A DNA stretch of 64,000 bases. Origin: Candidatus Loosdrechtia aerotolerans (GTDB lineage Bacteria; Planctomycetota; Brocadiia; Brocadiales; Brocadiaceae). The DNA lies in NCBI GenBank assembly GCA_021646405.1, contig SOER01000009.1, positions 1 to 64,000 of the forward strand, in the 5' to 3' direction. The notes under the pieces are model-generated. The model saw nothing but the letters and a program-made list of their open reading frames with translations, was not told the origin of the DNA and did not search any database. Made by a program: the position numbers and the translations under genes. Below, in pieces: positions 1-64,000 of this stretch. The number at the start of each line of letters is the position of its first letter. Position 1 is the first letter of the stretch.

Positions 1-502
1 TCTTGATTTCGGCCATTGTCTCCCTAACAAGTCTTTCATCCCTTCTCATATCAAGGGTATCAGGATATTTGAAACTCAGATGACTAAATTTTAAAAGAAC
101 ATGATACGACTGTGCCGACTCATAGATTACACCAAACTCTGCCTTCGTATATTCCCTCAGAGCAGGAAAATCCCAGAACTCCTTTGGTATACCATATTCT
201 GAAGGAGGCATGCTGAGGGCTTCTTTAATTTGCTGTTTTTGTTCTTTTGTCAGTTTGCTGGCATTCTCGTTAGCTTGATGGCCGCTGAATATGCTTGCCA
301 TCCTTCTTTCTCGAAAACCCTTTATCCATCTATGGATTGTTCTCTGACTTGTCAAAGTGAACTCTGAAATATCCTTGATCTTCAACCCCTTCTCTCTCAT
401 TAAGACTGCTTGTGATTTGAATCGTATGAGATTGATTGGGGATGTCTTGAAATATTCTCCCAATAACTCTTTTTCTTCTTCTGTTAAAACAATTTTTTCC
501 AT
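1..502 (-). CDS. IS630-family transposase, N-terminal part
   Basis: The ATG is at 502-500 and the frame is open to position 1, giving about 167 residues. The start region reads MEKIVLTEEEKELLGEYF, followed by a helix-turn-helix segment (KIKDISEFTLTSQRTIHRWI) and a second winged-helix part with GIPKEFWDFPALREYTKAEF, all typical of the N-terminal DNA-binding half of IS630 transposases. The DDE catalytic domain would lie beyond the left edge. In a complete element the protein cuts and pastes the IS at TA dinucleotides. Whether it is intact cannot be judged here. Confidence 0.85.
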   Translation of the reverse strand, partial: MEKIVLTEEEKELLGEYFKTSPINLIRFKSQAVLMREKGLKIKDISEFTLTSQRTIHRWIKGFRERRMASIFSGHQANENASKLTKEQKQQIKEALSMPPSEYGIPKEFWDFPALREYTKAEFGVIYESAQSYHVLLKFSHLSFKYPDTLDMRRDERLVRETMAEIK

Positions 503-548
503 CCTTTATATTTTAACAGAAATATGACATTTTGTTTTTACAGAACTA
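1..548 (-). mobile_element. IS630-family insertion sequence (5' end; runs off the left edge)
   Basis: The transposase gene reads leftward out of the window. Its upstream end carries a 24-bp terminal inverted repeat at 525-548 (outer end TAGTTCTGTAAAAACAAAAT) next to a TA at 549-550. TA target sites are the rule for the IS630/Tc1 group. The insertion lies in the last codons of the hsdM reading frame to its right, which now ends on codons supplied by the IS. The same 24 bp occurs, identical, as the left end of the small element at 4262-4361. The distal IS end is outside the window. Confidence 0.85.
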
Positions 549-3299
549 TACTTCAATTCTTTTAAAAATGCATTCAGTTTATCTAACGATCTTTGCCGTT
601 GAGTTTCCAATTGCCGTAAAGGCACTGCATACTTATCCCACAACTTTTCAATGCCTGCAATCATTTTCCGCTTTTCGGCATTCAGGTATTTCTTTAACTC
701 CTGCTGTATTAAATTGTTGTGCTTTTGCAGGATTAGGGTCTTACATTCTTCGGCGGTTATCACACCACCAATGCCCTCCAGAAAAGCATCCAGCCCGACG
801 ATATGTTCTTTAATCCTAGCGTTATCATCCTTCAGGTTTTTTAGTGTCTTGTTGTAAGCGGTCTTTTGCTTTTTGTCTGCCGGTTCTCCGTCTGTCTCCA
901 TTTCCGCCAATCGCTTTTGGTTATGCGCAAGCAGTTTGTTCAATTCCTCTTTTTCATCGTCAATTCCATACATTTTGAATTTGATCTTCTTTTCCAAATC
1001 GGCCTGCTGTACCTTCAATTGGGACCTGGCCTCTTTAATGGCATATTCTATGTCTTTAATCCCTTGTAATGTTTCTTTCAGTACAGCTGCTTCCTGTTCT
1101 GCCCCTTCCTGTTCACTTAACGATTTTACTTGTGCATTCAGATAATCTTTGATCAACCTGGCGGTTATTTCCTCATCCTCCTCCGCTTCGTATTCAACCG
1201 ATTCAAGGGCTTCCTGTAACGATGCCTCTTTTTCGTTAATCAGGTTTTCCGTTTGCAGTATTGCCTGCTGCTCTGCCTTAAAATAGGTTTCTATAAAATA
1301 CTCTTTCGGTACTATACTTGATACCCAGCCCACCGTGGCAATTGTCTTCAGGTCATACTTGATATTGCTCCACCAGTTTACAAATACACCTGCCACCTGG
1401 AATTCATCCAATACCCTTTTGTGAATCAATGCTTCCTTCAAGGATGTAATCAGGTGATGCCTTACTTCGGGCATTTTTCCACCACCCAATGCAAGATATT
1501 CAGTCATTGATTCATAGGTTACATCATTCCTGTCTTTTTTATCCTTTTTTGTTTCAGACCTGGCGGCAAGTTTTGCGAAATCTTCTTTTGCAGTATTCCA
1601 CCACGTGTCAAGGGTTTTCCTCATGTCTTCAATGGTTCCTTGTATCCGGACATTACCTTCTACCGTTTTTCTAATGGCGGATTTATCAACTATTTCATCC
1701 CTGAACAACTGGTAATTTTCAAGATGTTTTTTGAAAATTACATCAGAGGTAAAATCAAACTTGGCAAACTGCTTTTGCTGGGTTTGTATCTCCGAAACAG
1801 GAATTCCACCTGTTACATGGGCTTTTACATCTTCAGGTTCAGGTTCGGGTGTATTGTCCACATACCTGCGGATGTTAAGATTGTAATCGTGGCTTTGTAT
1901 GGTGGCTTTATCTATAAGCTTGCTGTATTTTTCAATCTCTAATTTGTGGGTGAATACATAATTTATTTTCTCGATATCTTCCGGCCTGAGAAAATTTTGC
2001 ACTTTCCCTTCGCCATATTCTGCGTCGGCATTAATAAAAAAGATTTTATCCCTCAATTTTTCATCTTTATTTTTATTAATGATGATGATGACACAAGCCG
2101 GAATGCCCGTACCATAAAACAGAGCAGGCGGCAAGCTGATAAGGGCCTCAAGCAGGTTGGCGTCAACCAAGCCCTTGCGAATCACTTTTTCAGTGTTTCC
2201 CCTAAACAACACCCCATGTGGCATGATGGTAGCCATGTGGCCTTTGGCCTTTAGGCTGACCACCATATGTTGGACAAACATCAGGTCTGCCTTCTTTCCC
2301 GTTTCCGGTGCAAAGCCATAGGCAAAACGGTTCTGAAATTTCATGTTAGCTTTGGAGTAATTCTGGCTGAAAGGTGGATTGGCAATTACCATGTCAAATT
2401 TCTTCCAGGTACCGCCGTCTAATATCTTTGGGTCCTCAAGCGTATCACCATCTTCAATGATTGCCGATGAGATATTGTGAAGGATCATGTTCATGCGGCA
2501 GATGATCCAGGTAGTGGGATTACTTTCCTGTCCGTAAAGCATCAGATTTCTTGGATTCTGTCCCTGCTCTTCCACGTACTGCAAGCTCTGTATCAACATT
2601 ACCACCTGAACCGGCGGTCGGATCATAAATTTCCATACCCTCTTGCGGTTTTAACAGAGTAACCAGCAGTCGCACTACTTGTCCCGGGGTATAGAATTCT
2701 CCACCTTTTTTCCCCGCACTATCGGCAAAATATTTAATCAGATATTCATATGCTGCGCCCAGGAGGTCAGGAAACTCAAAGTTTTCATTTATCAAAGCCG
2801 GTAACTTGCTGCTGAAATGATTGATCAAGTCAATCCAGCGTTGGTCAGGTATAGAAGACTTTCCCTTTTTGATGTTGAAGTCAACACCTTTAAGGACATT
2901 GCTCAAAATATCGGCATTATAGTCTTCCACAGCATGCAATGCCTTGTTTAAGGCCGAGCCTACATTGATTTTTACATCTTTGAGGGGTGGATGATACTCT
3001 CCTTCTTCATCCGTCCAACTATCGTTCCAACGGGCACGGGGAGGTACATAAAAGTGTGTATAAGGTTTGTAGGTGTTTGGCTCTATTAAAAGTTCTTCTA
3101 ATTGTTCAGGTAACAAGTGTTTGAATTTTTCATTTACCTTTTTCACCGCCACATCGAACTCATCGGATAATCTTTTTAAGAATAGAATGCCGAAAATAAA
3201 CTCCTTAAACTCAGAAGCATCCATCTTGCCCCTTAGTATATCGCAGCCCTTTAGCAGGAAGTCTTCAAGTTGGAAAAGGGTTATTTTTTCTTTGTTCAT
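506..3299 (-). pseudogene. hsdM: Type I restriction-modification DNA methyltransferase subunit HsdM, frameshifted and IS-truncated
   Basis: This would be the N6-adenine methyltransferase subunit of a type I R-M enzyme. The ATG at 3299 opens a frame with the HsdM N-terminal helical domain ([20 protein letters not shown]) and reaches motif I, DPTAGSGG, where the frame breaks. The rest of motif I ([19 protein letters not shown]), the catalytic ANPPFSQNY and a long coiled-coil C-terminus continue in another frame down to 506. Removing one A near 2600 (GGTGGTAATG) rejoins them into one protein of roughly 930 residues, the long HsdM type. The last 45 bases belong to the IS at 1-548, so the native C-terminus is altered by a few residues. 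The partner hsdS and hsdR are not in the window on this side. A sequencing error at 2600 cannot be excluded. Confidence 0.85.
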
Positions 3300-3930
3300 G
3301 CGAGAAGTTCTATATCATTTATTATTTGCTTGTAAACCTGTTGATTCGAGGAAGTACTTGCCGAAGACCGCATTTGGTCCGCAATTTGAGAACATATTTC
3401 CCCAAATTCCTGAAATCTTTTCATAGCGAATTCTTCAGGGCTTATTTCATTCTCTTTTCGCTTTGTTCTATACTGTTCCAGCAACTTAACGACGACTTTA
3501 GCGTTCAGGTCATTATCGGATGAAAGTTTAATTCCTGTCATCAACCATTCTCTTTCTTCTTTAGCAGCATTAGTGACAGCAAATTGAACACAATTGCCTA
3601 CAAGTTCTCGGGCAATACTATCGATCTTTGCTGCTATATCAAGCCATTTTTCAATACCTTCAGAAACCTTTTTATCTTGCTCGTTACGAAAGTCTCTAAA
3701 ATAAGCTGGTGTGTCACCTCTTAAGCGCTCTATGGTTTAATAATCGACTCAAAATTTGAAGGGGGCGATGAGCTGTTGGAAGTAATGCCCTACTTCGTTG
3801 ATTCTCATCATTGACTTTCACTATTCTCAAAAAGGCATAAGTTATTTGTGCCCAACGCTCCAAATAAAATGAAAAAAAAAGACGAGGCTGCATCGTTCGC
3901 AGCTTTCTGAACAAGTGGATTTATCAACAT
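3296..3930 (-). pseudogene. Hypothetical gene upstream of hsdM, several frame breaks
   Basis: A strong ribosome site (GGGGAGGG) precedes an ATG at 3930, and protein-like sequence continues to 3296, where the stop overlaps the hsdM start by four bases. It needs at least two frame changes. The start frame (MLINPLVQKAANDAASS) runs into a 9-base A/T run at 3872-3880, after which a second frame (LERWAQITYAFLRIVKVNDE) takes over. The last part, TIERLRGDTPAYFRDFRNEQ onward to IINDIELLA, is in a third frame and has no ATG of its own until 3544. The C-terminal part is helical and charged. I do not recognise the family. Its coupling to hsdM suggests an accessory protein of the R-M locus. Confidence 0.5.
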
Positions 3931-4111
3931 GATGGCTACCCTCCCCGATGATGCCAAGTTAACAGAAGCATAATATCAAGATAAATGAAAAATTTCAACT
4001 TTTAGCGAAAAAATAGCGTTTTTAAAGTGTTTGAGAAAATGGGTGGATGGTGAGGGTTGTTACGCATAGGTCCTCAAAAACCCGAATTACTTTTATCCAC
4101 TAATAGCAAGG

Positions 4112-4495
4112 ATGGTTCCGCAAAAAGCAATAATCGATGTGGATGCAGGAATGAAGCATGAGGACTGGGTCAGACGGATTGCAGAGTTTAATAGGAATAA
4201 ATTAAGTGAAGATGAAGAAACCCTGGCAATATCCGGATGTGGGGATAAAGAGGCTGTAGTATAGTTCTGTAAAAACAAAATGTCACTTTTGCACTCTTAA
4301 GAGATGCCTTACTTTTGGGAAATCCCGCTATACTATATGACATTTTGTTTTGAGATCACTATAGCATCAGGATTCGAACCAAAAGAAACTGTAGTACTAT
4401 CAGGATGCCGGCATAAAGAGACTGCCGAGATATCAGGACAGGGTGAACTGATTCCAGATAAGTGTGATGGGAAAGTTGAACCCCAAGTTAATTGA
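4112..4495 (+). pseudogene. Unknown small gene split by a MITE
   Basis: The ATG at 4112 opens MVPQKAIIDVDAGMKHEDWV and proceeds to ISGCGDKEAVV, where the 100-bp element at 4262-4361 interrupts it with a stop. Removing the element plus one copy of the TA target duplication (102 bp) restores the same frame, which continues ASGFEPKETVVLSGCRHKET to a TGA at 4493-4495. The rejoined protein would have 93 residues. The two halves share the motif SGC(G/R)(D/H)KE, so the protein may contain an internal repeat. The frame is also open for some distance upstream of the ATG. No family is recognised. Confidence 0.5.
4262..4361. mobile_element. 100-bp MITE related to the IS630 element at 1-548
   Basis: The element is bounded by TA at 4260-4261 and TA at 4362-4363. 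Its 24-bp terminal inverted repeats are 4262-4285 and 4338-4361, matching at 20 of 24 positions, with the inner 14 bp identical. The left repeat is identical to the IS end at 525-548. The interior of about 52 bp has no coding capacity. It therefore looks like a non-autonomous derivative mobilised by the IS630-type transposase encoded at the left of the window. Confidence 0.85.
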
Positions 4496-4584
4496 ATTAA
4501 CCTGAGTATGATACGCCAATATCAGTAAAGAAAAAACAATATGGAAGACACCAGCGACAAGTGGTGCATATTCTCAAACACTCT

Positions 4585-4695
4585 CTAAGAGGGTAAACGT
4601 TCCCTGGTGCTTCCATTAACATATTTGTAAGAAACTTTCTCTTTCTTAGTCTTTATAAGCATCCCCTCTTTCTTAAAAGCTATTGTCCAATCCAT
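4585..4695 (-). CDS. Tiny hypothetical ORF downstream of integrase
   Basis: A 36-residue ATG frame starting MDWTIAFKKEGMLIKTKKEK, basic in composition. Its start overlaps the end of the preceding small frame (4680-4847) in a different phase, an arrangement that resembles two-gene toxin-antitoxin pairs, but neither sequence is recognised. There is no clear ribosome site. It may be noise or a decayed remnant in the integrase-associated part of the island. Confidence 0.25.
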   Translation of the reverse strand: MDWTIAFKKEGMLIKTKKEKVSYKYVNGSTRERLPS

Positions 4696-4847
4696 TTCAT
4701 GCCATCCACGGTTTCACCATCTTTAAAATCTTCTTCTGAAAATACGTTCTCCAATTCCTTCATTTCTTCGTCAGAGACATAAGGAATAAGATTGATCGTT
4801 AACTTTAAAAGTTCCTCCCGAACAACCCTTCTTATTATTTCTTCCAG
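4680..4847 (-). CDS. Small acidic hypothetical ORF directly downstream of integrase
   Basis: A 55-codon frame opens just after the integrase stop with no ATG; a CTG at 4847 or another non-canonical codon would have to start it. The peptide has an amphipathic helical beginning (LEEIIRRVVREELLKLTINL) and an acidic end (DEEMKELENVFSEEDFKDGE), reminiscent of small antitoxins or excisionases only in a general way. It could be the tail of a longer broken gene. Function unknown. Confidence 0.3.
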   Translation of the reverse strand: MEEIIRRVVREELLKLTINLIPYVSDEEMKELENVFSEEDFKDGETVDGMKWIGQ

Positions 4848-4851
4848 TTAA

Positions 4852-6000
4852 TCAGCGCACTTCTTTATCAGGTTGTATGTTCTTTTTTGTATCTGTATTA
4901 ACGAGTGTATTGATATGTGAATTATTGATACTTTTCTTCAGGTAATTCTTACTGAGATGAGCATAAATTTCCGTAGTCTTGACAGTGGTGTGTCCGAGAT
5001 GCTCTCGGACAGCCTCAAGCGGTTCTCCACTCTGGAGCATATGGGATGCAAAAGTATGGCGAAACTCTTTAGATGTAGCATCCTTAATACCGGCGAGCCT
5101 GAGAATCCTTTTCAAACGCTGTCCGGCAGCTCTTGGAGTCAAAAACGTTCCGTTTTGACTAAGAAAAATATATTCATTATCTCTCCGTATATCATAGTAC
5201 GGCTTGATAACATCAACGGCAAAATCACTCAGATAAAAAACCTTTGGCTTGCCGGTCCGTTCGGTCTTGTCCCTCGTGATCGTATACATACGCTGGTCAA
5301 GATCTATATCCCCCTTTCTCAAACAAACAACCTCCTGTATCCTCCTACCAGTTGCGATCATGAATCTTATCATAGCAAAAGTTTGAGGTATGGTATTGGT
5401 TTTCAGCTGTTTAGAACAATAAAGAGGGAGTTTTTTTTCACAATCAAGAATTTTTTTAATTTCCTCTATAGAGAAAAAACGTGGAGGGGTACGTTTAACA
5501 GGATCAGGTTTAATTCTAGGCAGTGCGATATCCTGTTGTTTAATTATTTCATGCCGCAAACCCCAGTTGAGGACCATGCGGATATAGGTAATGTAACGAT
5601 TAAACCGGTTCTTAGAAACACCGGTCTTGTCACGAAAAGGTAGTTTCTTTTCGTTAAGTAGATACTTCTTTAACAGTGATACAGTGGAGAGATTTATATC
5701 GGAAACTTTTGCGGTCGGAAACATATTACAGACAACAGACAGTGCGGAGCGGTAATCCTCTCATGTTGTCAACGCAACATCGGTTTTAATGGCTTCCAGG
5801 TATTTACAAACAAGATCACTAAACAAGATCTGTTTGTGAACTTGATAGTTATGCCTGTTTTTGTAGTCAACCATTAAACTATGGTATTTAACCTCGGCAG
5901 ACTCTTTATCCGTCCCGAGATAAAAAGTCTTTCTAACACCATTAACACTCAGACATACAGCGAACTGATTTGCATGTTTATGGAAAAAAATCTTTGCCAT
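4852..6000 (-). pseudogene. Tyrosine recombinase/integrase with in-frame TGA
   Basis: The ATG at 6000 begins an N-terminal AP2/SAM-like DNA-binding domain (MAKIFFHKHANQFAVCLSVN). A TGA at 5761-5763 interrupts it, and the same frame continues EDYRSALSVVCNMFPTAKVS into a complete catalytic domain. That domain has the first Arg in ATGRRIQEVVCLRKGD, HTFASHML (His-x-x-x...), LEAVREHLGHTT and the nucleophile Tyr in TTEIYAHLS. Without the TGA the protein has about 381 residues, normal for phage and island integrases. CGA to TGA at an Arg codon is the simplest explanation. The gene lies beside a truncated tRNA-Arg, as expected for an island integrase, and is probably inactive. Confidence 0.85.
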
Positions 6001-6133
6001 AATCCCCCAAAGGATCGGTACAACTTTTACTTTTTATTAAAAGTGCTGTAAAAGATGCTGTAATAGGGTGCTGTAAATTTTATTACGATTACCGTAAGTT
6101 GTTTGCGATTGGTTGTTTATGTTTGGCGGGGAA

Positions 6134-6177
6134 ACGGATTAGAAATCCGATGCTCTATCCAGCTGAGCTACTGGCGC
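6134..6177 (-). tRNA. tRNA-Arg(UCU), 5' half only (island attachment site)
   Basis: Reading leftward from 6177 the sequence has the acceptor strand GCGCCAG, a D-arm (GCTCAGCTGGATAGAGC) and an anticodon arm with TCT at 6143-6141. After the anticodon stem near 6134 homology stops: no T-arm and no CTGGCGC acceptor complement follow. The integrase lies 130 bp further on. This fits recombination within the anticodon arm or a later deletion. The 3' half may lie at the other end of the island, left of the window. Confidence 0.7.
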
Positions 6178-6435
6178 ATACTCTCTTTTATTCCTTTATT
6201 ACTTCAGCACACAAAGCCAACACCTTCCTGAAAAACCGCATTTTAATGTAATACCTTTTCCACCAAAAATCAGCAATCTTTTCAATAACATGCTGTGAAA
6301 GTGTTGTAAGTCTAAGTCTTTGTCTATACTGTTCAGCTCGGAATATTTAAAGATTATACACCATATCATTTTTTTTTGCAAGGGAATTGTCACCCCCGTT
6401 AATAATAAAATAGGAATAAGGCTTTTAATTATTGC

Positions 6436-6464
6436 TTGACATAAGTATAAAAAAGATGTTTATT
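6436..6464 (+). promoter_or_regulatory. Sigma-70-type promoter for the riboswitch/lipoprotein transcript
   Basis: TTGACA at 6436-6441 and TTTATT at 6459-6464 with a 17-bp spacer. The expected start near 6471 lies just before the candidate riboswitch at 6496. The -35 is perfect, the -10 weak. Confidence 0.5.
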
Positions 6465-6495
6465 GAAATGAAATACAATCATGGATGACAAAGAA

Positions 6496-6612
6496 CACAT
6501 CACGATAAAGACAAACCCTGAATAATCAGGGAATGCGAAGGAAAGGGTCTTATAACTCACTTTAAAAACTGGGTTAGAGAAAAAAAGACAGCCTTACTAC
6601 CGAAGATTATAA
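6496..6612 (+). promoter_or_regulatory. Candidate cyclic di-GMP-I (GEMM) riboswitch
   Basis: The segment can be laid along the known c-di-GMP-I aptamer. It has CACG-N6-GACAAACC at 6501-6517, then a P1b-like hairpin CCTGA/TCAGG, then GGGAATGCGAAGG (family: GGGACGCAAAGCC). AAGGGTCTTATA follows (family: GGGnCTAA), and after a second helix region GACAGCC with TACCGA (family: GCCAGGTTGCCGA). Several conserved positions differ (ATGCGAAG for GACGCAAAG), so this is a pattern match, not a proof. It sits between a promoter and a lipoprotein gene that starts 180 bp downstream; a perfect 8-bp hairpin (TTACTCTT/AAGAGTAA) near 6729-6747 could take part in switching. Confidence 0.6.
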
Positions 6613-6795
6613 TTACTGTAACCGTCTTTGCAGTAAGCTTTTTATTGAAAGAGAGGTGATAATTAAGAGTTAAAACTGATTATCGTTCTCCGATCTTACC
6701 CTATAATAGTACTTGCCAGTAATAATTACTCTTCTTAAGAGTAAATTTCAAATCCAGCGATCCATTCATTCACACTTCAATAAGGAGGCTCAACA

Positions 6796-7371
6796 ATGCT
6801 TTTACCTACAATACGGAAAAACATTTCTACCATTGGAATAGTCTTATTATGTATTTCGGGGTTTATTGTTTCATGTACCCCTGAACATCCAACAGGTACG
6901 AAAGGACCTGTTCAGGAACATCCAGAAGAAGTTGAAGAACGCCCGGAAGGAGCAACAACAGGTGCTCGTGAGGAAGTAATCCTGGAGGATGTAGCAGGAG
7001 TCGCAGAGGAATATGTTCAGGAGAATTCCGGGGATGGTATTTTCAGATTTTATGATGAGAAGACCGATACATGGTTAAATCTCAGTCTTGTAAAGATACA
7101 CCGGGATAAACTTGCACAGACAAAAGATGATGAATATTTTGTCTGTGCCGATTTTCGGGAGACGGATGGCACCCTGTATGATTTGGATTTCTTCGTAGGG
7201 GGTGAAACGAGGGATGAATTGGAGGTTAATGAGGACAGCGTCTCTATCCACAAAGTAAATGGTAACGAAAGATATACCTGGAATTATAATGAAAATGAAG
7301 ATGCCTGGGTAAAACAGCCTGTCGCCGGAGAAACGGAACACCCGCAGCCATCAAAGAGGGAACATCCTTAA
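6796..7371 (+). CDS. Exported lipoprotein, unknown function
   Basis: A protein of 191 residues. TAAGGAGG lies just upstream of the ATG. A lysine-bearing N-terminus, a hydrophobic stretch and the lipobox IVSC give a lipidated Cys at about residue 27, so the mature protein is anchored in a membrane. A Pro/Glu-rich linker (EHPEEVEERPEGATTG) is followed by an acidic domain of about 120 residues with DGIFRFYDEKTDTWLNLSLV and CADFRETDGTLYDLDFFVGG, and a low-complexity tail. I do not recognise a named family. It is the first gene after the candidate c-di-GMP riboswitch and 25 bp before the transglutaminase-like gene, so both may form a c-di-GMP-controlled surface operon. Confidence 0.85.
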   Translation: MLLPTIRKNISTIGIVLLCISGFIVSCTPEHPTGTKGPVQEHPEEVEERPEGATTGAREEVILEDVAGVAEEYVQENSGDGIFRFYDEKTDTWLNLSLVKIHRDKLAQTKDDEYFVCADFRETDGTLYDLDFFVGGETRDELEVNEDSVSIHKVNGNERYTWNYNENEDAWVKQPVAGETEHPQPSKREHP

Positions 7372-7396
7372 CTCAATATCCCTTAGGGGGCGTTTT

Positions 7397-8431
7397 ATGC
7401 CAGAGAGTAATTGCTCATATATGGTAAATACGAAAATAAAAATCATCTGCGTCATAATTTTCCTGGGACTTTGCTGGGTATTCCCTTTAGAAAAATCGAT
7501 AGCCGGGAATGATCCAAAGATACGTACTTTTGAATTCACTTATATTACAAAAATCAGCAATATCCCTAAAGGTGCAGAGAAGGTATCGACATGGTTACCA
7601 TATCCGCCAAGTAATGAAGATCAGAAAATCACCCCGTTACAGATTCAGGTGCCCTTCCCCATACGTTTTTTTAAAGAAAATAACTATGGTAATTCCATCA
7701 TATACCTTTCTGTTCCAAATCCCAATCGCCGGTCCATAAAAGTGAAAGTGAAATTTAACGGAATACGGTACGAACATATTCAACGTGATTCCGGTCAGGC
7801 ATCTATGCAGGCCGGTAATGATATCAACCCCGGAGTAAAAAAATGGCTTCAGTCAGACCAGCCTTTACCAATAAATACGCATATAAAAGAGCGTGCTGCA
7901 CAAATTGTGAAAGGTAAGACTACTGATTTAGAAAAAGCACGTGCTATTTATGATTACGTAGTTACTGATTTCACTTACAAGAAAAGTGGCACCGGTTTGG
8001 AAGGCGGGGATGTTATCCTGATGTGTGATGTAAAGAGCGGGAACTGCACTGATTTTCATTCGGTCTTTATCGAATTTTGCCGGGCAGTTGGTATCCCGGC
8101 AAAATTTGTTATCGGGTTTCCTTTACCGGAGGAACGTGGAAGGCACAAGATCAATGGTTACCACTGCTGGGCTGAATTCTATCTGAAAGGTTACGGATGG
8201 ATACCTGTTGATGCATCAGAAGCCAATAAAAACCCGGCAAAAAAAGACTATTACTTCGGTTCTCTCGACGAAAACCGTATACAGTTTACTACAGGACGTA
8301 ATATTGTCTTACAACCACCTCAGGTGGGTACACCCCTTAGCTATTTCATTTTTCCTTATGGAGAAGCCGATGGAAAACCCCTCACCGCTATTCGGAATCT
8401 GTTAATTGTAAAGGACACCACTCAGCGCTGA
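7397..8431 (+). CDS. Exported transglutaminase-like cysteine protease-fold protein
   Basis: A protein of 344 residues. An N-terminal signal segment (about residues 10-37, possible alternative start at 7424) is followed by a beta-rich domain and a transglutaminase core at about residues 165-275. The catalytic triad of the superfamily is visible: Cys in SGNCTDFHSVFIEFCRAVGI, His in GYHCWAEFYLKGYGWIPVDA, and Asp in the same PVDASE. Transglutaminase-like proteins of this type hydrolyse or form amide bonds in extracellular proteins or peptidoglycan; the substrate cannot be read from sequence. The gene follows the lipoprotein at 6796 closely and probably shares its transcript. Confidence 0.9.
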   Translation: MPESNCSYMVNTKIKIICVIIFLGLCWVFPLEKSIAGNDPKIRTFEFTYITKISNIPKGAEKVSTWLPYPPSNEDQKITPLQIQVPFPIRFFKENNYGNSIIYLSVPNPNRRSIKVKVKFNGIRYEHIQRDSGQASMQAGNDINPGVKKWLQSDQPLPINTHIKERAAQIVKGKTTDLEKARAIYDYVVTDFTYKKSGTGLEGGDVILMCDVKSGNCTDFHSVFIEFCRAVGIPAKFVIGFPLPEERGRHKINGYHCWAEFYLKGYGWIPVDASEANKNPAKKDYYFGSLDENRIQFTTGRNIVLQPPQVGTPLSYFIFPYGEADGKPLTAIRNLLIVKDTTQR

Positions 8432-8453
8432 ATAGAAAAGATTTTCCTTTCAG

Positions 8454-8573
8454 AGCGGGTTCAAGTTTGTAACTTGAACCCCATGTTTTATATTGTTTAT
8501 TTAGCCTATTGATGATAAAGAATGCTATTATCCAGGCAAACTTATGAGTTCAGGTTACAAACCTGAACCCGCT
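8454..8573. repeat. 120-bp repeat pair, inverted palindromic units
   Basis: AGCGGGTTCAAGTTTGTAAC at the left (8454-8481) and its near-reverse-complement at the right (8547-8573) enclose about 65 bp. Each unit is itself close to palindromic (GTTCAAG...CTTGAAC, GTTCAGG...CCTGAAC). This resembles REP/BIME-type elements or a MITE. It sits just after a gene end, so it might also act in transcript termination. Confidence 0.75.
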
Positions 8574-8695
8574 GTAGGCATCAGGAAAAGAACTGCTTGA
8601 AGGGTATGAAGAACACATGACAGCCAGCTTCACTCCTCCCCTGAGTCTTAAACCGCAAAAAAACTTTCAATATTCTTCACTCCGCGAAGAATCTC

Positions 8696-8748
8696 GGCAG
8701 CGAAGAATCTCGTCTTTTCATGGTGTTAAGAGAACATCTTATACTGAA
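8696..8748. repeat. Dispersed 53-bp repeat, copy 1
   Basis: Begins GGCAGCGAAGAATCTCGTCT and matches 14664-14716 at 50 of 53 positions in the same orientation. It belongs to the widespread class of intergenic repeats reading CAGCGAAGAATCTCG. Confidence 0.85.
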
Positions 8749-8774
8749 TAAATGAAAATTCCTATACAATTAAA

Positions 8775-9782
8775 CTATAATAACAACGATACAACAGCAA
8801 AATAAATAATCAGGCTCGTAATATCTCGGATAATAGTGGCAAAAGGACCGCTGGCAATGGCTGGATCGTAATGGAATTTTTGAAATAACCATGGCAAAGC
8901 TATCGCCACCAGCATGGACATAAGAACTGTTAACATTATAGAAATTCCCAGCACCAGACTCAATATGCCGGAACCAATCCATAAAAACGAGAACCCAAAG
9001 ATCAGTAATCCAAGAAGTATGGCTAAAGAAAGATTTACTTTAAATTCCCGCCAAACATATTTTTTCATATCCAGATCATGTGTAAGAGCCAGAGACCTGA
9101 TAAAAATAGTCTGCGTTTGGGCACCAACTGCATCAGCCATATACACAACCACAGGAATGAACGCCGCTATTGCAATCTGTTCTTCCAGCGTGCCTTCGAA
9201 ATAGCGGACGACGATTGCGGCGGCGAGTCCTCCAAAAAGACCAATAACCAGCCAGGGAAGTCGTTTTCGGAAATGGAACCATGATTTGGCTTTTATAATA
9301 TTAACAGCCGGATTGTCTATCTTCACGGCTCCGGCAAAGCGTAGTGCGTCTTCGACATTTTCAGAATGCAAAACACTCAAAATGGTGTCGGATGTAACCA
9401 CACCAAGCAACTTTCCGGCATTATCAACCACCGGAACCGCCTTAATACCATGCTTAAGAGCCAGAAGCGCAACTTGCTCCTGATCGGTATATGCATTGGC
9501 GGTAACGAGTTTCTTAGGAGATAACTCTTTGGCTATCTGTGCCTTGGGAAAATGAAACAGGTCTTTAATTGAAACAATACCCTTCAATTTATTTTCTACA
9601 TCGACAAGGTAAATGTAATTTATGGTTTCAAAACGTCCGCCTTCTTGCAACAATGTTTGCTCGATGTCACCAATCGTCACGTCTTTGTGTACTACTGGTA
9701 CATTCACCGTCATCAGCCGTCCGGCAGATTCCTCGGGGTAATCGGATTGGCTTTGGGTGTCTTTTAACTCTGTTTGTTGCAT
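8775..9782 (-). CDS. mgtE: MgtE-type divalent cation transporter lacking the MgtE N domain
   Basis: Membrane transporter, most likely for Mg2+ or Co2+ uptake. The ATG at 9782 with AAAGGGAA upstream is preferred over one at 9818. Residues 15-155 hold two CBS repeats beginning ESAGRLMTVNVPVVHK and containing VPVVDNAGKLLGVVTSD; in MgtE these sense Mg2+. Five hydrophobic helices follow, with the family signatures GLFGGLAAAIVVRYFE, IPVVVYMADAVGAQTQTIFI and DPAIASGPFATIIRDITSLI. The protein has about 335 residues, whereas standard MgtE has about 450, because the N-terminal superhelical domain that normally precedes the CBS pair is missing. It stands alone between repeat-rich intergenic regions. Confidence 0.9.
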   Translation of the reverse strand: MQQTELKDTQSQSDYPEESAGRLMTVNVPVVHKDVTIGDIEQTLLQEGGRFETINYIYLVDVENKLKGIVSIKDLFHFPKAQIAKELSPKKLVTANAYTDQEQVALLALKHGIKAVPVVDNAGKLLGVVTSDTILSVLHSENVEDALRFAGAVKIDNPAVNIIKAKSWFHFRKRLPWLVIGLFGGLAAAIVVRYFEGTLEEQIAIAAFIPVVVYMADAVGAQTQTIFIRSLALTHDLDMKKYVWREFKVNLSLAILLGLLIFGFSFLWIGSGILSLVLGISIMLTVLMSMLVAIALPWLFQKFHYDPAIASGPFATIIRDITSLIIYFAVVSLLL

Positions 9783-10214
9783 AGTATTCCCTTTCACGAA
9801 GACAATAGAATATAACACTATTGTGCATCTGTAATAAATATGGATTCTCTTGTGTTGCCTCTTGATGTAATGTGATAAAGTACTCCATCAAATTCTATTC
9901 CTAAAGATCTTGTCACGGTACAGAATTTATCATTTACTTTAAGCCTATTAATATAGGCCTTGTCCTTAAAAAGATATTACCAGATGATGGTCAGGATTGA
10001 TTCTATAGAGGACACGGACAACCAGTTATCCTTACCCCTTAACTCCGCAACTGTCCGGTTTCATCATTTGAATACTATAACAACTATTTCCTTGCTTAAA
10101 TCTTGACAAAATAAATCTAATATGTAACAATAAAATTTCCTGGTATTTTTATTTTGCGTTCATTATGTAATCCAGTTTCTTTAGCATACGTTTTATTAAA
10201 CACCATATTATCAA
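9783..10214. other. Intergenic region without recognisable gene
   Basis: A divergent promoter region between mgtE and the dCACHE gene. TTGACA occurs near 10104 with AT-rich sequence after it, which could serve the rightward gene. Nothing else is seen. Confidence 0.4.
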
Positions 10215-11240
10215 TTGAAGCCAATAAACAGAATATTTATTGCATCTGGTATTGCACTTTTGGTTTTTCTGGTCATTATGGGTCCCTTAACATATAAGGT
10301 CCTTGTCCCCTCCTTAAGAACCGAAGTGTTAAATCACCTGATCTCCGTCCGGGAAATTAAGAAGATGCAGATTCAGAATTTTTTCTATGAGAGGTACGGG
10401 GACATTAATATACTTTCCAAAAACCCTTTGGTCGTTCAGAGTCTCCCCCGGTTTTCCAGTGCCTTTAGGAGCGGCGGTTTTACCAGTTCTTCTTATAAGC
10501 AGGTTGATACTTACTTTGGCCCTTTGCTTGAACATTTTGAAAGGCAACATGGATATCACAACATATTCCTTATCGATGTCGATGGAAACGTTGTTTTTGG
10601 CGTGAAACAGGATGAATATCTCGGCACAAATCTGAAAACAGGTGAATTTAGCTCATTTACCATTGGAGAAATATTTAATGCAGCGCTAAGCCATATTAAA
10701 TTCTCTGATTTGACGTGGTGTGAAGAGGCAAATGACTTTGTCTTCATGGCAGCCTCTCCGGTATATGATATTACCAACAGGCTCCTCGGTGTTATTCTGG
10801 TAGAAATACCGTACTCTCAAATCGATATATTCCTGGCCCAAAGGGATGGATTAGGTGATACCGGTGAGATTTATCTCGTCGGTGATGATCATTACGCGCG
10901 TTCGAAGTCGAGATTTTTTAACCAGAATACCATTCTTAAACTTGAGATTGATACAGCAGCCACGCAAGACGCCTTTCTGGGTCATACCGATATTAAGGTT
11001 ATCAAGGACTATCGGAATATCCCGGTAGTCAATGCATACACACCTCTTGAAAATTTGCGGGATGTAAACTGGGTATTGCTCGTAAAAATCGATGTAAAAG
11101 AAGCGTTTCATTCAATCCTTGTATTGAAAACAGATCTTACTATCATTGCCAGTATATTATGTACAATCACAGGCGTTTATCTTTACCTTAAGCTCCGGAA
11201 GAAAAAAGATTCAGAAAGTATTCCCGAAGAATCCTTTTAG
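10215..11240 (+). CDS. Stand-alone membrane-bound dCACHE sensor protein
   Basis: A protein of 341 residues. One membrane helix at about residues 8-30 and a second at about 305-325 frame a periplasmic double-CACHE ligand-binding domain with HNIFLIDVDGNVVFGVKQDE, MAASPVYDITNRLLGVILVE, GDTGEIYLVGDDHYARSKSR and VKDYRNIPV-type sequence. No HAMP, kinase, cyclase or chemoreceptor domain follows; the protein ends after a short basic tail. The same type of domain forms the N-terminus of the histidine kinase at 31446-33689. The TTG at 10215 has no clear ribosome site, so the start is uncertain. Its last 53 bp overlap the convergent gene at 11188. Confidence 0.75.
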   Translation: MKPINRIFIASGIALLVFLVIMGPLTYKVLVPSLRTEVLNHLISVREIKKMQIQNFFYERYGDINILSKNPLVVQSLPRFSSAFRSGGFTSSSYKQVDTYFGPLLEHFERQHGYHNIFLIDVDGNVVFGVKQDEYLGTNLKTGEFSSFTIGEIFNAALSHIKFSDLTWCEEANDFVFMAASPVYDITNRLLGVILVEIPYSQIDIFLAQRDGLGDTGEIYLVGDDHYARSKSRFFNQNTILKLEIDTAATQDAFLGHTDIKVIKDYRNIPVVNAYTPLENLRDVNWVLLVKIDVKEAFHSILVLKTDLTIIASILCTITGVYLYLKLRKKKDSESIPEESF

Positions 11241-12936
11241 GATAAATATAAATGGGATACTCCCGGAATTTTATCACTTCATTACGTTTAAGATGATTAC
11301 GCATTGTGTTTACTTCCCATTGCCTCCTAAGAAGTTCATCGCGTATTTGATTCACCATAACAGTATTTAATTCCCGGATCCTCTGGAAATACCGTCTTTT
11401 ATCATCTTTATTACCTTTTGCCATCATCTTTAAGAGTGTCTGTTTTTCTTCCACTCTTTGCCTGAATTCTGCACTGTTTTGCAGTTCTGCCGGGGCGTAT
11501 CTCTCCGGGCTGTAGGTCATTCTTCTCAAATTATTCCGGAGGCGTTGTAGATCCTCAGTATCTGACTCAGACAGGTCAAATGGTAAAAAAAGCGTTGCAG
11601 AAATGGTAACAAAGGCCGGATGATCAATACCAAAAAATTTCCTGATAATTTCATCAGTAATCATATCATATTTCGCTCCCCCAATCCCATGGATAAAAAT
11701 ATCCGAAAAAAATATACGGGAAAACATGGTTATTGTGATTGCCCGTGGGCGTATTTTCATACCAGTATCAGCCAATGCCCTTAACTCAGATACATTCTGA
11801 ATAATTTCTTTACCTTTTTTTAAAGTAACCAGGATATTCGAACCATCGGTAACTTTTATAGATTCCTTTTCATGTACTACAAAACACCTCCTCCTTCGCC
11901 CCCCTGCCTTCCATATCCAAAAAGGTACTTCAATAAAATTTCCTTCAATCTTCATATCTGGCAATGGGTTTGCCCTGGAGCGGATCTTATGGATACGCCG
12001 ATACTCAATCAATGTATCGTTATATATTTTTATAAATCGATCTGCATTATGAAAAATATGCAGGAGAAAATAATAAAATCCATCGGTATCGCACATCCGG
12101 GAGACAGGAATTTCAAGATTATTCATACAAAAATCTTTTTCCAGGGTACGCCGTGCAGCGGTTAACAAGGTTACCATATCTGTGCAACCCTGATAATAAT
12201 ATTCCTCGAGGGTATTCATAAATCTCTCAAACGCAGCTTGCATATCTTCAATAGGTTTCCCGAGATTTTGACAAACGGTGTTCTTCCTGAACAGGAGCAG
12301 GACATCCTCTTTGAATTGAAGTATTGTTTTGATATCATGAAATACAATCTCCTCATACGCTGTCTTCTGCTTATCATCTTCAACAAACAGTACTTTTTGA
12401 ACAGACGCCAGTGTTTCTGACAGAACAGGCATATACAGAAAACCCATATTGCAGGCGTCATTGTCTACAATCATATTGACACCTATACCATGAAGCTTTT
12501 TGGATAAATGGTATGCAAGATGGTTCTTTATCCATATACCAGGATAATACAAAATAGGTTCATGACCGGTCTGTATAATAGTGATGTCTTTGATTGAAGG
12601 ATAATCCGGGATTTTTCCTTTACTCCATGGTTTATCCGGCATTCCTTTCCACAATAAATTCTTCTGACTACCATCCTCATGAGAGGAGTATTGCGCCGGT
12701 TGACCTTTCCTGTGCAAAGATTCAACCTTCTCCGTATAACCCGCAGCCCAGTACACTATATCGCTGCGAATTTTGTCACGTAATTCCTGAAAAGGGATAC
12801 CAGCAATTTCACCCCTGTATTCAAGTATCTTTTTCCTGTTTGACTGCACCAGTTCCTGGATCCGGTCTACCGGTGGATCTACAAAAACTTCTCTATTGTT
12901 TTTCGGCACTCTGTAAACGTCATTTTTCTTTGTCAT
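11188..12936 (-). CDS. Conserved protein with BshC-like features
   Basis: A protein of 582 residues. A segment IIQTGHEPILYYPGIWIKNH near residue 125, followed by IGVNMIVDNDAC, resembles the TGQQPGLFGGPLY/NMDDHD-like region of BshC, the putative cysteine ligase of bacillithiol synthesis. A later block, SDIFIHGIGGAKYDMITDEI, corresponds to the region BshC proteins use near their C-terminal half. Two coiled-coil stretches occur near the end. The similarity is partial, so a true BshC role is unproven; a related nucleotide- or sugar-linked ligase is equally possible. No bshA or bshB is seen nearby. The 3' end overlaps the convergent dCACHE gene by 53 bp. Confidence 0.7.
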   Translation of the reverse strand: MTKKNDVYRVPKNNREVFVDPPVDRIQELVQSNRKKILEYRGEIAGIPFQELRDKIRSDIVYWAAGYTEKVESLHRKGQPAQYSSHEDGSQKNLLWKGMPDKPWSKGKIPDYPSIKDITIIQTGHEPILYYPGIWIKNHLAYHLSKKLHGIGVNMIVDNDACNMGFLYMPVLSETLASVQKVLFVEDDKQKTAYEEIVFHDIKTILQFKEDVLLLFRKNTVCQNLGKPIEDMQAAFERFMNTLEEYYYQGCTDMVTLLTAARRTLEKDFCMNNLEIPVSRMCDTDGFYYFLLHIFHNADRFIKIYNDTLIEYRRIHKIRSRANPLPDMKIEGNFIEVPFWIWKAGGRRRRCFVVHEKESIKVTDGSNILVTLKKGKEIIQNVSELRALADTGMKIRPRAITITMFSRIFFSDIFIHGIGGAKYDMITDEIIRKFFGIDHPAFVTISATLFLPFDLSESDTEDLQRLRNNLRRMTYSPERYAPAELQNSAEFRQRVEEKQTLLKMMAKGNKDDKRRYFQRIRELNTVMVNQIRDELLRRQWEVNTMRNHLKRNEVIKFREYPIYIYPKRILREYFLNLFSSGA

Positions 12937-13033
12937 TTTTTGTTAATTTTGCTTAAGTATGTTATGATTATAGGTAACGTTAATAATGAGTTGAACACCA
13001 CAGGTTATTAAAAATTATATGCAGGAAAATAAA

Positions 13034-14584
13034 ATGATTGAAGAGAATAATGAAAAAATCCTAATTCTCGATTTTGGGTCGCAATATGCCCAGCTCATTG
13101 CACGACGGGTTCGGGAAAACAACGTCTTTAGTGAGATAGTACCACATACTATTACTGCAGAACAAGTGAAGAAAATAAATCCAAAAGGGATTATTCTTAG
13201 CGGTGGCCCTGCTAATGTATATGTAAAGAATGCCCCCCAATGCAGCGAAAAAATTGTTAGTATGGGTATACCTATTCTTGGTATCTGTTATGGAATGCAG
13301 TTAGGATGTCAAATGCTGGGAGCTACCGTAAAACCAACAACTACACGGGAATACGGAAGAACAGCCTGTACGGTAAATAATGAAACTACCTTATTCAAAT
13401 CACTCTCAAAAGACATTACTGTATGGATGAGTCATGGAGATCAGGTTGTTGAGTTACCTCCTGAATTTGAATCACTCGCGTTTACCCATAACTGCCCTTT
13501 TGCTGCGATAAAACATAAAAAAAATGCATTTTATGGTGTACAATTCCATCCGGAAGTTACCCACACCTTGCAAGGAAGTCAGGTCATACGGAATTTTCTC
13601 TACGAGATATGCGGGTGTACAGGTAATTGGGAAATGCATTCATATAGAGAAAAATCATTAGACGATATCCGGAAGCAAGTTAGGAACGGAAGGGTAGTAT
13701 GTGGATTATCGGGAGGAGTAGATTCTGCAGTAACGGCTGCACTTATCTACAGAGCAATCGGAAATCGACTCTCCTGTATCTTTGTTGATAATGGTCTTTT
13801 AAGGAATTATGAAGCAGAAGAAGTCATCAAAACGTTTAAAGACAACTTCATGGTAGACCTCCATACCATTTATGCACAGGATCGATTCCTGGATAAATTA
13901 AAAGGAATAACCGATCCTGAAAAAAAACGGAAGATTATCGGACATGAATTCATTGAAATCTTTAAGGAAGAGGCAATGAAGATATCGGGAGCAAAATTCC
14001 TTGCACAAGGTACATTGTACCCTGACGTTATCGAAAGCATCCCTGCCCATGGGGGTCCAACTGTAACAATAAAAAGCCACCATAACGTTGGTGGTTTACC
14101 GGCAGAATTGGGGTTTGAGTTAGTAGAACCACTCCGGTTTTTATTCAAAGATGAAGTACGCATGATAGGGGAAGAGCTTGGCTTGCCAGAAGAGCTTGTT
14201 TGGCGTCATCCATTCCCTGGTCCCGGGCTGGCTATCCGGATTATCGGTGAAGTAACAGGGCGGCGTTTAGAAACCCTCCGCAGCGCTGATAAGATTCTTA
14301 TCGAAGAAATTCGTCGGGCAGGGCTCTATCGTTCCATATCACAATGTTTTGCGGTCCTTTTACCATTAAATACAGTAGGGGTGATGGGTGATGAGAGGAG
14401 CTATGAGAACGTTATCGCCATCCGTGCTGTAGAAACGACTGATTTTATGACCGCCGACTGGTATCGTATTCCAGACGAGATCCTGGGCACTATTTCAAGC
14501 CGGATCATCAATGAGGTCGAAGGCGTTAATCGTGTTGTCTATGATATTAGTACCAAACCACCAAGTACTATTGAATGGGAATAA
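13034..14584 (+). CDS. guaA: GMP synthase (glutamine-hydrolysing)
   Basis: Converts XMP, ATP and glutamine to GMP in the cytoplasm. The class I amidotransferase domain (to about residue 195) has the start [18 protein letters not shown], the nucleophile Cys in GICYGMQLG and His/Glu in FHPEV. The ATP pyrophosphatase domain has the P-loop [10 protein letters not shown], and the C-terminal dimerisation domain ends [13 protein letters not shown]. Full length, about 516 residues. The ATG at 13034 is chosen because CAGGAAAA precedes it by five bases; an ATG at 13019 lacks such a site. guaB, the preceding pathway step, lies at 25101 rather than adjacent. Confidence 0.97.
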
Positions 14585-14663
14585 CAAACAGAGTTTCCTG
14601 TGTATCTGACATCCAAGAGGTTTTATCAGGTGAGATGCCAGCAGGGAATTTGTCATTCTGAGC

Positions 14664-14716
14664 GGCAGCGAAGAATCTCGTCTTTTCATGGTTTTAAGAG
14701 AGCATCTTATACTAAA
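14664..14716. repeat. Dispersed 53-bp repeat, copy 2
   Basis: Same sequence as 8696-8748 with three differences. It is preceded by TGTCATTCTGAGC, extending the match to the common form of this intergenic repeat. Confidence 0.85.
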
Positions 14717-14917
14717 CAACGATATTTGTACTCCTTTTGAGGAGGGCCGAATAGCTCTTCCACCCCTTCATCTCTTCTGTCTTCATAGACCTTTTCTACT
14801 TCTTCCCATGAACAGAAAGAAACATTATGGTAACATATTGCCTTCATTACCCCTATAATTACACCTTACGCTCTCTATCAGAAAAGAGTACAGCGTTATT
14901 CAGCACTCTGGCATGGG

Positions 14918-14969
14918 GCGCACTCTAAAGGGATGCGGCAACAAGTTGCCGCATCCCTTTAGAGTGCGC
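14918..14969. repeat. Perfect 25-bp inverted repeat (long hairpin)
   Basis: Left arm 14918-14942 (GCGCACTCTAAAGGGATGCG and on), loop AA, right arm 14945-14969, fully complementary. No T-run follows, so it is not a typical intrinsic terminator. A related half-unit with CCTGAAGGGATGCGGC occurs at about 22562, suggesting a repeat family. Confidence 0.9.
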
Positions 14970-15134
14970 ACACTCACGACCAAACACCAAAAACACAACA
15001 AAATTCTTTAGCCTGATTTTGGTAAGATTCATTTGCATAGTTGGCGTGTTATTTGCTGTTAAATAATTTTACCGCTAAATAAAATTTACTCAGGAACACT
15101 CATACCTTTTGAGATAAAATTATTCAATTTAGGC

Positions 15135-15162
15135 TTGACATTGGCCTCGTTGATTATATAAT
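15135..15162 (+). promoter_or_regulatory. Consensus sigma-70 promoter
   Basis: TTGACA at 15135-15140 and TATAAT at 15157-15162, both perfect, with a 16-bp spacer. Transcription would begin near 15169 and reach the small gene at 15226. Confidence 0.7.
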
Positions 15163-15225
15163 TTTAGCGAATTTTACAGAACTCATTTTATTCGTATTGA
15201 AGGATTTTTTGTGGGGATAAATAAA

Positions 15226-15393
15226 ATGATTTCAGAGGTAAATCATTCCACTGATAGTCAGCGGCGAAAGATTGAACGGCTGGCATTAATTAAGGAAAGA
15301 TACAAAAAACTGGTACTTGATCCGAGAAAAGAAATTGAATTCGAGATCGAGAGGGCGTTAGATGACGAGGATGGCGAAATAGACAATGCATAA
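15226..15393 (+). CDS. Small charged hypothetical protein
   Basis: A protein of 55 residues beginning MISEVNHSTDSQRRKIERLA, then KERYKKLVLDPRKEIEFEIE and an acidic end. It is predicted to be helical and cytoplasmic. A GGGGAT ribosome site about 10 bases upstream and a consensus promoter 60 bp upstream support expression. A GTG at 15211 is an alternative start. The family is unknown. A strong hairpin at 15448-15486 follows. Confidence 0.6.
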   Translation: MISEVNHSTDSQRRKIERLALIKERYKKLVLDPRKEIEFEIERALDDEDGEIDNA

Positions 15394-15951
15394 TTATTCC
15401 TCCTCCGTTCTTCCCGTAGTTCTCTGTAGCCGCAAACTTTGATGCTATTCTGTTTGTCTGCAAGGATCTTTTGCAGACAAACAGAACATAGTAATAGTGT
15501 AAATCCGCAATATTTCTCACCTCTGTGAAGATAAAGGTAATTTGTGCTAACAAATATACTATCCATGAAATCGCAGCACCCAGGACGCCAAGTGAAGTCT
15601 TGCCGGTTAAGTTCAGGCAGGAAACCCTGAGAGCTCTGATGATGTATTCTGCTGCTAATTGTTATTCTGTGCCTCACCAACGAGTATGATCGTACCACCA
15701 AGGCGCTTATGTATAGTATCTACCAGATGAAACCGGACAGAATATGGTGAAATATGTTCGGTTTGATGCTTTGAGTACTATAGCTTTTCTGCCGCAGCAG
15801 CAAAACGCTTTTAGGTAATGTAATCATCGTTATTTCAGCTTCCCGTTTAACCATGCTGCCAAAATTGATACGATCAGGCGTTGGAACCATACAGCAGAAT
15901 GTGGCATAGCCTTCATAACTGATAAAGGGAAACGTAATCCTTTACAAGGGA
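15394..15951. other. Intergenic region, no supported gene
   Basis: Contains the hairpin at 15448-15486. The remainder shows no convincing reading frame with a ribosome site. Confidence 0.5.
15448..15486. terminator. 16-bp perfect stem-loop after small gene
   Basis: TTCTGTTTGTCTGCAA, a 7-base loop, and the exact complement TTGCAGACAAACAGAA. There is no T-run, so termination is uncertain; it may instead be a protein-binding or mRNA-stabilising site. Confidence 0.5.
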
Positions 15952-17061
15952 CTAATATCCGTCGTTTAAAATACCTTCAATAGCAACATCATTTGAAAAC
16001 CTCCTTATCGTTATATCCCGGATCTTACCGGCTTCGGCAATCTTATCAATACCCTTTCCCAACACTGGTGAGTAGGCATGTTCACCTCCTACAATAAGGG
16101 GGGCGATAAAAACAATAACCTTATCTGCGAGATGCCCTTCAATTACAGAAGTGATCACCCTGCTGCCGCCCTCTACCAGGATATTTGTTAATTTCATATT
16201 GCCAAGTACCTGAAATAATTCCATCAGATTTACACGTCCGTGTGGATCATTTGTTTGAACAATCCTGCATCCTGATCGTTCTAATTCCTGAATACGCTGC
16301 TGAGAAGCGTTTTGATTTACCGCAACAATTACTTCAGTATCATGTATTGTATGTATGAGACGGCAGCCGGCAGGTAGTAAGGCGTTGCTATCGATAATAA
16401 TCCGCCTGGGGTTTCTTCCTCCTTTTATACGGCAAGTTAATAACGGATCGTCACGTAATACCGTATTAAGCCCAACTATAATACCATCTACCTGTCCGCG
16501 GATCTTGTGCACATACGCCCGTGATTCCTCACTGGTAATCCATTTTGAGTCTCCTGTGCGGGTGGCGATCTTTCCATCAAGCGACATTGCCCATTTTACA
16601 ATCACATAAGGCAGTCCTTTTTGGATTAATTTAAAAAAGGGGGTATTTAGTCTCCTCGCATGTTCTTCCAGGATACCGAGCCGGATTTCAATCCCTGCGT
16701 CCTTTAACTTTTGAACTCCCTTACCAGAGGTAATAGGATTCGGGTCAAGAATCGCTGTTACAACCTTCGCAATACCGGCATCAATAATGGCGTCGGTACA
16801 CGGTGCAGTCTTGCCGTAATGTGCGCAAGGCTCCATAGAAACGTACAACGTTGCCCCTTTACAATTCTTTCCGCCCTCTGTGATTGCGTGCACCTCTGCG
16901 TGTGATCCTCCGAACATCTGGTGGTAACCTTTTCCTATGATCTTGCCATTTTTTACCAATACAGCGCCAACCATAGGGTTTGGCTCAACCTTCCCCCGGC
17001 CTTTCTCTGCCAATTCCAGGGCAAGTTTCATATAGTTTTCGTCAACATCCTGTATATTCAT
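15952..17061 (-). CDS. ribD: Bifunctional riboflavin biosynthesis deaminase/reductase RibD
   Basis: Catalyses deamination and then reduction of the pyrimidine intermediate in riboflavin synthesis. The N-terminal cytidine-deaminase fold holds the zinc site in HAEVHAI and EPCAHYGKTAPC. The C-terminal reductase domain starts VIVKWAMSLDGKIATRTGDS and contains GIIVGLNTVLRDDPLLTCR and ILVEGGSRV. It has 369 residues, the usual length. It lies downstream of aroA on the same strand, 145 bp away. ribF and ribH are elsewhere in the window, and no FMN riboswitch is seen upstream. Confidence 0.96.
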   Translation of the reverse strand: MNIQDVDENYMKLALELAEKGRGKVEPNPMVGAVLVKNGKIIGKGYHQMFGGSHAEVHAITEGGKNCKGATLYVSMEPCAHYGKTAPCTDAIIDAGIAKVVTAILDPNPITSGKGVQKLKDAGIEIRLGILEEHARRLNTPFFKLIQKGLPYVIVKWAMSLDGKIATRTGDSKWITSEESRAYVHKIRGQVDGIIVGLNTVLRDDPLLTCRIKGGRNPRRIIIDSNALLPAGCRLIHTIHDTEVIVAVNQNASQQRIQELERSGCRIVQTNDPHGRVNLMELFQVLGNMKLTNILVEGGSRVITSVIEGHLADKVIVFIAPLIVGGEHAYSPVLGKGIDKIAEAGKIRDITIRRFSNDVAIEGILNDGY

Positions 17062-17205
17062 AGTACAGGATTAATTTAATCATAAAATGAGAAAGAGCAC
17101 AACGAAGAAGTTATAGAGCTATATTTGGTAACATTTTTCACCACGAACCCTAAACTACAGACCCTTAAACCTTGAACCGGAGGAATTACTCTGGTATATC
17201 GGTGA

Positions 17206-18483
17206 TCAGATACTTCCATCCCGTAATGCCTCCAGCCTTTGAAAATAATCGGGAAATGTTTTTGATACACACTCCGGATGTTTGATTACTATTCCCTTTG
17301 CACATAATCCTATTAACGCAAAACTCATAGCCATACGATGATCATCATACGTCTCTATTTCAGCAGGCTCTGGTAAAGACGGCTCAATCTCAAAACCATC
17401 CTCATATTCTCTTGCTGAAACACCCATTCGGCGTAATTCATTTACTACTGCAGCAATGCGGTCTGTCTCTTTTATACGCATATTTCTTACATTGCGCACC
17501 CGTGTCTTCCCCCTAGCAAACACTGCTACAGCCGCTAAAGTCTGTGCTACATCCGGCATATCATTCATATCAACATCAATCCCCTGCAGTGTGTTTCCCT
17601 GTACCTCTATCCAGCCGGTACCCACTTTGACACCACAACCCATACGCTGCAGGACATCAACAAAATGCACATCTCCCTGTAAGGAGTTGCTTCCGATCCC
17701 GAGGACCCTGACCCTTCCACCGGTAATAGCCGCAGCAGCAAAAAAATACGAGGCAGCCGATGCATCTGCTTCAACTTCATAAGATATCGCACGGTAACGC
17801 TGTCCGGATTTTACTAAAAACGTTTTATAATTATCATTATCTACCGTTACACCGAACTGACGCATTAATGCTATAGTCATATCTACATAACGTTTTGAAA
17901 CTAAATCACCTTTTACCTCTATACGTACATCCTTCTCTGCATAGGAAGCAGCCATTAACAGAGAGCTGAAATACTGACTGCTCAGGTCGCCCTTTACAAC
18001 AGCCAATCCACCACGCAACCCCCTCCCCTGAATTATAACAGGCGGACAACCATTCTTGTACTTCGATACAACATCTGCCCCAAGCTGCTGCAACCCGTCA
18101 AGTAAATCCTGAATGGGCCTTTGTCTCATACGTGCTATGCCGTCAATCTCATATATTCCATTACCAAGGGTCAGCATAGCGGTTAAAAATCTCATGGCAG
18201 TACCTGCATTTCCGACAAACAAACAGGCCTGTTTCGCAGGAATAATCCCCTTTTTACCATGGAGAATGAACGTACAGGCATCCTGTTTTGCCTCTACGGG
18301 TATTCCCAGGGTGTTTAGACTTGTTGCCATATGTTCTGTATCATCACTAAAAAGGGCATTGGTTATTACGGACTTTCCGTCAGCTAACGCCGCAGTAATA
18401 AGGGCACGGTTTGTATAACTCTTTGAACCCGGAACCTTAACCACTGCATCAATCTTTCCGTATATCGGTTTTATCTCAATCAC
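17206..18483 (-). CDS. aroA: 3-phosphoshikimate 1-carboxyvinyltransferase (EPSP synthase)
   Basis: Joins shikimate-3-phosphate and PEP in aromatic amino acid synthesis. Family signatures are VPGSKSYTNRALITAALADG near the start, FVGNAGTAMRFLTAMLTLG, RQRPIQDLLDGLQQLGADV, and near the end VRNMRIKETDRIAAVVNELR and DDHRMAMSFALIGL. The GTG at 18483, with AGGTAA before it, gives VIEIKPIYGKIDAVVKVPGS and the usual length of about 425 residues; a TTG at 18507 is the longer alternative. Confidence 0.95.
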   Translation of the reverse strand: MIEIKPIYGKIDAVVKVPGSKSYTNRALITAALADGKSVITNALFSDDTEHMATSLNTLGIPVEAKQDACTFILHGKKGIIPAKQACLFVGNAGTAMRFLTAMLTLGNGIYEIDGIARMRQRPIQDLLDGLQQLGADVVSKYKNGCPPVIIQGRGLRGGLAVVKGDLSSQYFSSLLMAASYAEKDVRIEVKGDLVSKRYVDMTIALMRQFGVTVDNDNYKTFLVKSGQRYRAISYEVEADASAASYFFAAAAITGGRVRVLGIGSNSLQGDVHFVDVLQRMGCGVKVGTGWIEVQGNTLQGIDVDMNDMPDVAQTLAAVAVFARGKTRVRNVRNMRIKETDRIAAVVNELRRMGVSAREYEDGFEIEPSLPEPAEIETYDDHRMAMSFALIGLCAKGIVIKHPECVSKTFPDYFQRLEALRDGSI

Positions 18484-18606
18484 TGTTGTATTACCTATAA
18501 AAAACAAAAGATCCTCTTGTCCATTCCTGTCGTTAAGATCGTTTTAATAAACAAAGCGTCAAAACCTCTCAATATTCTACGGTATAAACGCAAATGGTAC
18601 AAACGC

Positions 18607-18707
18607 AAAAAGGGTTATCCAAAAAGCTTTTATCTGCGGAGTAAAATTTCTCACTCTTGTACCAAAAGGAAGAAAAACCGATGAAGAGCTTTTTGAACAA
18701 CCCTTTT
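18607..18707. repeat. Imperfect inverted repeat between aroA and the ArsM-like gene
   Basis: The left arm AAAAGGGTTATCCAAAAAGC pairs with GCTTTTTGAACAACCCTTTT about 55 bp later. It may be a MITE-like or terminator structure following the radical SAM gene's divergent neighbourhood. Confidence 0.6.
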
Positions 18708-18733
18708 CGTTATATGAAATACTAATTGAAATA

Positions 18734-20578
18734 TTAACAACACCCCGGTCCGCACGATTTTTTTGTATCTTCAGCCTTCGTATCCGATAATAAAAACATC
18801 CCCTGATAGGGAGGATTGGAAAGCTTCCACGCTGTATCCGTGCACACTTCTACAGGAACGCCAAACGGATATGTATGCCCGTCGTCGTCAGATACACTTC
18901 TCAATGGTCCTTTATAGATAGCATATTGGCCCATATACCTGCATTCATCCGATTTCCTGTACTTGAACCCCCTTACCGTTATAGAGTAGAACGTATATCC
19001 CTCTACTTCCTTATAGAGGTACCGGTTTACTATTTCTAATCCATAAAAACCTACAGATTTTGCCATATCAACAAACTGGGTTTCTGTAACAGCCCCTGCT
19101 ATACATTCACCCCATAATCTCCTGTTCTGTTTTATAGATAAAGGGATCTCTTTTTCAGAAACAATGTCTGATATAACAAATCTTCCGCCACTTTTTAATA
19201 CCCTGAATATTTCCTGAAAGACCTTTTCCTTATGAGATGACAGATTAATTACACAATTAGATGTTACTAAATCAACACATCCGTCTGTTAATGGTACTTC
19301 CTCCAGAAACCCTTTTATAAATCGTACGTTATCAAAACCGAGATTTTTTGCTACAGTCCTCCTTGAAGCATGAGCGTTTATCAGCATCTCGTTAGTCATA
19401 TCAACACCGATAATGTATCCGTTCTCACCAACCCTCTTAGCAGCAATAAAACAATCAATCCCTCCACCGGAACCTAAATCCAACACGCTCTCTCCGGGTG
19501 TAATATTAGCTAAGGTTACGGGGCTGCCGCATCCGTATGAAATATTTAAGACATCCCGGGGAATATGTGATACATCCGAAGGGTTATAACTAATCGGACA
19601 ACACAACTCCTCTTGCGGCCGAATAGCAGCAGCATAAAACGTATTAACTGATTCTCTGACAGGATCTTTAATACTATTCTCTGTTAATTTACTTTTTGAG
19701 GAAATATCAGTTCCATATGAAGGAGGGTTGTCGTTTTGACATGTTAATCCGGATGTTCTACACGTATAACAGGCAGGTGACTCCATTACATATGGTTTCG
19801 TGGATTCTTTTAAATTAGAACCCATCCATGCCCTGGAATCATTAATAAGTAAAGGACAAACATATACCCCTTTACTCGTTACCATACGACTGGTAGCACA
19901 TTGAAGGTTATCCGGCGAGAAATCCTCAAAACACCTCCCGGTAACCCTCTCATTATCATTGTAAGGCCGTATTAACTCAGAACAACGCCCCAGAAGTACT
20001 AAGGGGAGTTTTTTCAATCTTACCGATGGAATATCCGGGGAGCAGAGTACAGATTGAAGCCCTTTCTCTATTTCACCATTATGAAACATTCCGTATTTTT
20101 TCCAATCTCCAACGGTTATGATGGGACGAAAACCTGCGCGCTGTAATGCACGGATACCTCTTACTGCTTTCTGAAAAGAGCCCTTACCTCTAATCTGATC
20201 ATTCTCGGCCTCCCTATAGTCCTCTAAACTTATCCTAAAGTCTAACATGTGCCTGGATGCATGAAATATCTGAGAAAACTCCCGGGCGAATTCCTCAGTT
20301 ATAAGCGTGCCATTGGAAAGAATAGTTGCCGGACCATATCGTAAAATTTCTTTTACGATATCGGTAATCTGCGGGTGAAGAAGAGGTTCACCTCCGGTAA
20401 GATAGAATTCTTTCACACCAAAAACCGATGCCTCCTCCAAATAGCAGTGAATTGTCTCTAACGATAACATATCGTGTATACCATTTTGAGGACCACAGGA
20501 AAGAAAACAATGCGTACATTGTAGATTGCAGTGTGTCCCTGTTATTTGAAACCATACAACTTCTAACCTTTTTAACAA
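18734..20578 (-). CDS. Radical SAM protein fused to an ArsM-like methyltransferase
   Basis: A protein of 614 residues. Residues 1-250 form a radical SAM domain with the cluster cysteines in CNLQCTHC (about 17, 21, 24) and EFYLTGGEPLLHPQI. A cysteine-rich, SPASM-like stretch follows (YVCPLLIND, CYTCRTSGLTC). Residues 340-520 form a class I methyltransferase of the arsenite type: VLDLGSGGGIDCFIAAKRVG, SNCVINLSSHKEKVFQEIFR and GGRFVISDIV, with Cys in GECIAGAV. The end has the ArsM-type extension GQYAIYKGPLRSVSDDDGHT and a metal-binding-like tail SCGPGCC. It may methylate arsenic and then carry out a radical step, as separate ArsM and ArsS proteins do in arsenosugar formation; this is inference. 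The TTG start is uncertain. No arsR or arsC is adjacent. Confidence 0.85.
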   Translation of the reverse strand: MLKRLEVVWFQITGTHCNLQCTHCFLSCGPQNGIHDMLSLETIHCYLEEASVFGVKEFYLTGGEPLLHPQITDIVKEILRYGPATILSNGTLITEEFAREFSQIFHASRHMLDFRISLEDYREAENDQIRGKGSFQKAVRGIRALQRAGFRPIITVGDWKKYGMFHNGEIEKGLQSVLCSPDIPSVRLKKLPLVLLGRCSELIRPYNDNERVTGRCFEDFSPDNLQCATSRMVTSKGVYVCPLLINDSRAWMGSNLKESTKPYVMESPACYTCRTSGLTCQNDNPPSYGTDISSKSKLTENSIKDPVRESVNTFYAAAIRPQEELCCPISYNPSDVSHIPRDVLNISYGCGSPVTLANITPGESVLDLGSGGGIDCFIAAKRVGENGYIIGVDMTNEMLINAHASRRTVAKNLGFDNVRFIKGFLEEVPLTDGCVDLVTSNCVINLSSHKEKVFQEIFRVLKSGGRFVISDIVSEKEIPLSIKQNRRLWGECIAGAVTETQFVDMAKSVGFYGLEIVNRYLYKEVEGYTFYSITVRGFKYRKSDECRYMGQYAIYKGPLRSVSDDDGHTYPFGVPVEVCTDTAWKLSNPPYQGMFLLSDTKAEDTKKSCGPGCC

Positions 20579-21658
20579 AATTTGTGGTGTATTAATAATC
20601 TCATCTCCCAGATATTTTCACATACAAAACCAACATAGTATCTATAAATTCATAAATAAATATTACGGGAAAAACATTGTACGGGAATATCGTTTTGGAA
20701 TAACAATCTAATGCTATAAAAACAATGGCAGTACAGCATCATATTGTAATTTATTAAGACCAACTATGCAATAGAGTAATATACAGATATTGATTATGGC
20801 TGCTATAAATTCCTGTAGTGAATATGAAATATCCTGCAGAAATTGGGATATCAGACGGTAAAAGCCCAAACATAATAAAAAGGAGAAAAACCGGAAGGAA
20901 CACTTTTACGGTAAATTTAACGGGGTTCCTGTCACTACTATTTCTAGTGAGAAATTCAAGATTAAAGATAACAGGCTGGTAATGAGGTTACAGAGGCTAA
21001 AATTTAAACAGACCTATTGACGTTTATCATTCTATATATTATTATGTTCCGGCCATGTTCTTGTGGAGAAACTATACATTAGTTTTGTGAGATAATTATC
21101 ATTATTTCACGAAATCTACCCCATCATCCCCTCCTTCGCAAGGAGGGGAACAAGGCTAAGGAGGGGAATGAGGGGTATTTATATGATCCTGCAATTTATA
21201 CAAAAAATTCCAGGATTTAATAAACATTAGTAATAATTTTATAATTATAGAAAAAATACAGAAAAAAGCATACCAAAATCATAAAAAACAGTAATGATTT
21301 TTATTGATAACGATATTTGAATCTTCTTTAAAGGGTATAAATAGCTCAATTATATCTCAAGGTATAATGAAATAAGTTATTTATAGAAAAAGCGTTGTAA
21401 AATCCCAACAGAGAATATCGTGTAATGTATGTGCGAATAAAAATGTTTACAAAATAGTATCATATCGTAGGAGAATATTTTCGCAGTACCTGCAGTTTTC
21501 AGAACATACACTATGGTATATTTATTGTGGCACGCGAGTGTGACATGCCAAATTGTGACATGACACAGAAGGGTTACTTCAACATTTTCATAGTAAAACT
21601 TTTAAAGGAAACCAAAACGGCAAGGAGTGTTTTTAATCAATACAGGAGGAAACATACA
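20579..21658. other. Long intergenic region, no supported gene
   Basis: About 1.1 kb of AT-rich DNA. A 50-codon ATG frame at 20824 has no ribosome site and is not convincing. A hairpin CCCCTCCTTCGCAAGGAGGGG (about 21131-21151) belongs to a GGAGGGG-rich intergenic repeat. Near 21529 TGGCACG-N4-TGTGA partly fits a sigma-54 -24/-12 promoter for the TraT gene. Confidence 0.45.
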
Positions 21659-22399
21659 ATGCTCCTAAAATATCTTTTTTTATCTGTAACATTTTCTACT
21701 TGTATAGGTTGTGCTGCTACCCAGGTTGCCCTGGAAAATAAAAAATTGAAGATTGAAACACAGATGACCGATACAATCTTTCTGGACATAGAAAACCGGA
21801 TTAAGAAAACAATTTATGTAGATATCCGAAACACTTCAACACAGGATATCAATGTAGAATCATTGCTTATTTATAACCTTAAAACAAAGGGATACACAAT
21901 AACAAATACCCCGGAAGAAGCCTTCTATATTTTACAGGGTAACATCCTCTATGTGGGGAAAACCGACCCTTCTGCGCTTCGTGAATCCAGTTACGATAAT
22001 TATGGAAGTGCTATAGGTGGTTCTATAGCCGGTGCAGTTGTCGGTGGAATTACAGGGGAGAGTAGCACAAGCGCAGCTTATGGTGCAGGAATCGGTGCGT
22101 TGACACAGGCAGGAATTGGCGACCTTGTCATTGGATCATTAGTGAAAAATGTTACCTATACCATTGTTACGGATTTGATGATATCCGAGCAATCAACGCA
22201 ATCTGTGATACAAACATTAGAATCAGAACTGCAACAGGGTAAGGGTGCAAAGATCAAACAAACCCTTGAAAGCGCTGTAAAAAGAAAACGCTACCAGACA
22301 CGAATCGTTGCGTCAGCAAACAAGGTAAACTTAGAGATTGAAGATGCACTGCCGATCATGGAAGAAGGCATAGCAAGGTCAATCTCTGGTATTTTTTAA
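21659..22399 (+). CDS. traT: TraT-like outer-membrane lipoprotein
   Basis: A protein of 246 residues starting at the ATG at 21659, which AGGAGG precedes; a longer GTG frame from 21527 is not needed. A short signal sequence ends in CIGC, a variant lipobox. The mature protein follows the TraT pattern closely: KKLKIETQMTDTIFLD, VDIRNTSTQDINV, KTKGYTITNTPEEAFYILQG, a glycine-rich membrane segment (GSIAGAVVGGITGESS), NVTYTIVTDLMISEQ, and KRYQTRIVASANKVNLEIED near the end. TraT of F-like plasmids blocks conjugation with similar donors and confers serum resistance. No tra genes are near, so this chromosomal copy probably has another surface role. Confidence 0.9.
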   Translation: MLLKYLFLSVTFSTCIGCAATQVALENKKLKIETQMTDTIFLDIENRIKKTIYVDIRNTSTQDINVESLLIYNLKTKGYTITNTPEEAFYILQGNILYVGKTDPSALRESSYDNYGSAIGGSIAGAVVGGITGESSTSAAYGAGIGALTQAGIGDLVIGSLVKNVTYTIVTDLMISEQSTQSVIQTLESELQQGKGAKIKQTLESAVKRKRYQTRIVASANKVNLEIEDALPIMEEGIARSISGIF

Positions 22400-22410
22400 G
22401 AGTAAAAGCG

Positions 22411-22540
22411 TAAATCCCAAATATCGAATCCCAAATATCAAATAAATTCTAAATATCAATTTTCCAATCTCCAAATCATACTGTTTGGAATTTGGGATTT
22501 GCTTTTTGGAATTTGTTTGTTATTTGGGATTTGTAATTTG
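22411..22540. repeat. Tandem and inverted AAATCCCAAAT-type repeats
   Basis: Variants of AATCCCAAATATC repeat in one orientation (22411-22460) and their complements (GGAATTTGGGATTTG, TTATTTGGGATTTG) follow (22495-22540), forming a large imperfect foldback after traT. This is low-complexity intergenic repeat DNA with no coding capacity. Confidence 0.7.
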
Positions 22541-22678
22541 GTGCTTTAGCATAAGGTGCACCCTGAAGGGATGCGGCTACACAGAAAACAGGAAAACCTA
22601 AATTACCTGATATCTCTATGTCTCTTTCTATAAAAGTGATAGGATCTTTTTAAAAATCAACCCGACGCATATCTTGAC

Positions 22679-25039
22679 ATGATACTATTTATTATGGTAG
22701 TATCCCCACCGTTTTATTACTTAATAAGGATATATGCATCGACTCATGAAAATCATCCTCTCTCTATCCCATTGACAACTTCAGAAAATCATATCCTGTC
22801 AGCGGATCGGAAACCGGAAAGATTGTATGCAGAGGTAGTTGTTAATATTCCCTTAAACAAGGTATTTCACTACACTATTCCTCAGAATTTAAAGGACCAT
22901 CTTACCGCCGGTATGCGGGTAAAGATCCCTTTTGGCGGAAAAATAATTACAGGATTTTGTGTCGGATTTACAAATATATCATTTCCCTATCCGTTAAAAG
23001 ATATTATCACGGTAGTAGATAAAGCACCGCTTACAAACGATATCATGCTTAAACTTACCCGGTGGTTATCATCCCACTACTATTGCGGATGGGGAGAGGC
23101 AATCCACGCTGTTGTTCCGCCGGTTATACGCAGTAAGACAAAAGATCAATGGACCGCCTTCGTGAAAAAAAGTGACTGTATTTCAGAAATTGACCACAAC
23201 AAACTTTTATCCATAAGAACCCGTGCACCAAAACAGGCCAGGGCGTTAGAAATCCTCTTAGAATCTTCCGGTGAAATACCCGTTAAAGAACTTATTCGAA
23301 TCAGTGGCTGCACAAAACAAGGCCTCCTTCAATTAGAAAGAAAAGGGTTTCTTATTATTGAAAATAAACTATCAAACAGTAGAGGGCCATCCGTTCATAA
23401 CCGCCCGATACAGCAACATTTAACCTTTACGGAAGAACAACATCTTGCCTTCAAGAGAATCCATGAGAGGCTCAAAGAAGCCAAACCGGGTGTTGTATTA
23501 CTTCATGGTATTACAGGCAGCGGAAAGACGGAAATTTACCTTCAAACAATTACGAAGATAATTGAACAGGGACGGAAGGTAATATTCCTTGTTCCAGAAA
23601 TCTCCCTTACCTCTCAAACCATACAGCGGATCAGGGCACGGTTCAGTCGTACTGCAGTACTCCATAGTCACCTCCTGGAAAGTTATTATCATTCACAATG
23701 GAACGATGTTAAAGAAAATAAGATAGATATCGTTCTTGGTGCACGATCCTCTGTGTTCTGTCCACTAAAAAATGTTGGGCTTATTATTATTGATGAAGAG
23801 CACGAGAACACATACAAACAGGAAAACACTCCTCGTTACCATGCAAGGGATATCGCTGTCAGGAGGGCAGCCGAGGAAAATGCCCTGGTATTATTGGGAA
23901 CGGCTACCCCTGCGCTTGAAAGTTACTACTCTGCAACACAGGGAGTGTATGAAAGACTTGTTCTCTCGAAAAGGATTGGCGAGTGCCAACTTCCCCGTAT
24001 TGAGATTGTAGATATGCGGGAAGAGGTTCGCAAACGCAGGGGATACCATATTATTTCCCAGCGGCTGGAATATTCTATGAACCAGGCCCTCGCAAAAAAT
24101 GAACAGATAATCTTATTTTTAAACCGCAGGGGATTTGCGCCTTACATCCATTGCAAGCGGTGTGGATTTGTATTAAAATGTCAGCAGTGTGATATCCCCA
24201 TGACACTTCATAAAAACCCAAACATCGTTCTATGCCATTATTGCCATGCAGAAGTCTTTCCACCGGAGTTTTGCCCGGACTGTCTGGACGGCCATCTCAA
24301 TTACCGGGGATTTGGAACAGAAAAGATCGAGGATGTTATTGCAGCCAGGTTTCCTCATCGTAAAGTTGCAAGGATGGATAGTGATTCTATGCGCAGGCGG
24401 AACGCACACGAAAAAATTCTCATGGCGTTTGAGCGGAGAGAGATCGATATATTAATCGGTACCCAAATGATTGCAAAAGGACTGGACTTTCCCAATGTTA
24501 CCCTGGTTGGAGTGATCTCAGCGGACACCATGCTTAACATTCCCGATTTTCGGGCAAGCGAGAGAACTTTTCAACTTATCGCACAGGTTGCAGGCCGTGC
24601 AGGAAGAGGATCAAAAGGCGGATGTGTTATCGTACAGTCCTTTACCCCCAAACATTACAGTATCACGTATGCCGCTGCACATGATTATGAGGGGTTTGCA
24701 AAAAAGGAACTGGAATACAGGAAACAATTAAACTATCCCCCCTTTAGAAAATTAGCGAGGATTGTTTTCCGCAGCCCAAAGGAAGATAACGTCAGGGAAA
24801 AAGCACTTACTGTTGCTGATACATTAAAAGGGTTTGCACAAACAAGCGGGGATTTGGAGATCCTTGGACCATCACCAGCACCCTTAATGAAAATCAATAC
24901 CCTGTTTCGATGGCATCTCTTTCTCAGGTCAGAGAGCTATACGAGTATTCACAATGCCCTTTACGGGATAGAAAATATGCTAAAACCTTCAAAAAGTGTA
25001 CAAGCTATGGTTGATGTTGATCCTTATATGATGTTATAA
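22679..25039 (+). CDS. priA: Primosomal protein N', replication restart helicase PriA
   Basis: A 3'-5' helicase that reloads the replisome at stalled forks. The 3'-DNA-binding domain starts at LYAEVVVNIPLNKVFHYTIP. The helicase core has Walker A GITGSGKTEIY, the DEEH box in IIDEEHENTYKQ and GTQMIAKGLDFPNVTLVGVI. Between its lobes are zinc-binding cysteines CKRCGFVLKCQQC, CHYC and CPDC. The first 48 residues before LYAEVVV are not typical, so translation may begin later, for example at the TTG just before that block. TTGACA at 22674-22679 overlaps the annotated start, which also argues for a later one. Confidence 0.95.
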   Translation: MILFIMVVSPPFYYLIRIYASTHENHPLSIPLTTSENHILSADRKPERLYAEVVVNIPLNKVFHYTIPQNLKDHLTAGMRVKIPFGGKIITGFCVGFTNISFPYPLKDIITVVDKAPLTNDIMLKLTRWLSSHYYCGWGEAIHAVVPPVIRSKTKDQWTAFVKKSDCISEIDHNKLLSIRTRAPKQARALEILLESSGEIPVKELIRISGCTKQGLLQLERKGFLIIENKLSNSRGPSVHNRPIQQHLTFTEEQHLAFKRIHERLKEAKPGVVLLHGITGSGKTEIYLQTITKIIEQGRKVIFLVPEISLTSQTIQRIRARFSRTAVLHSHLLESYYHSQWNDVKENKIDIVLGARSSVFCPLKNVGLIIIDEEHENTYKQENTPRYHARDIAVRRAAEENALVLLGTATPALESYYSATQGVYERLVLSKRIGECQLPRIEIVDMREEVRKRRGYHIISQRLEYSMNQALAKNEQIILFLNRRGFAPYIHCKRCGFVLKCQQCDIPMTLHKNPNIVLCHYCHAEVFPPEFCPDCLDGHLNYRGFGTEKIEDVIAARFPHRKVARMDSDSMRRRNAHEKILMAFERREIDILIGTQMIAKGLDFPNVTLVGVISADTMLNIPDFRASERTFQLIAQVAGRAGRGSKGGCVIVQSFTPKHYSITYAAAHDYEGFAKKELEYRKQLNYPPFRKLARIVFRSPKEDNVREKALTVADTLKGFAQTSGDLEILGPSPAPLMKINTLFRWHLFLRSESYTSIHNALYGIENMLKPSKSVQAMVDVDPYMML

Positions 25040-25100
25040 TAGGAGAAAATGATTCTGTAATTAAATAAAATTTTTTTATTGGAGGTAATAAAATACTTAT

Positions 25101-26618
25101 ATGTCACCGAACGGACTGGATGCAAAAACATTTTTTGAACATGAAGGAGGAGGTATTACGTACAACGACTTTATCTTGCTTCCAGGTCACATTAACTTCT
25201 CACTCGATGAAATCAATCTTGAAACGAGCTTGACACGGAATATAAAGATTAAACGGCCTGTTGTTAGTTCGCCTATGGATACGGTAACAGAATCCGGCAT
25301 GGCCATTAGTATGGCCCTCCTCGGAGGTATAGGTATCATTCACTACAATAACACTATTGAGGAACAGGTAAAAGAGGTACGTCTGGTTAAAAGGTTTGAA
25401 AATGGATTTATTACTGAACCTGTTGTCCTCAGTCCCGATCATACCATTAAAGACATAGATGTTATCAAAAAATCTTATGGTTTTTCAGGTATCCCGGTTA
25501 CCGAGGATGGCACACTACATTCAAAGCTTATTGGCATTGTAACTAAACGGGATATCGACTTCGAAGAAGACCGTACCAAAAAACTCAGGGATGTAATGAC
25601 TACTCAGCTTGTCACGGCACCGGCAGGAATATCCCTTGCAGAGGGGAATAAAATCCTGAAGGAAAGCAAGAAGGGAAAACTCCCTCTTGTTGACAAGCAA
25701 GGCCGGCTTGTTTCACTCATGAGCCGTACCGACTTATTGAAGAATGAGGATTTCCCCTTTGCTTCAAAAAACAAGGATAAACAACTTCTCGTCGGAGCTG
25801 CACTTTCCACCCATGAGAAGGACAGGGAACGCCTTGACGAACTTGCCAGGGCCGGTGTGGACGTTGTCGTTATCGACTCTTCCCAGGGGGACTCTACCTT
25901 TCAAATCGATATGATCAGGCATATCAAGAAAAAGTTCCCGCATATTGATGTAATTGGTGGAAATGTTGTTACTGCTAAACAATGCAAATCGCTCATCGAT
26001 ACAGGGGTAGATGGACTTCGCATTGGCATGGGAAGCGGTTCTATTTGTATTACCCAGGACACCCTAGCAGTTGGCAGGGCACAGGGATCTGCGGTCTACC
26101 ATACGGCAAAATTTTCCAGGGAATATGCTAATATACCGGTTACCGCCGATGGGGGAATAGCCCACATCGGCCATGTCGTAAAGGCATTATCCCTCGGTGC
26201 AAGTGCTGTTATGATGGGAGGCTTGCTCGCCGGAACAACAGAAGCTCCCGGTGAATATTTTTATGAAGGCGGAATGCGTGTAAAAAAATACCGGGGCATG
26301 GCATCTCAGGAAGCTATGGAAAGAGGAGGAGGAAAACGATATCTTTCTTCTGAGGACCGGATAAAAGTTGCACAAGGCGTTTCGGGTACTGTTGTCGACA
26401 AAGGTTCGGTCATACATCTCGTTCAATACCTTATGCAAAGTTTACTGCATTCATTTCAGGAACTCGGATACAAAAGCCTTCAAGAACTTCATAAGGGATT
26501 ATCCGAAGGTACGCTGCGCTTCGAAATGCGCTCACAATCTGCCCAAACGGAAGGTAGTGTTCATAATCTCTATTCTTTCAAAGAACCACACCTGGGTTTC
26601 CTTCGAATGAGCCATTAA
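25101..26618 (+). CDS. guaB: IMP dehydrogenase
   Basis: Oxidises IMP to XMP with NAD+, the step before GuaA. The TIM-barrel start has [20 protein letters not shown] and [20 protein letters not shown]. Two CBS repeats follow ([23 protein letters not shown]). The catalytic loop has [10 protein letters not shown] with the nucleophilic Cys. The phosphate site is [20 protein letters not shown], and the flap holds [12 protein letters not shown]. It has 505 residues. The start and the Cys-loop wording resemble the long form shared with eukaryotes. GGAGG at 25081 precedes the ATG at 25101. It follows priA by 60 bp. Confidence 0.96.
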
Positions 26619-26670
26619 GTTCATTGCTACTTTTTAGTAAGTACTTTCCAGCAAATGAGGAGCCCCCCCT

Positions 26671-27990
26671 TTGAATATCAGTATCAAACAAAACGCCATA
26701 GTTATCGTAAGAACTTTACAAGAACATGGTTATAAAGCACTTTTTGCCGGTGGATGTGTACGGGACATGATTATGGGGAGGGAGTCAACCGATTATGATA
26801 TTGCTACAAATGCCCTACCCCATGATATTATGCAACTTTTTGAGAAGACGATCCCCGTTGGTATTCAGTTTGGTGTAATTATTGTTGTAAAAAACGGACA
26901 TAACTATGAAGTTGCCACCTTTCGTACGGAAGGTGCTTACAGTGATGGACGTCACCCTGATTATGTAAAATTTAGTACCCCGGAAAATGATGTGAAACGA
27001 AGGGATTTCACGATAAATGGGTTATTATACGACCCGATAAAAAATGAAGTATTCGACTATGTCGGAGGGAGAGAAGATATCCGGGCAAAAATCGTTCGTA
27101 CTATTGGAGACCCTGTTGAAAGGTTTACCGAAGATAAATTACGCATGATGCGGGCTGTCCGCTTTGCATGCCGGTTTGATTTCCGGATTCATGAGGATAC
27201 ACAACAGGCCATTATTCAACTTGCTCCACATATTCACATGGTAAGCGAAGAACGTATATGCGAAGAACTGAAAAAGATAGTAACCGGTCCCCACCCCCAT
27301 ACCGGTGTTAAACTTCTTGATGAACTTCACCTCCTACAACAAATCCTTCCGGAAGTATCGAATACGAAAGGCGTACCTCAGCCAGAGAATTTTCATCCCG
27401 AGGGGGATGTCTTTACCCATCTGCTACTCTCTTTATCTAAATTGAAAAATCCTTCATGGACGCTTGCAATGGGAGTGCTCTTGCATGATATCGGGAAAGC
27501 GGTCACTATTAGTTTCTCTGATCGGATTCGGTTTAATTTGCATGAAAAAGTAGGGGCTGATATGGCAGCGAAGATTTGCGACCGGTTAAAAACTTCTAAG
27601 GCTGAAAAGGAACGCATTACGTGGCTTGTTCTCAAACATCTCTATTTTAAAGACGCCAGGAAGATGCGGTTGAACAAACTCAAAAGACTTTTTGCAGAAG
27701 AGGGTTACCCGGAACTGGCAGAATTATGCAAGGCTGATGCCCTTGCAAGCAGCGGCGACCTTTCGGATTACCACTACTGCCAGGAGATGTACAACAAACT
27801 TTCCCGGGAAGAAGTTAAGCCTGCCCCCCTTATCACAGGTAATGACCTCATTGCAATGGGATTAAGACCAGGACCTGCCTTTAAGGATATCCTGACAAGG
27901 ATACGGGACGAGCAACTTGATGGCACGATAACGACGAAGGAAGAAGCCCTGAAAAAGGTAAAAACGTATATCCCGAAAATAAATACTTGA
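26671..27990 (+). CDS. CCA tRNA nucleotidyltransferase/poly(A) polymerase family protein
   Basis: A class II nucleotidyltransferase, either adding CCA to tRNA 3' ends or polyadenylating RNA. The head has FAGGCVRDMIMG and the catalytic Asp pair in STDYDIATNALP, then RRDFTINGLLYDP, DPVERFTEDKLRMMRAVRFA and EERICEELKKI. A C-terminal HD-type hydrolase segment (GVLLHDIGKAVTI) is present, as in many CCA-adding enzymes, which can also remove 2',3'-cyclic phosphates. It has 439 residues. It starts at TTG, with GAGGAG eight bases upstream. It lies 52 bp after guaB and is probably co-transcribed. Confidence 0.9.
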   Translation: MNISIKQNAIVIVRTLQEHGYKALFAGGCVRDMIMGRESTDYDIATNALPHDIMQLFEKTIPVGIQFGVIIVVKNGHNYEVATFRTEGAYSDGRHPDYVKFSTPENDVKRRDFTINGLLYDPIKNEVFDYVGGREDIRAKIVRTIGDPVERFTEDKLRMMRAVRFACRFDFRIHEDTQQAIIQLAPHIHMVSEERICEELKKIVTGPHPHTGVKLLDELHLLQQILPEVSNTKGVPQPENFHPEGDVFTHLLLSLSKLKNPSWTLAMGVLLHDIGKAVTISFSDRIRFNLHEKVGADMAAKICDRLKTSKAEKERITWLVLKHLYFKDARKMRLNKLKRLFAEEGYPELAELCKADALASSGDLSDYHYCQEMYNKLSREEVKPAPLITGNDLIAMGLRPGPAFKDILTRIRDEQLDGTITTKEEALKKVKTYIPKINT

Positions 27991-28015
27991 CAAATTTTTT
28001 TATTCAATGTATAAG
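27987..28015 (+). promoter_or_regulatory. Sigma-70-type promoter before the aquaporin gene
   Basis: TTGACA at 27987-27992, overlapping the stop codon of the preceding gene, and TATAAG at 28010-28015 with a 17-bp spacer. It leaves a leader of about 90 bases before the ATG at 28113. Confidence 0.6.
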
Positions 28016-28112
28016 CTTCTGCATTAGACGTTCTGATAATTTACCTATCGTCAAAAACAATTGATAATTCATCTGGCTATCTACTAAAAATTAACCGTAT
28101 TAGGAGAAATTG

Positions 28113-28853
28113 ATGGATGCATTAAAAAAGTATATTGCGGAATTTTTAGGTACCTTTACCCTTGTTTTCATTGCAGCCGGCGCAATATGTGCGGATTTTT
28201 ATCTCAAGAGAAACGGGGGACAGGGTTTAGGTATCATAGGGACTTCAATCGCCTATGGCCTGGCTGTAACTTCTGTATTCTATGCAATTAGTTACATTTC
28301 AGGTGCTCACATCAATCCTGCAATTACTATCGCTTACTGGATAACAAAAAGAGTAAATCCAAATACGGCAATAAAATATATTATAGCACAAATACTCGGT
28401 GCCTCACTTGCCGGTTTCACATTAAAGATATTATTTCCCGAGGCACTCTATACGGTATACATAGGAACAAGTACCCTTGGGGATAATGTTTCTTTACTCC
28501 AGGGCGTTGTTATGGAAGCTATTATTACCTTCTTACTAGCCATCACCATCTTCGGAACAGCACTCGATAAAAGGGCATATAGTAGTTTTGCCGGATTGGC
28601 TATAGGTCTTGTTATCCTGTTCGGGGCTTTAATAGGAGGGCCTATTAGCGGCGGCATCATGAACCCTGCACGTGCCTTCGGACCCGCTCTGGCATCCGGA
28701 CAGTTTGCCCACCATTATATCTGGTGGTTAGGTCCTATCGCTGGAAGCATCGCAGCCGCACTTTTATATGAGACGGTTCTTGCTGAAGGAAAAAAGGAAA
28801 AGGAAGAGGTAAAGGCAGTAAGCACGAAAAAGAAGCAGAAACAATTTGTTTGA
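28113..28853 (+). CDS. Aquaporin / MIP-family channel
   Basis: A six-helix membrane channel for water or small neutral solutes. It begins MDALKKYIAEFLGTFTLVFI after a TAGGAG ribosome site. The two half-helix NPA motifs are present, GAHINPAITIAYW and GGIMNPARAFGPALASG, the latter with the selectivity-filter Arg. It has 247 residues including a lysine-rich cytoplasmic tail (KKEKEEVKAVSTKKKQKQF). The small residues around the filter and the overall length fit AqpZ/AqpM-like water channels better than GlpF, but substrate choice is inference. Confidence 0.93.
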   Translation: MDALKKYIAEFLGTFTLVFIAAGAICADFYLKRNGGQGLGIIGTSIAYGLAVTSVFYAISYISGAHINPAITIAYWITKRVNPNTAIKYIIAQILGASLAGFTLKILFPEALYTVYIGTSTLGDNVSLLQGVVMEAIITFLLAITIFGTALDKRAYSSFAGLAIGLVILFGALIGGPISGGIMNPARAFGPALASGQFAHHYIWWLGPIAGSIAAALLYETVLAEGKKEKEEVKAVSTKKKQKQFV

Positions 28854-28899
28854 TCAGTATTAACTAAACAGATACACCTGAAACAGAAAATTGAACCAT

Positions 28900-29535
28900 C
28901 TACCATGCTCTTTGTTCCGCTAGTTCAATACATTCATACTCAATCCATAAATGTAATTCAAAATCAGCACCCTGAAGCGATAAGGTTATTCGTGATTCAG
29001 AGGTATGCCATACATCGCTGTATAAACCTAATCCCATAAAAATGGCATCTGCATCACTTACATACGGATCAGGGCTGCCTTTACGAATCCTTTGAATAGG
29101 CTCTCCGTATCTTTCAATTAACAGCTCCTCGAATTTGTAAAACTTGAATACATACGCCTGGCTACCAATCTCCCCAACCCTAATCCGTTCGAGTACCTGG
29201 TATAGTTTATCATCGGTAAAAGCAAAGATAATATCAGCACTCTCTCCGGCAGCTGTACCTGAGAACCACAATAAATCTTCGTCTCTCCACCAGTGAAATG
29301 TTTCGGCAGGAAACCATTCTTTCACATCTTGCTTTGACATACCCCATTTGGCCCCCTTGTATCCTTCAATAAAACTTTTATTCTGTACAAGGCTTAGCGA
29401 CTGCCCGGGAAACAAACGGACATCGGTCGAAAACAGGTCTTCACCTTCTTCATTCCCTACAGCAACCTCATCATGATTTAGGAACATAATTACTAATGTC
29501 ACAATAATTATACCAGTGAGAGCCGCTTGCCTCAT
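28900..29535 (-). CDS. Exported hypothetical protein
   Basis: A protein of 211 residues with GAAGGAG before the ATG. A hydrophobic signal segment (LTGIIIVTLVIMFL) is followed by a soluble domain with EGYKGAKWGMSKQDVKEWFP and RYGEPIQRIRK. The 'G-x-x-W-G-M-S-K-x-D-V' opening is common in small periplasmic proteins that track similar repeats, but no specific function is recognised. It faces the aquaporin gene tail to tail with 46 bp between. Confidence 0.75.
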   Translation of the reverse strand: MRQAALTGIIIVTLVIMFLNHDEVAVGNEEGEDLFSTDVRLFPGQSLSLVQNKSFIEGYKGAKWGMSKQDVKEWFPAETFHWWRDEDLLWFSGTAAGESADIIFAFTDDKLYQVLERIRVGEIGSQAYVFKFYKFEELLIERYGEPIQRIRKGSPDPYVSDADAIFMGLGLYSDVWHTSESRITLSLQGADFELHLWIEYECIELAEQRAW

Positions 29536-30037
29536 GTAAAACTCCTTCTTCCCAAGAACGAAATGGTTTTTTATCGTGTTAAACCTTTCCGTTTTTATCT
29601 CTGTCTAATCCTGAATCCTGAACTAAAACAGTTATAGAAATTTAAAAGAATTATATATAGCACCTATACAACATATCATAAAACCCATGAAAAGCAAATA
29701 AAATAAAAATCTGCGTTCATCTGCGTCCTGTTTTTAGTTTTTGGAATTTGTTTCAGATCTGCTGGCTTCGCTCAGGACAAGTTTTGTGTTTCATACTTCG
29801 GATTTCATGTTTGTTTAGTTCTGGCTTGTCACGGGGCAGTTGCATTTTTGTGATTCAAATCTAACGGTACATATTTTGCTAAAAGCTGGATAGTAAAAAA
29901 TACTGTTATATTTGCTTGCGTGCCAAACTGCGCGGGCCGGTTTTGGATTCAGATCAATTCCACACATTTCACAAATTTAGGTTGCTAACAGTCAGGCATA
30001 ATAACTGTGGCAAAACAGGAAGTAAGGAACAGGCTTC
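29536..30037. other. Intergenic region without recognisable gene
   Basis: About 500 bp, AT-rich, with dispersed-repeat-like phrases (ATCTGCGTTCATCTGCGTCC near 29710). No gene, RNA or clear promoter is seen. Confidence 0.5.
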
Positions 30038-31354
30038 ATGGAAAAACTGCGCCAGTACTGGTATAACGTACACTCAAGCTTCTGGTTTATACCCGGGTTA
30101 ATCATTATAGTTTCTATTGCACTCGCGATTGGTTTGATAAAAGCAGATCCGTTCATTGACCGGCAAATGCTTGACCGATGGCCCCGGCTTTTCGGTGTCG
30201 GTGTAGAGGGTTCCCGAGCCCTGCTTGAGGCTATCGCCAGCTCGATGATCACGGTGGCCGGGACTGTATTCTCGATTACCCTTGTTGCCCTCGCACTGGC
30301 TTCCAGCCAGTACACCTCCCGGGTGCTCCGTACCTTCATGCGCAATCGTGTTAATCAAACCGTACTCGGAATGTTCGTCGGTATCTTTGCATACTGTCTG
30401 GTAGTTCTCCGGACTATTCAGGGAGAAGATACCGGAGAGGTGTTCGTTCCATCGCTAGCTGTGCTATTTGGGATGGTCCTGGGGTTCATTGGAATCGCTT
30501 TTCTGATCTTATTTATCCATAACATAGCCGTATCCATTCAGGCCTCCCACATTATCGCGGATGTGTCCGAAGAAACACTTAAGGCGGTGAATCATCTGTT
30601 CCCGGAAGAAGTCATCGGGGTGGAGGATACGGGTGACAGATGGCCTGGCCCGGATTATGAAGGACAGGTGTGGCGCATCGTACCGGCCACGGAAACAGGA
30701 TATATTCAACAGATTGATATAGATGTGTTGCTGTCATTTGCTGAAGAGCGTGGAGTGTTGGTGCGGGTAGAACAGGGCATCGGCGAGTTTCTGGTCGAGG
30801 GAACACCGGCGGTATCCATCCTCACGACCAACCTATTGAACGAGAAGGACGTTCGTCGGCTCGGCTCGGTTTACACCGTGGGCAAGGAACGGTCGATGGA
30901 CCAGGACGTCTCGTTTGGCATACGGCAACTGGTAGATATGGCCCTCAGGGCGCTATCACCAGGAATCAACGACACCACTACGGCCATTATGTGTATCAAT
31001 TACCTTACGGCAATCCTGGTCTGTCTGATTAACCGGCGAATAGAATCCTGTTACCGAACCGCGGATGGCAGGGTACGAGTGTTAGCCCGCGGCCCGACGT
31101 TTGCAGGTCTGATGATGGAATCTTTCGACCAGATCCGCCAGAATGCCGGCGGTAATGTGGCCGTTCTAACCCGCATGCTCCAGTCATTGGAAACACTTGC
31201 AGATAGTACCCTGATCGCTACACGGCGGCGTGTGCTTCTTGATCATGCAAAAGCAGTTGTGGAATTGGGACATCGCAGTGTTCCATCACCATCAGACCGC
31301 CAGTACATTATTTCACAATCGGCACGATTAATTACCACCCTGGATACGCAGTAG
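30038..31354 (+). CDS. DUF2254 family membrane protein
   Basis: A protein of 438 residues with four hydrophobic helices in the first 180 residues (SFWFIPGLIIIVSIALAIGL, SMITVAGTVFSITLVALALA, VNQTVLGMFVGIFAYCLVVL, SLAVLFGMVLGFIGIAFLIL) and a cytoplasmic C-terminal half with SFGIRQLVDMALRALSPGIN and DTTTAIMCINYL. This arrangement is that of DUF2254 predicted membrane proteins, whose function is unknown. The gene is visibly richer in G+C than its neighbours, which hints at acquisition from another genome. Confidence 0.85.
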   Translation: MEKLRQYWYNVHSSFWFIPGLIIIVSIALAIGLIKADPFIDRQMLDRWPRLFGVGVEGSRALLEAIASSMITVAGTVFSITLVALALASSQYTSRVLRTFMRNRVNQTVLGMFVGIFAYCLVVLRTIQGEDTGEVFVPSLAVLFGMVLGFIGIAFLILFIHNIAVSIQASHIIADVSEETLKAVNHLFPEEVIGVEDTGDRWPGPDYEGQVWRIVPATETGYIQQIDIDVLLSFAEERGVLVRVEQGIGEFLVEGTPAVSILTTNLLNEKDVRRLGSVYTVGKERSMDQDVSFGIRQLVDMALRALSPGINDTTTAIMCINYLTAILVCLINRRIESCYRTADGRVRVLARGPTFAGLMMESFDQIRQNAGGNVAVLTRMLQSLETLADSTLIATRRRVLLDHAKAVVELGHRSVPSPSDRQYIISQSARLITTLDTQ

Positions 31355-31445
31355 AAAGGTTATGACATTAAGTTATTTTCATCCGTTACTATGGCACGAC
31401 CCTGGAGAATCCAATATACCACGGAACAAATTTTCTATTCTATTT

Positions 31446-33689
31446 TCAAGGTCTGACCCTTTCTACCGGTAGAATAATCGAAATTTTCGTAAATTCTCCT
31501 TCAACGCTGTCAAAGTTAAGTTGACCATTATGATCATCTATAATATTATTACAAACACTCAATCCTAACCCTGTTCCCTTTCCCTGCGGTTTTGTTGTAA
31601 AAAACGGATTCATTATTTTATCCCTTATATGGGCGGGTATGCCGGTACCGTGATCATAAAAGGTAATTTTTATAAATCTACGCTTATTAACCGTTATTTC
31701 TTCACTAAAAATTTCAAGGATTTTATTATCATGTGGTCCTGAATATTTTTGATTCAGGGCATATCGTGCATTATTGATGAGGTTCAGGAAAACCTGATGA
31801 ATTTCCTGAACGTTTGCAAGTACTCCTGGCAAGTCTTTCGGTATAGTCACTTTTAGCGTAATGCTTTCTTTCCGTAATTGTGCTTCTGTGAGGGTGAGGA
31901 TATCAGGTAATATTTCCTGTATCCCCGTCAGGCTCTTTTCTTTTTTATCTTTAGTCCTGGCAAAGGAAAGAAGTTTACTAACAATTGTAGCAATGCGGTC
32001 CCCTTCTTTCACAATCCTACGGCCGAGATCTTTCTCCCTGCTCCCTTCACTGCTTTTATTCAATAATATCTGGGCACAATTAATAACACCTGTTATGGGA
32101 TTATTGATCTCATGAGCCACACCTGCCGCTAATTCACCTATTAATGCAAGATGCCTCGATTGCTGTGCCTCCCTTTCCAGGTTTACTTTTTCGGTAATAT
32201 CAATGTAAGAATCCAGGATACCGGTAATCTCACCCTTCTCATTTTTTATAGGGACTTTAATAGTATGAATAATGAGTTCTTGTCCATTTCTATTATATCT
32301 TATCTCTTCATCTCTTCTTTGTCCCGATTCTATAACCTCCCTGTCGATTATTCTATATCTTTCAGAAATCTCCGCGGGGAAAAAGTCATAATCTGTTTTT
32401 CCGGTAATCTCTTCCGGCTGTATGCAAAAATCCTTTGCTAAGCTCTCATTACAAGATATATATATTGAATCTCTGTTTTTGTGAGATATTCTTACAGGAA
32501 GATTGTCAATGAGAAGCCGGTACTTACTTTCACTGATACGCAGTGCTTCCGCAGTCCGTTTGATTTCATTGATTTTACTTGAAAGTTTTTCTGCCATGAT
32601 ATTAAAGCTATTGCTTAGCTTGCCAATTTCATCATTACGAATCATGTGAATTCTGTAGTCTAAATCTCCTTTTGTAAATCTCTCTGCAGCATTCTTTAAA
32701 TCCATAATAGGTCTTGATGTTGAAAAGGCAAAGGTACACCCAATACCCACAACTACACCTATACAGACTACCCCTGAAATTATCACAACAGTATTTAACA
32801 TCTTCAGAGATGCGAATGCCTCTGAAACGTCTATTTTTGCTACCAGTATTAAACTATATTCCGGTATATCCATGGCGGCACCAACAACAGGTATGTTTCT
32901 ATAATCTAAATAGATGCCAACCCATTCTTTATTTCCTTTTTTGATCTTTTGAATTGGCGTTGTATTTATCATCTGGCTAAGTGGATGATTTTTTAAAAAC
33001 CTTGATTCTGTAACCATCGTGGTATCTTTACTTACCAAATATACCTCACCGGTATTCCCCAACCCAACAAGGGATGTTACCATATCATTTAAGAATGAAA
33101 GGCTGAAGGTATTGATAATAACACCTATTGGCTTTGTATTATCATCAGGAATAATTGGTGCTGAAATAGATATGCAACCGGTATCAAAATACGAAGAAAA
33201 ATGCGGCTGACCTACAAAGGTTTTACCATTCCCTTTATTTATTCCCTGTATGAACGCTTCTCTGTGGGATATGTTCCTGCCAATTAACTTTTCGTGAGTT
33301 GAAGAAATAATATTACCGGATTTATCCGCCACAGTTATCGCGATAAGGCAGGACTGATCCGGCACTTCATTCAGACTATTTAAAAGGTACTTATTTAAAC
33401 TAGTAACTACATTTTGTTTGGAAACCTTATCATGGGTAATCATTTTACATTTTTCTTCTATAAACCAATCGATACTGAGAGTAGAAGTAAGTATTTCTTC
33501 TCCATGTATACTATCGATGACGTGCAGTTTTTTTGATTGTGCCATCGCTTTTAAATCTTGAAAAGTATCGAATTTTAAATTGTACCTGGCATGAAAATAA
33601 TATACGGTGGAAATGATTGCGATTGGTATAAGGGAAATAGAAAGACCGAAAGCAAGTATTTTAGCTTTAATTGATGGGAATATTTTCAT
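31446..33689 (-). CDS. Sensor histidine kinase with dCACHE, HAMP and PAS domains
   Basis: A protein of 747 residues. One helix near residue 12-32, a periplasmic double-CACHE domain (to about 290) with NTGEVYLVSKDTTMVTESRF and LDYRNIPVVGAAMDI, and a second helix near 300-325. HAMP follows (SRPIMDLKNAAERFTKGDLD), then PAS (RLLIDNLPVRISHKNRDSIY), the phospho-acceptor His in GVAHEINNPITGVINCAQIL, and an ATPase domain with NLINNARYAL, HGTGIPAHI and GKGTGLGLSVCNNI. It should autophosphorylate in response to an extracellular ligand. No response regulator is adjacent, so the partner must be encoded elsewhere. Confidence 0.93.
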   Translation of the reverse strand: MKIFPSIKAKILAFGLSISLIPIAIISTVYYFHARYNLKFDTFQDLKAMAQSKKLHVIDSIHGEEILTSTLSIDWFIEEKCKMITHDKVSKQNVVTSLNKYLLNSLNEVPDQSCLIAITVADKSGNIISSTHEKLIGRNISHREAFIQGINKGNGKTFVGQPHFSSYFDTGCISISAPIIPDDNTKPIGVIINTFSLSFLNDMVTSLVGLGNTGEVYLVSKDTTMVTESRFLKNHPLSQMINTTPIQKIKKGNKEWVGIYLDYRNIPVVGAAMDIPEYSLILVAKIDVSEAFASLKMLNTVVIISGVVCIGVVVGIGCTFAFSTSRPIMDLKNAAERFTKGDLDYRIHMIRNDEIGKLSNSFNIMAEKLSSKINEIKRTAEALRISESKYRLLIDNLPVRISHKNRDSIYISCNESLAKDFCIQPEEITGKTDYDFFPAEISERYRIIDREVIESGQRRDEEIRYNRNGQELIIHTIKVPIKNEKGEITGILDSYIDITEKVNLEREAQQSRHLALIGELAAGVAHEINNPITGVINCAQILLNKSSEGSREKDLGRRIVKEGDRIATIVSKLLSFARTKDKKEKSLTGIQEILPDILTLTEAQLRKESITLKVTIPKDLPGVLANVQEIHQVFLNLINNARYALNQKYSGPHDNKILEIFSEEITVNKRRFIKITFYDHGTGIPAHIRDKIMNPFFTTKPQGKGTGLGLSVCNNIIDDHNGQLNFDSVEGEFTKISIILPVERVRP

Positions 33690-34015
33690 TCTATAATTAC
33701 TTCACTTTAATAAAGCATTGATTATTTTTTAAATTATCATATTTAATTATTTTAACACATATATCCCAAAAGAAAAAGATTCTCAGTATTATAGAAACCT
33801 TAAAATGCAATGATTTAAACAGAAATTGAGGCCAGGAGAGGTTCTGAAGGTTTACGTATTTTCATTCAACTTATCAAGTATCATCTTTTTAACAGGATAA
33901 AAAGGAATAGTAACTTGGAAAGGAATGTTGATTGCTAAAATATTTATTGCGAATATATTTATAATGTCACTTTTTACTTCATTACTTTTAAGTACCTGTA
34001 TGAAAGGAGGCAGAT
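33690..34015. other. Intergenic region without recognisable gene
   Basis: AT-rich spacer between two divergent genes. It presumably holds both promoters, but no clear consensus pair was found. The GAAAGGAGG at 34001-34009 is the ribosome site of the next gene. Confidence 0.4.
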
Positions 34016-34783
34016 ATGGCTGACTATTCACACAAGAAAACTTTTAAAAAGGGTGAAACTATTGTTAAGGAAGGACTGGAAAGTTATAATGTATATATTA
34101 TAACGTCCGGTGAGGCAGAAGTCAGGAAAAGTTATTTAGGCGAGGAAGTCTGTGTTAATATCCTTAAAAAAGGTGCTGTCTTTGGCTTGCCTGCATTAAT
34201 TACAAAATCAACGAGACGCGCCTCGGTAAGAGCATTAACAGATTTAGAGGTTGGCGTTATATACCACGATGATTTTATTAGACTTATGGAAGAGCTTCCA
34301 GCAGATGTAAAGAACGTAATCCATACTATGGTGGAAGAATTGGCCGGTGCTTATGAGTTATGTGCTGAATTAACGATTTATACAAAAATGCAATATACCA
34401 TGTTATGTCAAGAGACAGAACAGATTTTATATTGTAGAGTAAAACGCTGGCGTAGCGGCTTCAGGCTGAGGTTTGTGTTCCCCGTTTCTCTCCCTATTTC
34501 CAGCGCCTTCTCATCAGTAGGGTCGCGGACTGGCGCGGTACTCAAAAGCCCGTTTCCAGCAAGTATATCTCCCTTCTCAGGTCCTGCAGCCTCATGGACG
34601 TCTTTATCATCTTTCACTGTGCTTAAGGTACTACTCGGTTGTCCGACTACTTACAAAGCATCGTTTCCCGCTTCGCTTTTTCCTTATAGGGTCACTTATT
34701 CTATCCAACAGAAACTTTCCTTCTTGCCATCGCTTGATCATAAACCAGCTTCAATAATCCGCTCGGCGATCTCTTTGGCATGA
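34016..34783 (+). CDS. Cyclic-nucleotide-binding domain protein with a probably foreign C-terminus
   Basis: A strong ribosome site (AAAGGAGG) precedes the ATG. Residues 5-115 form a Crp/PKA-type cyclic-nucleotide-binding barrel: FKKGETIVKEGLESYNVYII, SGEAEVRKSYLGEEV, GAVFGLPALITKSTRRASVR. A helical stretch follows to about residue 135. From about residue 140 (VKRWRSGFRLRFVFPVSLPI) the composition changes to Ser/Pro/Phe-rich and the DNA is the antisense of a HARE-HTH remnant. The original gene probably ended near 34430 and was fused to island DNA. No HTH domain is present. Confidence 0.65.
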   Translation: MADYSHKKTFKKGETIVKEGLESYNVYIITSGEAEVRKSYLGEEVCVNILKKGAVFGLPALITKSTRRASVRALTDLEVGVIYHDDFIRLMEELPADVKNVIHTMVEELAGAYELCAELTIYTKMQYTMLCQETEQILYCRVKRWRSGFRLRFVFPVSLPISSAFSSVGSRTGAVLKSPFPASISPFSGPAASWTSLSSFTVLKVLLGCPTTYKASFPASLFPYRVTYSIQQKLSFLPSLDHKPASIIRSAISLA

Positions 34784-34836
34784 AGAGGCTTTCCTGCTTC
34801 CTTCAATATCTGTCCGGCTGCGTCTTGAACGTTCAT
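34408..34836 (-). pseudogene. HARE-HTH domain protein, broken (end of the type I R-M operon)
   Basis: After GGGAGTTACGCT the ATG at 34836 starts MNVQDAAGQILKEAGKPLHA KEIAERIIEAGL, the opening of a HARE-HTH (winged-helix) domain. A TGA at 34740-34738 stands where the family has Trp. Degraded sequence continues (SSDGKKE in the same frame, then RISDPIRKKRSGKRCFV in another), and an open tail reaches 34408 (GPEKGDILAGNGLLS onward). HARE-HTH domains are often found with restriction enzymes and DNA-modification systems. It follows the metallopeptidase gene by about 45 bp, as the last gene of the operon. Confidence 0.6.
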
Positions 34837-34882
34837 AGCGTAACTCCCTATCCTGTATTCATTAAAAATTTCCGCTTCATGA

Positions 34883-35608
34883 TCACACCATGCTGAGTTC
34901 CAGTTTGTGTTTTATCTTCTCCCATCCCGGGATGACAGCGTCGAGGAGCTTATAAAATTCGGGGCTATGATCATGATATTCCAGGTGACACAGCTCATGC
35001 GTGACAACATAGTCAATGCATTCTTTAGGTGCTCTGATCAGGTCTGTATTGAGGGTTACTGTGCCCTTGTCTGAAAGGCTGCCCCACCTTTTTTGCATTC
35101 GCTTAATGGATAGTTTAGGCTTGCCAATGCTGAGACCATTGAATTTCTGCCAACAGCGATCCATACTCTCCGCAAATTGCAGCTGAGCTTTTTCCGAATA
35201 CCATTGATTTAAAAGTTTTCTGGCAGTATCCGAAGTCGGCTCGTTCCGGCAAGTGATTTGAAAAAAGCCGCGAGATAATTTAACGGAGTTTTCTGGTCCC
35301 TCGGCTAACTTTAAGCGGTATTGCTTTCCAAGATACAGGTGGGTCTCACCGTTCACGTAACATCGATCAGGCGTCTTTGGATTAAACTGCTTGAAATAAT
35401 TCAGCTGTCTGAGAATCCAACGAGCTCTTTTTATAATTTTCTTTTCTATTAGCGCGATGTCTGATTGCACGGGCGCTTTGACAATAACGGTACTGTCAGG
35501 ATGCACTGCAATTTCCATCGTTTTTCTGTCACAATAGAATAGACTGAAATCAATGGTCTTTCGCCCGTAAACAACCGAGTGTCTGTCGTTATGGTTTAAT
35601 GCCTCCAT
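34883..35608 (-). CDS. YgjP/WSS1-type metallopeptidase (DUF45)
   Basis: A protein of 241 residues. The zinc-protease motif HELCHLEYHDHSPEFYKLLD gives HExxH plus a further His. Upstream are RMQKRWGSLSDKGTVTLNTD and APKECIDYVVTHE, typical of the YgjP-like SprT/WSS1 relatives. This family very often accompanies type I hsdR genes; its role there is unproven, perhaps turnover of DNA-bound proteins. Its ATG overlaps the stop of hsdR (TAATG), with AGGAG upstream, so it is the next gene of the same operon. Confidence 0.88.
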   Translation of the reverse strand: MEALNHNDRHSVVYGRKTIDFSLFYCDRKTMEIAVHPDSTVIVKAPVQSDIALIEKKIIKRARWILRQLNYFKQFNPKTPDRCYVNGETHLYLGKQYRLKLAEGPENSVKLSRGFFQITCRNEPTSDTARKLLNQWYSEKAQLQFAESMDRCWQKFNGLSIGKPKLSIKRMQKRWGSLSDKGTVTLNTDLIRAPKECIDYVVTHELCHLEYHDHSPEFYKLLDAVIPGWEKIKHKLELSMV

Positions 35609-38600
35609 TAGTTATAACTCCTGTGCTTTGCCACCTGCAGCACCTTTTCAATGATCTCATCCATCTGATCAAGCGACAATTCGATGCCTCTTTCTGTTTT
35701 GAGTTCATCATAGAAATAATCGTCGATCTCGTTAAGCGCTTGTTTTTGAGCATCTTCATCATCCCAGAAATGAACTTTTTTGTGTTTTTCCAAAATGTCA
35801 TGAATTACAATTGCCGTATCTGCCGTAGCGGATTCAAGGTCTTCTTCACTTAATTCGTGTTTTTCAAGGAAAGGCTTAAGCACACCAAAATAAGCCATGG
35901 CATCTTCATTGCCGGAAAGTTTATCAGGTATATCGTCATGCACCTTGCCAACGACCTTATTACGAATGTCCACGACTTTGTTAAGATAGTCCAGATCTGA
36001 TATCCTCTTAGCCCTGAAGTCCTCAATCGCCTGCTGGATCAGCTTTGAGAACTTCTCGTAAAACGCAGGGTCTTCATCCATCTTTTCCGTAATAACTCTC
36101 TTCGTTGCGTGCGCAATCGTATCAGCCTTGGAGGCCGTGGTTTTCTTAGTTTGATATACCCCTTGCTCCTCTTTGACTTGATTAAACATTTTATCGTCAA
36201 AGATATTGACCGGTTCATTCAGCTGAACAACCTCATTGGCTTGAATGTGAGTATCCAACAGTTTTTTGATTTTTGGCTCGTAATCCCGGTAATCAACTGC
36301 CTCAGCATATCTCAATTTGACAGACGCCTTGAGTGACTGAAACTTCCGAAGGTCTGCCTTGTATCTGGACAACGTTTTTTCATCGGTTTCGGTCAGGAAT
36401 TTTTCGGAAGAGAGTGCGATACCGAGATTTTTCCCAAAATCTGAAAGACGGCTATAAAACTCTTCTCTCAACTCATCATCGGCGAGCAACACTTCATAGG
36501 CTTCTTCATCCTGGGAATGCTTAACCGTTTTGAATAGATCCCAGAGATCGGAATACCGGCCCGGCAGCTTCTCTATTTCGCTATTAATGGATGTCAGAGT
36601 GCCAACAAGGTCGGATTCATCGAATCCTTCAAACGCGCTATACATTGTAAGCGCTTTATCAAGTTCACCGAGGACACTTGCATAGTCGACAATAAAACCG
36701 AACTCCTTGCCTTCATGAAGACGATTGACCCGCGCAATTGCCTGAAGCAGCGTGTGCTCTCTAAGTACCCTGCACAAATAGAGGACCGCGTTTCGTGGGG
36801 CGTCAAAACCTGTCAACAGCTTATCAACGACAATAAGAATTTCCGGATCACTACCGTGTTTAAACTGGTTGATGAGCTGCTTGGTGTATTCTTCTTCACT
36901 GCCATAGCGCTTCATCATTTTTTGCCAGAATTTTACGACCTCATCAGTTGTCTCATCATCGGCTTCTTCATACCCTTCACGCATATTCGGCGGCGAGATA
37001 ACAACCTCAGAACTGACAATATCTATTTCATTCAGATAAGCGTTGTACTTGAGCGCGGATGCTTTATTCGGAGCCACCAACTGCGCTTTGAATCCTGTTC
37101 CCTGCCAGTTGGAGCGGAAGTGTTCGCTGATATCAAAGGCTCTCATGTATATGACCTGATCGGCTTTGTTCAGCATTTCCGCTCGTGCATATTTCCGTTT
37201 CAGGTCCGCCTGCTGTTCCTTGGTCAACCCTTGTGTGTGTCGCTCAAACCACAGATCAACAGCCGTCTGATTTTGCGTCATCTCTACATGCCGCCCCTCA
37301 TACAGAAGCGGAACAACCGCACCGTCTTCAACGGCCTGTGTAATTGAATAATGGGGCTCCACCAGTTCACCGAATTTGACGAAGTTGTTCTTTTCCTTCT
37401 TTAAAAGTGGAGTACCGGTAAATCCTAAATAACAGGCATGAGGAAACATCTGTTTCATCCGTACTGAAAAGGAACCAAACTGGGTACGGTGACTCTCATC
37501 CACAAGAATGAAAATGTCGGGGGATTCATCCTGATATTTCTTTACCGCATACGCCTTGTCGAACTTATGAATGAGGGTTGTGATAATGCCTGATTTCTTT
37601 TCAGCGACCAGCTCCAGCAGGTTTCTCCCCGAGGTCGCACGGTTCGCTTCAAGGCCACAGGCTGCAAAGGTGTTCCCCAGCTGCTTATCAAGGTCGTCAC
37701 GGTCTGTCACAAGAACAATTCGAGGATTCAAAATTTCAGGATCCAAAGCCAGGTTTCTTGCGAGCATCACCATAGTCAGGGATTTTCCGGAACCCTGAGT
37801 GTGCCAGATCACACCGCCTTTACGTGAGCCAGTGCTGTCAAAATGCTTTACCCGATTCAGTGTAGACTTGATGACGAAATACTGCTGATAACGAGCAACC
37901 TTTTTGATACCCCCATCAAATACCGTAAATTTCCAAGCCAACTCCAAAAGTCTTTCCGGACGGCAGAGGGAGAAAAGAGCCTTGTCCTGTTCGGTTACAA
38001 GTCTGCTGCCGTTTAAGGCTTCCGGCTTAGCATCAAAGGCAGTTGAAATTCTGGCTATAACATCCCCGGCAAGCGATTTGTTTACCACTGCCGCAAGTTT
38101 TTCAAACTCACGTTCACCATTATCCATCTGAGGCTCTTTCCATACACCCCAGAATTTCGCAGCGGTTCCCGTTGTTGCGTACATGGCGCTGTTTTTATTC
38201 AGAGCCAACACCATCTGGCTGTAGATGAAGAGTTTCGGGATATAGTCATCGTTCTGATTTCTGATCGATTGCGAAACTGCCTGTTCCACCTCAACCTGCG
38301 GCGCTTTACATTCAATCACGCAAAACGGAATACCGTTGACGAAGAGAACAATATCCGGCCGGGCGGTTTCTATTGATCGTGAACGTTCAACACTGTATTC
38401 GACCGTTACGTGAAACTTGTTGCGACGGGAATTGCGCCAGTCGATATAGTTCATGTTGAAACTTTTAGAATTACCCTCAATAGTCTGCTCCATTGCTGTC
38501 CCGAGAGTGATCAGATCGTAAATGGCTTCATTCGTCTTCAGCAGCCCGTCATATTTAATGTTTTTCAGCTTCTGGATAGCGGACTGAACATTTTCCTCAC

Positions 38601-38811
38601 TGAAGAGATATTCACTCCCTTTGTAACGGATGCGGTTTATTTCTTTGAGCTGGTTACGCAGAATGTTTTCCAACAAAACATTGGAGGTTCGGCCCTGCCT
38701 TTCGCGGAGTGCTTCTGCCGGTGCCAAAAATTCAAATCCCAGGCCAATCAAAAGCTGCAAAGCCGGGATTTGAGAAAGATGCTTTTCGTTTATCTGAAAC
38801 TTACTCATCAT
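35608..38811 (-). CDS. hsdR: Type I restriction enzyme motor/nuclease subunit HsdR
   Basis: A protein of 1067 residues, normal for HsdR. The N-terminal PD-(D/E)xK nuclease has ARPDIVLFVNGIPFCVIECK. The translocase has the P-loop HTQGSGKSLTMVMLARNLAL, the Walker B box ILVDESHRTQFGSF, then CYLGFTGTPLL and later LYLCRVLREHTLLQAIARVN. A helical C-terminal domain contacts the methylase. It cuts unmodified DNA after ATP-driven translocation, provided HsdM and HsdS are present. The start (ATGATGAG) lies inside the end of the TIR-SLOG gene (11-bp overlap), with GGAGGAGC as ribosome site, so hsdR translation is coupled to the TIR module. Confidence 0.96.
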   Translation of the reverse strand: MMSKFQINEKHLSQIPALQLLIGLGFEFLAPAEALRERQGRTSNVLLENILRNQLKEINRIRYKGSEYLFSEENVQSAIQKLKNIKYDGLLKTNEAIYDLITLGTAMEQTIEGNSKSFNMNYIDWRNSRRNKFHVTVEYSVERSRSIETARPDIVLFVNGIPFCVIECKAPQVEVEQAVSQSIRNQNDDYIPKLFIYSQMVLALNKNSAMYATTGTAAKFWGVWKEPQMDNGEREFEKLAAVVNKSLAGDVIARISTAFDAKPEALNGSRLVTEQDKALFSLCRPERLLELAWKFTVFDGGIKKVARYQQYFVIKSTLNRVKHFDSTGSRKGGVIWHTQGSGKSLTMVMLARNLALDPEILNPRIVLVTDRDDLDKQLGNTFAACGLEANRATSGRNLLELVAEKKSGIITTLIHKFDKAYAVKKYQDESPDIFILVDESHRTQFGSFSVRMKQMFPHACYLGFTGTPLLKKEKNNFVKFGELVEPHYSITQAVEDGAVVPLLYEGRHVEMTQNQTAVDLWFERHTQGLTKEQQADLKRKYARAEMLNKADQVIYMRAFDISEHFRSNWQGTGFKAQLVAPNKASALKYNAYLNEIDIVSSEVVISPPNMREGYEEADDETTDEVVKFWQKMMKRYGSEEEYTKQLINQFKHGSDPEILIVVDKLLTGFDAPRNAVLYLCRVLREHTLLQAIARVNRLHEGKEFGFIVDYASVLGELDKALTMYSAFEGFDESDLVGTLTSINSEIEKLPGRYSDLWDLFKTVKHSQDEEAYEVLLADDELREEFYSRLSDFGKNLGIALSSEKFLTETDEKTLSRYKADLRKFQSLKASVKLRYAEAVDYRDYEPKIKKLLDTHIQANEVVQLNEPVNIFDDKMFNQVKEEQGVYQTKKTTASKADTIAHATKRVITEKMDEDPAFYEKFSKLIQQAIEDFRAKRISDLDYLNKVVDIRNKVVGKVHDDIPDKLSGNEDAMAYFGVLKPFLEKHELSEEDLESATADTAIVIHDILEKHKKVHFWDDEDAQKQALNEIDDYFYDELKTERGIELSLDQMDEIIEKVLQVAKHRSYN

Positions 38812-40852
38812 GCTCCTCCATTTCTTTGCACTTACTGGTAGAAGCTAATGTTTTTAGACCCTTTAGAACAAGATGCACACACTCATCTACAAAAGGGGAT
38901 GCCATTAATCGCTGATAATCGTCTGAATTAAGACCGGAAGAGCGTGCTAAATCCTCAATAGACATGCTCTCTAAAATGGATTTGATTTCTGTATAGTCAG
39001 CATTCTGATTATCCTGTTTGGCTTTTTTCTGAAGTTCAAAATACCCGCCGTTATTAGTAATTTGCCAGTGTTCAGTAATGGGCTCAGCAAGAGACTTATC
39101 CGTAATTGTTTTGCAAACTTCTCCAACCACGCCCCCAAAAGCGCCGAGCAAAAAGATTGGTTTGTTTTTTTTTATTGAAATAATTATCTCTTCAAGAACT
39201 CCCGGCATCTTTCCATGATAGCCCGCAAGTTTGCCACCGGTACATATGCGTGCATGAGAGGTATCAATAGATTTTTCTCGCATCTGTGTAAGGCAACGAG
39301 ACCATACATATTTATTTTCCGTTCCACTTGGAGCTATGAAGGCATCCTTATCTATGTCTTTTTTAATATCACTTGGAATATTATGCTCAATAGATTTAAT
39401 GACGCCGCTATACTTAGCTCGCCAAGCAACAATTTCTGGATCTGATATATACAGAGGCCAAGCCAAATGATTCTCGACATGAATATTCTCAGTATTGAGT
39501 CGGGTCTTTAGTGCAATAGCTTCGTCGAGTATGAATTGCGTGAATCCGTCTTTGCGAAGATCGCCCCCATAAATAATCGTTCCCGCTCTGGCAAGAAGGT
39601 GTCTTGCCAGATCTTGGGACAATCTCTTTAGGTGGTCAGGATGTAAATGGTGTGTTGAATAATTACCCGTAGGATTATCAGAGATGGAAATGCCTATTCG
39701 CCAATTGTCCAAAACCCCATCTTCAGCTCTGCTCCATAAGGGAGTAAATGCATCAACCTCAAAATGAGAAAGCCAATCTGCTTCCTCTGAATAGAGCGAG
39801 GGCTCGGGGTAACAAACTTTTTGTTTTCCACTATTTTCTAACTCGATTACCTGACGGATCTCTGGCGGCCTTGAAATTATGGTGCAGTCATTATCAATCC
39901 AGTTCTGACTCTTATAGTATTCGAGAGATTTTTTGGCATGATGGTGGCGTATCGTTTCAAGAATAGTAGCAATCAAGACACGTAATATATCAGGCTCACT
40001 TATCGGAGTGTCCGGTGACACATGCACACAGGGCACATTAGAGCCAGCAGGGAAAACCCTGTCTTCAAAATCTTGAAGGCAGTCCACCGCAATGATTGGC
40101 CGCTGATGTTGTTTAGCGCAAAGGATTTCTCTCTGGCACCAATACCTGGAGGAATATGCATCACTTCCTATCGCAACCAACGTGGATTCTTTTATGTGTT
40201 TAATAATTTCTTCGTCAAATTTAAATCCCGGAGATATTTCAGTCGCATCAAAGAAACGCGACATATTGGTATTATCGATGAATTTATAGATTGATTCAGC
40301 ATGGAGGCGGCCAGTCTCTCCAGCTTTTGCATGACTTAAAAAAATCTTTATTGACGAACGCTTGCCATGATCTTCTGCACCAATTTCAACAAAACCATGC
40401 CTGAATATTTCATGAGCCATGGCCAGCACAGCCCGCTGCTCTCTCAAATCCCCCAACCATTCGTATGATCTCAGGAAATTTAGATTTTTGAGGTTGCCGT
40501 CACCATGTCCTAATCCATCTTTATCAATGGCTATTGGGACCGCCCGTGATGTGTTCGATAACGAAAGTTGATCGATGTAAGATTTCCATGCCTCCCGCCC
40601 TAACGTATTTACGCTTGCGAACACAAATACAATGTCTTTTGCAGCCTGCTGTTCAGGCGAATGCAATGGCGGCTGGCTTGGATTTTCTGAACTATAGAAA
40701 AATAAAGGTATATTTAATCCCCGAGAAAACGGACGGTCTACATCACGAGCAAAGCTGGATCTAACGGAGTCAAGAATTTTTTCAACGGACTTTTTATCTG
40801 CCGGGTTCCAAATGAAATGTATAGCCAAGGGTGGTTTGTATTCTGTTGTCAT
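38801..40852 (-). CDS. TIR-SLOG protein (putative Thoeris-like sensor/effector)
   Basis: A protein of 683 residues from the ATG at 40852; a TTG at 40870 is less likely. Residues 8-155 are a Rossmann-like TIR-related domain (LAIHFIWNPADKKSVEKILD). Residues 166-300 are a typical bacterial TIR domain (SSIKIFLSHAKAGETGRLHA, DATEISPGFKFDEEI), with the presumed NADase glutamate E242 in SRYWCQREIL. Residues 384-600 are a SLOG domain (LSQDLARHLLARAGTIIYGG DLRKDGFT, GKLAGYHGKMPGVLEEI, FLLGAFGG). In Thoeris, the SLOG domain of ThsA binds a cyclic ADP-ribose isomer made by ThsB and switches on NAD destruction. The domain make-up and the two ThsB-like genes just upstream suggest the same logic, with TIR replacing SIR2. 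This is inference. The ATG overlaps the preceding stop (TGATG). Confidence 0.8.
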   Translation of the reverse strand: MTTEYKPPLAIHFIWNPADKKSVEKILDSVRSSFARDVDRPFSRGLNIPLFFYSSENPSQPPLHSPEQQAAKDIVFVFASVNTLGREAWKSYIDQLSLSNTSRAVPIAIDKDGLGHGDGNLKNLNFLRSYEWLGDLREQRAVLAMAHEIFRHGFVEIGAEDHGKRSSIKIFLSHAKAGETGRLHAESIYKFIDNTNMSRFFDATEISPGFKFDEEIIKHIKESTLVAIGSDAYSSRYWCQREILCAKQHQRPIIAVDCLQDFEDRVFPAGSNVPCVHVSPDTPISEPDILRVLIATILETIRHHHAKKSLEYYKSQNWIDNDCTIISRPPEIRQVIELENSGKQKVCYPEPSLYSEEADWLSHFEVDAFTPLWSRAEDGVLDNWRIGISISDNPTGNYSTHHLHPDHLKRLSQDLARHLLARAGTIIYGGDLRKDGFTQFILDEAIALKTRLNTENIHVENHLAWPLYISDPEIVAWRAKYSGVIKSIEHNIPSDIKKDIDKDAFIAPSGTENKYVWSRCLTQMREKSIDTSHARICTGGKLAGYHGKMPGVLEEIIISIKKNKPIFLLGAFGGVVGEVCKTITDKSLAEPITEHWQITNNGGYFELQKKAKQDNQNADYTEIKSILESMSIEDLARSSGLNSDDYQRLMASPFVDECVHLVLKGLKTLASTSKCKEMEEHDE

Positions 40853-41403
40853 CAATGTGTCACCCCGCAAATTTTACAATCGCCATTGTATTTCATCATA
40901 TCCTGAGAGTTTTGAATTAGCTGCGCCCGGGAAGTTCTGGCCTGATAAGCATCCTCAACCCATAACGACAGTTCTTCTTTTGAACATGGATAATCTCTGT
41001 ATCGCGCATAACAATCAGACTCTCCTTTTGCCCAGTTCGCTTTCAATCGTGGGGGTAAATGAGCTGAATTTCCTTGGCTTGGTAAAAGGATTCCAATCAA
41101 GCCATTTGGAGTATATTGTCCCTGACGCAACGAACTCTTTATCTCCCAGTCAATGTATCGTCGGCTATGAGTGCAGCTTCCAATCAAAACAATGGTCACG
41201 GTACTGTCGCCAAGATATTTTTCCCTTATGCGCTGCATTACATAGTCGGTGTTAGTGCTGTTTATAAAGTCATCATTGTCGTTGGCTCCCAATACCTTGG
41301 GAATGAAGACGGTAGAGAATTCCTTGATAAAATCATCTACCTCGTTTCGATCCCCTTTGTAGTGTGAAATAAAAACCTTCCTTTTATTTGTACTTGATAT
41401 CAT
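40852..41403 (-). CDS. ThsB-like TIR protein (MTH538/DUF1863 type), copy 2
   Basis: A protein of 183 residues. MISSTNKRKVFISHYKGDRN begins the fold, DYVMQRIREKYLGDSTVTIV and LIGSCTHSRRYIDWEIKSSL follow, and GLIGILLPSQGN comes next. This is the MTH538-type TIR pattern shared with Thoeris ThsB. The glutamate expected to be catalytic is E87 in RRYIDWEI. The ATG at 41403 is chosen because GGAGGG precedes it. The stop of the preceding paralogue lies two bases upstream. It should convert NAD+ to a cyclic ADP-ribose-like signal when triggered; the trigger is unknown. A C-terminal tail with CKICG is specific to this copy. Confidence 0.85.
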   Translation of the reverse strand: MISSTNKRKVFISHYKGDRNEVDDFIKEFSTVFIPKVLGANDNDDFINSTNTDYVMQRIREKYLGDSTVTIVLIGSCTHSRRYIDWEIKSSLRQGQYTPNGLIGILLPSQGNSAHLPPRLKANWAKGESDCYARYRDYPCSKEELSLWVEDAYQARTSRAQLIQNSQDMMKYNGDCKICGVTH

Positions 41404-41405
41404 TG

Positions 41406-42026
41406 TCAGTCCCTCCAATGTGTTTGTGCTTTGGTTCTATTATTTGAAAAGCTGTCCCGGCCATTTGTCGGCAAACATGTTTTACGCCGCTGAAATGCAT
41501 CATGAATCCATTGGCGCAAATCATTTGGAGAAGCCGGCCAGGAATATATTTTGGCGAATCCGCATTCAATGTTGTCATTCAGCCGTGGAGGAATTGTATA
41601 TGGGTTATAGACACTGCCATTTTCTGTATACTTCAAAACTGATGCATTCATTCCGTATGGCAGTTGCGCCGAATAGATAGGGAGCAACAACCCCAACAAT
41701 CCGGTTCTTGAATTATTTTTTGTATCACGAATACCTGACGCTATTTCCCAGTCCACATGCTTTCTGCGCCAAGTTCCTTGCCCGATAAGCACAAGAGTAA
41801 CAGTGGCATCAGAAATAAAATCATCACGAATCAATTGACGGATACGATCTGTGGCCAAATAGGTGTTTATATCGCCATCGCCAACAGACTTTGAAACAAA
41901 CCCGTCAAATTGCTCTCCCCATTGAGTTTCAAGATGCTTTTTGTAGTAATCATCTGCATGATGAAAGCTGATGAACGTCTTATGCTTTGGTGTTACAGTG
42001 TTGTTGTAAAAGTTGTAAAAGCTCAT
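41406..42026 (-). CDS. ThsB-like TIR protein (MTH538/DUF1863 type), copy 1
   Basis: A protein of 206 residues, paralogous to its downstream neighbour. KTFISFHHADDYYKKHLETQ, DRIRQLIRDDFISDATVTLV and LIGQGTWRRKHVDWEIASGI give the MTH538-type TIR fold, with E94 as the presumed catalytic residue. GLLGLLLPIYSAQLP follows, and PPRLNDNIECGFAKIYSWPA aligns with the second half of copy 2. The ATG at 42026 overlaps the previous stop (TGATG), with AGAGGAG upstream. Two divergent ThsB-type proteins beside one SLOG effector resemble Thoeris loci with several ThsB genes, each thought to respond to different phages. Confidence 0.85.
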   Translation of the reverse strand: MSFYNFYNNTVTPKHKTFISFHHADDYYKKHLETQWGEQFDGFVSKSVGDGDINTYLATDRIRQLIRDDFISDATVTLVLIGQGTWRRKHVDWEIASGIRDTKNNSRTGLLGLLLPIYSAQLPYGMNASVLKYTENGSVYNPYTIPPRLNDNIECGFAKIYSWPASPNDLRQWIHDAFQRRKTCLPTNGRDSFSNNRTKAQTHWRD

Positions 42027-42547
42027 CAATAACTCCTCTGACCAAGTGATTTCATTACGGTAGATTCAAAGCTACGGGCGTTATTCACTGAAGCTGATCT
42101 TTGCGAGAAGTTCTCAAGCCCAATGCTTTTTTCGAGCAGTACAGACTGTCTTTTGTATTCCCTTGCAAAAACATCTATATCGCTATCAGACCGTAACCGA
42201 GGCCATTCGAGAAGGTATTCCGGCAATGTTTCTTGCCAGCTATAGGCGGAACGATCTGGCAGAGGTGTAAAGCTCGAAATAACCCGGGGCATTTCTCGCG
42301 CAGTGCCTATTTCAAAAGGCACCCACCACGACCCCTTTGTGTTTTCTGTCACAACAGCAAGTAGAGTGTCACATTTGCGCAGCCTGTCGACCAGTAATGG
42401 AGTGAGGCTGGATTTACCCCGATTATTTCCAAGCTCCTTATCCATATCATCGATATAGCAGGTAATATCGTAGATACGGTTAAGCCGCCAGAATACCTTT
42501 TTGGCTAATTCATCATCTCTGGTTGTATGCGATATAAATATTGGCAT
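42026..42547 (-). CDS. TIR-domain protein (TIR_2 type)
   Basis: A protein of 173 residues. The start MPIFISHTTRDDELAKKVFW is the first strand and helix of a TIR fold. CDTLLAVVTENTKGSWWVPF and EIGTARE contain the expected glutamate E79. Beyond about residue 115 the protein is helical and variable. It belongs to a different TIR group from its two neighbours. AAGGAG precedes the ATG. It is the first of the four TIR genes inside the R-M operon, 11 bp after the DUF2188 gene. Confidence 0.85.
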   Translation of the reverse strand: MPIFISHTTRDDELAKKVFWRLNRIYDITCYIDDMDKELGNNRGKSSLTPLLVDRLRKCDTLLAVVTENTKGSWWVPFEIGTAREMPRVISSFTPLPDRSAYSWQETLPEYLLEWPRLRSDSDIDVFAREYKRQSVLLEKSIGLENFSQRSASVNNARSFESTVMKSLGQRSY

Positions 42548-42558
42548 TGAATCACTCC

Positions 42559-42792
42559 TTATTTTTTATCCTTAGGAGGGCACGGGTCGTTTCCGTAGCT
42601 GTTGCCAGCCCGGATCTTCCCGTTCTCGCCATGAATCTTGGTGTCCGACTTTTGATTTCTGGCGATGTTCTCCGCCGCTTCAATGGCCTGGGCCTGGGTG
42701 TGGGTAACCTTGGTCGCTTTGCTGTTGCCTTCGCCCTTGACCGCCCAGCCATCGGGATGTTTTACAACGTGCTGATTTTTACCTTTAGCCAT
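42559..42792 (-). CDS. DUF2188 small protein
   Basis: A protein of 77 residues, basic. HVVKHPDGWAVKGEGNSKAT, QAQAIEAAENIARNQKSDTK and IHGENGKIRAGNSYGNDPCP fit the DUF2188 pattern (a short beta-hairpin, a helix, and a xSYGxDPxPP end). Proteins of this family commonly sit beside restriction or other mobile genes, with no known activity. GGAGGCGTAATC precedes the ATG; the first bases of that site are the end of hsdS. Confidence 0.9.
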   Translation of the reverse strand: MAKGKNQHVVKHPDGWAVKGEGNSKATKVTHTQAQAIEAAENIARNQKSDTKIHGENGKIRAGNSYGNDPCPPKDKK

Positions 42793-42794
42793 GA

Positions 42795-44000
42795 TTACGC
42801 CTCCATGTATTGGTTAACGATTTCCGGTTTTACTCGCCACTCGCCGGTGAGCATTTTCTGCATCAGGCCACGTTTCTGGGTTTTGTATTTTTCAGATAAA
42901 GCCTTAAGGGCATCAATTTCCGCTGATATCAAACTGAAATACTCTGCAAGTGCCTTCTGTTCTTTGAATTCAATCTTTGGAAATCCGATCGCACAGAAAT
43001 CGTCAAAGGATACGGTTTCTCTCACACTACCTTGAGCGCTCAGCTTTATTCGTTGCTTAGCCTCGTGAGAATTCAACCAATGCAGAAAGAGGTCGGTATT
43101 CAGCTCTGATGTTTTTTTAATCTCAAAAACGGTGTACATTGGGCTTAATACGCCAAAATCCCAACCATCTAACCTTTGCGATCGAACCGACATTTATTCG
43201 TGATGGGTTGTATGCGTATTCTCCCTTAGAAACAATTTTGTAGTTCGATAGGTTGTCACTGGCGACCTGTCTATCGAACTGGTCTTCTGGACGCACAAAA
43301 CCTTTCGAATTTGTAACACCCAAGACCTGGGTAATTGAAAGATCCCTGTTTCTCTTCGAGACTTCTTTCAGGAACTTTTTCAGCTTAATGCGTTCTGGAA
43401 TATCTAAGGAGAGACGCTTTGAAAGCTGTGCTTCATAGAATTTTTGCTTCTTCGCTATGAGTTGTTCGGTTTTCTCGATGGCCTCATCCCAGGTGGACAG
43501 CAGATCGGCAATGGATTTTTGCTCGGGAAGCGGGGGGAGTTGGAAATCATAGTTCTTCAAAAAAATAGCAGGAACACGCTTCTGGCCAGCTGTGCCAGTC
43601 ATGTTAAGCTCGCCTGTTCCCCTAAAATGGTGAGTTCTGGTAAGGAGATGCAGATACTCACCCGTTATGCTTTTTTTAGGGCGGAGAACATGAAATTCGG
43701 TGCTACCATATCCACGATCATTTTTTAGTTCTGTACATAGGCAACTTTGTAGTTCTCAAAGCACGGAGTGATTTTGGCGACCAGAACATCTCCAGTTTCA
43801 AAGGATGTAAAACCTTTCTTCACATCAATGGCTTTTCGGATCTCTGCACCTTGAATAATCCCTGACTCGGATACAGCATTCATTGGAAGAAATGCCACCA
43901 AGGTGTCATCATCAACAGAATTTGAGCGAGGGTTTACCTGAGCAGCATCCTTTATTTTGGATGGCTTCCAGCCGTTTGGAACTTGAAGTGCTTTGCTCAT
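42795..44000 (-). pseudogene. hsdS: Type I specificity subunit HsdS with two frameshifts
   Basis: HsdS recognises DNA through two target-recognition domains. The ATG at 44000 overlaps the hsdM stop (ATGA). The first domain (PNGWKPSKIKDAAQVNPRSN) breaks at a TAA near 43729, where one missing T restores NLKNDRGYGSTEFHVLRPKK. The frame then continues past 43602 through LPPLPEQKSIADLLSTWDEA (the central conserved region). The second domain breaks near 43173, where removing one A from GCAAAGG gives GSIARLDGWDFGVLSPMYTV and leads to the C-terminal repeat QKALAEYFSLISAEIDAL. Repaired length is about 400 residues, normal. Either the gene is dead or the two homopolymer-like sites hold sequencing errors. 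Confidence 0.88.
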
Positions 44001-45565
44001 CGTTGAATCTCCCTGAGCTTCTCGGCCATTTTCACCCGCACCGCTGCCAGCTCTTTTTCCAGACCGTCAATCTCCACCTGCACTGCATCGATGTCGATTT
44101 CCTCTTCCTCCTCAAAGGTGTCCACATAGCGGGGAATATTGAGATTGAAGTCGTTTTCCTTGATCTCGGCGAACTCGGCCACGTGGGCGTATTTTTCTAC
44201 TTCAGCACGGGCGGTGTAGGTCTCCATGATCTTGCCGATATGCGCTTCCGAGAGGGTGTTCATGTTTTTACCGGAGACAAACTCCCGGCTGGCATCGACA
44301 AAAAAGACGTTTTTGCATTCTTCACGGGCACCACCTTTTTCACGGGAGCGGTCAAAGACCAGAATCGCAACCGGAATGTTGGTGGTTGGGAACAGATTGC
44401 CCGGCAGGCCGATTACCGCATCCAGCAAATTTTCCTCAATTATTTTCTGGCGGATACGGCCTTCGGCAGCACCCCGGAACAACACGCCATGAGGAACCAC
44501 CACGGCGACCCGGCCCTGCTTTTCAAGGGCGGTTTCCACCATGTGACTGATAAATGCCCAGTCACCTTTGCTTTTAGGCGGAACACCGCGCCAGAAACGG
44601 TTGTATTGATCGCTCTCGGCATTTTCGGCCCCCCATTTATCCAGCGAGAACGGCGGATTGGCCACCACGCAGTTGAATTTCATCAACCGGTCGTTTTCCA
44701 CGAGCAGCGGGCTGTTCAGGGTGTCGCACCACTCAACCCGGGCACTGTCAAAGCTGTGCAGGAACATGTTCATGCGGCAGAGCGCCCATGTGCTGCCGTT
44801 GGACTCCTGGCCAAAAAGGGCAAAGTTGCGGTCGCCCACCTCTTTGGCTGCCTGAATCAAAAGACCGCCCGATCCGCAGGCCGGATCACAGATTCGGTCG
44901 CCCGGTTTAGGACCTGCCAGTTTGGCAACCAGCTTGGTTACCTTCAGCGGGGTAAAGAACTCTCCGGCCTTCTTTCCGGAGTCGGAGGCGAAGCGTTCAA
45001 TCAGGTAGATGTAGGTGTTACCAATGACATCCCCGGAAACACGGCTCGGACGCATATCGAGCTGGGGCTTGTGGAAATCTTCCAGCAGCTGTTTAAGACG
45101 GCGGTTACGGTCCTTGGTTTTCCCGAGGTTGGCCTCGCTGTTGAAGTCGATATTGCGGAAGACCCCTTCGAGTTTGCTCTTGTTGTTCTCTTCAATATGG
45201 TCGAGCACAATATTGATCAACTCGCCGATGTTGGAGGCTGACCTGCGCTCATACAGGCTGTGATAGGTAGCCGGGAACTCATCCAGAACCGTTTCTTCGC
45301 CGGTTTCGTCATTCTTTTCGGTGAGTTTCACCACCGGGAGAACAAAACGTTCACGCTCGAGCTTGCGACGGATACGAACATCATCATCACCATACTGTTT
45401 CTGATACTCCTCATAATGGTCCTGCCATACATCGGAGATGTACTTCAAAAACAGCATCACAAGGATGTAGTCTTTGTACTGCGCCGGATCAACCACTCCC
45501 CGGAAGGTGTCACACGCCGCCCATGCCGCGTTGTTGATGTCTTTCTGATCAATCTTACTGCTCAT
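43997..45565 (-). CDS. hsdM: Type I restriction-modification methyltransferase subunit HsdM
   Basis: A protein of 522 residues, intact. The N-terminal helical domain has AAWAACDTFRGVVDPAQYKD. The SAM site is ICDPACGSGGLLIQAAKEVG and the catalytic motif is VVANPPFSLDKWG (NPPF). Further HsdM features are GEFFTPLKVTKLVAKLAG, FGQESNGSTWALCRMNMFLH and VVVPHGVLFRGAAEGRIRQK. It methylates adenine in the site set by HsdS. GGAG precedes the ATG. Noticeably G+C-richer than the left part of the operon. It is flanked by a half-length HsdS before it and the broken full-length HsdS after it. Confidence 0.96.
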   Translation of the reverse strand: MSSKIDQKDINNAAWAACDTFRGVVDPAQYKDYILVMLFLKYISDVWQDHYEEYQKQYGDDDVRIRRKLERERFVLPVVKLTEKNDETGEETVLDEFPATYHSLYERRSASNIGELINIVLDHIEENNKSKLEGVFRNIDFNSEANLGKTKDRNRRLKQLLEDFHKPQLDMRPSRVSGDVIGNTYIYLIERFASDSGKKAGEFFTPLKVTKLVAKLAGPKPGDRICDPACGSGGLLIQAAKEVGDRNFALFGQESNGSTWALCRMNMFLHSFDSARVEWCDTLNSPLLVENDRLMKFNCVVANPPFSLDKWGAENAESDQYNRFWRGVPPKSKGDWAFISHMVETALEKQGRVAVVVPHGVLFRGAAEGRIRQKIIEENLLDAVIGLPGNLFPTTNIPVAILVFDRSREKGGAREECKNVFFVDASREFVSGKNMNTLSEAHIGKIMETYTARAEVEKYAHVAEFAEIKENDFNLNIPRYVDTFEEEEEIDIDAVQVEIDGLEKELAAVRVKMAEKLREIQR

Positions 45566-45568
45566 GTT

Positions 45569-46147
45569 TTATTCTCCTTTTGCAAACTGCATTAGTATCG
45601 TTGAAATGTATTGTTCCCGCTTATCGGCCAGCGTATGAAGCAGGGTTTGTTCACGGGCAGACAGCGAGGCCAGTTCTACGATGTTTTTCTGTTTTTCCAA
45701 GCTTGGCAGCGCAACCTCCAGATCTTCAATCGCCTGCTTGCTGATCATTTTCTGAACCGTTCCCTTGGCTCTGCTGGTCAGGAAAACCTGCGCATCACGC
45801 TGGCTGATGTACCAGTTCAGATACTCAGGCAAAACCTTATCCGGCTTTGTCACCCGTATCCTTAATAAAGGAGCGGCAACAACAGCCTTGCCCGGATCTT
45901 CGAGAAGAACCGCTGCTGTGGTTATATGGCCACGAGACCTGAATACCAGATCACCTTTCCGTGCAAGGTGATGCTCTTTCACGGCCTCCATGTTAATTTT
46001 GATCAGATCATCACAGCCGACAGTGTTGTCATCAAGAAGGTCCTTCATCTGAATAACTGCAACTCCGGCCCCTTCCGAGGCTTCGAGACGGGACCTGAAT
46101 GAGTACCCCATCTGTACGGTTGCCAGTTTTTTTATTTTCATCTTCAT
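45569..46147 (-). CDS. Half-length HsdS-like protein with one target-recognition domain
   Basis: A protein of 192 residues, first gene of the operon. It starts MKMKIKKLATVQMGYSFRSR, has GDLVFRSRGHITTAAVLLED and PEYLNWYISQRDAQVFLTSR AKGTVQKMI, and ends ALPSLEKQKNIVELASLSAR plus a helix. That is one Methylase_S target domain with one spacer helix, roughly half of an HsdS. Half-size S subunits can dimerise and work with HsdM. It may act as a second specificity, may replace the broken hsdS, or may be a stand-alone DNA-recognition protein. It ends three bases before the hsdM ATG. Confidence 0.85.
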   Translation of the reverse strand: MKMKIKKLATVQMGYSFRSRLEASEGAGVAVIQMKDLLDDNTVGCDDLIKINMEAVKEHHLARKGDLVFRSRGHITTAAVLLEDPGKAVVAAPLLRIRVTKPDKVLPEYLNWYISQRDAQVFLTSRAKGTVQKMISKQAIEDLEVALPSLEKQKNIVELASLSAREQTLLHTLADKREQYISTILMQFAKGE

Positions 46148-46186
46148 TCACTCACTTTACAATATGCTGTAATGTTGTTTCTGCAT

Positions 46187-46215
46187 AATATATGAAATTT
46201 GACGCTGCCTGTCAA
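46187..46215 (-). promoter_or_regulatory. Promoter of the R-M/TIR operon
   Basis: On the minus strand TTGACA (46215-46210) and TATATT (46192-46187) are separated by 17 bp. Transcription would start near 46180, 33 bases before the first ATG. Between them lies a TTACA-N7-TGTAA inverted repeat (about 46157-46173) that could be an operator. Confidence 0.7.
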
Positions 46216-46477
46216 CCATGTTTTGCAAAAATATCGTTTCTGCACTTTATATCCCAAAAGCCCGAAGTGATCCGCTTCGCATCATGGCCGAGGACGTAAT
46301 GGTACAGCCAAACGGTCCGGATCAAGTTGCTTGTCTTGACCGCCACCAGAACCCGTCGGTACATGCTGCGCCCTTCGGGATTGAAACCTTCCAGCCGATC
46401 GATGGGCGGCAGAGGGGAAAAAGAAAATCCGCCTACCCAGAGAATCACTCTGGAGAGACGGGTTGTCTTTTTCAAAA
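46216..46477. other. Junction segment without supported gene
   Basis: G+C-richer than the flanks. Open frames occur on both strands but none has a ribosome site or recognisable domain. It probably comes from a foreign donor and lies between the operon promoter and the duplicated tmRNA end. Confidence 0.4.
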
Positions 46478-46509
46478 TGGTGGAGGCGGTGGGAGTTGAG
46501 CCCGCGTCC
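46478..46509 (-). repeat. Duplicated tmRNA 3' end (attachment-site copy)
   Basis: Reads, on the minus strand, GGACGCGGGCTCAACTCCCA then CCGCCTCCACCA, matching the last 32 bases of the tmRNA gene at 48721-48752 at 29 of 32 positions and in the same orientation. The differences sit in the T-arm. Such a copy is the usual far end of an element that integrates at ssrA. Confidence 0.85.
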
Positions 46510-46666
46510 ATTTTTTATTAAGTATTTATATAAATACATCTTATAACTTTTCATACCCAAAAAATACCGTCACCAGACCGTCACCAAAAAGTATTTTACT
46601 CGTTGTAAAAATTGTGGGATAAAACACCTCATATCAGTATATCATATCAAGTAACCACAATTTAGT

Positions 46667-46695
46667 TGCATTCTTTTGTTTTGGATACTATAATA
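46667..46695 (+). promoter_or_regulatory. Promoter of hicAB
   Basis: TTGCAT at 46667-46672 and a perfect TATAAT at 46690-46695 with a 17-bp spacer. The expected start is at about 46702, next to the hicA ATG at 46701. Repeated CATATCA elements just upstream (46630-46652) may bind HicB. Confidence 0.65.
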
Positions 46696-46700
46696 AAGCA

Positions 46701-46961
46701 ATGAGTAAAGCCGAAAAAACACTAAAACGTTTCTTATCGAAACCAAAAGATTTTACCTATAGCGAGCTTAAGAAACTTTTAGCCGGTTTTGGATATGAAA
46801 ACATTAGCACAGGTAAGACGGCGGGGTCAAGAGTGACCTTTATGAATCCTGAGACCAAACACATTATTAAACTTCATAAGCCTCATCCAGGACCTGAACT
46901 TAAACGATACCAATTAGATTATATAGAGGAAACGTTGCGAGACAAAGGAGTGATAGAATGA
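46701..46961 (+). CDS. hicA: HicA-type toxin
   Basis: A protein of 86 residues with the double-stranded-RNA-binding-like HicA fold: FTYSELKKLLAGFGYENIST, GKTAGSRVTFMNPETKHIIK and LHKPHPGPELKRYQLDYIEE. HicA toxins cleave or block mRNA until bound by HicB. No ribosome site is visible, and the promoter places the transcript start at the ATG. It overlaps hicB by four bases (ATGA). Confidence 0.92.
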   Translation: MSKAEKTLKRFLSKPKDFTYSELKKLLAGFGYENISTGKTAGSRVTFMNPETKHIIKLHKPHPGPELKRYQLDYIEETLRDKGVIE

Positions 46962-47299
46962 AGGATATTTTAACATATAAGGGGTTTATTGGATCTGTCC
47001 ATTTCAGTGCTGAAGATAAGGTCTTTCATGGAAAGGTAGAAGGTATTGATGACCTTATAACGTTTGAAGGCTCTACCGTAGATGAGCTTATAAACGCATT
47101 TCATGAAGAAGTAGATGACTATATCAGATTATGCAGGGAGCGAGGCAAAGAACCTTTGAAGTCATATAAAGGTAGTTTTAATGTCCGTATATCTCCAGAG
47201 CTTCATAAAAAGGCTGTGGAAAGAGCAAAGACATTAGGTATAACCCTAAATAAACTTATCCAAAGGGCTGTGGAAAAAGAAACGATAGGGAAAGATTAA
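46958..47299 (+). CDS. hicB: HicB-type antitoxin
   Basis: A protein of 113 residues. The N-terminal partial RNase-H-like domain starts KGFIGSVHFSAEDKVFHGKV and includes FEGSTVDELINAFHEEVDDY. The C-terminal ribbon-helix-helix part is GSFNVRISPELHKKAVERAK. It should neutralise HicA and repress the shared promoter. Such modules often stabilise islands. Confidence 0.92.
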   Translation: MKDILTYKGFIGSVHFSAEDKVFHGKVEGIDDLITFEGSTVDELINAFHEEVDDYIRLCRERGKEPLKSYKGSFNVRISPELHKKAVERAKTLGITLNKLIQRAVEKETIGKD

Positions 47300-47359
47300 C
47301 TTTAAATCTTGCTTTTATAACTGACGTAAGTATTATATGAAATTTTTTCTTTTCTTTTC

Positions 47360-47655
47360 TTGAGAAAAGAATTCTTTTTCCCGAGGATGGGGGTACCCAG
47401 AATAATGGTGGTAGCGTCTAAAATCGACTATACGGGGCATCCGTTAAATATCTCAACAAAATATATTTTTTTCCAGACAAAAAGAGTTTTTATTAAAAAT
47501 TCCGGTGCTTTTCCAGAGGCATATATGGAAAAGCCTCATTTGTTACCACACACAACCGTTTGATATAGTCTTTAAACCCTTTTGCCGGTAGTGGTACCAC
47601 TGTAGATGTATGCCTGGAAAGGTTATAGAATAAGTTTACAGGCGATATCCTCATG
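47360..47655 (+). pseudogene. Shredded DNA methyltransferase remnant
   Basis: Three frames together give a recognisable piece. SGAFPEAYMEKPHLL ends one frame at 47563, DIVF follows in a second, and PFAGSGTTVDVCLER is in a third at about 47579-47626, continuing GYRISLQAISS in a fourth phase to 47655. FAGSGTT is the SAM-binding motif I of N4-cytosine/N6-adenine methyltransferases with the beta order that ends in this motif. The gene is dead. It may be an older defence gene of the island. Confidence 0.6.
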
Positions 47656-47737
47656 AGAAAAATATTATTTCTGTAATCATGCTTTGGAACTGTTTGGTTA
47701 AGCTGAGCATTAATAAAAATACGGGAAGGAAATAATC

Positions 47738-47932
47738 GTGATTTTGCCCAATAAGATAGATAATGTTATTTTTTCTCAACTAAGGGGTGAGTATGCACCA
47801 GGTCTAGGAGAAACTCAATATAACCTGGAAGCAGATGAAACAAAAGTGAGAAAATATCTTGGTACTTATTACCCGCGTAGTTTTGTTGAAGCTTATGAAA
47901 CATTTCACGATTTGTGTAAAGTACATCTATAG
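47738..47932 (+). CDS. Hypothetical protein or fragment
   Basis: A 64-residue ATG frame with GEYAPGLGETQYNLEADETK VRKYLGTYYPRSFVEAYETF. The last block looks conserved in style, like the N-terminus of a larger protein cut short at 47932. A GGAAGGAAATAATCG stretch precedes the start (ribosome site AAGGAA). I cannot name a family. Confidence 0.35.
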   Translation: MILPNKIDNVIFSQLRGEYAPGLGETQYNLEADETKVRKYLGTYYPRSFVEAYETFHDLCKVHL

Positions 47933-48028
47933 TACTCCTCGGATGAAACCGAACACATTTGCCCACACCAGAATATAATTTTAAAACGTACTCTTTCCTA
48001 TTCTGTTCGGTCTTATCTGTTGAATACT

Positions 48029-48262
48029 CTATACAGAACATCTGAGGAAGGCAGGAACGGCAGGAAGAGGAAATTGGTATGTAGCTGTCCTTAACCATAG
48101 ATTTTCATCAGTTAGTTTTGCATATTTATCAATGTGTTCTGCAAAATTAGTAACTTTGAGTACCCCACTCCCGTCATGATGATTTGTTTCGACTATTACT
48201 TCCCTAACAGGAATTTTGGCTTTTTTAAATTCTTGCAATACTATCCATTGACTGTATCGGCA
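48029..48262 (-). pseudogene. Protein fragment of unknown family
   Basis: On the minus strand an open stretch reads WIVLQEFKKAKIPVREVIVE, HHDGSGVLKVTNFAEHIDKY and AKLTDENLWLRTATYQFPLP. It has codon use and wording of a real protein but no good start and no recognised domain. It lies between the methyltransferase remnant and the integrase remnant, in opposite orientation to both. Confidence 0.3.
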
Positions 48263-48283
48263 ACCTTTTCCGGTAGGGTGTTT

Positions 48284-48742
48284 ATGGAGAGGCGGAAGGG
48301 TAGGGATTCAAGGGATTTGGTTATACCCCTTCACCCTGAATTGACACCCTATATAGCAGACCGTATAAAAAATAACCTTCCTGAAGCATACGTGCCTGTG
48401 AATAAAACAGGCAAGCACTATTCAGAAAATAGCCTCAGGAGGATATGGTATGATATAAGGGAAAGAGTTGGGTTAGGTCCTTCGATTCGGCTTTATTATG
48501 CAACACGGCATAGTGTAGCTTCTCAGTTGGCTAACAGCGGTATACCTTTACTCAATGTATCAAAACTACTGGGACATTCGTCAACAAAAATGGCCGAAAA
48601 ATATTACATTCATACCGATGCCGGAAGGCTAAAAACAGACATCGTAAACCTATCGCTAAAAGATCAAACCGTCACCAGCCAAAAAAGATGTTTTGTAAGT
48701 ATTGCAAAACCAAATAATTATGGTGGAGGCGGCGGGAATTGA
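48284..48742 (+). pseudogene. Tyrosine integrase, C-terminal catalytic part
   Basis: About 150 residues: RKGRDSRDLVIPLHPELTPY, then RLYYATRHSVASQLANSGIP, VSKLLGHSSTKMAEKYYIHT with the second Arg, His and nucleophile Tyr of the family. The first catalytic Arg region and the N-terminal domains are missing. The frame runs through the last bases of ssrA and stops inside its T-arm (48740-48742). Integrases that target tmRNA or tRNA genes commonly have their 3' end in the attachment site. This is the remains of the integrase that inserted an element at ssrA. Confidence 0.85.
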
Positions 48743-49076
48743 ACCCGCGTCCCTAGATATTTCAGCATAGGCTTCTACGTATATAGTCTGTTTTTTGCAT
48801 CTCGTTATCCGGAACTCCAGCAGACAGGATTTCCAATAACCAGTCCCGTTTAAAGATTCATTCAATTCCCACCGAACGAAGGAATTAAACTAACCTGCTT
48901 GTCATCATTTAATTAACCTCGCAGGTAAGGTTAATTAAATGTGGCTGTTTTATTAAGCAGCCATTGCCATTGGTTGTTTGGCAGTTAAATTGTTTGCCAG
49001 GTTTTTTATGAGGCCTCCTGACAACCTCAATACGCCACCTATACCTCAACGTATCTGGTCGACTCCTTTCGCCCCC
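48721..49076 (-). ncRNA. ssrA: Transfer-messenger RNA (tmRNA)
   Basis: Rescues stalled ribosomes and tags the unfinished protein. The 5' end GGGGGCGAAAGGAGTCGACC (49076) pairs with the 3' end CGCCTCCACCA (CCA at 48723-48721) to form the tRNA-like acceptor stem. The T-arm is GGGTTCAATTCCC. The internal frame encodes the tag ANNLTAKQPMAMAA followed by TAA (about 48998-48957). Length is 356 bases. It is a frequent island target, and the 3' 32 bases are duplicated at 46478. Confidence 0.95.
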
Positions 49077-49411
49077 TATTGGTAGTAAACTATTATTATA
49101 ACATGTAAATTACAAAATGCAATTCCAGTTATGATTATATTCTGATCTGTAAGCGGAGAATACTTACTCTCCGGATAAAAAAGCAATGAAACGTATTTGT
49201 AAAGGAGATGTTTACCCCCTTTTCTATACCTTAGTTAGGTTATGAGGTTTCCATGTAAAAATCGCAAGCTGGCCTTCGAAGAAAAGGAGGAAAGCGAAAG
49301 ACCAGCTTGCTTGCTGAAAGGAGAACAATCACCCATATTAACAAGAAGAATGCAGAGAAAGTTCCCATTTATGAAAAATTTATCTTTGTGTTTATCCGGA
49401 ATTAAATTATA
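49077..49411. other. Intergenic region upstream of ssrA
   Basis: It should hold the ssrA promoter reading left and that of the next genes reading right, but no strict consensus was found. A foldback at 49264-49310 is the only structured element. Confidence 0.4.
49264..49310. other. Stem-loop, unknown role
   Basis: GCAAGCTGG at 49264-49272 pairs with CCAGCTTGC at 49302-49310, with a possible inner helix (CTTCG/CGAAAG) and a purine-rich loop AAAAGGAGGAAAG. It could be a leader structure or small RNA. Confidence 0.35.
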
Positions 49412-49627
49412 ATGATCAAAAGTTTGTACGAATATACCGGCAGGCTGGAAGCTAATTACAAAACCCTGAAAAAAGATATAAATCAACGACTCAATATCAT
49501 TCAGAAAACTGAAGTTGAATTATCGAACCGGCTGGAATTGATAAAATTAGATATAAAGGAAAAGATAAAAAAGGACGCTGAAAACTTCACTAGTACCATA
49601 AAGAAAAATTTATTGCCGCGAAGATAA
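49412..49627 (+). CDS. Small coiled-coil protein
   Basis: A protein of 71 residues, almost entirely helical with heptad-like spacing: YKTLKKDINQRLNIIQKTEV ELSNRLELIKLDIKEKIKKD. No signal or membrane segment. It precedes the small membrane protein and the HtrA protease on the same strand with 10 bp between, suggesting one operon. Function unknown. Confidence 0.6.
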   Translation: MIKSLYEYTGRLEANYKTLKKDINQRLNIIQKTEVELSNRLELIKLDIKEKIKKDAENFTSTIKKNLLPRR

Positions 49628-49637
49628 ATACTATTAT

Positions 49638-49880
49638 ATGCATCTTAAAAGAAAAATGAAAAACCCGAGAAGAGTACTCTCTGTTCTGGTAATATGTTTA
49701 GCATGTATTTTAATTGTATATACTACCTTTTCTGCAGTATCACGTGTTCATGGAACAAATGATCCGTTCCTGGCGAAAAGAGTTGTACTGCTAACTTTTT
49801 TTGTCAATACATCCGTATTTGCGGGTAGTGGATATTTGATTTACAGGTTGAAAGTTCCTGCGAGAAAAAATGAAATGTAA
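49638..49880 (+). CDS. Small membrane protein with two helices
   Basis: A protein of 80 residues (a start at 49656 is also possible). Helix 1 is VLSVLVICLACILIVYTTFS and helix 2 is VVLLTFFVNTSVFAGSGYLI; the ends are basic. It overlaps the HtrA start by 11 bases. It could anchor or regulate the downstream protease. No family is recognised. Confidence 0.65.
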   Translation: MHLKRKMKNPRRVLSVLVICLACILIVYTTFSAVSRVHGTNDPFLAKRVVLLTFFVNTSVFAGSGYLIYRLKVPARKNEM

Positions 49881-51387
49881 ATATACCACAAAAATAATGT
49901 TTTCATTTGTACTCTATATCCTTTTACCTTTCCTGGGAAACTGGCCTATTCTTGCGAACCAGGATATTGATGTTGAAAAATTAAGGCAAGAGCTTTTACA
50001 GCTTGAGGAAACAACCAAACCGCTTATTCAGGCATTTCGAAAAGTCTCTCAGCTCGTCAGCCCATCGGTTGTCAGTATCAGCACTGAAAGAAAAGTACCG
50101 CCAAAAGGGGCCCCGGAATCAGGGCCTTTACCCCCGCACCAGCAATTTTCGCCGAAACAGGATCCCCACGCAGAAGATATTCCCAAAAAGGGATTGGGCT
50201 CCGGTATTGTCGTAGGTGAACACGGTTATATCCTGACGAATAATCACGTTATAGACGGCTTTTCTGAAAACGAGATCACGGTTATTACCTACAATCACGA
50301 GCAGTACAGAAATGTTAAGATTGTTGGTATTGATCCCAATACGGATCTTGCCGTTATAAAGATAAACGCAGAAAATCTCCTACCGGTAAGGTTTGGCAAT
50401 TCTGATACAGTACAAGTAGGCGACTGGGTTATTGCAATTGGTAATCCTTTTGGGTATCAGCAAACGGTCTCTATGGGCATTATTAGCGCCAGGGGAAGAA
50501 CCCATGTCATCCCGCTCGTACTTCCTTTTGTCTATGAGGATTTTTTCCAAACAGACGCGGCAATTAATCCGGGAAATAGCGGAGGGCCGCTCGTTAACCT
50601 CAGGGGGGAAGTAATCGGGATAAACACAGCCATTGCTACCCGGTCCGGGGGGTTTCAAGGGATAGGATTTGCCATCTCTGCAGGTATTGCAAAGGAAACG
50701 GCCGAGGATATCATTGCTAATGGAACGGTTATCAGAGGGTATCTGGGCGTTGGAACTCATGATGTGAATGATGAATTGGCAGAAGTGCTCGGTTTGAAAA
50801 ATAGAGAAGAAATTGTTCATCGTTTACGGCTACCAACAGAAAAAGGAGCATTCGTCGTAGAGGTATGGATTGATACCCCTGCATCAAAGGCAGATATACG
50901 TCCGGGCGATATTATCCTTGAATTTGGGGGAAAAAAGATTGAAAATACGATAGATCTTCAGCATGCCATTCGCCGTGCGAAGATAGATGTCATGACTACT
51001 GCAAAGGTCTTCCGAAATGGCCGGGAAAATACCTTAGAAATTATCGTGGAACAACAGCCTAAAGACCTTTCTGGTAAATCGTATATTTCTATTAAAAAAT
51101 TAGATGAACCAGTAATACTCTCCCTGGGACTGATTGTGAACGATCTTAATCCTGAAATTGCAAAATCACTCGGCTTTGAGGGAGAAAAAGGGGTTCTGGT
51201 TGTTGACGTTGAGGCAAATAGCCCTGCAGAACACGCTGGGATAAAATCAGGCGACCTGATCCTGAAAGTCGGCGCTAACGATGTAAGTTCTGTTTTCGAA
51301 TTTCTGGAACTTGTGGATGATTTCTTAAAAAGAACAGGCACGGTAAGCCTGTTCATAAAGAATAAAGGATTTATAACCCTTAAGTAG
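49870..51387 (+). CDS. HtrA/DegP-type periplasmic serine protease
   Basis: Degrades or refolds damaged envelope proteins. A signal segment (FSFVLYILLPFLGNWPILA) is followed by a trypsin-like domain with the triad His in YILTNNHVIDG, Asp in NTDLAVIKI and Ser in INPGNSGGPLV. Two PDZ domains follow (VRGYLGVG region to about 390, and GEKGVLVVDVEANSPAEHAG near the end). It has 505 residues, the usual size. Its ATG lies inside the small membrane protein gene. It meets topA tail to tail with eight bases between. Confidence 0.94.
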   Translation: MKCKYTTKIMFSFVLYILLPFLGNWPILANQDIDVEKLRQELLQLEETTKPLIQAFRKVSQLVSPSVVSISTERKVPPKGAPESGPLPPHQQFSPKQDPHAEDIPKKGLGSGIVVGEHGYILTNNHVIDGFSENEITVITYNHEQYRNVKIVGIDPNTDLAVIKINAENLLPVRFGNSDTVQVGDWVIAIGNPFGYQQTVSMGIISARGRTHVIPLVLPFVYEDFFQTDAAINPGNSGGPLVNLRGEVIGINTAIATRSGGFQGIGFAISAGIAKETAEDIIANGTVIRGYLGVGTHDVNDELAEVLGLKNREEIVHRLRLPTEKGAFVVEVWIDTPASKADIRPGDIILEFGGKKIENTIDLQHAIRRAKIDVMTTAKVFRNGRENTLEIIVEQQPKDLSGKSYISIKKLDEPVILSLGLIVNDLNPEIAKSLGFEGEKGVLVVDVEANSPAEHAGIKSGDLILKVGANDVSSVFEFLELVDDFLKRTGTVSLFIKNKGFITLK

Positions 51388-51395
51388 TTCTTGAG

Positions 51396-53699
51396 CTATT
51401 CTTTCCCTTGTACCGTATCTGCAACACCTGGCAATTCTTTCGTAATGTAATCACAATCAGGATATCTGCTGCATCCAAAAAATATCCCCCCCTTTTTTGA
51501 TCGCCGTTGCACCAGTTCACCATCACAGTCTTCTTTTGGACACTTTACACCCGTAGGCAGGGATTTGATATTTCTACACTTTGGATAAGCTGAACACCCC
51601 AGAAAACGGCCTTTCTTACTTAACCTGATAACCATAGGACTGCCACACTTCTCACACTTCTCATCAGTAGGTACAGCCTTGGTTTTCTCACCGTTGAGAG
51701 ATTTCGTGTTTTTACAGTTTGGATATGCAGAGCATGCTAAAAATTTTCCGTGCCGGCTTGTCTTAACGACCATGGCGCTGCCACATTTTTCACATTTTTG
51801 ATCAGAAGTTTCCGGCTGGGCCGGTTCGCCTCTTTCATTCAGGGGAAGTGTATTTTTGCAGTTAGGGAATGCTGAACAGCCCAGAAACTTGCCATGCCTT
51901 CCCCATCGTACTACCATAGGCTGCCCGCACAGGTTACATACTTTACCGCTCTCTTCGGGGGTCCCCTTTACACTCTTCATCTCCTCTGTTGCTTTCTCCA
52001 GATCGGTCTTAAACGGTTCATAAAACTCCTTCAGTACCGTAAGCCATTCGGTTCTTTCATCCTCAATCTTGTCAAGCTCATCCTCCATATGCGAGGTAAA
52101 CTTCACATCCATTATCTTTGGAAAATGCGTTATCAGCTTTTCAGTGACGAGTGTCCCCAATTCTGTAGCGTAAAAGGCACGTTTCTCTTGTTCTACATAC
52201 CCCCGTTCCTGTATGGTAGAAATGATGGCAGCATATGTACTTGGCCTTCCGATTCCCATCCTTTCCAATGTTTTAACAAGAGAAGCCTCTGTATAGCGCG
52301 GAGGAGGCTGGGTAAAATGCTGTGTAGGTAACAGTTCTATTAACTCAAGTTCCTGATCCTTCTCTAAAAGGGGAAGCATTTGTTCATCTTTTTCTGTCTC
52401 ATGTCCGGAAAGAACTGTATGACCGGCAAACAGGAGTTCCCGCCCTCTTGCCTTAAACATATAAGATCCGGAAGCAATTTCAACCTCGGTTACGGCATAA
52501 AGTGCCGGTTTCATTTGACTCGCAACAAACCGGTTCCATATTAATTCATACAGCTTATATTGATCCTTCGTTAAAAAGTCTTTCAGGGACTCGGGGGTAT
52601 ATTCAACCGTAGTAGGCCGAACAGCCTCATGGGCACCCTGGGTTCCTTTTTTATTTGATGCATGGATATTGGGCTTATCCGGTACATAATCTTTCCCATG
52701 TTTATCAGTAATAAACTTTCGGCAGGCTGAGAGTGCCTGTTCCGAAATATGGAATGAATCTGTCCTCATATAGGTAATAAGCCCGACGGTACCCTTTGAA
52801 CCAATATCGATACCCTCATAGAGCTGCTGAGCGATTAGCATCGTTTTTTTAGCACTAAACTGCAGCCGGGTGGATGCCTGTTGCTGTAAAAGGCTTGTCG
52901 TAAAAGGAGGTGGAGCATTATTGCGTTTTGTTTGCTTCTTTACATTTGCAACGCTGTATTCATTCTCGCGAAGCTCTTCAGTGATGCGATTGGCCTGTTG
53001 TTCATTTTTTATTTCAATAGCTTCATCACGAAACTTTTGAAGGATGGCCTTAAATGACACGATATCCCCGGCTGTATTCTTATCCCGGAGAACAGGCCTT
53101 AATTCGGCAGTAATCTTCCAGTACTCCTGGGGATTGAAATCCTTGATTTCCTTTTCACGTTCTACGATAAGCCGGACTGCTACAGATTGAACGCGGCCAG
53201 CACTAAGCCGCTTTGTAATCTTTTTCCACAGCAAAGGACTAATCTGATACCCTACAAGACGATCAAGTATCCTCCGGGCTTGCTGAGCATTGACCTTGGC
53301 TATGTTGATCGGCCCGGGATGACTAAATGCATCCAGAATAGCATCCTTTGTAATCTCGTGAAAAGTCACCCTGTGTATTTTTTTTTCGGGCAACTGAAGA
53401 ACCTGGGTCAGATGCCAGGCAATAGCTTCACCCTCACGATCAAGATCGGATGCCAGGTAAACAGCATCTGCATTCTTTGAATCTTTCAGTAATTCTGAAA
53501 CTAATTTCTTCCGGTTCGGAATCACCCGGTATTCGGGTGTAAAGTCATTCTCCGTATCAACGGCCAATTTTCTTTCAGGTAAATCCCGCACATGCCCCAT
53601 TGATGACCGAACGGAGAAGGATGAGCCGAGAAATTTACTGATCGTCCTGGCCTTTGCCGGTGACTCAACAATTACTAAATTTTTTTTCGCCTTAATCAT
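51396..53699 (-). CDS. topA: DNA topoisomerase I
   Basis: Relaxes negative supercoils. It begins KKNLVIVESPAKARTISKFL (Toprim) with ASDLDREGEAIAWHL and SAGRVQSVAVRLIVEREKEI. The active-site Tyr is in GLITYMRTDSFHIS. After residue about 570 come four zinc ribbons: CNLCGQPMVVRWGRHGKFLG and three further CEKCG/CPKED-type modules, each followed by a FLGCSAYPxC-like pair. It has 767 residues. It is transcribed toward the HtrA gene. Confidence 0.97.
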   Translation of the reverse strand: MIKAKKNLVIVESPAKARTISKFLGSSFSVRSSMGHVRDLPERKLAVDTENDFTPEYRVIPNRKKLVSELLKDSKNADAVYLASDLDREGEAIAWHLTQVLQLPEKKIHRVTFHEITKDAILDAFSHPGPINIAKVNAQQARRILDRLVGYQISPLLWKKITKRLSAGRVQSVAVRLIVEREKEIKDFNPQEYWKITAELRPVLRDKNTAGDIVSFKAILQKFRDEAIEIKNEQQANRITEELRENEYSVANVKKQTKRNNAPPPFTTSLLQQQASTRLQFSAKKTMLIAQQLYEGIDIGSKGTVGLITYMRTDSFHISEQALSACRKFITDKHGKDYVPDKPNIHASNKKGTQGAHEAVRPTTVEYTPESLKDFLTKDQYKLYELIWNRFVASQMKPALYAVTEVEIASGSYMFKARGRELLFAGHTVLSGHETEKDEQMLPLLEKDQELELIELLPTQHFTQPPPRYTEASLVKTLERMGIGRPSTYAAIISTIQERGYVEQEKRAFYATELGTLVTEKLITHFPKIMDVKFTSHMEDELDKIEDERTEWLTVLKEFYEPFKTDLEKATEEMKSVKGTPEESGKVCNLCGQPMVVRWGRHGKFLGCSAFPNCKNTLPLNERGEPAQPETSDQKCEKCGSAMVVKTSRHGKFLACSAYPNCKNTKSLNGEKTKAVPTDEKCEKCGSPMVIRLSKKGRFLGCSAYPKCRNIKSLPTGVKCPKEDCDGELVQRRSKKGGIFFGCSRYPDCDYITKELPGVADTVQGKE

Positions 53700-53882
53700 A
53701 TATTTAACCTCGAAAAAAGAATTTAACCAGAGTTTATCAGGAGTGTCAAGACGTATTTTACATCAATCAGCAGAAAAAACTATTTGATAATTATAATAAT
53801 TATGGATACAATAACCCTTTTATGCAACTTTTCAGTATTACTCGTGTTATTATTTAACATAAAAAGAGGAAGATAAGGAGTT

Positions 53883-55643
53883 ATGGTCTCTAGTTCTTGG
53901 TACAGAAAACACCAAAAAACAATTTATATCGTTATGATCTTTGCCATGTTTGTATGGGGTATCAGTTACTCGGCAATGGAAATGATACCAAAAAAACCTG
54001 TTGGAAAGATATATGGCAGAAAGATTTCACAAAACGAATTTGCAGACATGTACAATCGCTGGCAAAGGTTGTTTTTTTCACAATCAAGAGAATCTATCAC
54101 CTCAGTTATTTGGAAGCAATTCCTATTCCTAGAGGAAGCAAAGCGGATGGAACTTGTTGTAACACCGGAAGAGATTGAAAACGGTTTACAAAGGCTTGCT
54201 TTCCAGATTTTTGGAACCGAGATGAATATGGATAGATTTGGGTTGATCCAATTCCTCTGTAACAGTTTCAGGCTCAATCAGGAACAGCTGGAGCGTACCT
54301 TAAGGGAGGCATTGCTTGTCGAAAAGCTGGAATCCTCAATCCGGTCATCCATACAAATGCCAACCGAAGAAGCCTGGCAAAGATACTCTATGGAAAATGA
54401 ACAGGTGAAATTTAATGTATTGGCCTTAAAGGCAAAGGATTTCTCACGCTCAATAAATGTTACAGAAGATGAAACCCGTGCGTTTTATGAAAAACGTAAA
54501 AACGTTACCTACAATCCGGAATCCGGGCAGCCGGGTTATAAGCTCCCGGAAAGAGTCAAGATCGAATGTCTGATTGCAAGGTACGATGATATGGAAAAGC
54601 ACGTTTCAGTTACCGAAAAAGAAATGAAGGAATATTACGAGGATAACAAGGAAATGCAATTCAAAATTACTGGAGAGGAGATGAGTAATGATGAAACGGT
54701 AACGGAAGATAATGAGAAAGAGGAAAAGGAAACTACTGATACAGGTAAGAATTCTGAGAAAAAAGAAGTAGTTACAACCTATAAGCCTTTTCATGAGGTA
54801 AAAGGAGACATTCAAAAGACCCTTGCAAAACAGAAGGCCATAGAAAAGACTCATGAAGTTATGAATGCATTAGACGAACAGCTCTATAGTACCCTTGATA
54901 AGGCAGAACGCCTGGACTTCAAGGATTTAGCACGCTTACACAATGGTGTTACTTATGAAATTCCAAAAAGTAAAAAATCCGGCGATGAGCTCCTTACAGA
55001 AGATGATGTATTCGAACTATTCCCCGGATCAAACCAAATTGTTCAGGCGGTTACGGATAGAGCAAAATATGAGTCTTCAATTCCTTATGACTTTATAGAG
55101 GGTACAGTGATTTTCCGGGTTATTGATAAAAAACCTCCCGCACCTGCATCGCTGGAAGAAGTTAGGGATCGGGTAGTAAACGACCTCATACTGGAAAAAG
55201 GCTTGCTCAGGGCAAAGGAAATTGCTGAAAAATATGTTGGAGCTACAAAGGCTGCTCCCCTTAATGAGGTTGTGGAGGCACTTGAATCAGAATATAAAAA
55301 TACAGACATCTCCGTAATTGAAACCGATTACATTACACGTCCAGCACGGCTTTTTGATAAAGAATCAAAATATATTGAAGCCCTGGGAGAGGATAGACCT
55401 AACGTAGCAAAAAAGGCATTTGAACTGAAACCGGACCAATTAGGGATTGCTGTAGAAACCTCCGGAGAAAAAGCGTGCTATATTATGGAACTCGTTGATA
55501 AGAAACCCGCCGACAAAAACGCTTTTGAAAAAGACAAAGAAAGTGTAACAAAACGGTATCTTTATGAAAAGCAGGAGACCTTGCTCACTGAGTGGCAAAA
55601 CGATATGAACCGGCATCTGGAAATCTATGTACGGTTTCAGTAG
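53883..55643 (+). CDS. PpiD/SurA-like periplasmic folding factor
   Basis: A protein of 586 residues. One N-terminal membrane anchor (TIYIVMIFAMFVWGISYSAM) is followed by a SurA_N-type domain (GRKISQNEFADMYNRWQRLF, EEAKRMELVVTPEEIENGLQ) and a long helical C-terminal part with an acidic low-complexity insert (EDNEKEEKETTDTGKNSEKK). A clear parvulin active site is not visible, so isomerase activity is doubtful. It probably assists folding of exported proteins. AAGGAG precedes the ATG. It is followed 23 bp later by ribF. Confidence 0.8.
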   Translation: MVSSSWYRKHQKTIYIVMIFAMFVWGISYSAMEMIPKKPVGKIYGRKISQNEFADMYNRWQRLFFSQSRESITSVIWKQFLFLEEAKRMELVVTPEEIENGLQRLAFQIFGTEMNMDRFGLIQFLCNSFRLNQEQLERTLREALLVEKLESSIRSSIQMPTEEAWQRYSMENEQVKFNVLALKAKDFSRSINVTEDETRAFYEKRKNVTYNPESGQPGYKLPERVKIECLIARYDDMEKHVSVTEKEMKEYYEDNKEMQFKITGEEMSNDETVTEDNEKEEKETTDTGKNSEKKEVVTTYKPFHEVKGDIQKTLAKQKAIEKTHEVMNALDEQLYSTLDKAERLDFKDLARLHNGVTYEIPKSKKSGDELLTEDDVFELFPGSNQIVQAVTDRAKYESSIPYDFIEGTVIFRVIDKKPPAPASLEEVRDRVVNDLILEKGLLRAKEIAEKYVGATKAAPLNEVVEALESEYKNTDISVIETDYITRPARLFDKESKYIEALGEDRPNVAKKAFELKPDQLGIAVETSGEKACYIMELVDKKPADKNAFEKDKESVTKRYLYEKQETLLTEWQNDMNRHLEIYVRFQ

Positions 55644-55666
55644 CATAAGGCTTGTAGGTAGAAACG

Positions 55667-56650
55667 TTGGAAAAGATTTATGGTATAAAGGCATTACCGG
55701 GAGAACTTCACTACCCTGTGGCAACTCTTGGGGTATTTGATGGTGTACACCGGGGGCATCAAAAGATTATTGACCGTGTTCGTCAGCACGCCATGGAGAA
55801 GAAAGGTGAATCTGTAGTAATTACGTTCAATCGTCACCCCAAAACTGTTATTGAGAATAGAATCCCTTCTTTCATCACCTCTTTAGAACATCGGCTGACA
55901 TTATTTGACCAGATGGGAGTAGATTACGCTGTAGTACTCAATTTTAACAGAGAACTTGCACATATGTCAGCTGAGGATTTTATTCATGAAATATTGGTTG
56001 ACTGGCTAGGGGTAAAGTGTGTGATACTGGGATTCGATTGCCGGTTCGGGAAAAACCGTAAGGGGGATATAACGCTTGTCCGTAAACTGTCTGACAAGTA
56101 TGGATTCGAAGTTTATGAATGTCCGCCTGTATTCCACAATAATCAGATCATCAGCAGTACAGCTATCCGGCAGGCAATTCTGGAAGGGGCATTAGAAAGG
56201 GCAGAAGAAATGCTCGGCAGGCCTGTTTCTATCCTGGGAACCGTAGTGAGAAGATCCGGAAGAGGGAGAACACTGGGGTATCCAACAGCCAATGTGCATC
56301 CCCACCACGAGGTACGTCCACCGAGAGGTGTCTATGGAACAAAAATACACTGGGCAGACAAGGAATATCTGGCATTAACTAATATTGGATTAAGACCAAC
56401 ATTTACAAAAGAGCCGCTGGTCAGTGAAGACGGAGATTTAGAAATCGAAGTTCATATCCTCGATTTTCAGGATTCTCTTTATGGAAAAGATATTGAGGTA
56501 CAGTTTCTCTTTAAAATAAGGGATGAGATTTCATTTAAAACGGAGACAGAACTCAAGACTCAAATCGAGAGGGACAAAGAAATATTCTTAAAGAAGGTTC
56601 TCACGGATAATCTTCCAAAGGATAATGGTAACACTTTGAATATCGGATAA
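55667..56650 (+). CDS. ribF: Bifunctional riboflavin kinase/FAD synthetase
   Basis: Makes FMN and then FAD. The FAD synthetase domain has the nucleotidyltransferase signature TLGVFDGVHRGHQKIIDRVR and later ISSTAIRQAILEG. The kinase domain has GRGRTLGYPTANVHP, PRGVYGTKI and NIGLRPTF. It has 327 residues. Starts at TTG, with AGGTAG eight bases upstream. It is probably co-transcribed with the folding factor before it. Confidence 0.96.
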   Translation: MEKIYGIKALPGELHYPVATLGVFDGVHRGHQKIIDRVRQHAMEKKGESVVITFNRHPKTVIENRIPSFITSLEHRLTLFDQMGVDYAVVLNFNRELAHMSAEDFIHEILVDWLGVKCVILGFDCRFGKNRKGDITLVRKLSDKYGFEVYECPPVFHNNQIISSTAIRQAILEGALERAEEMLGRPVSILGTVVRRSGRGRTLGYPTANVHPHHEVRPPRGVYGTKIHWADKEYLALTNIGLRPTFTKEPLVSEDGDLEIEVHILDFQDSLYGKDIEVQFLFKIRDEISFKTETELKTQIERDKEIFLKKVLTDNLPKDNGNTLNIG

Positions 56651-56664
56651 AACCATTGTTCCCC

Positions 56665-57732
56665 TTACTCCCCTATGAGAATGACCTCTTCTGTCTCATT
56701 TTTACTGAGAGCATACCTGTAATCCTTGCGTTTTATCTCATGTATCTTCCGTTTGTATTTACCAAGCACTCCTGCAAGTTCTTCTATCGAAGGAATTCCA
56801 TCGGAACGATAAGAAATAATTAGGATACTGTCCTGAAATCTCTCACATAGTTTGTCGAACGCAGAATAGATCTTATTCTTATCAGTCCAAACCGATGTTT
56901 TTGTTTTCAGTCTTTTATGCTTTGATCGATAATCAATCCTGTGAGGCCAGGTCTCGTAATTCACAAGCCCTTCTAGAAAATGATAGAAACCAAGATAATC
57001 AACCCCAACCCCTTTCCGGGAGATATATGGTGTGTCTATGTATACAAGGTCAAAATCCCCCTTCAAATCAAAGATATCAAGGTTTACCGCCTGATTCCTC
57101 TGTTTATTGGAAAAAACAGCGTTATTAGCCTCCCTGGCATATCGTCTAAAGTGAACGTCAAAAGACGTATCCCAGGTTACCTTATTCCCGAAATCCCGCC
57201 TGATATCAGCGAATCTCAGATAAAGGTTTTTTCTGTGAAACAGATTAAACGGTCTTTTTGCAATACAGGCCTGAAACAGGGCAAAATACGCCAGAGCCTG
57301 CTTATAGGCATTATCAAGCAACTGAATATTTGCCACAACCATATCAATCCATCTATTCTCTTCTTCTATATAATAGATACCCTTAAAAGTTTCTGTTATA
57401 AAAGTAGGATAGATTATTCCAGGGTGTCTTGAAAGAAGAAAATTTACATCCATGCCTGAAAGGGTAACAGAATCATTCTCTATTAATGCACTACCGATAT
57501 AATAATTGAATTTTAAAATATCATTATACGTAACAGTTTTACCCTTCTTTTTAAGAAAGTACGCCACGCTTCCCGTACCACCAAAGGCATCCAGGACTGT
57601 CTGGAATTTGAATCCCTGTATTCCTTCCCATATCCAATCAACAATTTTAAGCTTACTGCCCCGAAATCGTGTCGAAGGAAATCTTACATATTCTTCAAGT
57701 AAAATCCGTTGTTCCTTAAAGTGTCCTATCAA
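56665..57732 (-). CDS. Solitary D12-class DNA adenine methyltransferase
   Basis: A protein of 355 residues. It opens FPSTRFRGSKLKIVDWIWEG, as D12 enzymes do, then the SAM site VLDAFGGTGSVAYFLKKKGK and the catalytic box VYIDTPYISRKG (D-T-P-Y, where Dam has DPPY). No restriction endonuclease or regulator gene is adjacent. It may be an orphan regulator-type methylase or half of a lost R-M system. The start codon is TTG with no clear ribosome site. It is convergent with ribF. Confidence 0.88.
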   Translation of the reverse strand: MIGHFKEQRILLEEYVRFPSTRFRGSKLKIVDWIWEGIQGFKFQTVLDAFGGTGSVAYFLKKKGKTVTYNDILKFNYYIGSALIENDSVTLSGMDVNFLLSRHPGIIYPTFITETFKGIYYIEEENRWIDMVVANIQLLDNAYKQALAYFALFQACIAKRPFNLFHRKNLYLRFADIRRDFGNKVTWDTSFDVHFRRYAREANNAVFSNKQRNQAVNLDIFDLKGDFDLVYIDTPYISRKGVGVDYLGFYHFLEGLVNYETWPHRIDYRSKHKRLKTKTSVWTDKNKIYSAFDKLCERFQDSILIISYRSDGIPSIEELAGVLGKYKRKIHEIKRKDYRYALSKNETEEVILIGE

Positions 57733-57781
57733 TTGTTATACACTGCTTTAAAAATGTACGAATACCCTTTCCCAAATCTTA

Positions 57782-59122
57782 TTACTCCTGTCCATCAGGT
57801 TTTGTTACTATACCTTCAGACCAGTTAATGATAGCACCAATATCCACCGGTTCTCCGCCTATGGACATCTTATGCTGTCGTCCTTCTAATAGTTTTTTCT
57901 CTTCGCCCTCTATCAATAATACCGCATCACCTTTTACGGCTGTCGCAATGGTAACAAAGTCCTCCGCCTGGATATTCAAGTCACCCTTACTTGTCCGTAT
58001 TTGTCCATTAGGGGTATTAATCTCTAAAGGAACGTCCGATTCTTTTATAGAGACAAAGACCTGACCAGTTTTAAGATAGATTCTCAATGGATCGATAAAG
58101 CAGACCTCCGTATTTACATCTATTTTTACAACAATACCCTTTTTCGTAGTTAAGGCAATCCTTCCTTTATCCCCTGTTTTCAAATCAGCACCAGTCCGAA
58201 AATGGGCACGATCTGATAGCTTTTCCCATGTACCACCCGGATATAAATACTGAACATCTCCGGAATAATTTACGATATCGATCCCCCGGCCTTTGTGTGT
58301 CAGATAAAAATACGTGCCGGCTAATGCAAGTATCCCACAACCTACAACAGTTCCCAAGAAAATGAATCCCTTTTTAGTTGGCCGTGAAATAAGTATTCCT
58401 AATTCATAGAGAATAATCATAGGAACAGCGGTCATGGATTGGGTGAATGGATCCGGAGGGGTAACAACAGCAGCAATAATAAATATTACTAGAATGGCAT
58501 ACTTTCTCCATGATCTGAATTTTTCAGAAGAAACAATACCAATCTTCGATAAGAGCAGCATAACAAGGGGTAATTGAAATACCAATCCCAGTGCAACCGT
58601 TAACATAAAAACAAACGAAATATACTGCTGCATGGTAATAATTGGCTGGATCCCCGGACCAAGGATACCAATTAAGAATTGCAGGCCGAAAGGGATTAAT
58701 AAAAAGTATCCGAAGACCCCTCCTATCAGAAAAGCCAGGTATGATATCGGAAGGAACAGAAGTGCATATCTTTTCTCTTTTTGATACAATCCAGCGCTTA
58801 CAAATTGCCATATCTGGTAAATGATAAATGGATATGCCATAAAAACCGATGTAATAAAGCATAATTTCATATATGCATAGAAACCTTCCTGATAACTGAG
58901 CACCTGCAACTCTGTTGGGAGACCTAATTTTCCCATGGTATGTCCATGAGGTTTTTTGGCAATTTCCAGGATTTGCTCTTTAAAAAACCAGCAGAATATA
59001 AAACAGAGAACAATGGCGATAACGGAGAAAACAACCTTCCGTCGCAGTTCTTCAAGATGAGCACCTAAGGTCATCCTTATCTTTTCAATTTCATTCGTCT
59101 CTTCTGTCTCTCTCTCTTCCAC
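57782..59122 (-). CDS. tatC: Twin-arginine translocase TatC fused to a FecR-like domain
   Basis: A protein of 446 residues, while normal TatC has about 250. Residues 15-248 are TatC, with six membrane helices, the substrate-binding start TLGAHLEELRRKVVFSVIAI, the conserved Glu in SYQEGFYAYMK, FGYFLLIPFGLQFLIG and VVTPPDPFTQSMTAVPM. A seventh helix at about 252-274 (FIFLGTVVGCGILALAGTYF) leads to a periplasmic beta-rich domain at 285-435. It reads NYSGDVQYLYPGGTWEKLSD, RTGADLKTGDKGRIALTTKK and the like, matching the FecR pattern. The extra domain might sense or dock exported substrates. It starts at GTG. No tatA/B gene is adjacent. Confidence 0.92.
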   Translation of the reverse strand: MEERETEETNEIEKIRMTLGAHLEELRRKVVFSVIAIVLCFIFCWFFKEQILEIAKKPHGHTMGKLGLPTELQVLSYQEGFYAYMKLCFITSVFMAYPFIIYQIWQFVSAGLYQKEKRYALLFLPISYLAFLIGGVFGYFLLIPFGLQFLIGILGPGIQPIITMQQYISFVFMLTVALGLVFQLPLVMLLLSKIGIVSSEKFRSWRKYAILVIFIIAAVVTPPDPFTQSMTAVPMIILYELGILISRPTKKGFIFLGTVVGCGILALAGTYFYLTHKGRGIDIVNYSGDVQYLYPGGTWEKLSDRAHFRTGADLKTGDKGRIALTTKKGIVVKIDVNTEVCFIDPLRIYLKTGQVFVSIKESDVPLEINTPNGQIRTSKGDLNIQAEDFVTIATAVKGDAVLLIEGEEKKLLEGRQHKMSIGGEPVDIGAIINWSEGIVTKPDGQE

Positions 59123-59432
59123 AGCAGGACCCCGATAAATTTACCAACCTTAAATCCAGATACTTCAATCTCTTCTTCTGCCTGAAAATTATGATAAAAA
59201 ATGAACAATGTATCATACACATATACGTTTAAAATTACAAGAAAACAATGGTTTTACCCCGGTACCTTTTTCTTAATATCCAGGAAATGAAAAACGTATA
59301 AAGTGTTCAAAAACACATAAAAAACCTTGAAAGATTTATAAGTATGTGCTACTATTTTTGTACACAATAAGTTTCGTTTTGGTTTATAGTTAAATCTAAT
59401 CGGCTATCCAAGAGGGGAAAAACCGAAAGCGT
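59123..59432. other. Intergenic region between tatC and ribH
   Basis: A divergent spacer of about 310 bp, AT-rich. No riboswitch or gene is seen. A GAGGGG at about 59411 precedes the ribH ATG by a longer than usual distance. Confidence 0.4.
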
Positions 59433-59927
59433 ATGGGTAATGAATTCCAGGGAAGTTTAATTGGCACGGGAAAGATATTTGGAATTGTTGTTAGCCGGTT
59501 TAATAATTTTATAACAAAGCGTTTATTGGACGGTGCATATGACAGTCTTGTCAGACATGGTGTAAAGGAAGAGGACATCGATATTTTCTGGGTGCCTGGT
59601 TCCTATGAAATACCTGCTGCTGCCCTTAAGGTTGCGCAGAGTGGTAAATACAGTTCTGTAATCTGTTTAGGAGCTGTAATCCGCGGTGAAACACCCCATT
59701 TTGACTATGTTGCGAGTGAATCAGCAAAGGGCATTGCACAGATTGGTTTGTCGACAGGTATTCCAATCATTTATGGAGTTATCACTACGGAAACATTGGA
59801 ACAAGCTATCGATCGTGCAGGTGCTAAAACTGGAAATAAAGGAGCAGAAGCTGCATTATCAGCTATAGAAATGATAAATCTTTTCGACCAGATACAGGCC
59901 AATATCCCATTAACCAAAAAATACTGA
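59433..59927 (+). CDS. ribH: 6,7-dimethyl-8-ribityllumazine synthase
   Basis: Penultimate step of riboflavin synthesis. It shows the family blocks [60 protein letters not shown] and [27 protein letters not shown]. It has 164 residues, usual for the capsid-forming type. It is followed by nusB, the common ribH-nusB order. Confidence 0.97.
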
Positions 59928-60048
59928 TGTACTCCTGAACTTTTATTTTCCCTTCCTTTTTCCAAGCATGTAGTGAAAACCACAACAAGAAGATAGGAAC
60001 TTTATTAGTTTATTTTTTAAATCGCTCTTATTAAAATTTAAGTATTCT

Positions 60049-61332
60049 ATGCGTAACAGAACAGTTGCTCGAGAACTTACCCTTCAAGCCCTTTACCAAC
60101 TTGATCTCTGCGGTGATGAGATATTGAATGAGATTGATGAGTTTTGTAAAAAAAATACCGAGAAACAAGATGTATACAAGTTTGCCATATCACTTATTCA
60201 TGGTTGCCGGTCTCACCTTAAAGAAATAGACGAAAAGATATCGAGTGTTACAGAGCATTGGGAATTGCATCGCATGGCAATCATAGATAAAAATATTCTC
60301 CGTCTGGGAGTCTACGAGTTGTTATACAGAGAAGACATCCCGCCAAAGGTTTCAATTAACGAGGCTATTGAGCTTGCAAAAAAATTCAGCACGAAAAACT
60401 CCGGGACTTTTGTAAACGGGATTTTGGACAAGATTTATACTCAATTTGGGAACGGAAAGCTGGAAGATAACAGGTATGGTTCTCTTCTCCAAAATATACC
60501 GGAAATTAATTATGGGAATTCGGACCTCCATGTCCACACCAACAATTCCGATGGTACTTTCACAGCGGAGGAAGTTGTTGATGAGGCAATTCGATCCGGT
60601 GTTTCGGCGATTTCCATCACTGATCATGATACCACGAGAGGCGTTGATATTGCCTGCCGTTATGCACAGGATAAAAATATCCATATTATTCCTGGTATAG
60701 AAATCTCTTCATATCTCAGCCCCTCTGAAATTCATATCCTTGGTTATTTTATCGACATCCATAATGCCTATTTACAAAAAATGTTAAAACAGGCCTACGA
60801 GGACCGGGTAAAACGCATCCATCTTATGGTTGAAAAATTGCACGATCTCAATGTCAATATTAATCCTGATGAAATTTTTGCACTAGCAGGAAAAGGTTCT
60901 CCCGGGAGAATGCATGTTGCAGAAATAATATGGAGGCACGGCTATTGTAGCACGATCGTAGAGGCTTTCTTTAAATACATAGGGGATAACGGGCCTGCAT
61001 ATGTTCCTAAAAAGACGTTAACTCCAAAACAGGCTATAGAATTAATCAAACAAGCGAGAGGGGCAGCAGTTCTCGCCCACCCCGGACTGTCTAAGAGAAA
61101 TCATATTATTGAAACCCTGGTAAAAGATGGCCTGCAAGGAATAGAGGTATACTACCCATTACATTCACCCGGAGATATTAAAAAATACCTTAAGATTGCA
61201 GAAAAGTATGATTTAGCCGTTACAGGCGGTTCCGATTTCCATGGGGAAAGAAAAATAGATACCCCCATTGCTAAAGCTACCATACCCGGAGACCTCGTTC
61301 ACAAGCTTAAACAAAAATGTCTATCCCAATAG
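60049..61332 (+). CDS. nusB: NusB antitermination domain fused to a PHP phosphoesterase
   Basis: A protein of 427 residues. Residues 1-140 are a complete NusB: RNRTVARELTLQALYQLDLC, ILRLGVYELLYREDIPPKVS INEAIELAKKFSTKNSGTFV NGILDKI. Residues 155-425 are a PHP hydrolase with its metal motifs: SDLHVHTNNSDGTF (HxH), ISITDHDT, GIEISS, AAVLAHPG and TGGSDFHGE. PHP proteins of this type (RNase AM/YciV-like) cut 3'-phosphates from 5' ends or 3',5'-bisphosphates. The fusion links rRNA antitermination with an RNA- or nucleotide-processing enzyme; the functional link is inference. There is no frame break between the two. Confidence 0.93.
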   Translation: MRNRTVARELTLQALYQLDLCGDEILNEIDEFCKKNTEKQDVYKFAISLIHGCRSHLKEIDEKISSVTEHWELHRMAIIDKNILRLGVYELLYREDIPPKVSINEAIELAKKFSTKNSGTFVNGILDKIYTQFGNGKLEDNRYGSLLQNIPEINYGNSDLHVHTNNSDGTFTAEEVVDEAIRSGVSAISITDHDTTRGVDIACRYAQDKNIHIIPGIEISSYLSPSEIHILGYFIDIHNAYLQKMLKQAYEDRVKRIHLMVEKLHDLNVNINPDEIFALAGKGSPGRMHVAEIIWRHGYCSTIVEAFFKYIGDNGPAYVPKKTLTPKQAIELIKQARGAAVLAHPGLSKRNHIIETLVKDGLQGIEVYYPLHSPGDIKKYLKIAEKYDLAVTGGSDFHGERKIDTPIAKATIPGDLVHKLKQKCLSQ

Positions 61333-61535
61333 AGGGATTTTTTATTATTTTTCTATGGGTTTTCCTGTACATATACTTTTTCCCGAAAAGGAACATTATA
61401 GGGATATTACGTGTTTTGGCTAGGGGATTATGAGATGATAATTTTTTAATTATCCGCTATAATGTAATTTTAAGGAATAATTTTTATTATAAAATATATA
61501 GAGGAGCAATACTGCCCTCAAGAGGCAAGATCATT

Positions 61536-62999
61536 ATGGTTAATAGGAAAAAAGAAATACAAGAAACTGAAAAAACAAAGAAAAAGCAGAGAGGTTTCTG
61601 GTCCCGGTTTTGGTATCGGTTGAAGAACTTTACGGTAGAGCCGCGGAAAACCGTAATCTTTGAAGGTACTACGGTAAGGCTGGTCCCGATGCCACCGGAG
61701 CTTCCGTTTGAAGAAACCTCTGAGGACCAAATTTTAATTTCACAGGAAACCGTTGCTGTTGAAGCAGATACAGAAAGAATAATTCCGCCCTCAATAGGAA
61801 CTGCCGTTATCGAAGACGATAGAGAGGAGAACATCCCGTCGTCATTTGAGACTCCTGTTCTTGAAGTTGAAACTGAAAGGGTCGTTTTGTCTCCGGAACC
61901 GAAAGAGGTTGCCATTCTCGAGGAAGACCCACCTGTTTCGGTTGTACCGGAAACAGCCGTTGCTGAGGACAAAGAAGAACAAGTCTTATCACCATCAGAT
62001 ACTGCTGTTATGGAGGAGGAGATTGAGCTGCCCATCGGACTTCAGGAAGAAACGGCAGTTATAGAAGAAGAGATTGAAAAACCACCCATTACATCTGAGA
62101 AACTCAGAAAAGGGCTGGAAAAAACCCGTGGCCGTTTTTGGTCCCGGTTAAAAAATATCTTTTCGTTTAGAAAAAAGATCGATGAATCTATACTTGAGGA
62201 ATTGGAAGATATTCTTATTAGCGCAGATGTTGGGGTAAGGCCTGTTCAGAAACTCATGCAGGAACTTCATGAAGCATGGGAATCCCAAACAATCACCGAG
62301 ACTACGGAGGTCTATGAATTCATTAAGCAGAGAATGAAAGAAGGTCTGCAATCCTGGAAAATTGATATCAACTATGCCCCTACACCACCTACAGTTATCA
62401 TGGTTGTCGGGGTAAATGGTGTGGGAAAAACTACGTCAATAGCAAAACTTGCAAATCTCTTCATAAAAGATGGTAAAAAGGTTATGGTTGCAGCAAGCGA
62501 TACCTTTAGGGCAGCAGCAGCAGATCAGCTCGATATCTGGAGCAAACGTGTCGGGGCAGATATCGTGAAACATCAAGCAGGAGCAGACCCTGCAGCAGTA
62601 GCATACGATGCGCTTGAAGCTAGTGTTTCAAGGGGTACCGATATCCTTATCGTGGATACAGCAGGACGTCTCCATACTCATGAAAATCTGATGAATGAGC
62701 TGGGAAAGATAAAACGAGTTATCTCAAAAAGAACTTCCGGTGCCCCGCATGAAGTACTGCTGGTACTTGATGCTACAACTGGCCAAAACGCTGTCTCTCA
62801 GGCAAAGATGTTTAAAAAGGCTGTAGACATTACCGGGATATTCCTTGCAAAGATAGACGGTACTGCAAAAGGTGGCGTTGTATTGGGAATGCAGAATGAG
62901 ATAAATATTCCTGTAAAATTTATCGGGCTGGGAGAAAAGGCCGACGATATTGAAAAGTTTAACCCCCCTGCATTTGTGGAGACCTTATTTGAACAATAA
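61536..62999 (+). CDS. ftsY: Signal recognition particle receptor FtsY
   Basis: Receives ribosome-SRP complexes at the inner membrane. A basic N-terminus (KKKQRGFWSRFWYRLKNFTV) is followed by an acidic A domain of about 150 residues with repeated TAVxEE-E motifs (ETAVIEEEIEKP). The NG GTPase then has GVNGVGKTTSIAKLANLFIK, ASDTFRAAAADQLDIWSKRV, DTAGRLHTHENLMNEL, and TKIDGTAKGG-type AKIDGTAKGGVVLGM. It ends FIGLGEKADDIEKFNPPAFV. It has 487 residues. The RGFWSRF basic segment appears again (RGRFWSRLKNIFSF) just before the N domain. Confidence 0.95.
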   Translation: MVNRKKEIQETEKTKKKQRGFWSRFWYRLKNFTVEPRKTVIFEGTTVRLVPMPPELPFEETSEDQILISQETVAVEADTERIIPPSIGTAVIEDDREENIPSSFETPVLEVETERVVLSPEPKEVAILEEDPPVSVVPETAVAEDKEEQVLSPSDTAVMEEEIELPIGLQEETAVIEEEIEKPPITSEKLRKGLEKTRGRFWSRLKNIFSFRKKIDESILEELEDILISADVGVRPVQKLMQELHEAWESQTITETTEVYEFIKQRMKEGLQSWKIDINYAPTPPTVIMVVGVNGVGKTTSIAKLANLFIKDGKKVMVAASDTFRAAAADQLDIWSKRVGADIVKHQAGADPAAVAYDALEASVSRGTDILIVDTAGRLHTHENLMNELGKIKRVISKRTSGAPHEVLLVLDATTGQNAVSQAKMFKKAVDITGIFLAKIDGTAKGGVVLGMQNEINIPVKFIGLGEKADDIEKFNPPAFVETLFEQ

Positions 63000-63705
63000 A
63001 ACCATTTTTCGTATATTTCGCTTTAATCCGGTTCACGATAAGAAACCTTATTTTCAGGAATTTGAGGTCACTCTTACCCGCAAGGACCAAACAGTACTGG
63101 AATGTCTTTTTTATATCCAGCAACGATTGGACGATTCACTTGCTTTCCGGTCCTCTTGCAGGGCAGGAATCTGTGGATCGTGTGCCATGCATATCAATGG
63201 GAAATATCGTCTGGCCTGTAATACCCAGGTTTCAGGACTTACATCAGATAGTATTACAATCCGCCCCCTTGCTCATATGCCCATCCACAAGGATCTCTTC
63301 GTAGATATGAAACCATTTTGGGAAAAGTATGAGCATATCAAACCATATTTAATCCCGGGCAAACCATCACCGGAAACCGGAGAACAGATTCAAACTCCCG
63401 ATGAAAGATCACGCATAGATGTCTTAATTGATTGCATTTTGTGCGCCTGCTGCCATTCCTCATGTCCCATTACAGCATCACAGGAGAAGTACCTGGGCCC
63501 AATGGCCTTTCTCCATGTGGACCGGTTCTTCTCTGATACGAGAGATGGTGCAGCGGAGGAACGCCTGGCAGTGGTAAATAATGAATACGGAGTCTGGCGC
63601 TGCCATACGGTTTTTAACTGCCAGGAGGTATGCCCGAAGGATCTGGACCCGTCTGGTTCTATTGCTCATCTGAAGACGGAAATTATCAAAAGTAATCGTG
63701 TATAA
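62989..63705 (+). CDS. sdhB: Succinate dehydrogenase/fumarate reductase iron-sulfur subunit
   Basis: Carries electrons between flavin and quinone sites of complex II. The start is taken as the TTG at 62989 (NNKTIFRIFRFNP), overlapping the ftsY end by 11 bp; an ATG at 62950 would be a longer alternative. The plant-type [2Fe-2S] ligands are in CRAGICGSCAMHINGKYRLAC spread over 63158-63220. The [4Fe-4S] and [3Fe-4S] ligands are in CILCACCHSSCP and CHTVFNCQEVCPKDLDP. It has about 238 residues. No sdhA or sdhC is in view. Confidence 0.93.
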   Translation: MNNKTIFRIFRFNPVHDKKPYFQEFEVTLTRKDQTVLECLFYIQQRLDDSLAFRSSCRAGICGSCAMHINGKYRLACNTQVSGLTSDSITIRPLAHMPIHKDLFVDMKPFWEKYEHIKPYLIPGKPSPETGEQIQTPDERSRIDVLIDCILCACCHSSCPITASQEKYLGPMAFLHVDRFFSDTRDGAAEERLAVVNNEYGVWRCHTVFNCQEVCPKDLDPSGSIAHLKTEIIKSNRV

Positions 63706-63745
63706 AAATAAACAATTATAAAACATCAAAAAGGGGAATACTACT

Positions 63746-63910
63746 ATGGAAGAGAAGAGAAAGGTTGCTGTTGTTGCAAAAACAGAGGGTATTGAAATCG
63801 TAGTAGAAGGAGAAGATAACGATTATGAATTATTGCTCTCAAAGCAGGAGGCTATAGAGCTCGCAATGAATATCCTCAATACCCTCTATAAGACAGGGTT
63901 AAAGATGTAG
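63746..63910 (+). CDS. Small hypothetical protein
   Basis: A protein of 54 residues reading MEEKRKVAVVAKTEGIEIVV, then EGEDNDYELLLSKQEAIELA and MNILNTLYKTGLKM. It has an alternating beta-like first half and a helical second half. GGGGAA precedes the ATG. It sits between sdhB and the LOG gene on the same strand. Family unknown. Confidence 0.7.
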   Translation: MEEKRKVAVVAKTEGIEIVVEGEDNDYELLLSKQEAIELAMNILNTLYKTGLKM

Positions 63911-63919
63911 GGAATAAAC

Positions 63920-64000
63920 ATGGAGAATAATAACTCCATAAAGCGTATCTGTGTATTTTGTGGCTCGAGCTTTGGCGCCCGCCAGATTTATACCGATACA
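63920..64000 (+). CDS. LOG-family (lysine decarboxylase-like) protein, 5' end only
   Basis: 27 codons are visible before the right edge. The start ENNNSIKRICVFCGSSFGAR QIYTD is the first strand and loop of the LOG/TIGR00730 Rossmann fold (CVFCGSS). Members release cytokinin-like or other nucleotides' base moieties. The catalytic PGGxGTxxE motif lies beyond the window. Confidence 0.75.
   Translation, partial: MENNNSIKRICVFCGSSFGARQIYTDT

Follow-up and report, generated by a model that had tools for sequence, protein, structure and literature searches.

RNase AM trims the 5′ ends of 16S and 23S rRNA in Escherichia coli (PMC9848016, PMC7587437), and its action on both molecules is likewise described in a further study (PMC10250234). 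In the same organism, NusB/E bound to boxA is proposed to act as a tether between the leader and RNA polymerase, with a role mainly in rRNA maturation (PMC4807359). In the window analyzed here, a 64,000-nucleotide stretch of one contig of Candidatus Loosdrechtia aerotolerans, a NusB domain and a PHP phosphoesterase domain of the RNase AM/nucleoside bisphosphate phosphatase type are encoded by a single open frame that begins with ATG. Features of the locus are collected in Table 1. No NusB–PHP fusion is described in the papers searched, a collection with few subscription journals and without the original RNase AM paper.

Table 1. Position and supporting evidence of the nusB-php gene, its domains, and its conserved neighbors (positions within the window; aa, residues of the fusion protein)
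Feature	Position	Strand	Evidence
nusB-php fusion gene	60049..61332	+	427 aa, one open frame
NusB domain, aa 7-130	60067..60438	+	PF01029 E 3.4e-36; TIGR01951 over cut-off; fold like 1tzt, 3r2c
Linker, aa 133-157, disordered	60445..60519	+	pLDDT <50 at aa 136-150; alignment; junctions
PHP phosphoesterase domain, aa 158-427, RNase AM / nucleoside bisphosphate phosphatase type	60520..61329	+	NF047791 166.9 bits, NF041577 165 bits; Foldseek 9etk
ribH (lumazine synthase), conserved upstream neighbor	59433..59927	+	PF00885 E 1.4e-57; neighborhood table
ftsY (SRP receptor), conserved downstream neighbor	61536..62999	+	TIGR00064 over cut-off; neighborhood table

The preliminary description of this DNA had read the gene as NusB joined to a PHP phosphoesterase, with both halves complete and the catalytic motifs intact, and the domain matches within the 427-residue frame bear out that reading. 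The NusB half scores 141.8 bits against the NCBIfam model TIGR01951 (cut-off 88.35); residues 4–132 cover profile positions 2–130 of 131, and the domain is thus complete. The PHP half is a full domain that matches the Pfam family PF02811 (E 1.4e-12) and retains every residue of the metal site: H161, H163, D168, H193, E218, H229, H344, D396, and H398. None of these nine residues varies among 22 aligned fusions, nor among the 27 fused rows of a wider alignment, and the possibility that the PHP half is a pseudogene was rejected because of this invariance.

The predicted structure has a mean pLDDT of 90.1, with both halves confidently modeled, and a pTM of 0.64; it may be interpreted as a pair of domains that are joined by a flexible tether and lack a firm mutual interface. 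A Foldseek search with this model places Vibrio cholerae RNase AM (9etk) first, with a TM score of 0.83 on the target. On the NusB side the matches include 1tzt (TMt 0.85) and chain B of 3r2c, a NusB–NusE–boxA complex (TMt 0.89), and Thermotoga maritima NusB ranks first among the NusB structures. The fusion protein also matches the RsmB models of NCBIfam.

Only the linker is free to vary. It spans about 13–70 residues among relatives, its sequence is not conserved, and it accepts insertions of up to about 45 residues. In the linkers at loci L035, L036 (genomes G040 and G045), and L050 (G034) the insertions resemble translated non-coding repeats, for example SSEFRVQSADCGTNPNSEPPTPNSALL, which suggests that repeat elements may have entered the tether at these loci without breaking the frame.

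Conservation of the fusion had been singled out at the outset as a point to check, and the fusion is indeed conserved: NusB and PHP share one frame in 63 of the 75 genomes of the class, that of Ca. Loosdrechtia aerotolerans included, down to about 40% identity. The two genes are separate in 5 of the 75, and 7 of the 75 lack an informative match, one of these being cut at a contig end. Carriers make up 31 of the 33 genomes of the same family and include members of five further families of the class. Since Candidatus Brocadia carolinensis and Candidatus Scalindua are among the named carriers, the fusion group comprises the anammox order Brocadiales and its close relatives. Because the frame is uninterrupted and of full length in 63 of the 75, the fusion cannot be put down to chance or to sequencing error, and an origin as a sequencing or assembly artifact was rejected. 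The preliminary description had counted as evidence against the fusion any relatives whose genes are split by a stop codon at the junction. Such relatives do exist, but only in other lineages (families f5, f6, and f7, and other phyla), and the fusion itself stands in 63 assembled genomes.

The fusion is present in single copy. The sole other match to the whole protein in the genome involves residues 135–197 and lies in a 587-residue frame taken, by its length and position, to be PolX. Both in this genome and across the anammox family, the fusion is the only full NusB and the only RNase AM-type PHP protein found; the other matches in the family are consistent in length and position with RsmB and PolX. 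A search of plasmids found no fused nusB-php copy. Three genomes of family f9 (G066, G067, and G068) carry a second, stand-alone PHP paralogue, 35–36% identical, beside the fused one.

What might the cell gain by joining these two proteins? The best-supported explanation, to which roughly an even chance may be given, is that the fusion is the cell's NusB carrying an RNase AM-like exonuclease to pre-rRNA marked by boxA. According to this proposal, a 5′→3′ exoribonuclease would be tethered by the flexible linker to the C-terminus of NusB, and on nascent pre-rRNA the NusB half and NusE (S10) would together bind boxA, both in the leader and in the spacer between 16S and 23S. The PHP half would thereby be kept close to the 5′ end of each precursor, pre-16S and pre-23S rRNA. 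Cutting by RNase III or RNase E/G would leave a 5′-monophosphate end, which the PHP half could then trim to the mature end during transcription or shortly afterward. Three parts of this scheme are ones that we infer: that the NusB half binds boxA and NusE, that the PHP half acts on RNA and not on pAp, and that rRNA synthesis and trimming are physically coupled.

The rRNA operons of these bacteria fit such a scheme. The boxA core GTTCWTT lies 94–139 nt before 16S in 13 of 13 readable leaders, drawn from ten species of the order Brocadiales, and is the only evident conserved block in them; a second core follows 16S in 14 of 14 operons from eleven species. In a control, the core was found in about 3% of shuffled-leader trials. 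The operon of Ca. Loosdrechtia aerotolerans has the order 16S–tRNA-Ile–tRNA-Ala–23S–5S, and its second boxA is situated 67 nt before 23S. Because boxA precedes both 16S and 23S, the target of NusB sits at the sites expected for a tethered enzyme that trims 5′ ends.

The complement of other RNases resembles that of E. coli: no RNase J scores above the model cut-off in any of 14 relatives, and RNase E/G is present in 14 of 14. The apparent lack of RNase J might also mean that a general 5′→3′ exonuclease is needed, in which case the PHP half could act on other RNAs, such as the 5′ ends of tRNA or mRNA or abortive RNAs at transcription complexes, with NusB only as a general anchor to RNA or RNA polymerase. 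This has very little likelihood, as boxA, the known NusB target, is conserved at the rRNA operons, although rRNA targets were the only ones examined.

For the PHP half, the RNase RNM model NF047791 gives 166.9 bits over residues 159–399, under its equivalog cut-off of 375, and the nucleoside bisphosphate phosphatase model NF041577 gives 165 bits, under its cut-off of 400; these near-equal scores, both below threshold, count against the RNase AM assignment, and the protein is not classed as a member of the RNase RNM equivalog. The PHP half might instead be a 3′,5′-nucleoside bisphosphate (pAp) phosphatase, in which case the fusion would connect rRNA transcription with the clearance of nucleotides or with a metabolic signal. 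Consistent with this idea are the NF041577 score itself, almost level with that for RNase RNM, and the close fold match to the Chromobacterium violaceum enzyme 2yb1, which was solved with AMP bound. Yet V. cholerae RNase AM ranks above 2yb1 in both Foldseek and HMMER, and the genome already encodes a CysQ that scores over its cut-off and an NrnA-like DHH protein, along with a SuhB-type inositol monophosphatase; almost all of the relatives searched also have a DHHA1 protein of NrnA size. Since CysQ and the NrnA-like protein are at hand, removal of pAp need not rely on the fused PHP domain, and the notion that it is required as the sole pAp phosphatase was rejected. A pAp phosphatase role appears improbable. 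Coupling of rRNA synthesis to 5′-end maturation is plausible, and fits the boxA sites, the RNase E/G found without RNase J, and the presence of other pAp phosphatases.

The genes surrounding the fusion form a wider string, ribH-nusB-php-ftsY. In the loci sampled, ribH directly precedes nusB in 27 of 27 fused cases and ftsY directly follows php in 26 of 27. Where only nusB is found, ftsY follows it in 9 of 15 loci, and where only php is found it still precedes ftsY in 5 of 15. Because php also adjoins ftsY without nusB, the neighborhood alone is no proof of a partnership with NusB. The php gene is part of a housekeeping string, and the fusion arose inside the old string ribH-nusB-php-ftsY.

Other genes nearby have features of their own. 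A gene at 57782–59122 on the reverse strand encodes TatC (residues 22–234) with a C-terminal FecR-like domain (residues 313–399, E 5.2e-5, at the gathering score). Similar C-terminal extensions occur in TatC at six Brocadiales loci (L035, L036, L051, L052, L054, and L055) and are absent from two planctomycete TatC proteins outside the class (L156 and L159). FtsY has an acidic-rich N-terminal region of about 200 residues with recurring TAVIEE-like motifs. Between ribF and tatC, at 56665–57732 on the reverse strand, lies a D12-class adenine-specific DNA methyltransferase gene (PF02086, E 1.3e-13) that has no NCBIfam match.

In unfused relatives nusB and php lie side by side on the same strand, with nusB first. 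In two families of the class, f6 and f7, the start of the PHP domain lies 17–56 bp past the nusB stop and in a different frame; in family f5, a 189-bp spacer with a stop separates the genes in genome G036, and they are on different contigs in G039. Overlapping genes, or genes within about 100 bp of each other, are seen in many phyla. In a sample of Omnitrophota drawn evenly and counted by eye, the adjacent unfused pair occurs in 27 of the 37 genomes with the PHP protein (26 of 36 when the centre genome is set aside), and the genes are apart in 10 of 37. The pair is also present in some Planctomycetota outside the class, some Verrucomicrobiota, Auribacter, and one member of Hydrogenedentota. 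One of the scans of relatives kept the best-scoring loci and is thus biased toward adjacency. An even sample of Verrucomicrobiota showed adjacency only in the centre genome, which had itself been picked for that feature.

Such proximity is what the main rival to the trimming proposal would build on. The stop codon between two coupled housekeeping genes may simply have been lost, in a neutral or expression-level fusion: each half would work alone (antitermination for NusB, exonuclease or pAp phosphatase activity for PHP), and the tether would merely set a 1:1 ratio. The short distances between the unfused genes, the unconserved linker with its tolerance of insertions up to about 45 residues, and the company that php keeps with ftsY away from nusB all agree with this account. 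The trimming proposal is likewise weakened by the five loci in which php lies beside ftsY with nusB elsewhere, and by G039 and the Omnitrophota in which the genes are apart. However, the fused state has been kept across the whole order and two further families of the class, and only the nusB junction is ever fused; a php-ftsY fusion was never seen in the neighborhood sample. In the PHP tree, the C. violaceum protein and RNase AM of V. cholerae and E. coli, on which it was rooted by choice, stand apart from the whole group, a placement that tells against the trimming proposal. The tree also weighs against neutral fusion in that fused rows fall in three places and the free tree needs 3 changes. 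A single fused clade is nevertheless not rejected by the AU test (p-AU 0.535), so that either one fusion followed by later splits or several independent fusions could have produced the pattern. On balance neutral fusion seems doubtful, though it deserves to be taken seriously.

If the tether is functional, the enzyme that completes rRNA 5′ ends would be physically linked to the Nus complex at boxA, in agreement with the view that E. coli Nus factors act mainly in rRNA maturation and not in preventing termination (PMC4807359). Anammox bacteria and their relatives might then have an antitermination complex with its own 5′ rRNA-trimming exonuclease built in and recruited by boxA, a reading that can be put forward tentatively, at somewhat less than even likelihood. 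The adjacent nusB-php pair of Omnitrophota and other phyla would be the unfused form of the arrangement, and its condensation into one gene makes the coupling of rRNA synthesis and trimming open to experiment.

Comparison with the known systems sets these likenesses in order. The N-terminal half corresponds to NusB (TIGR01951; 1tzt, 3r2c) in its full domain, its score over the cut-off, its fold, and the boxA sites in the rRNA operons, but here NusB bears a C-terminal enzyme, whereas in characterized species it stands alone. The C-terminal half shares with RNase AM (Rnm, YciV; NF047791; 9etk, 7ug9) the PHP fold, including the insertion domain, and conserves all the metal-site residues together with R253, R256, R287, and H289. 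It differs in its identity of only about 30%, its score under the equivalog cut-off, and the replacement of P/H/T by K321, and RNase AM is a stand-alone enzyme with no attached NusB. To the 3′,5′-nucleoside bisphosphate phosphatase (NF041577; C. violaceum 2yb1) the PHP half is similar in fold, metal-site residues, and near-equal HMM score, but it falls under that cut-off too, at about 28% identity, and the known phosphatase is a separate protein. A precedent for a NusB-like domain combined with an enzyme that acts on rRNA is RsmB, in which such a domain is joined to an rRNA methyltransferase. The enzyme of the present fusion is a different one, and the domain to which it is joined is the cell's genuine NusB.
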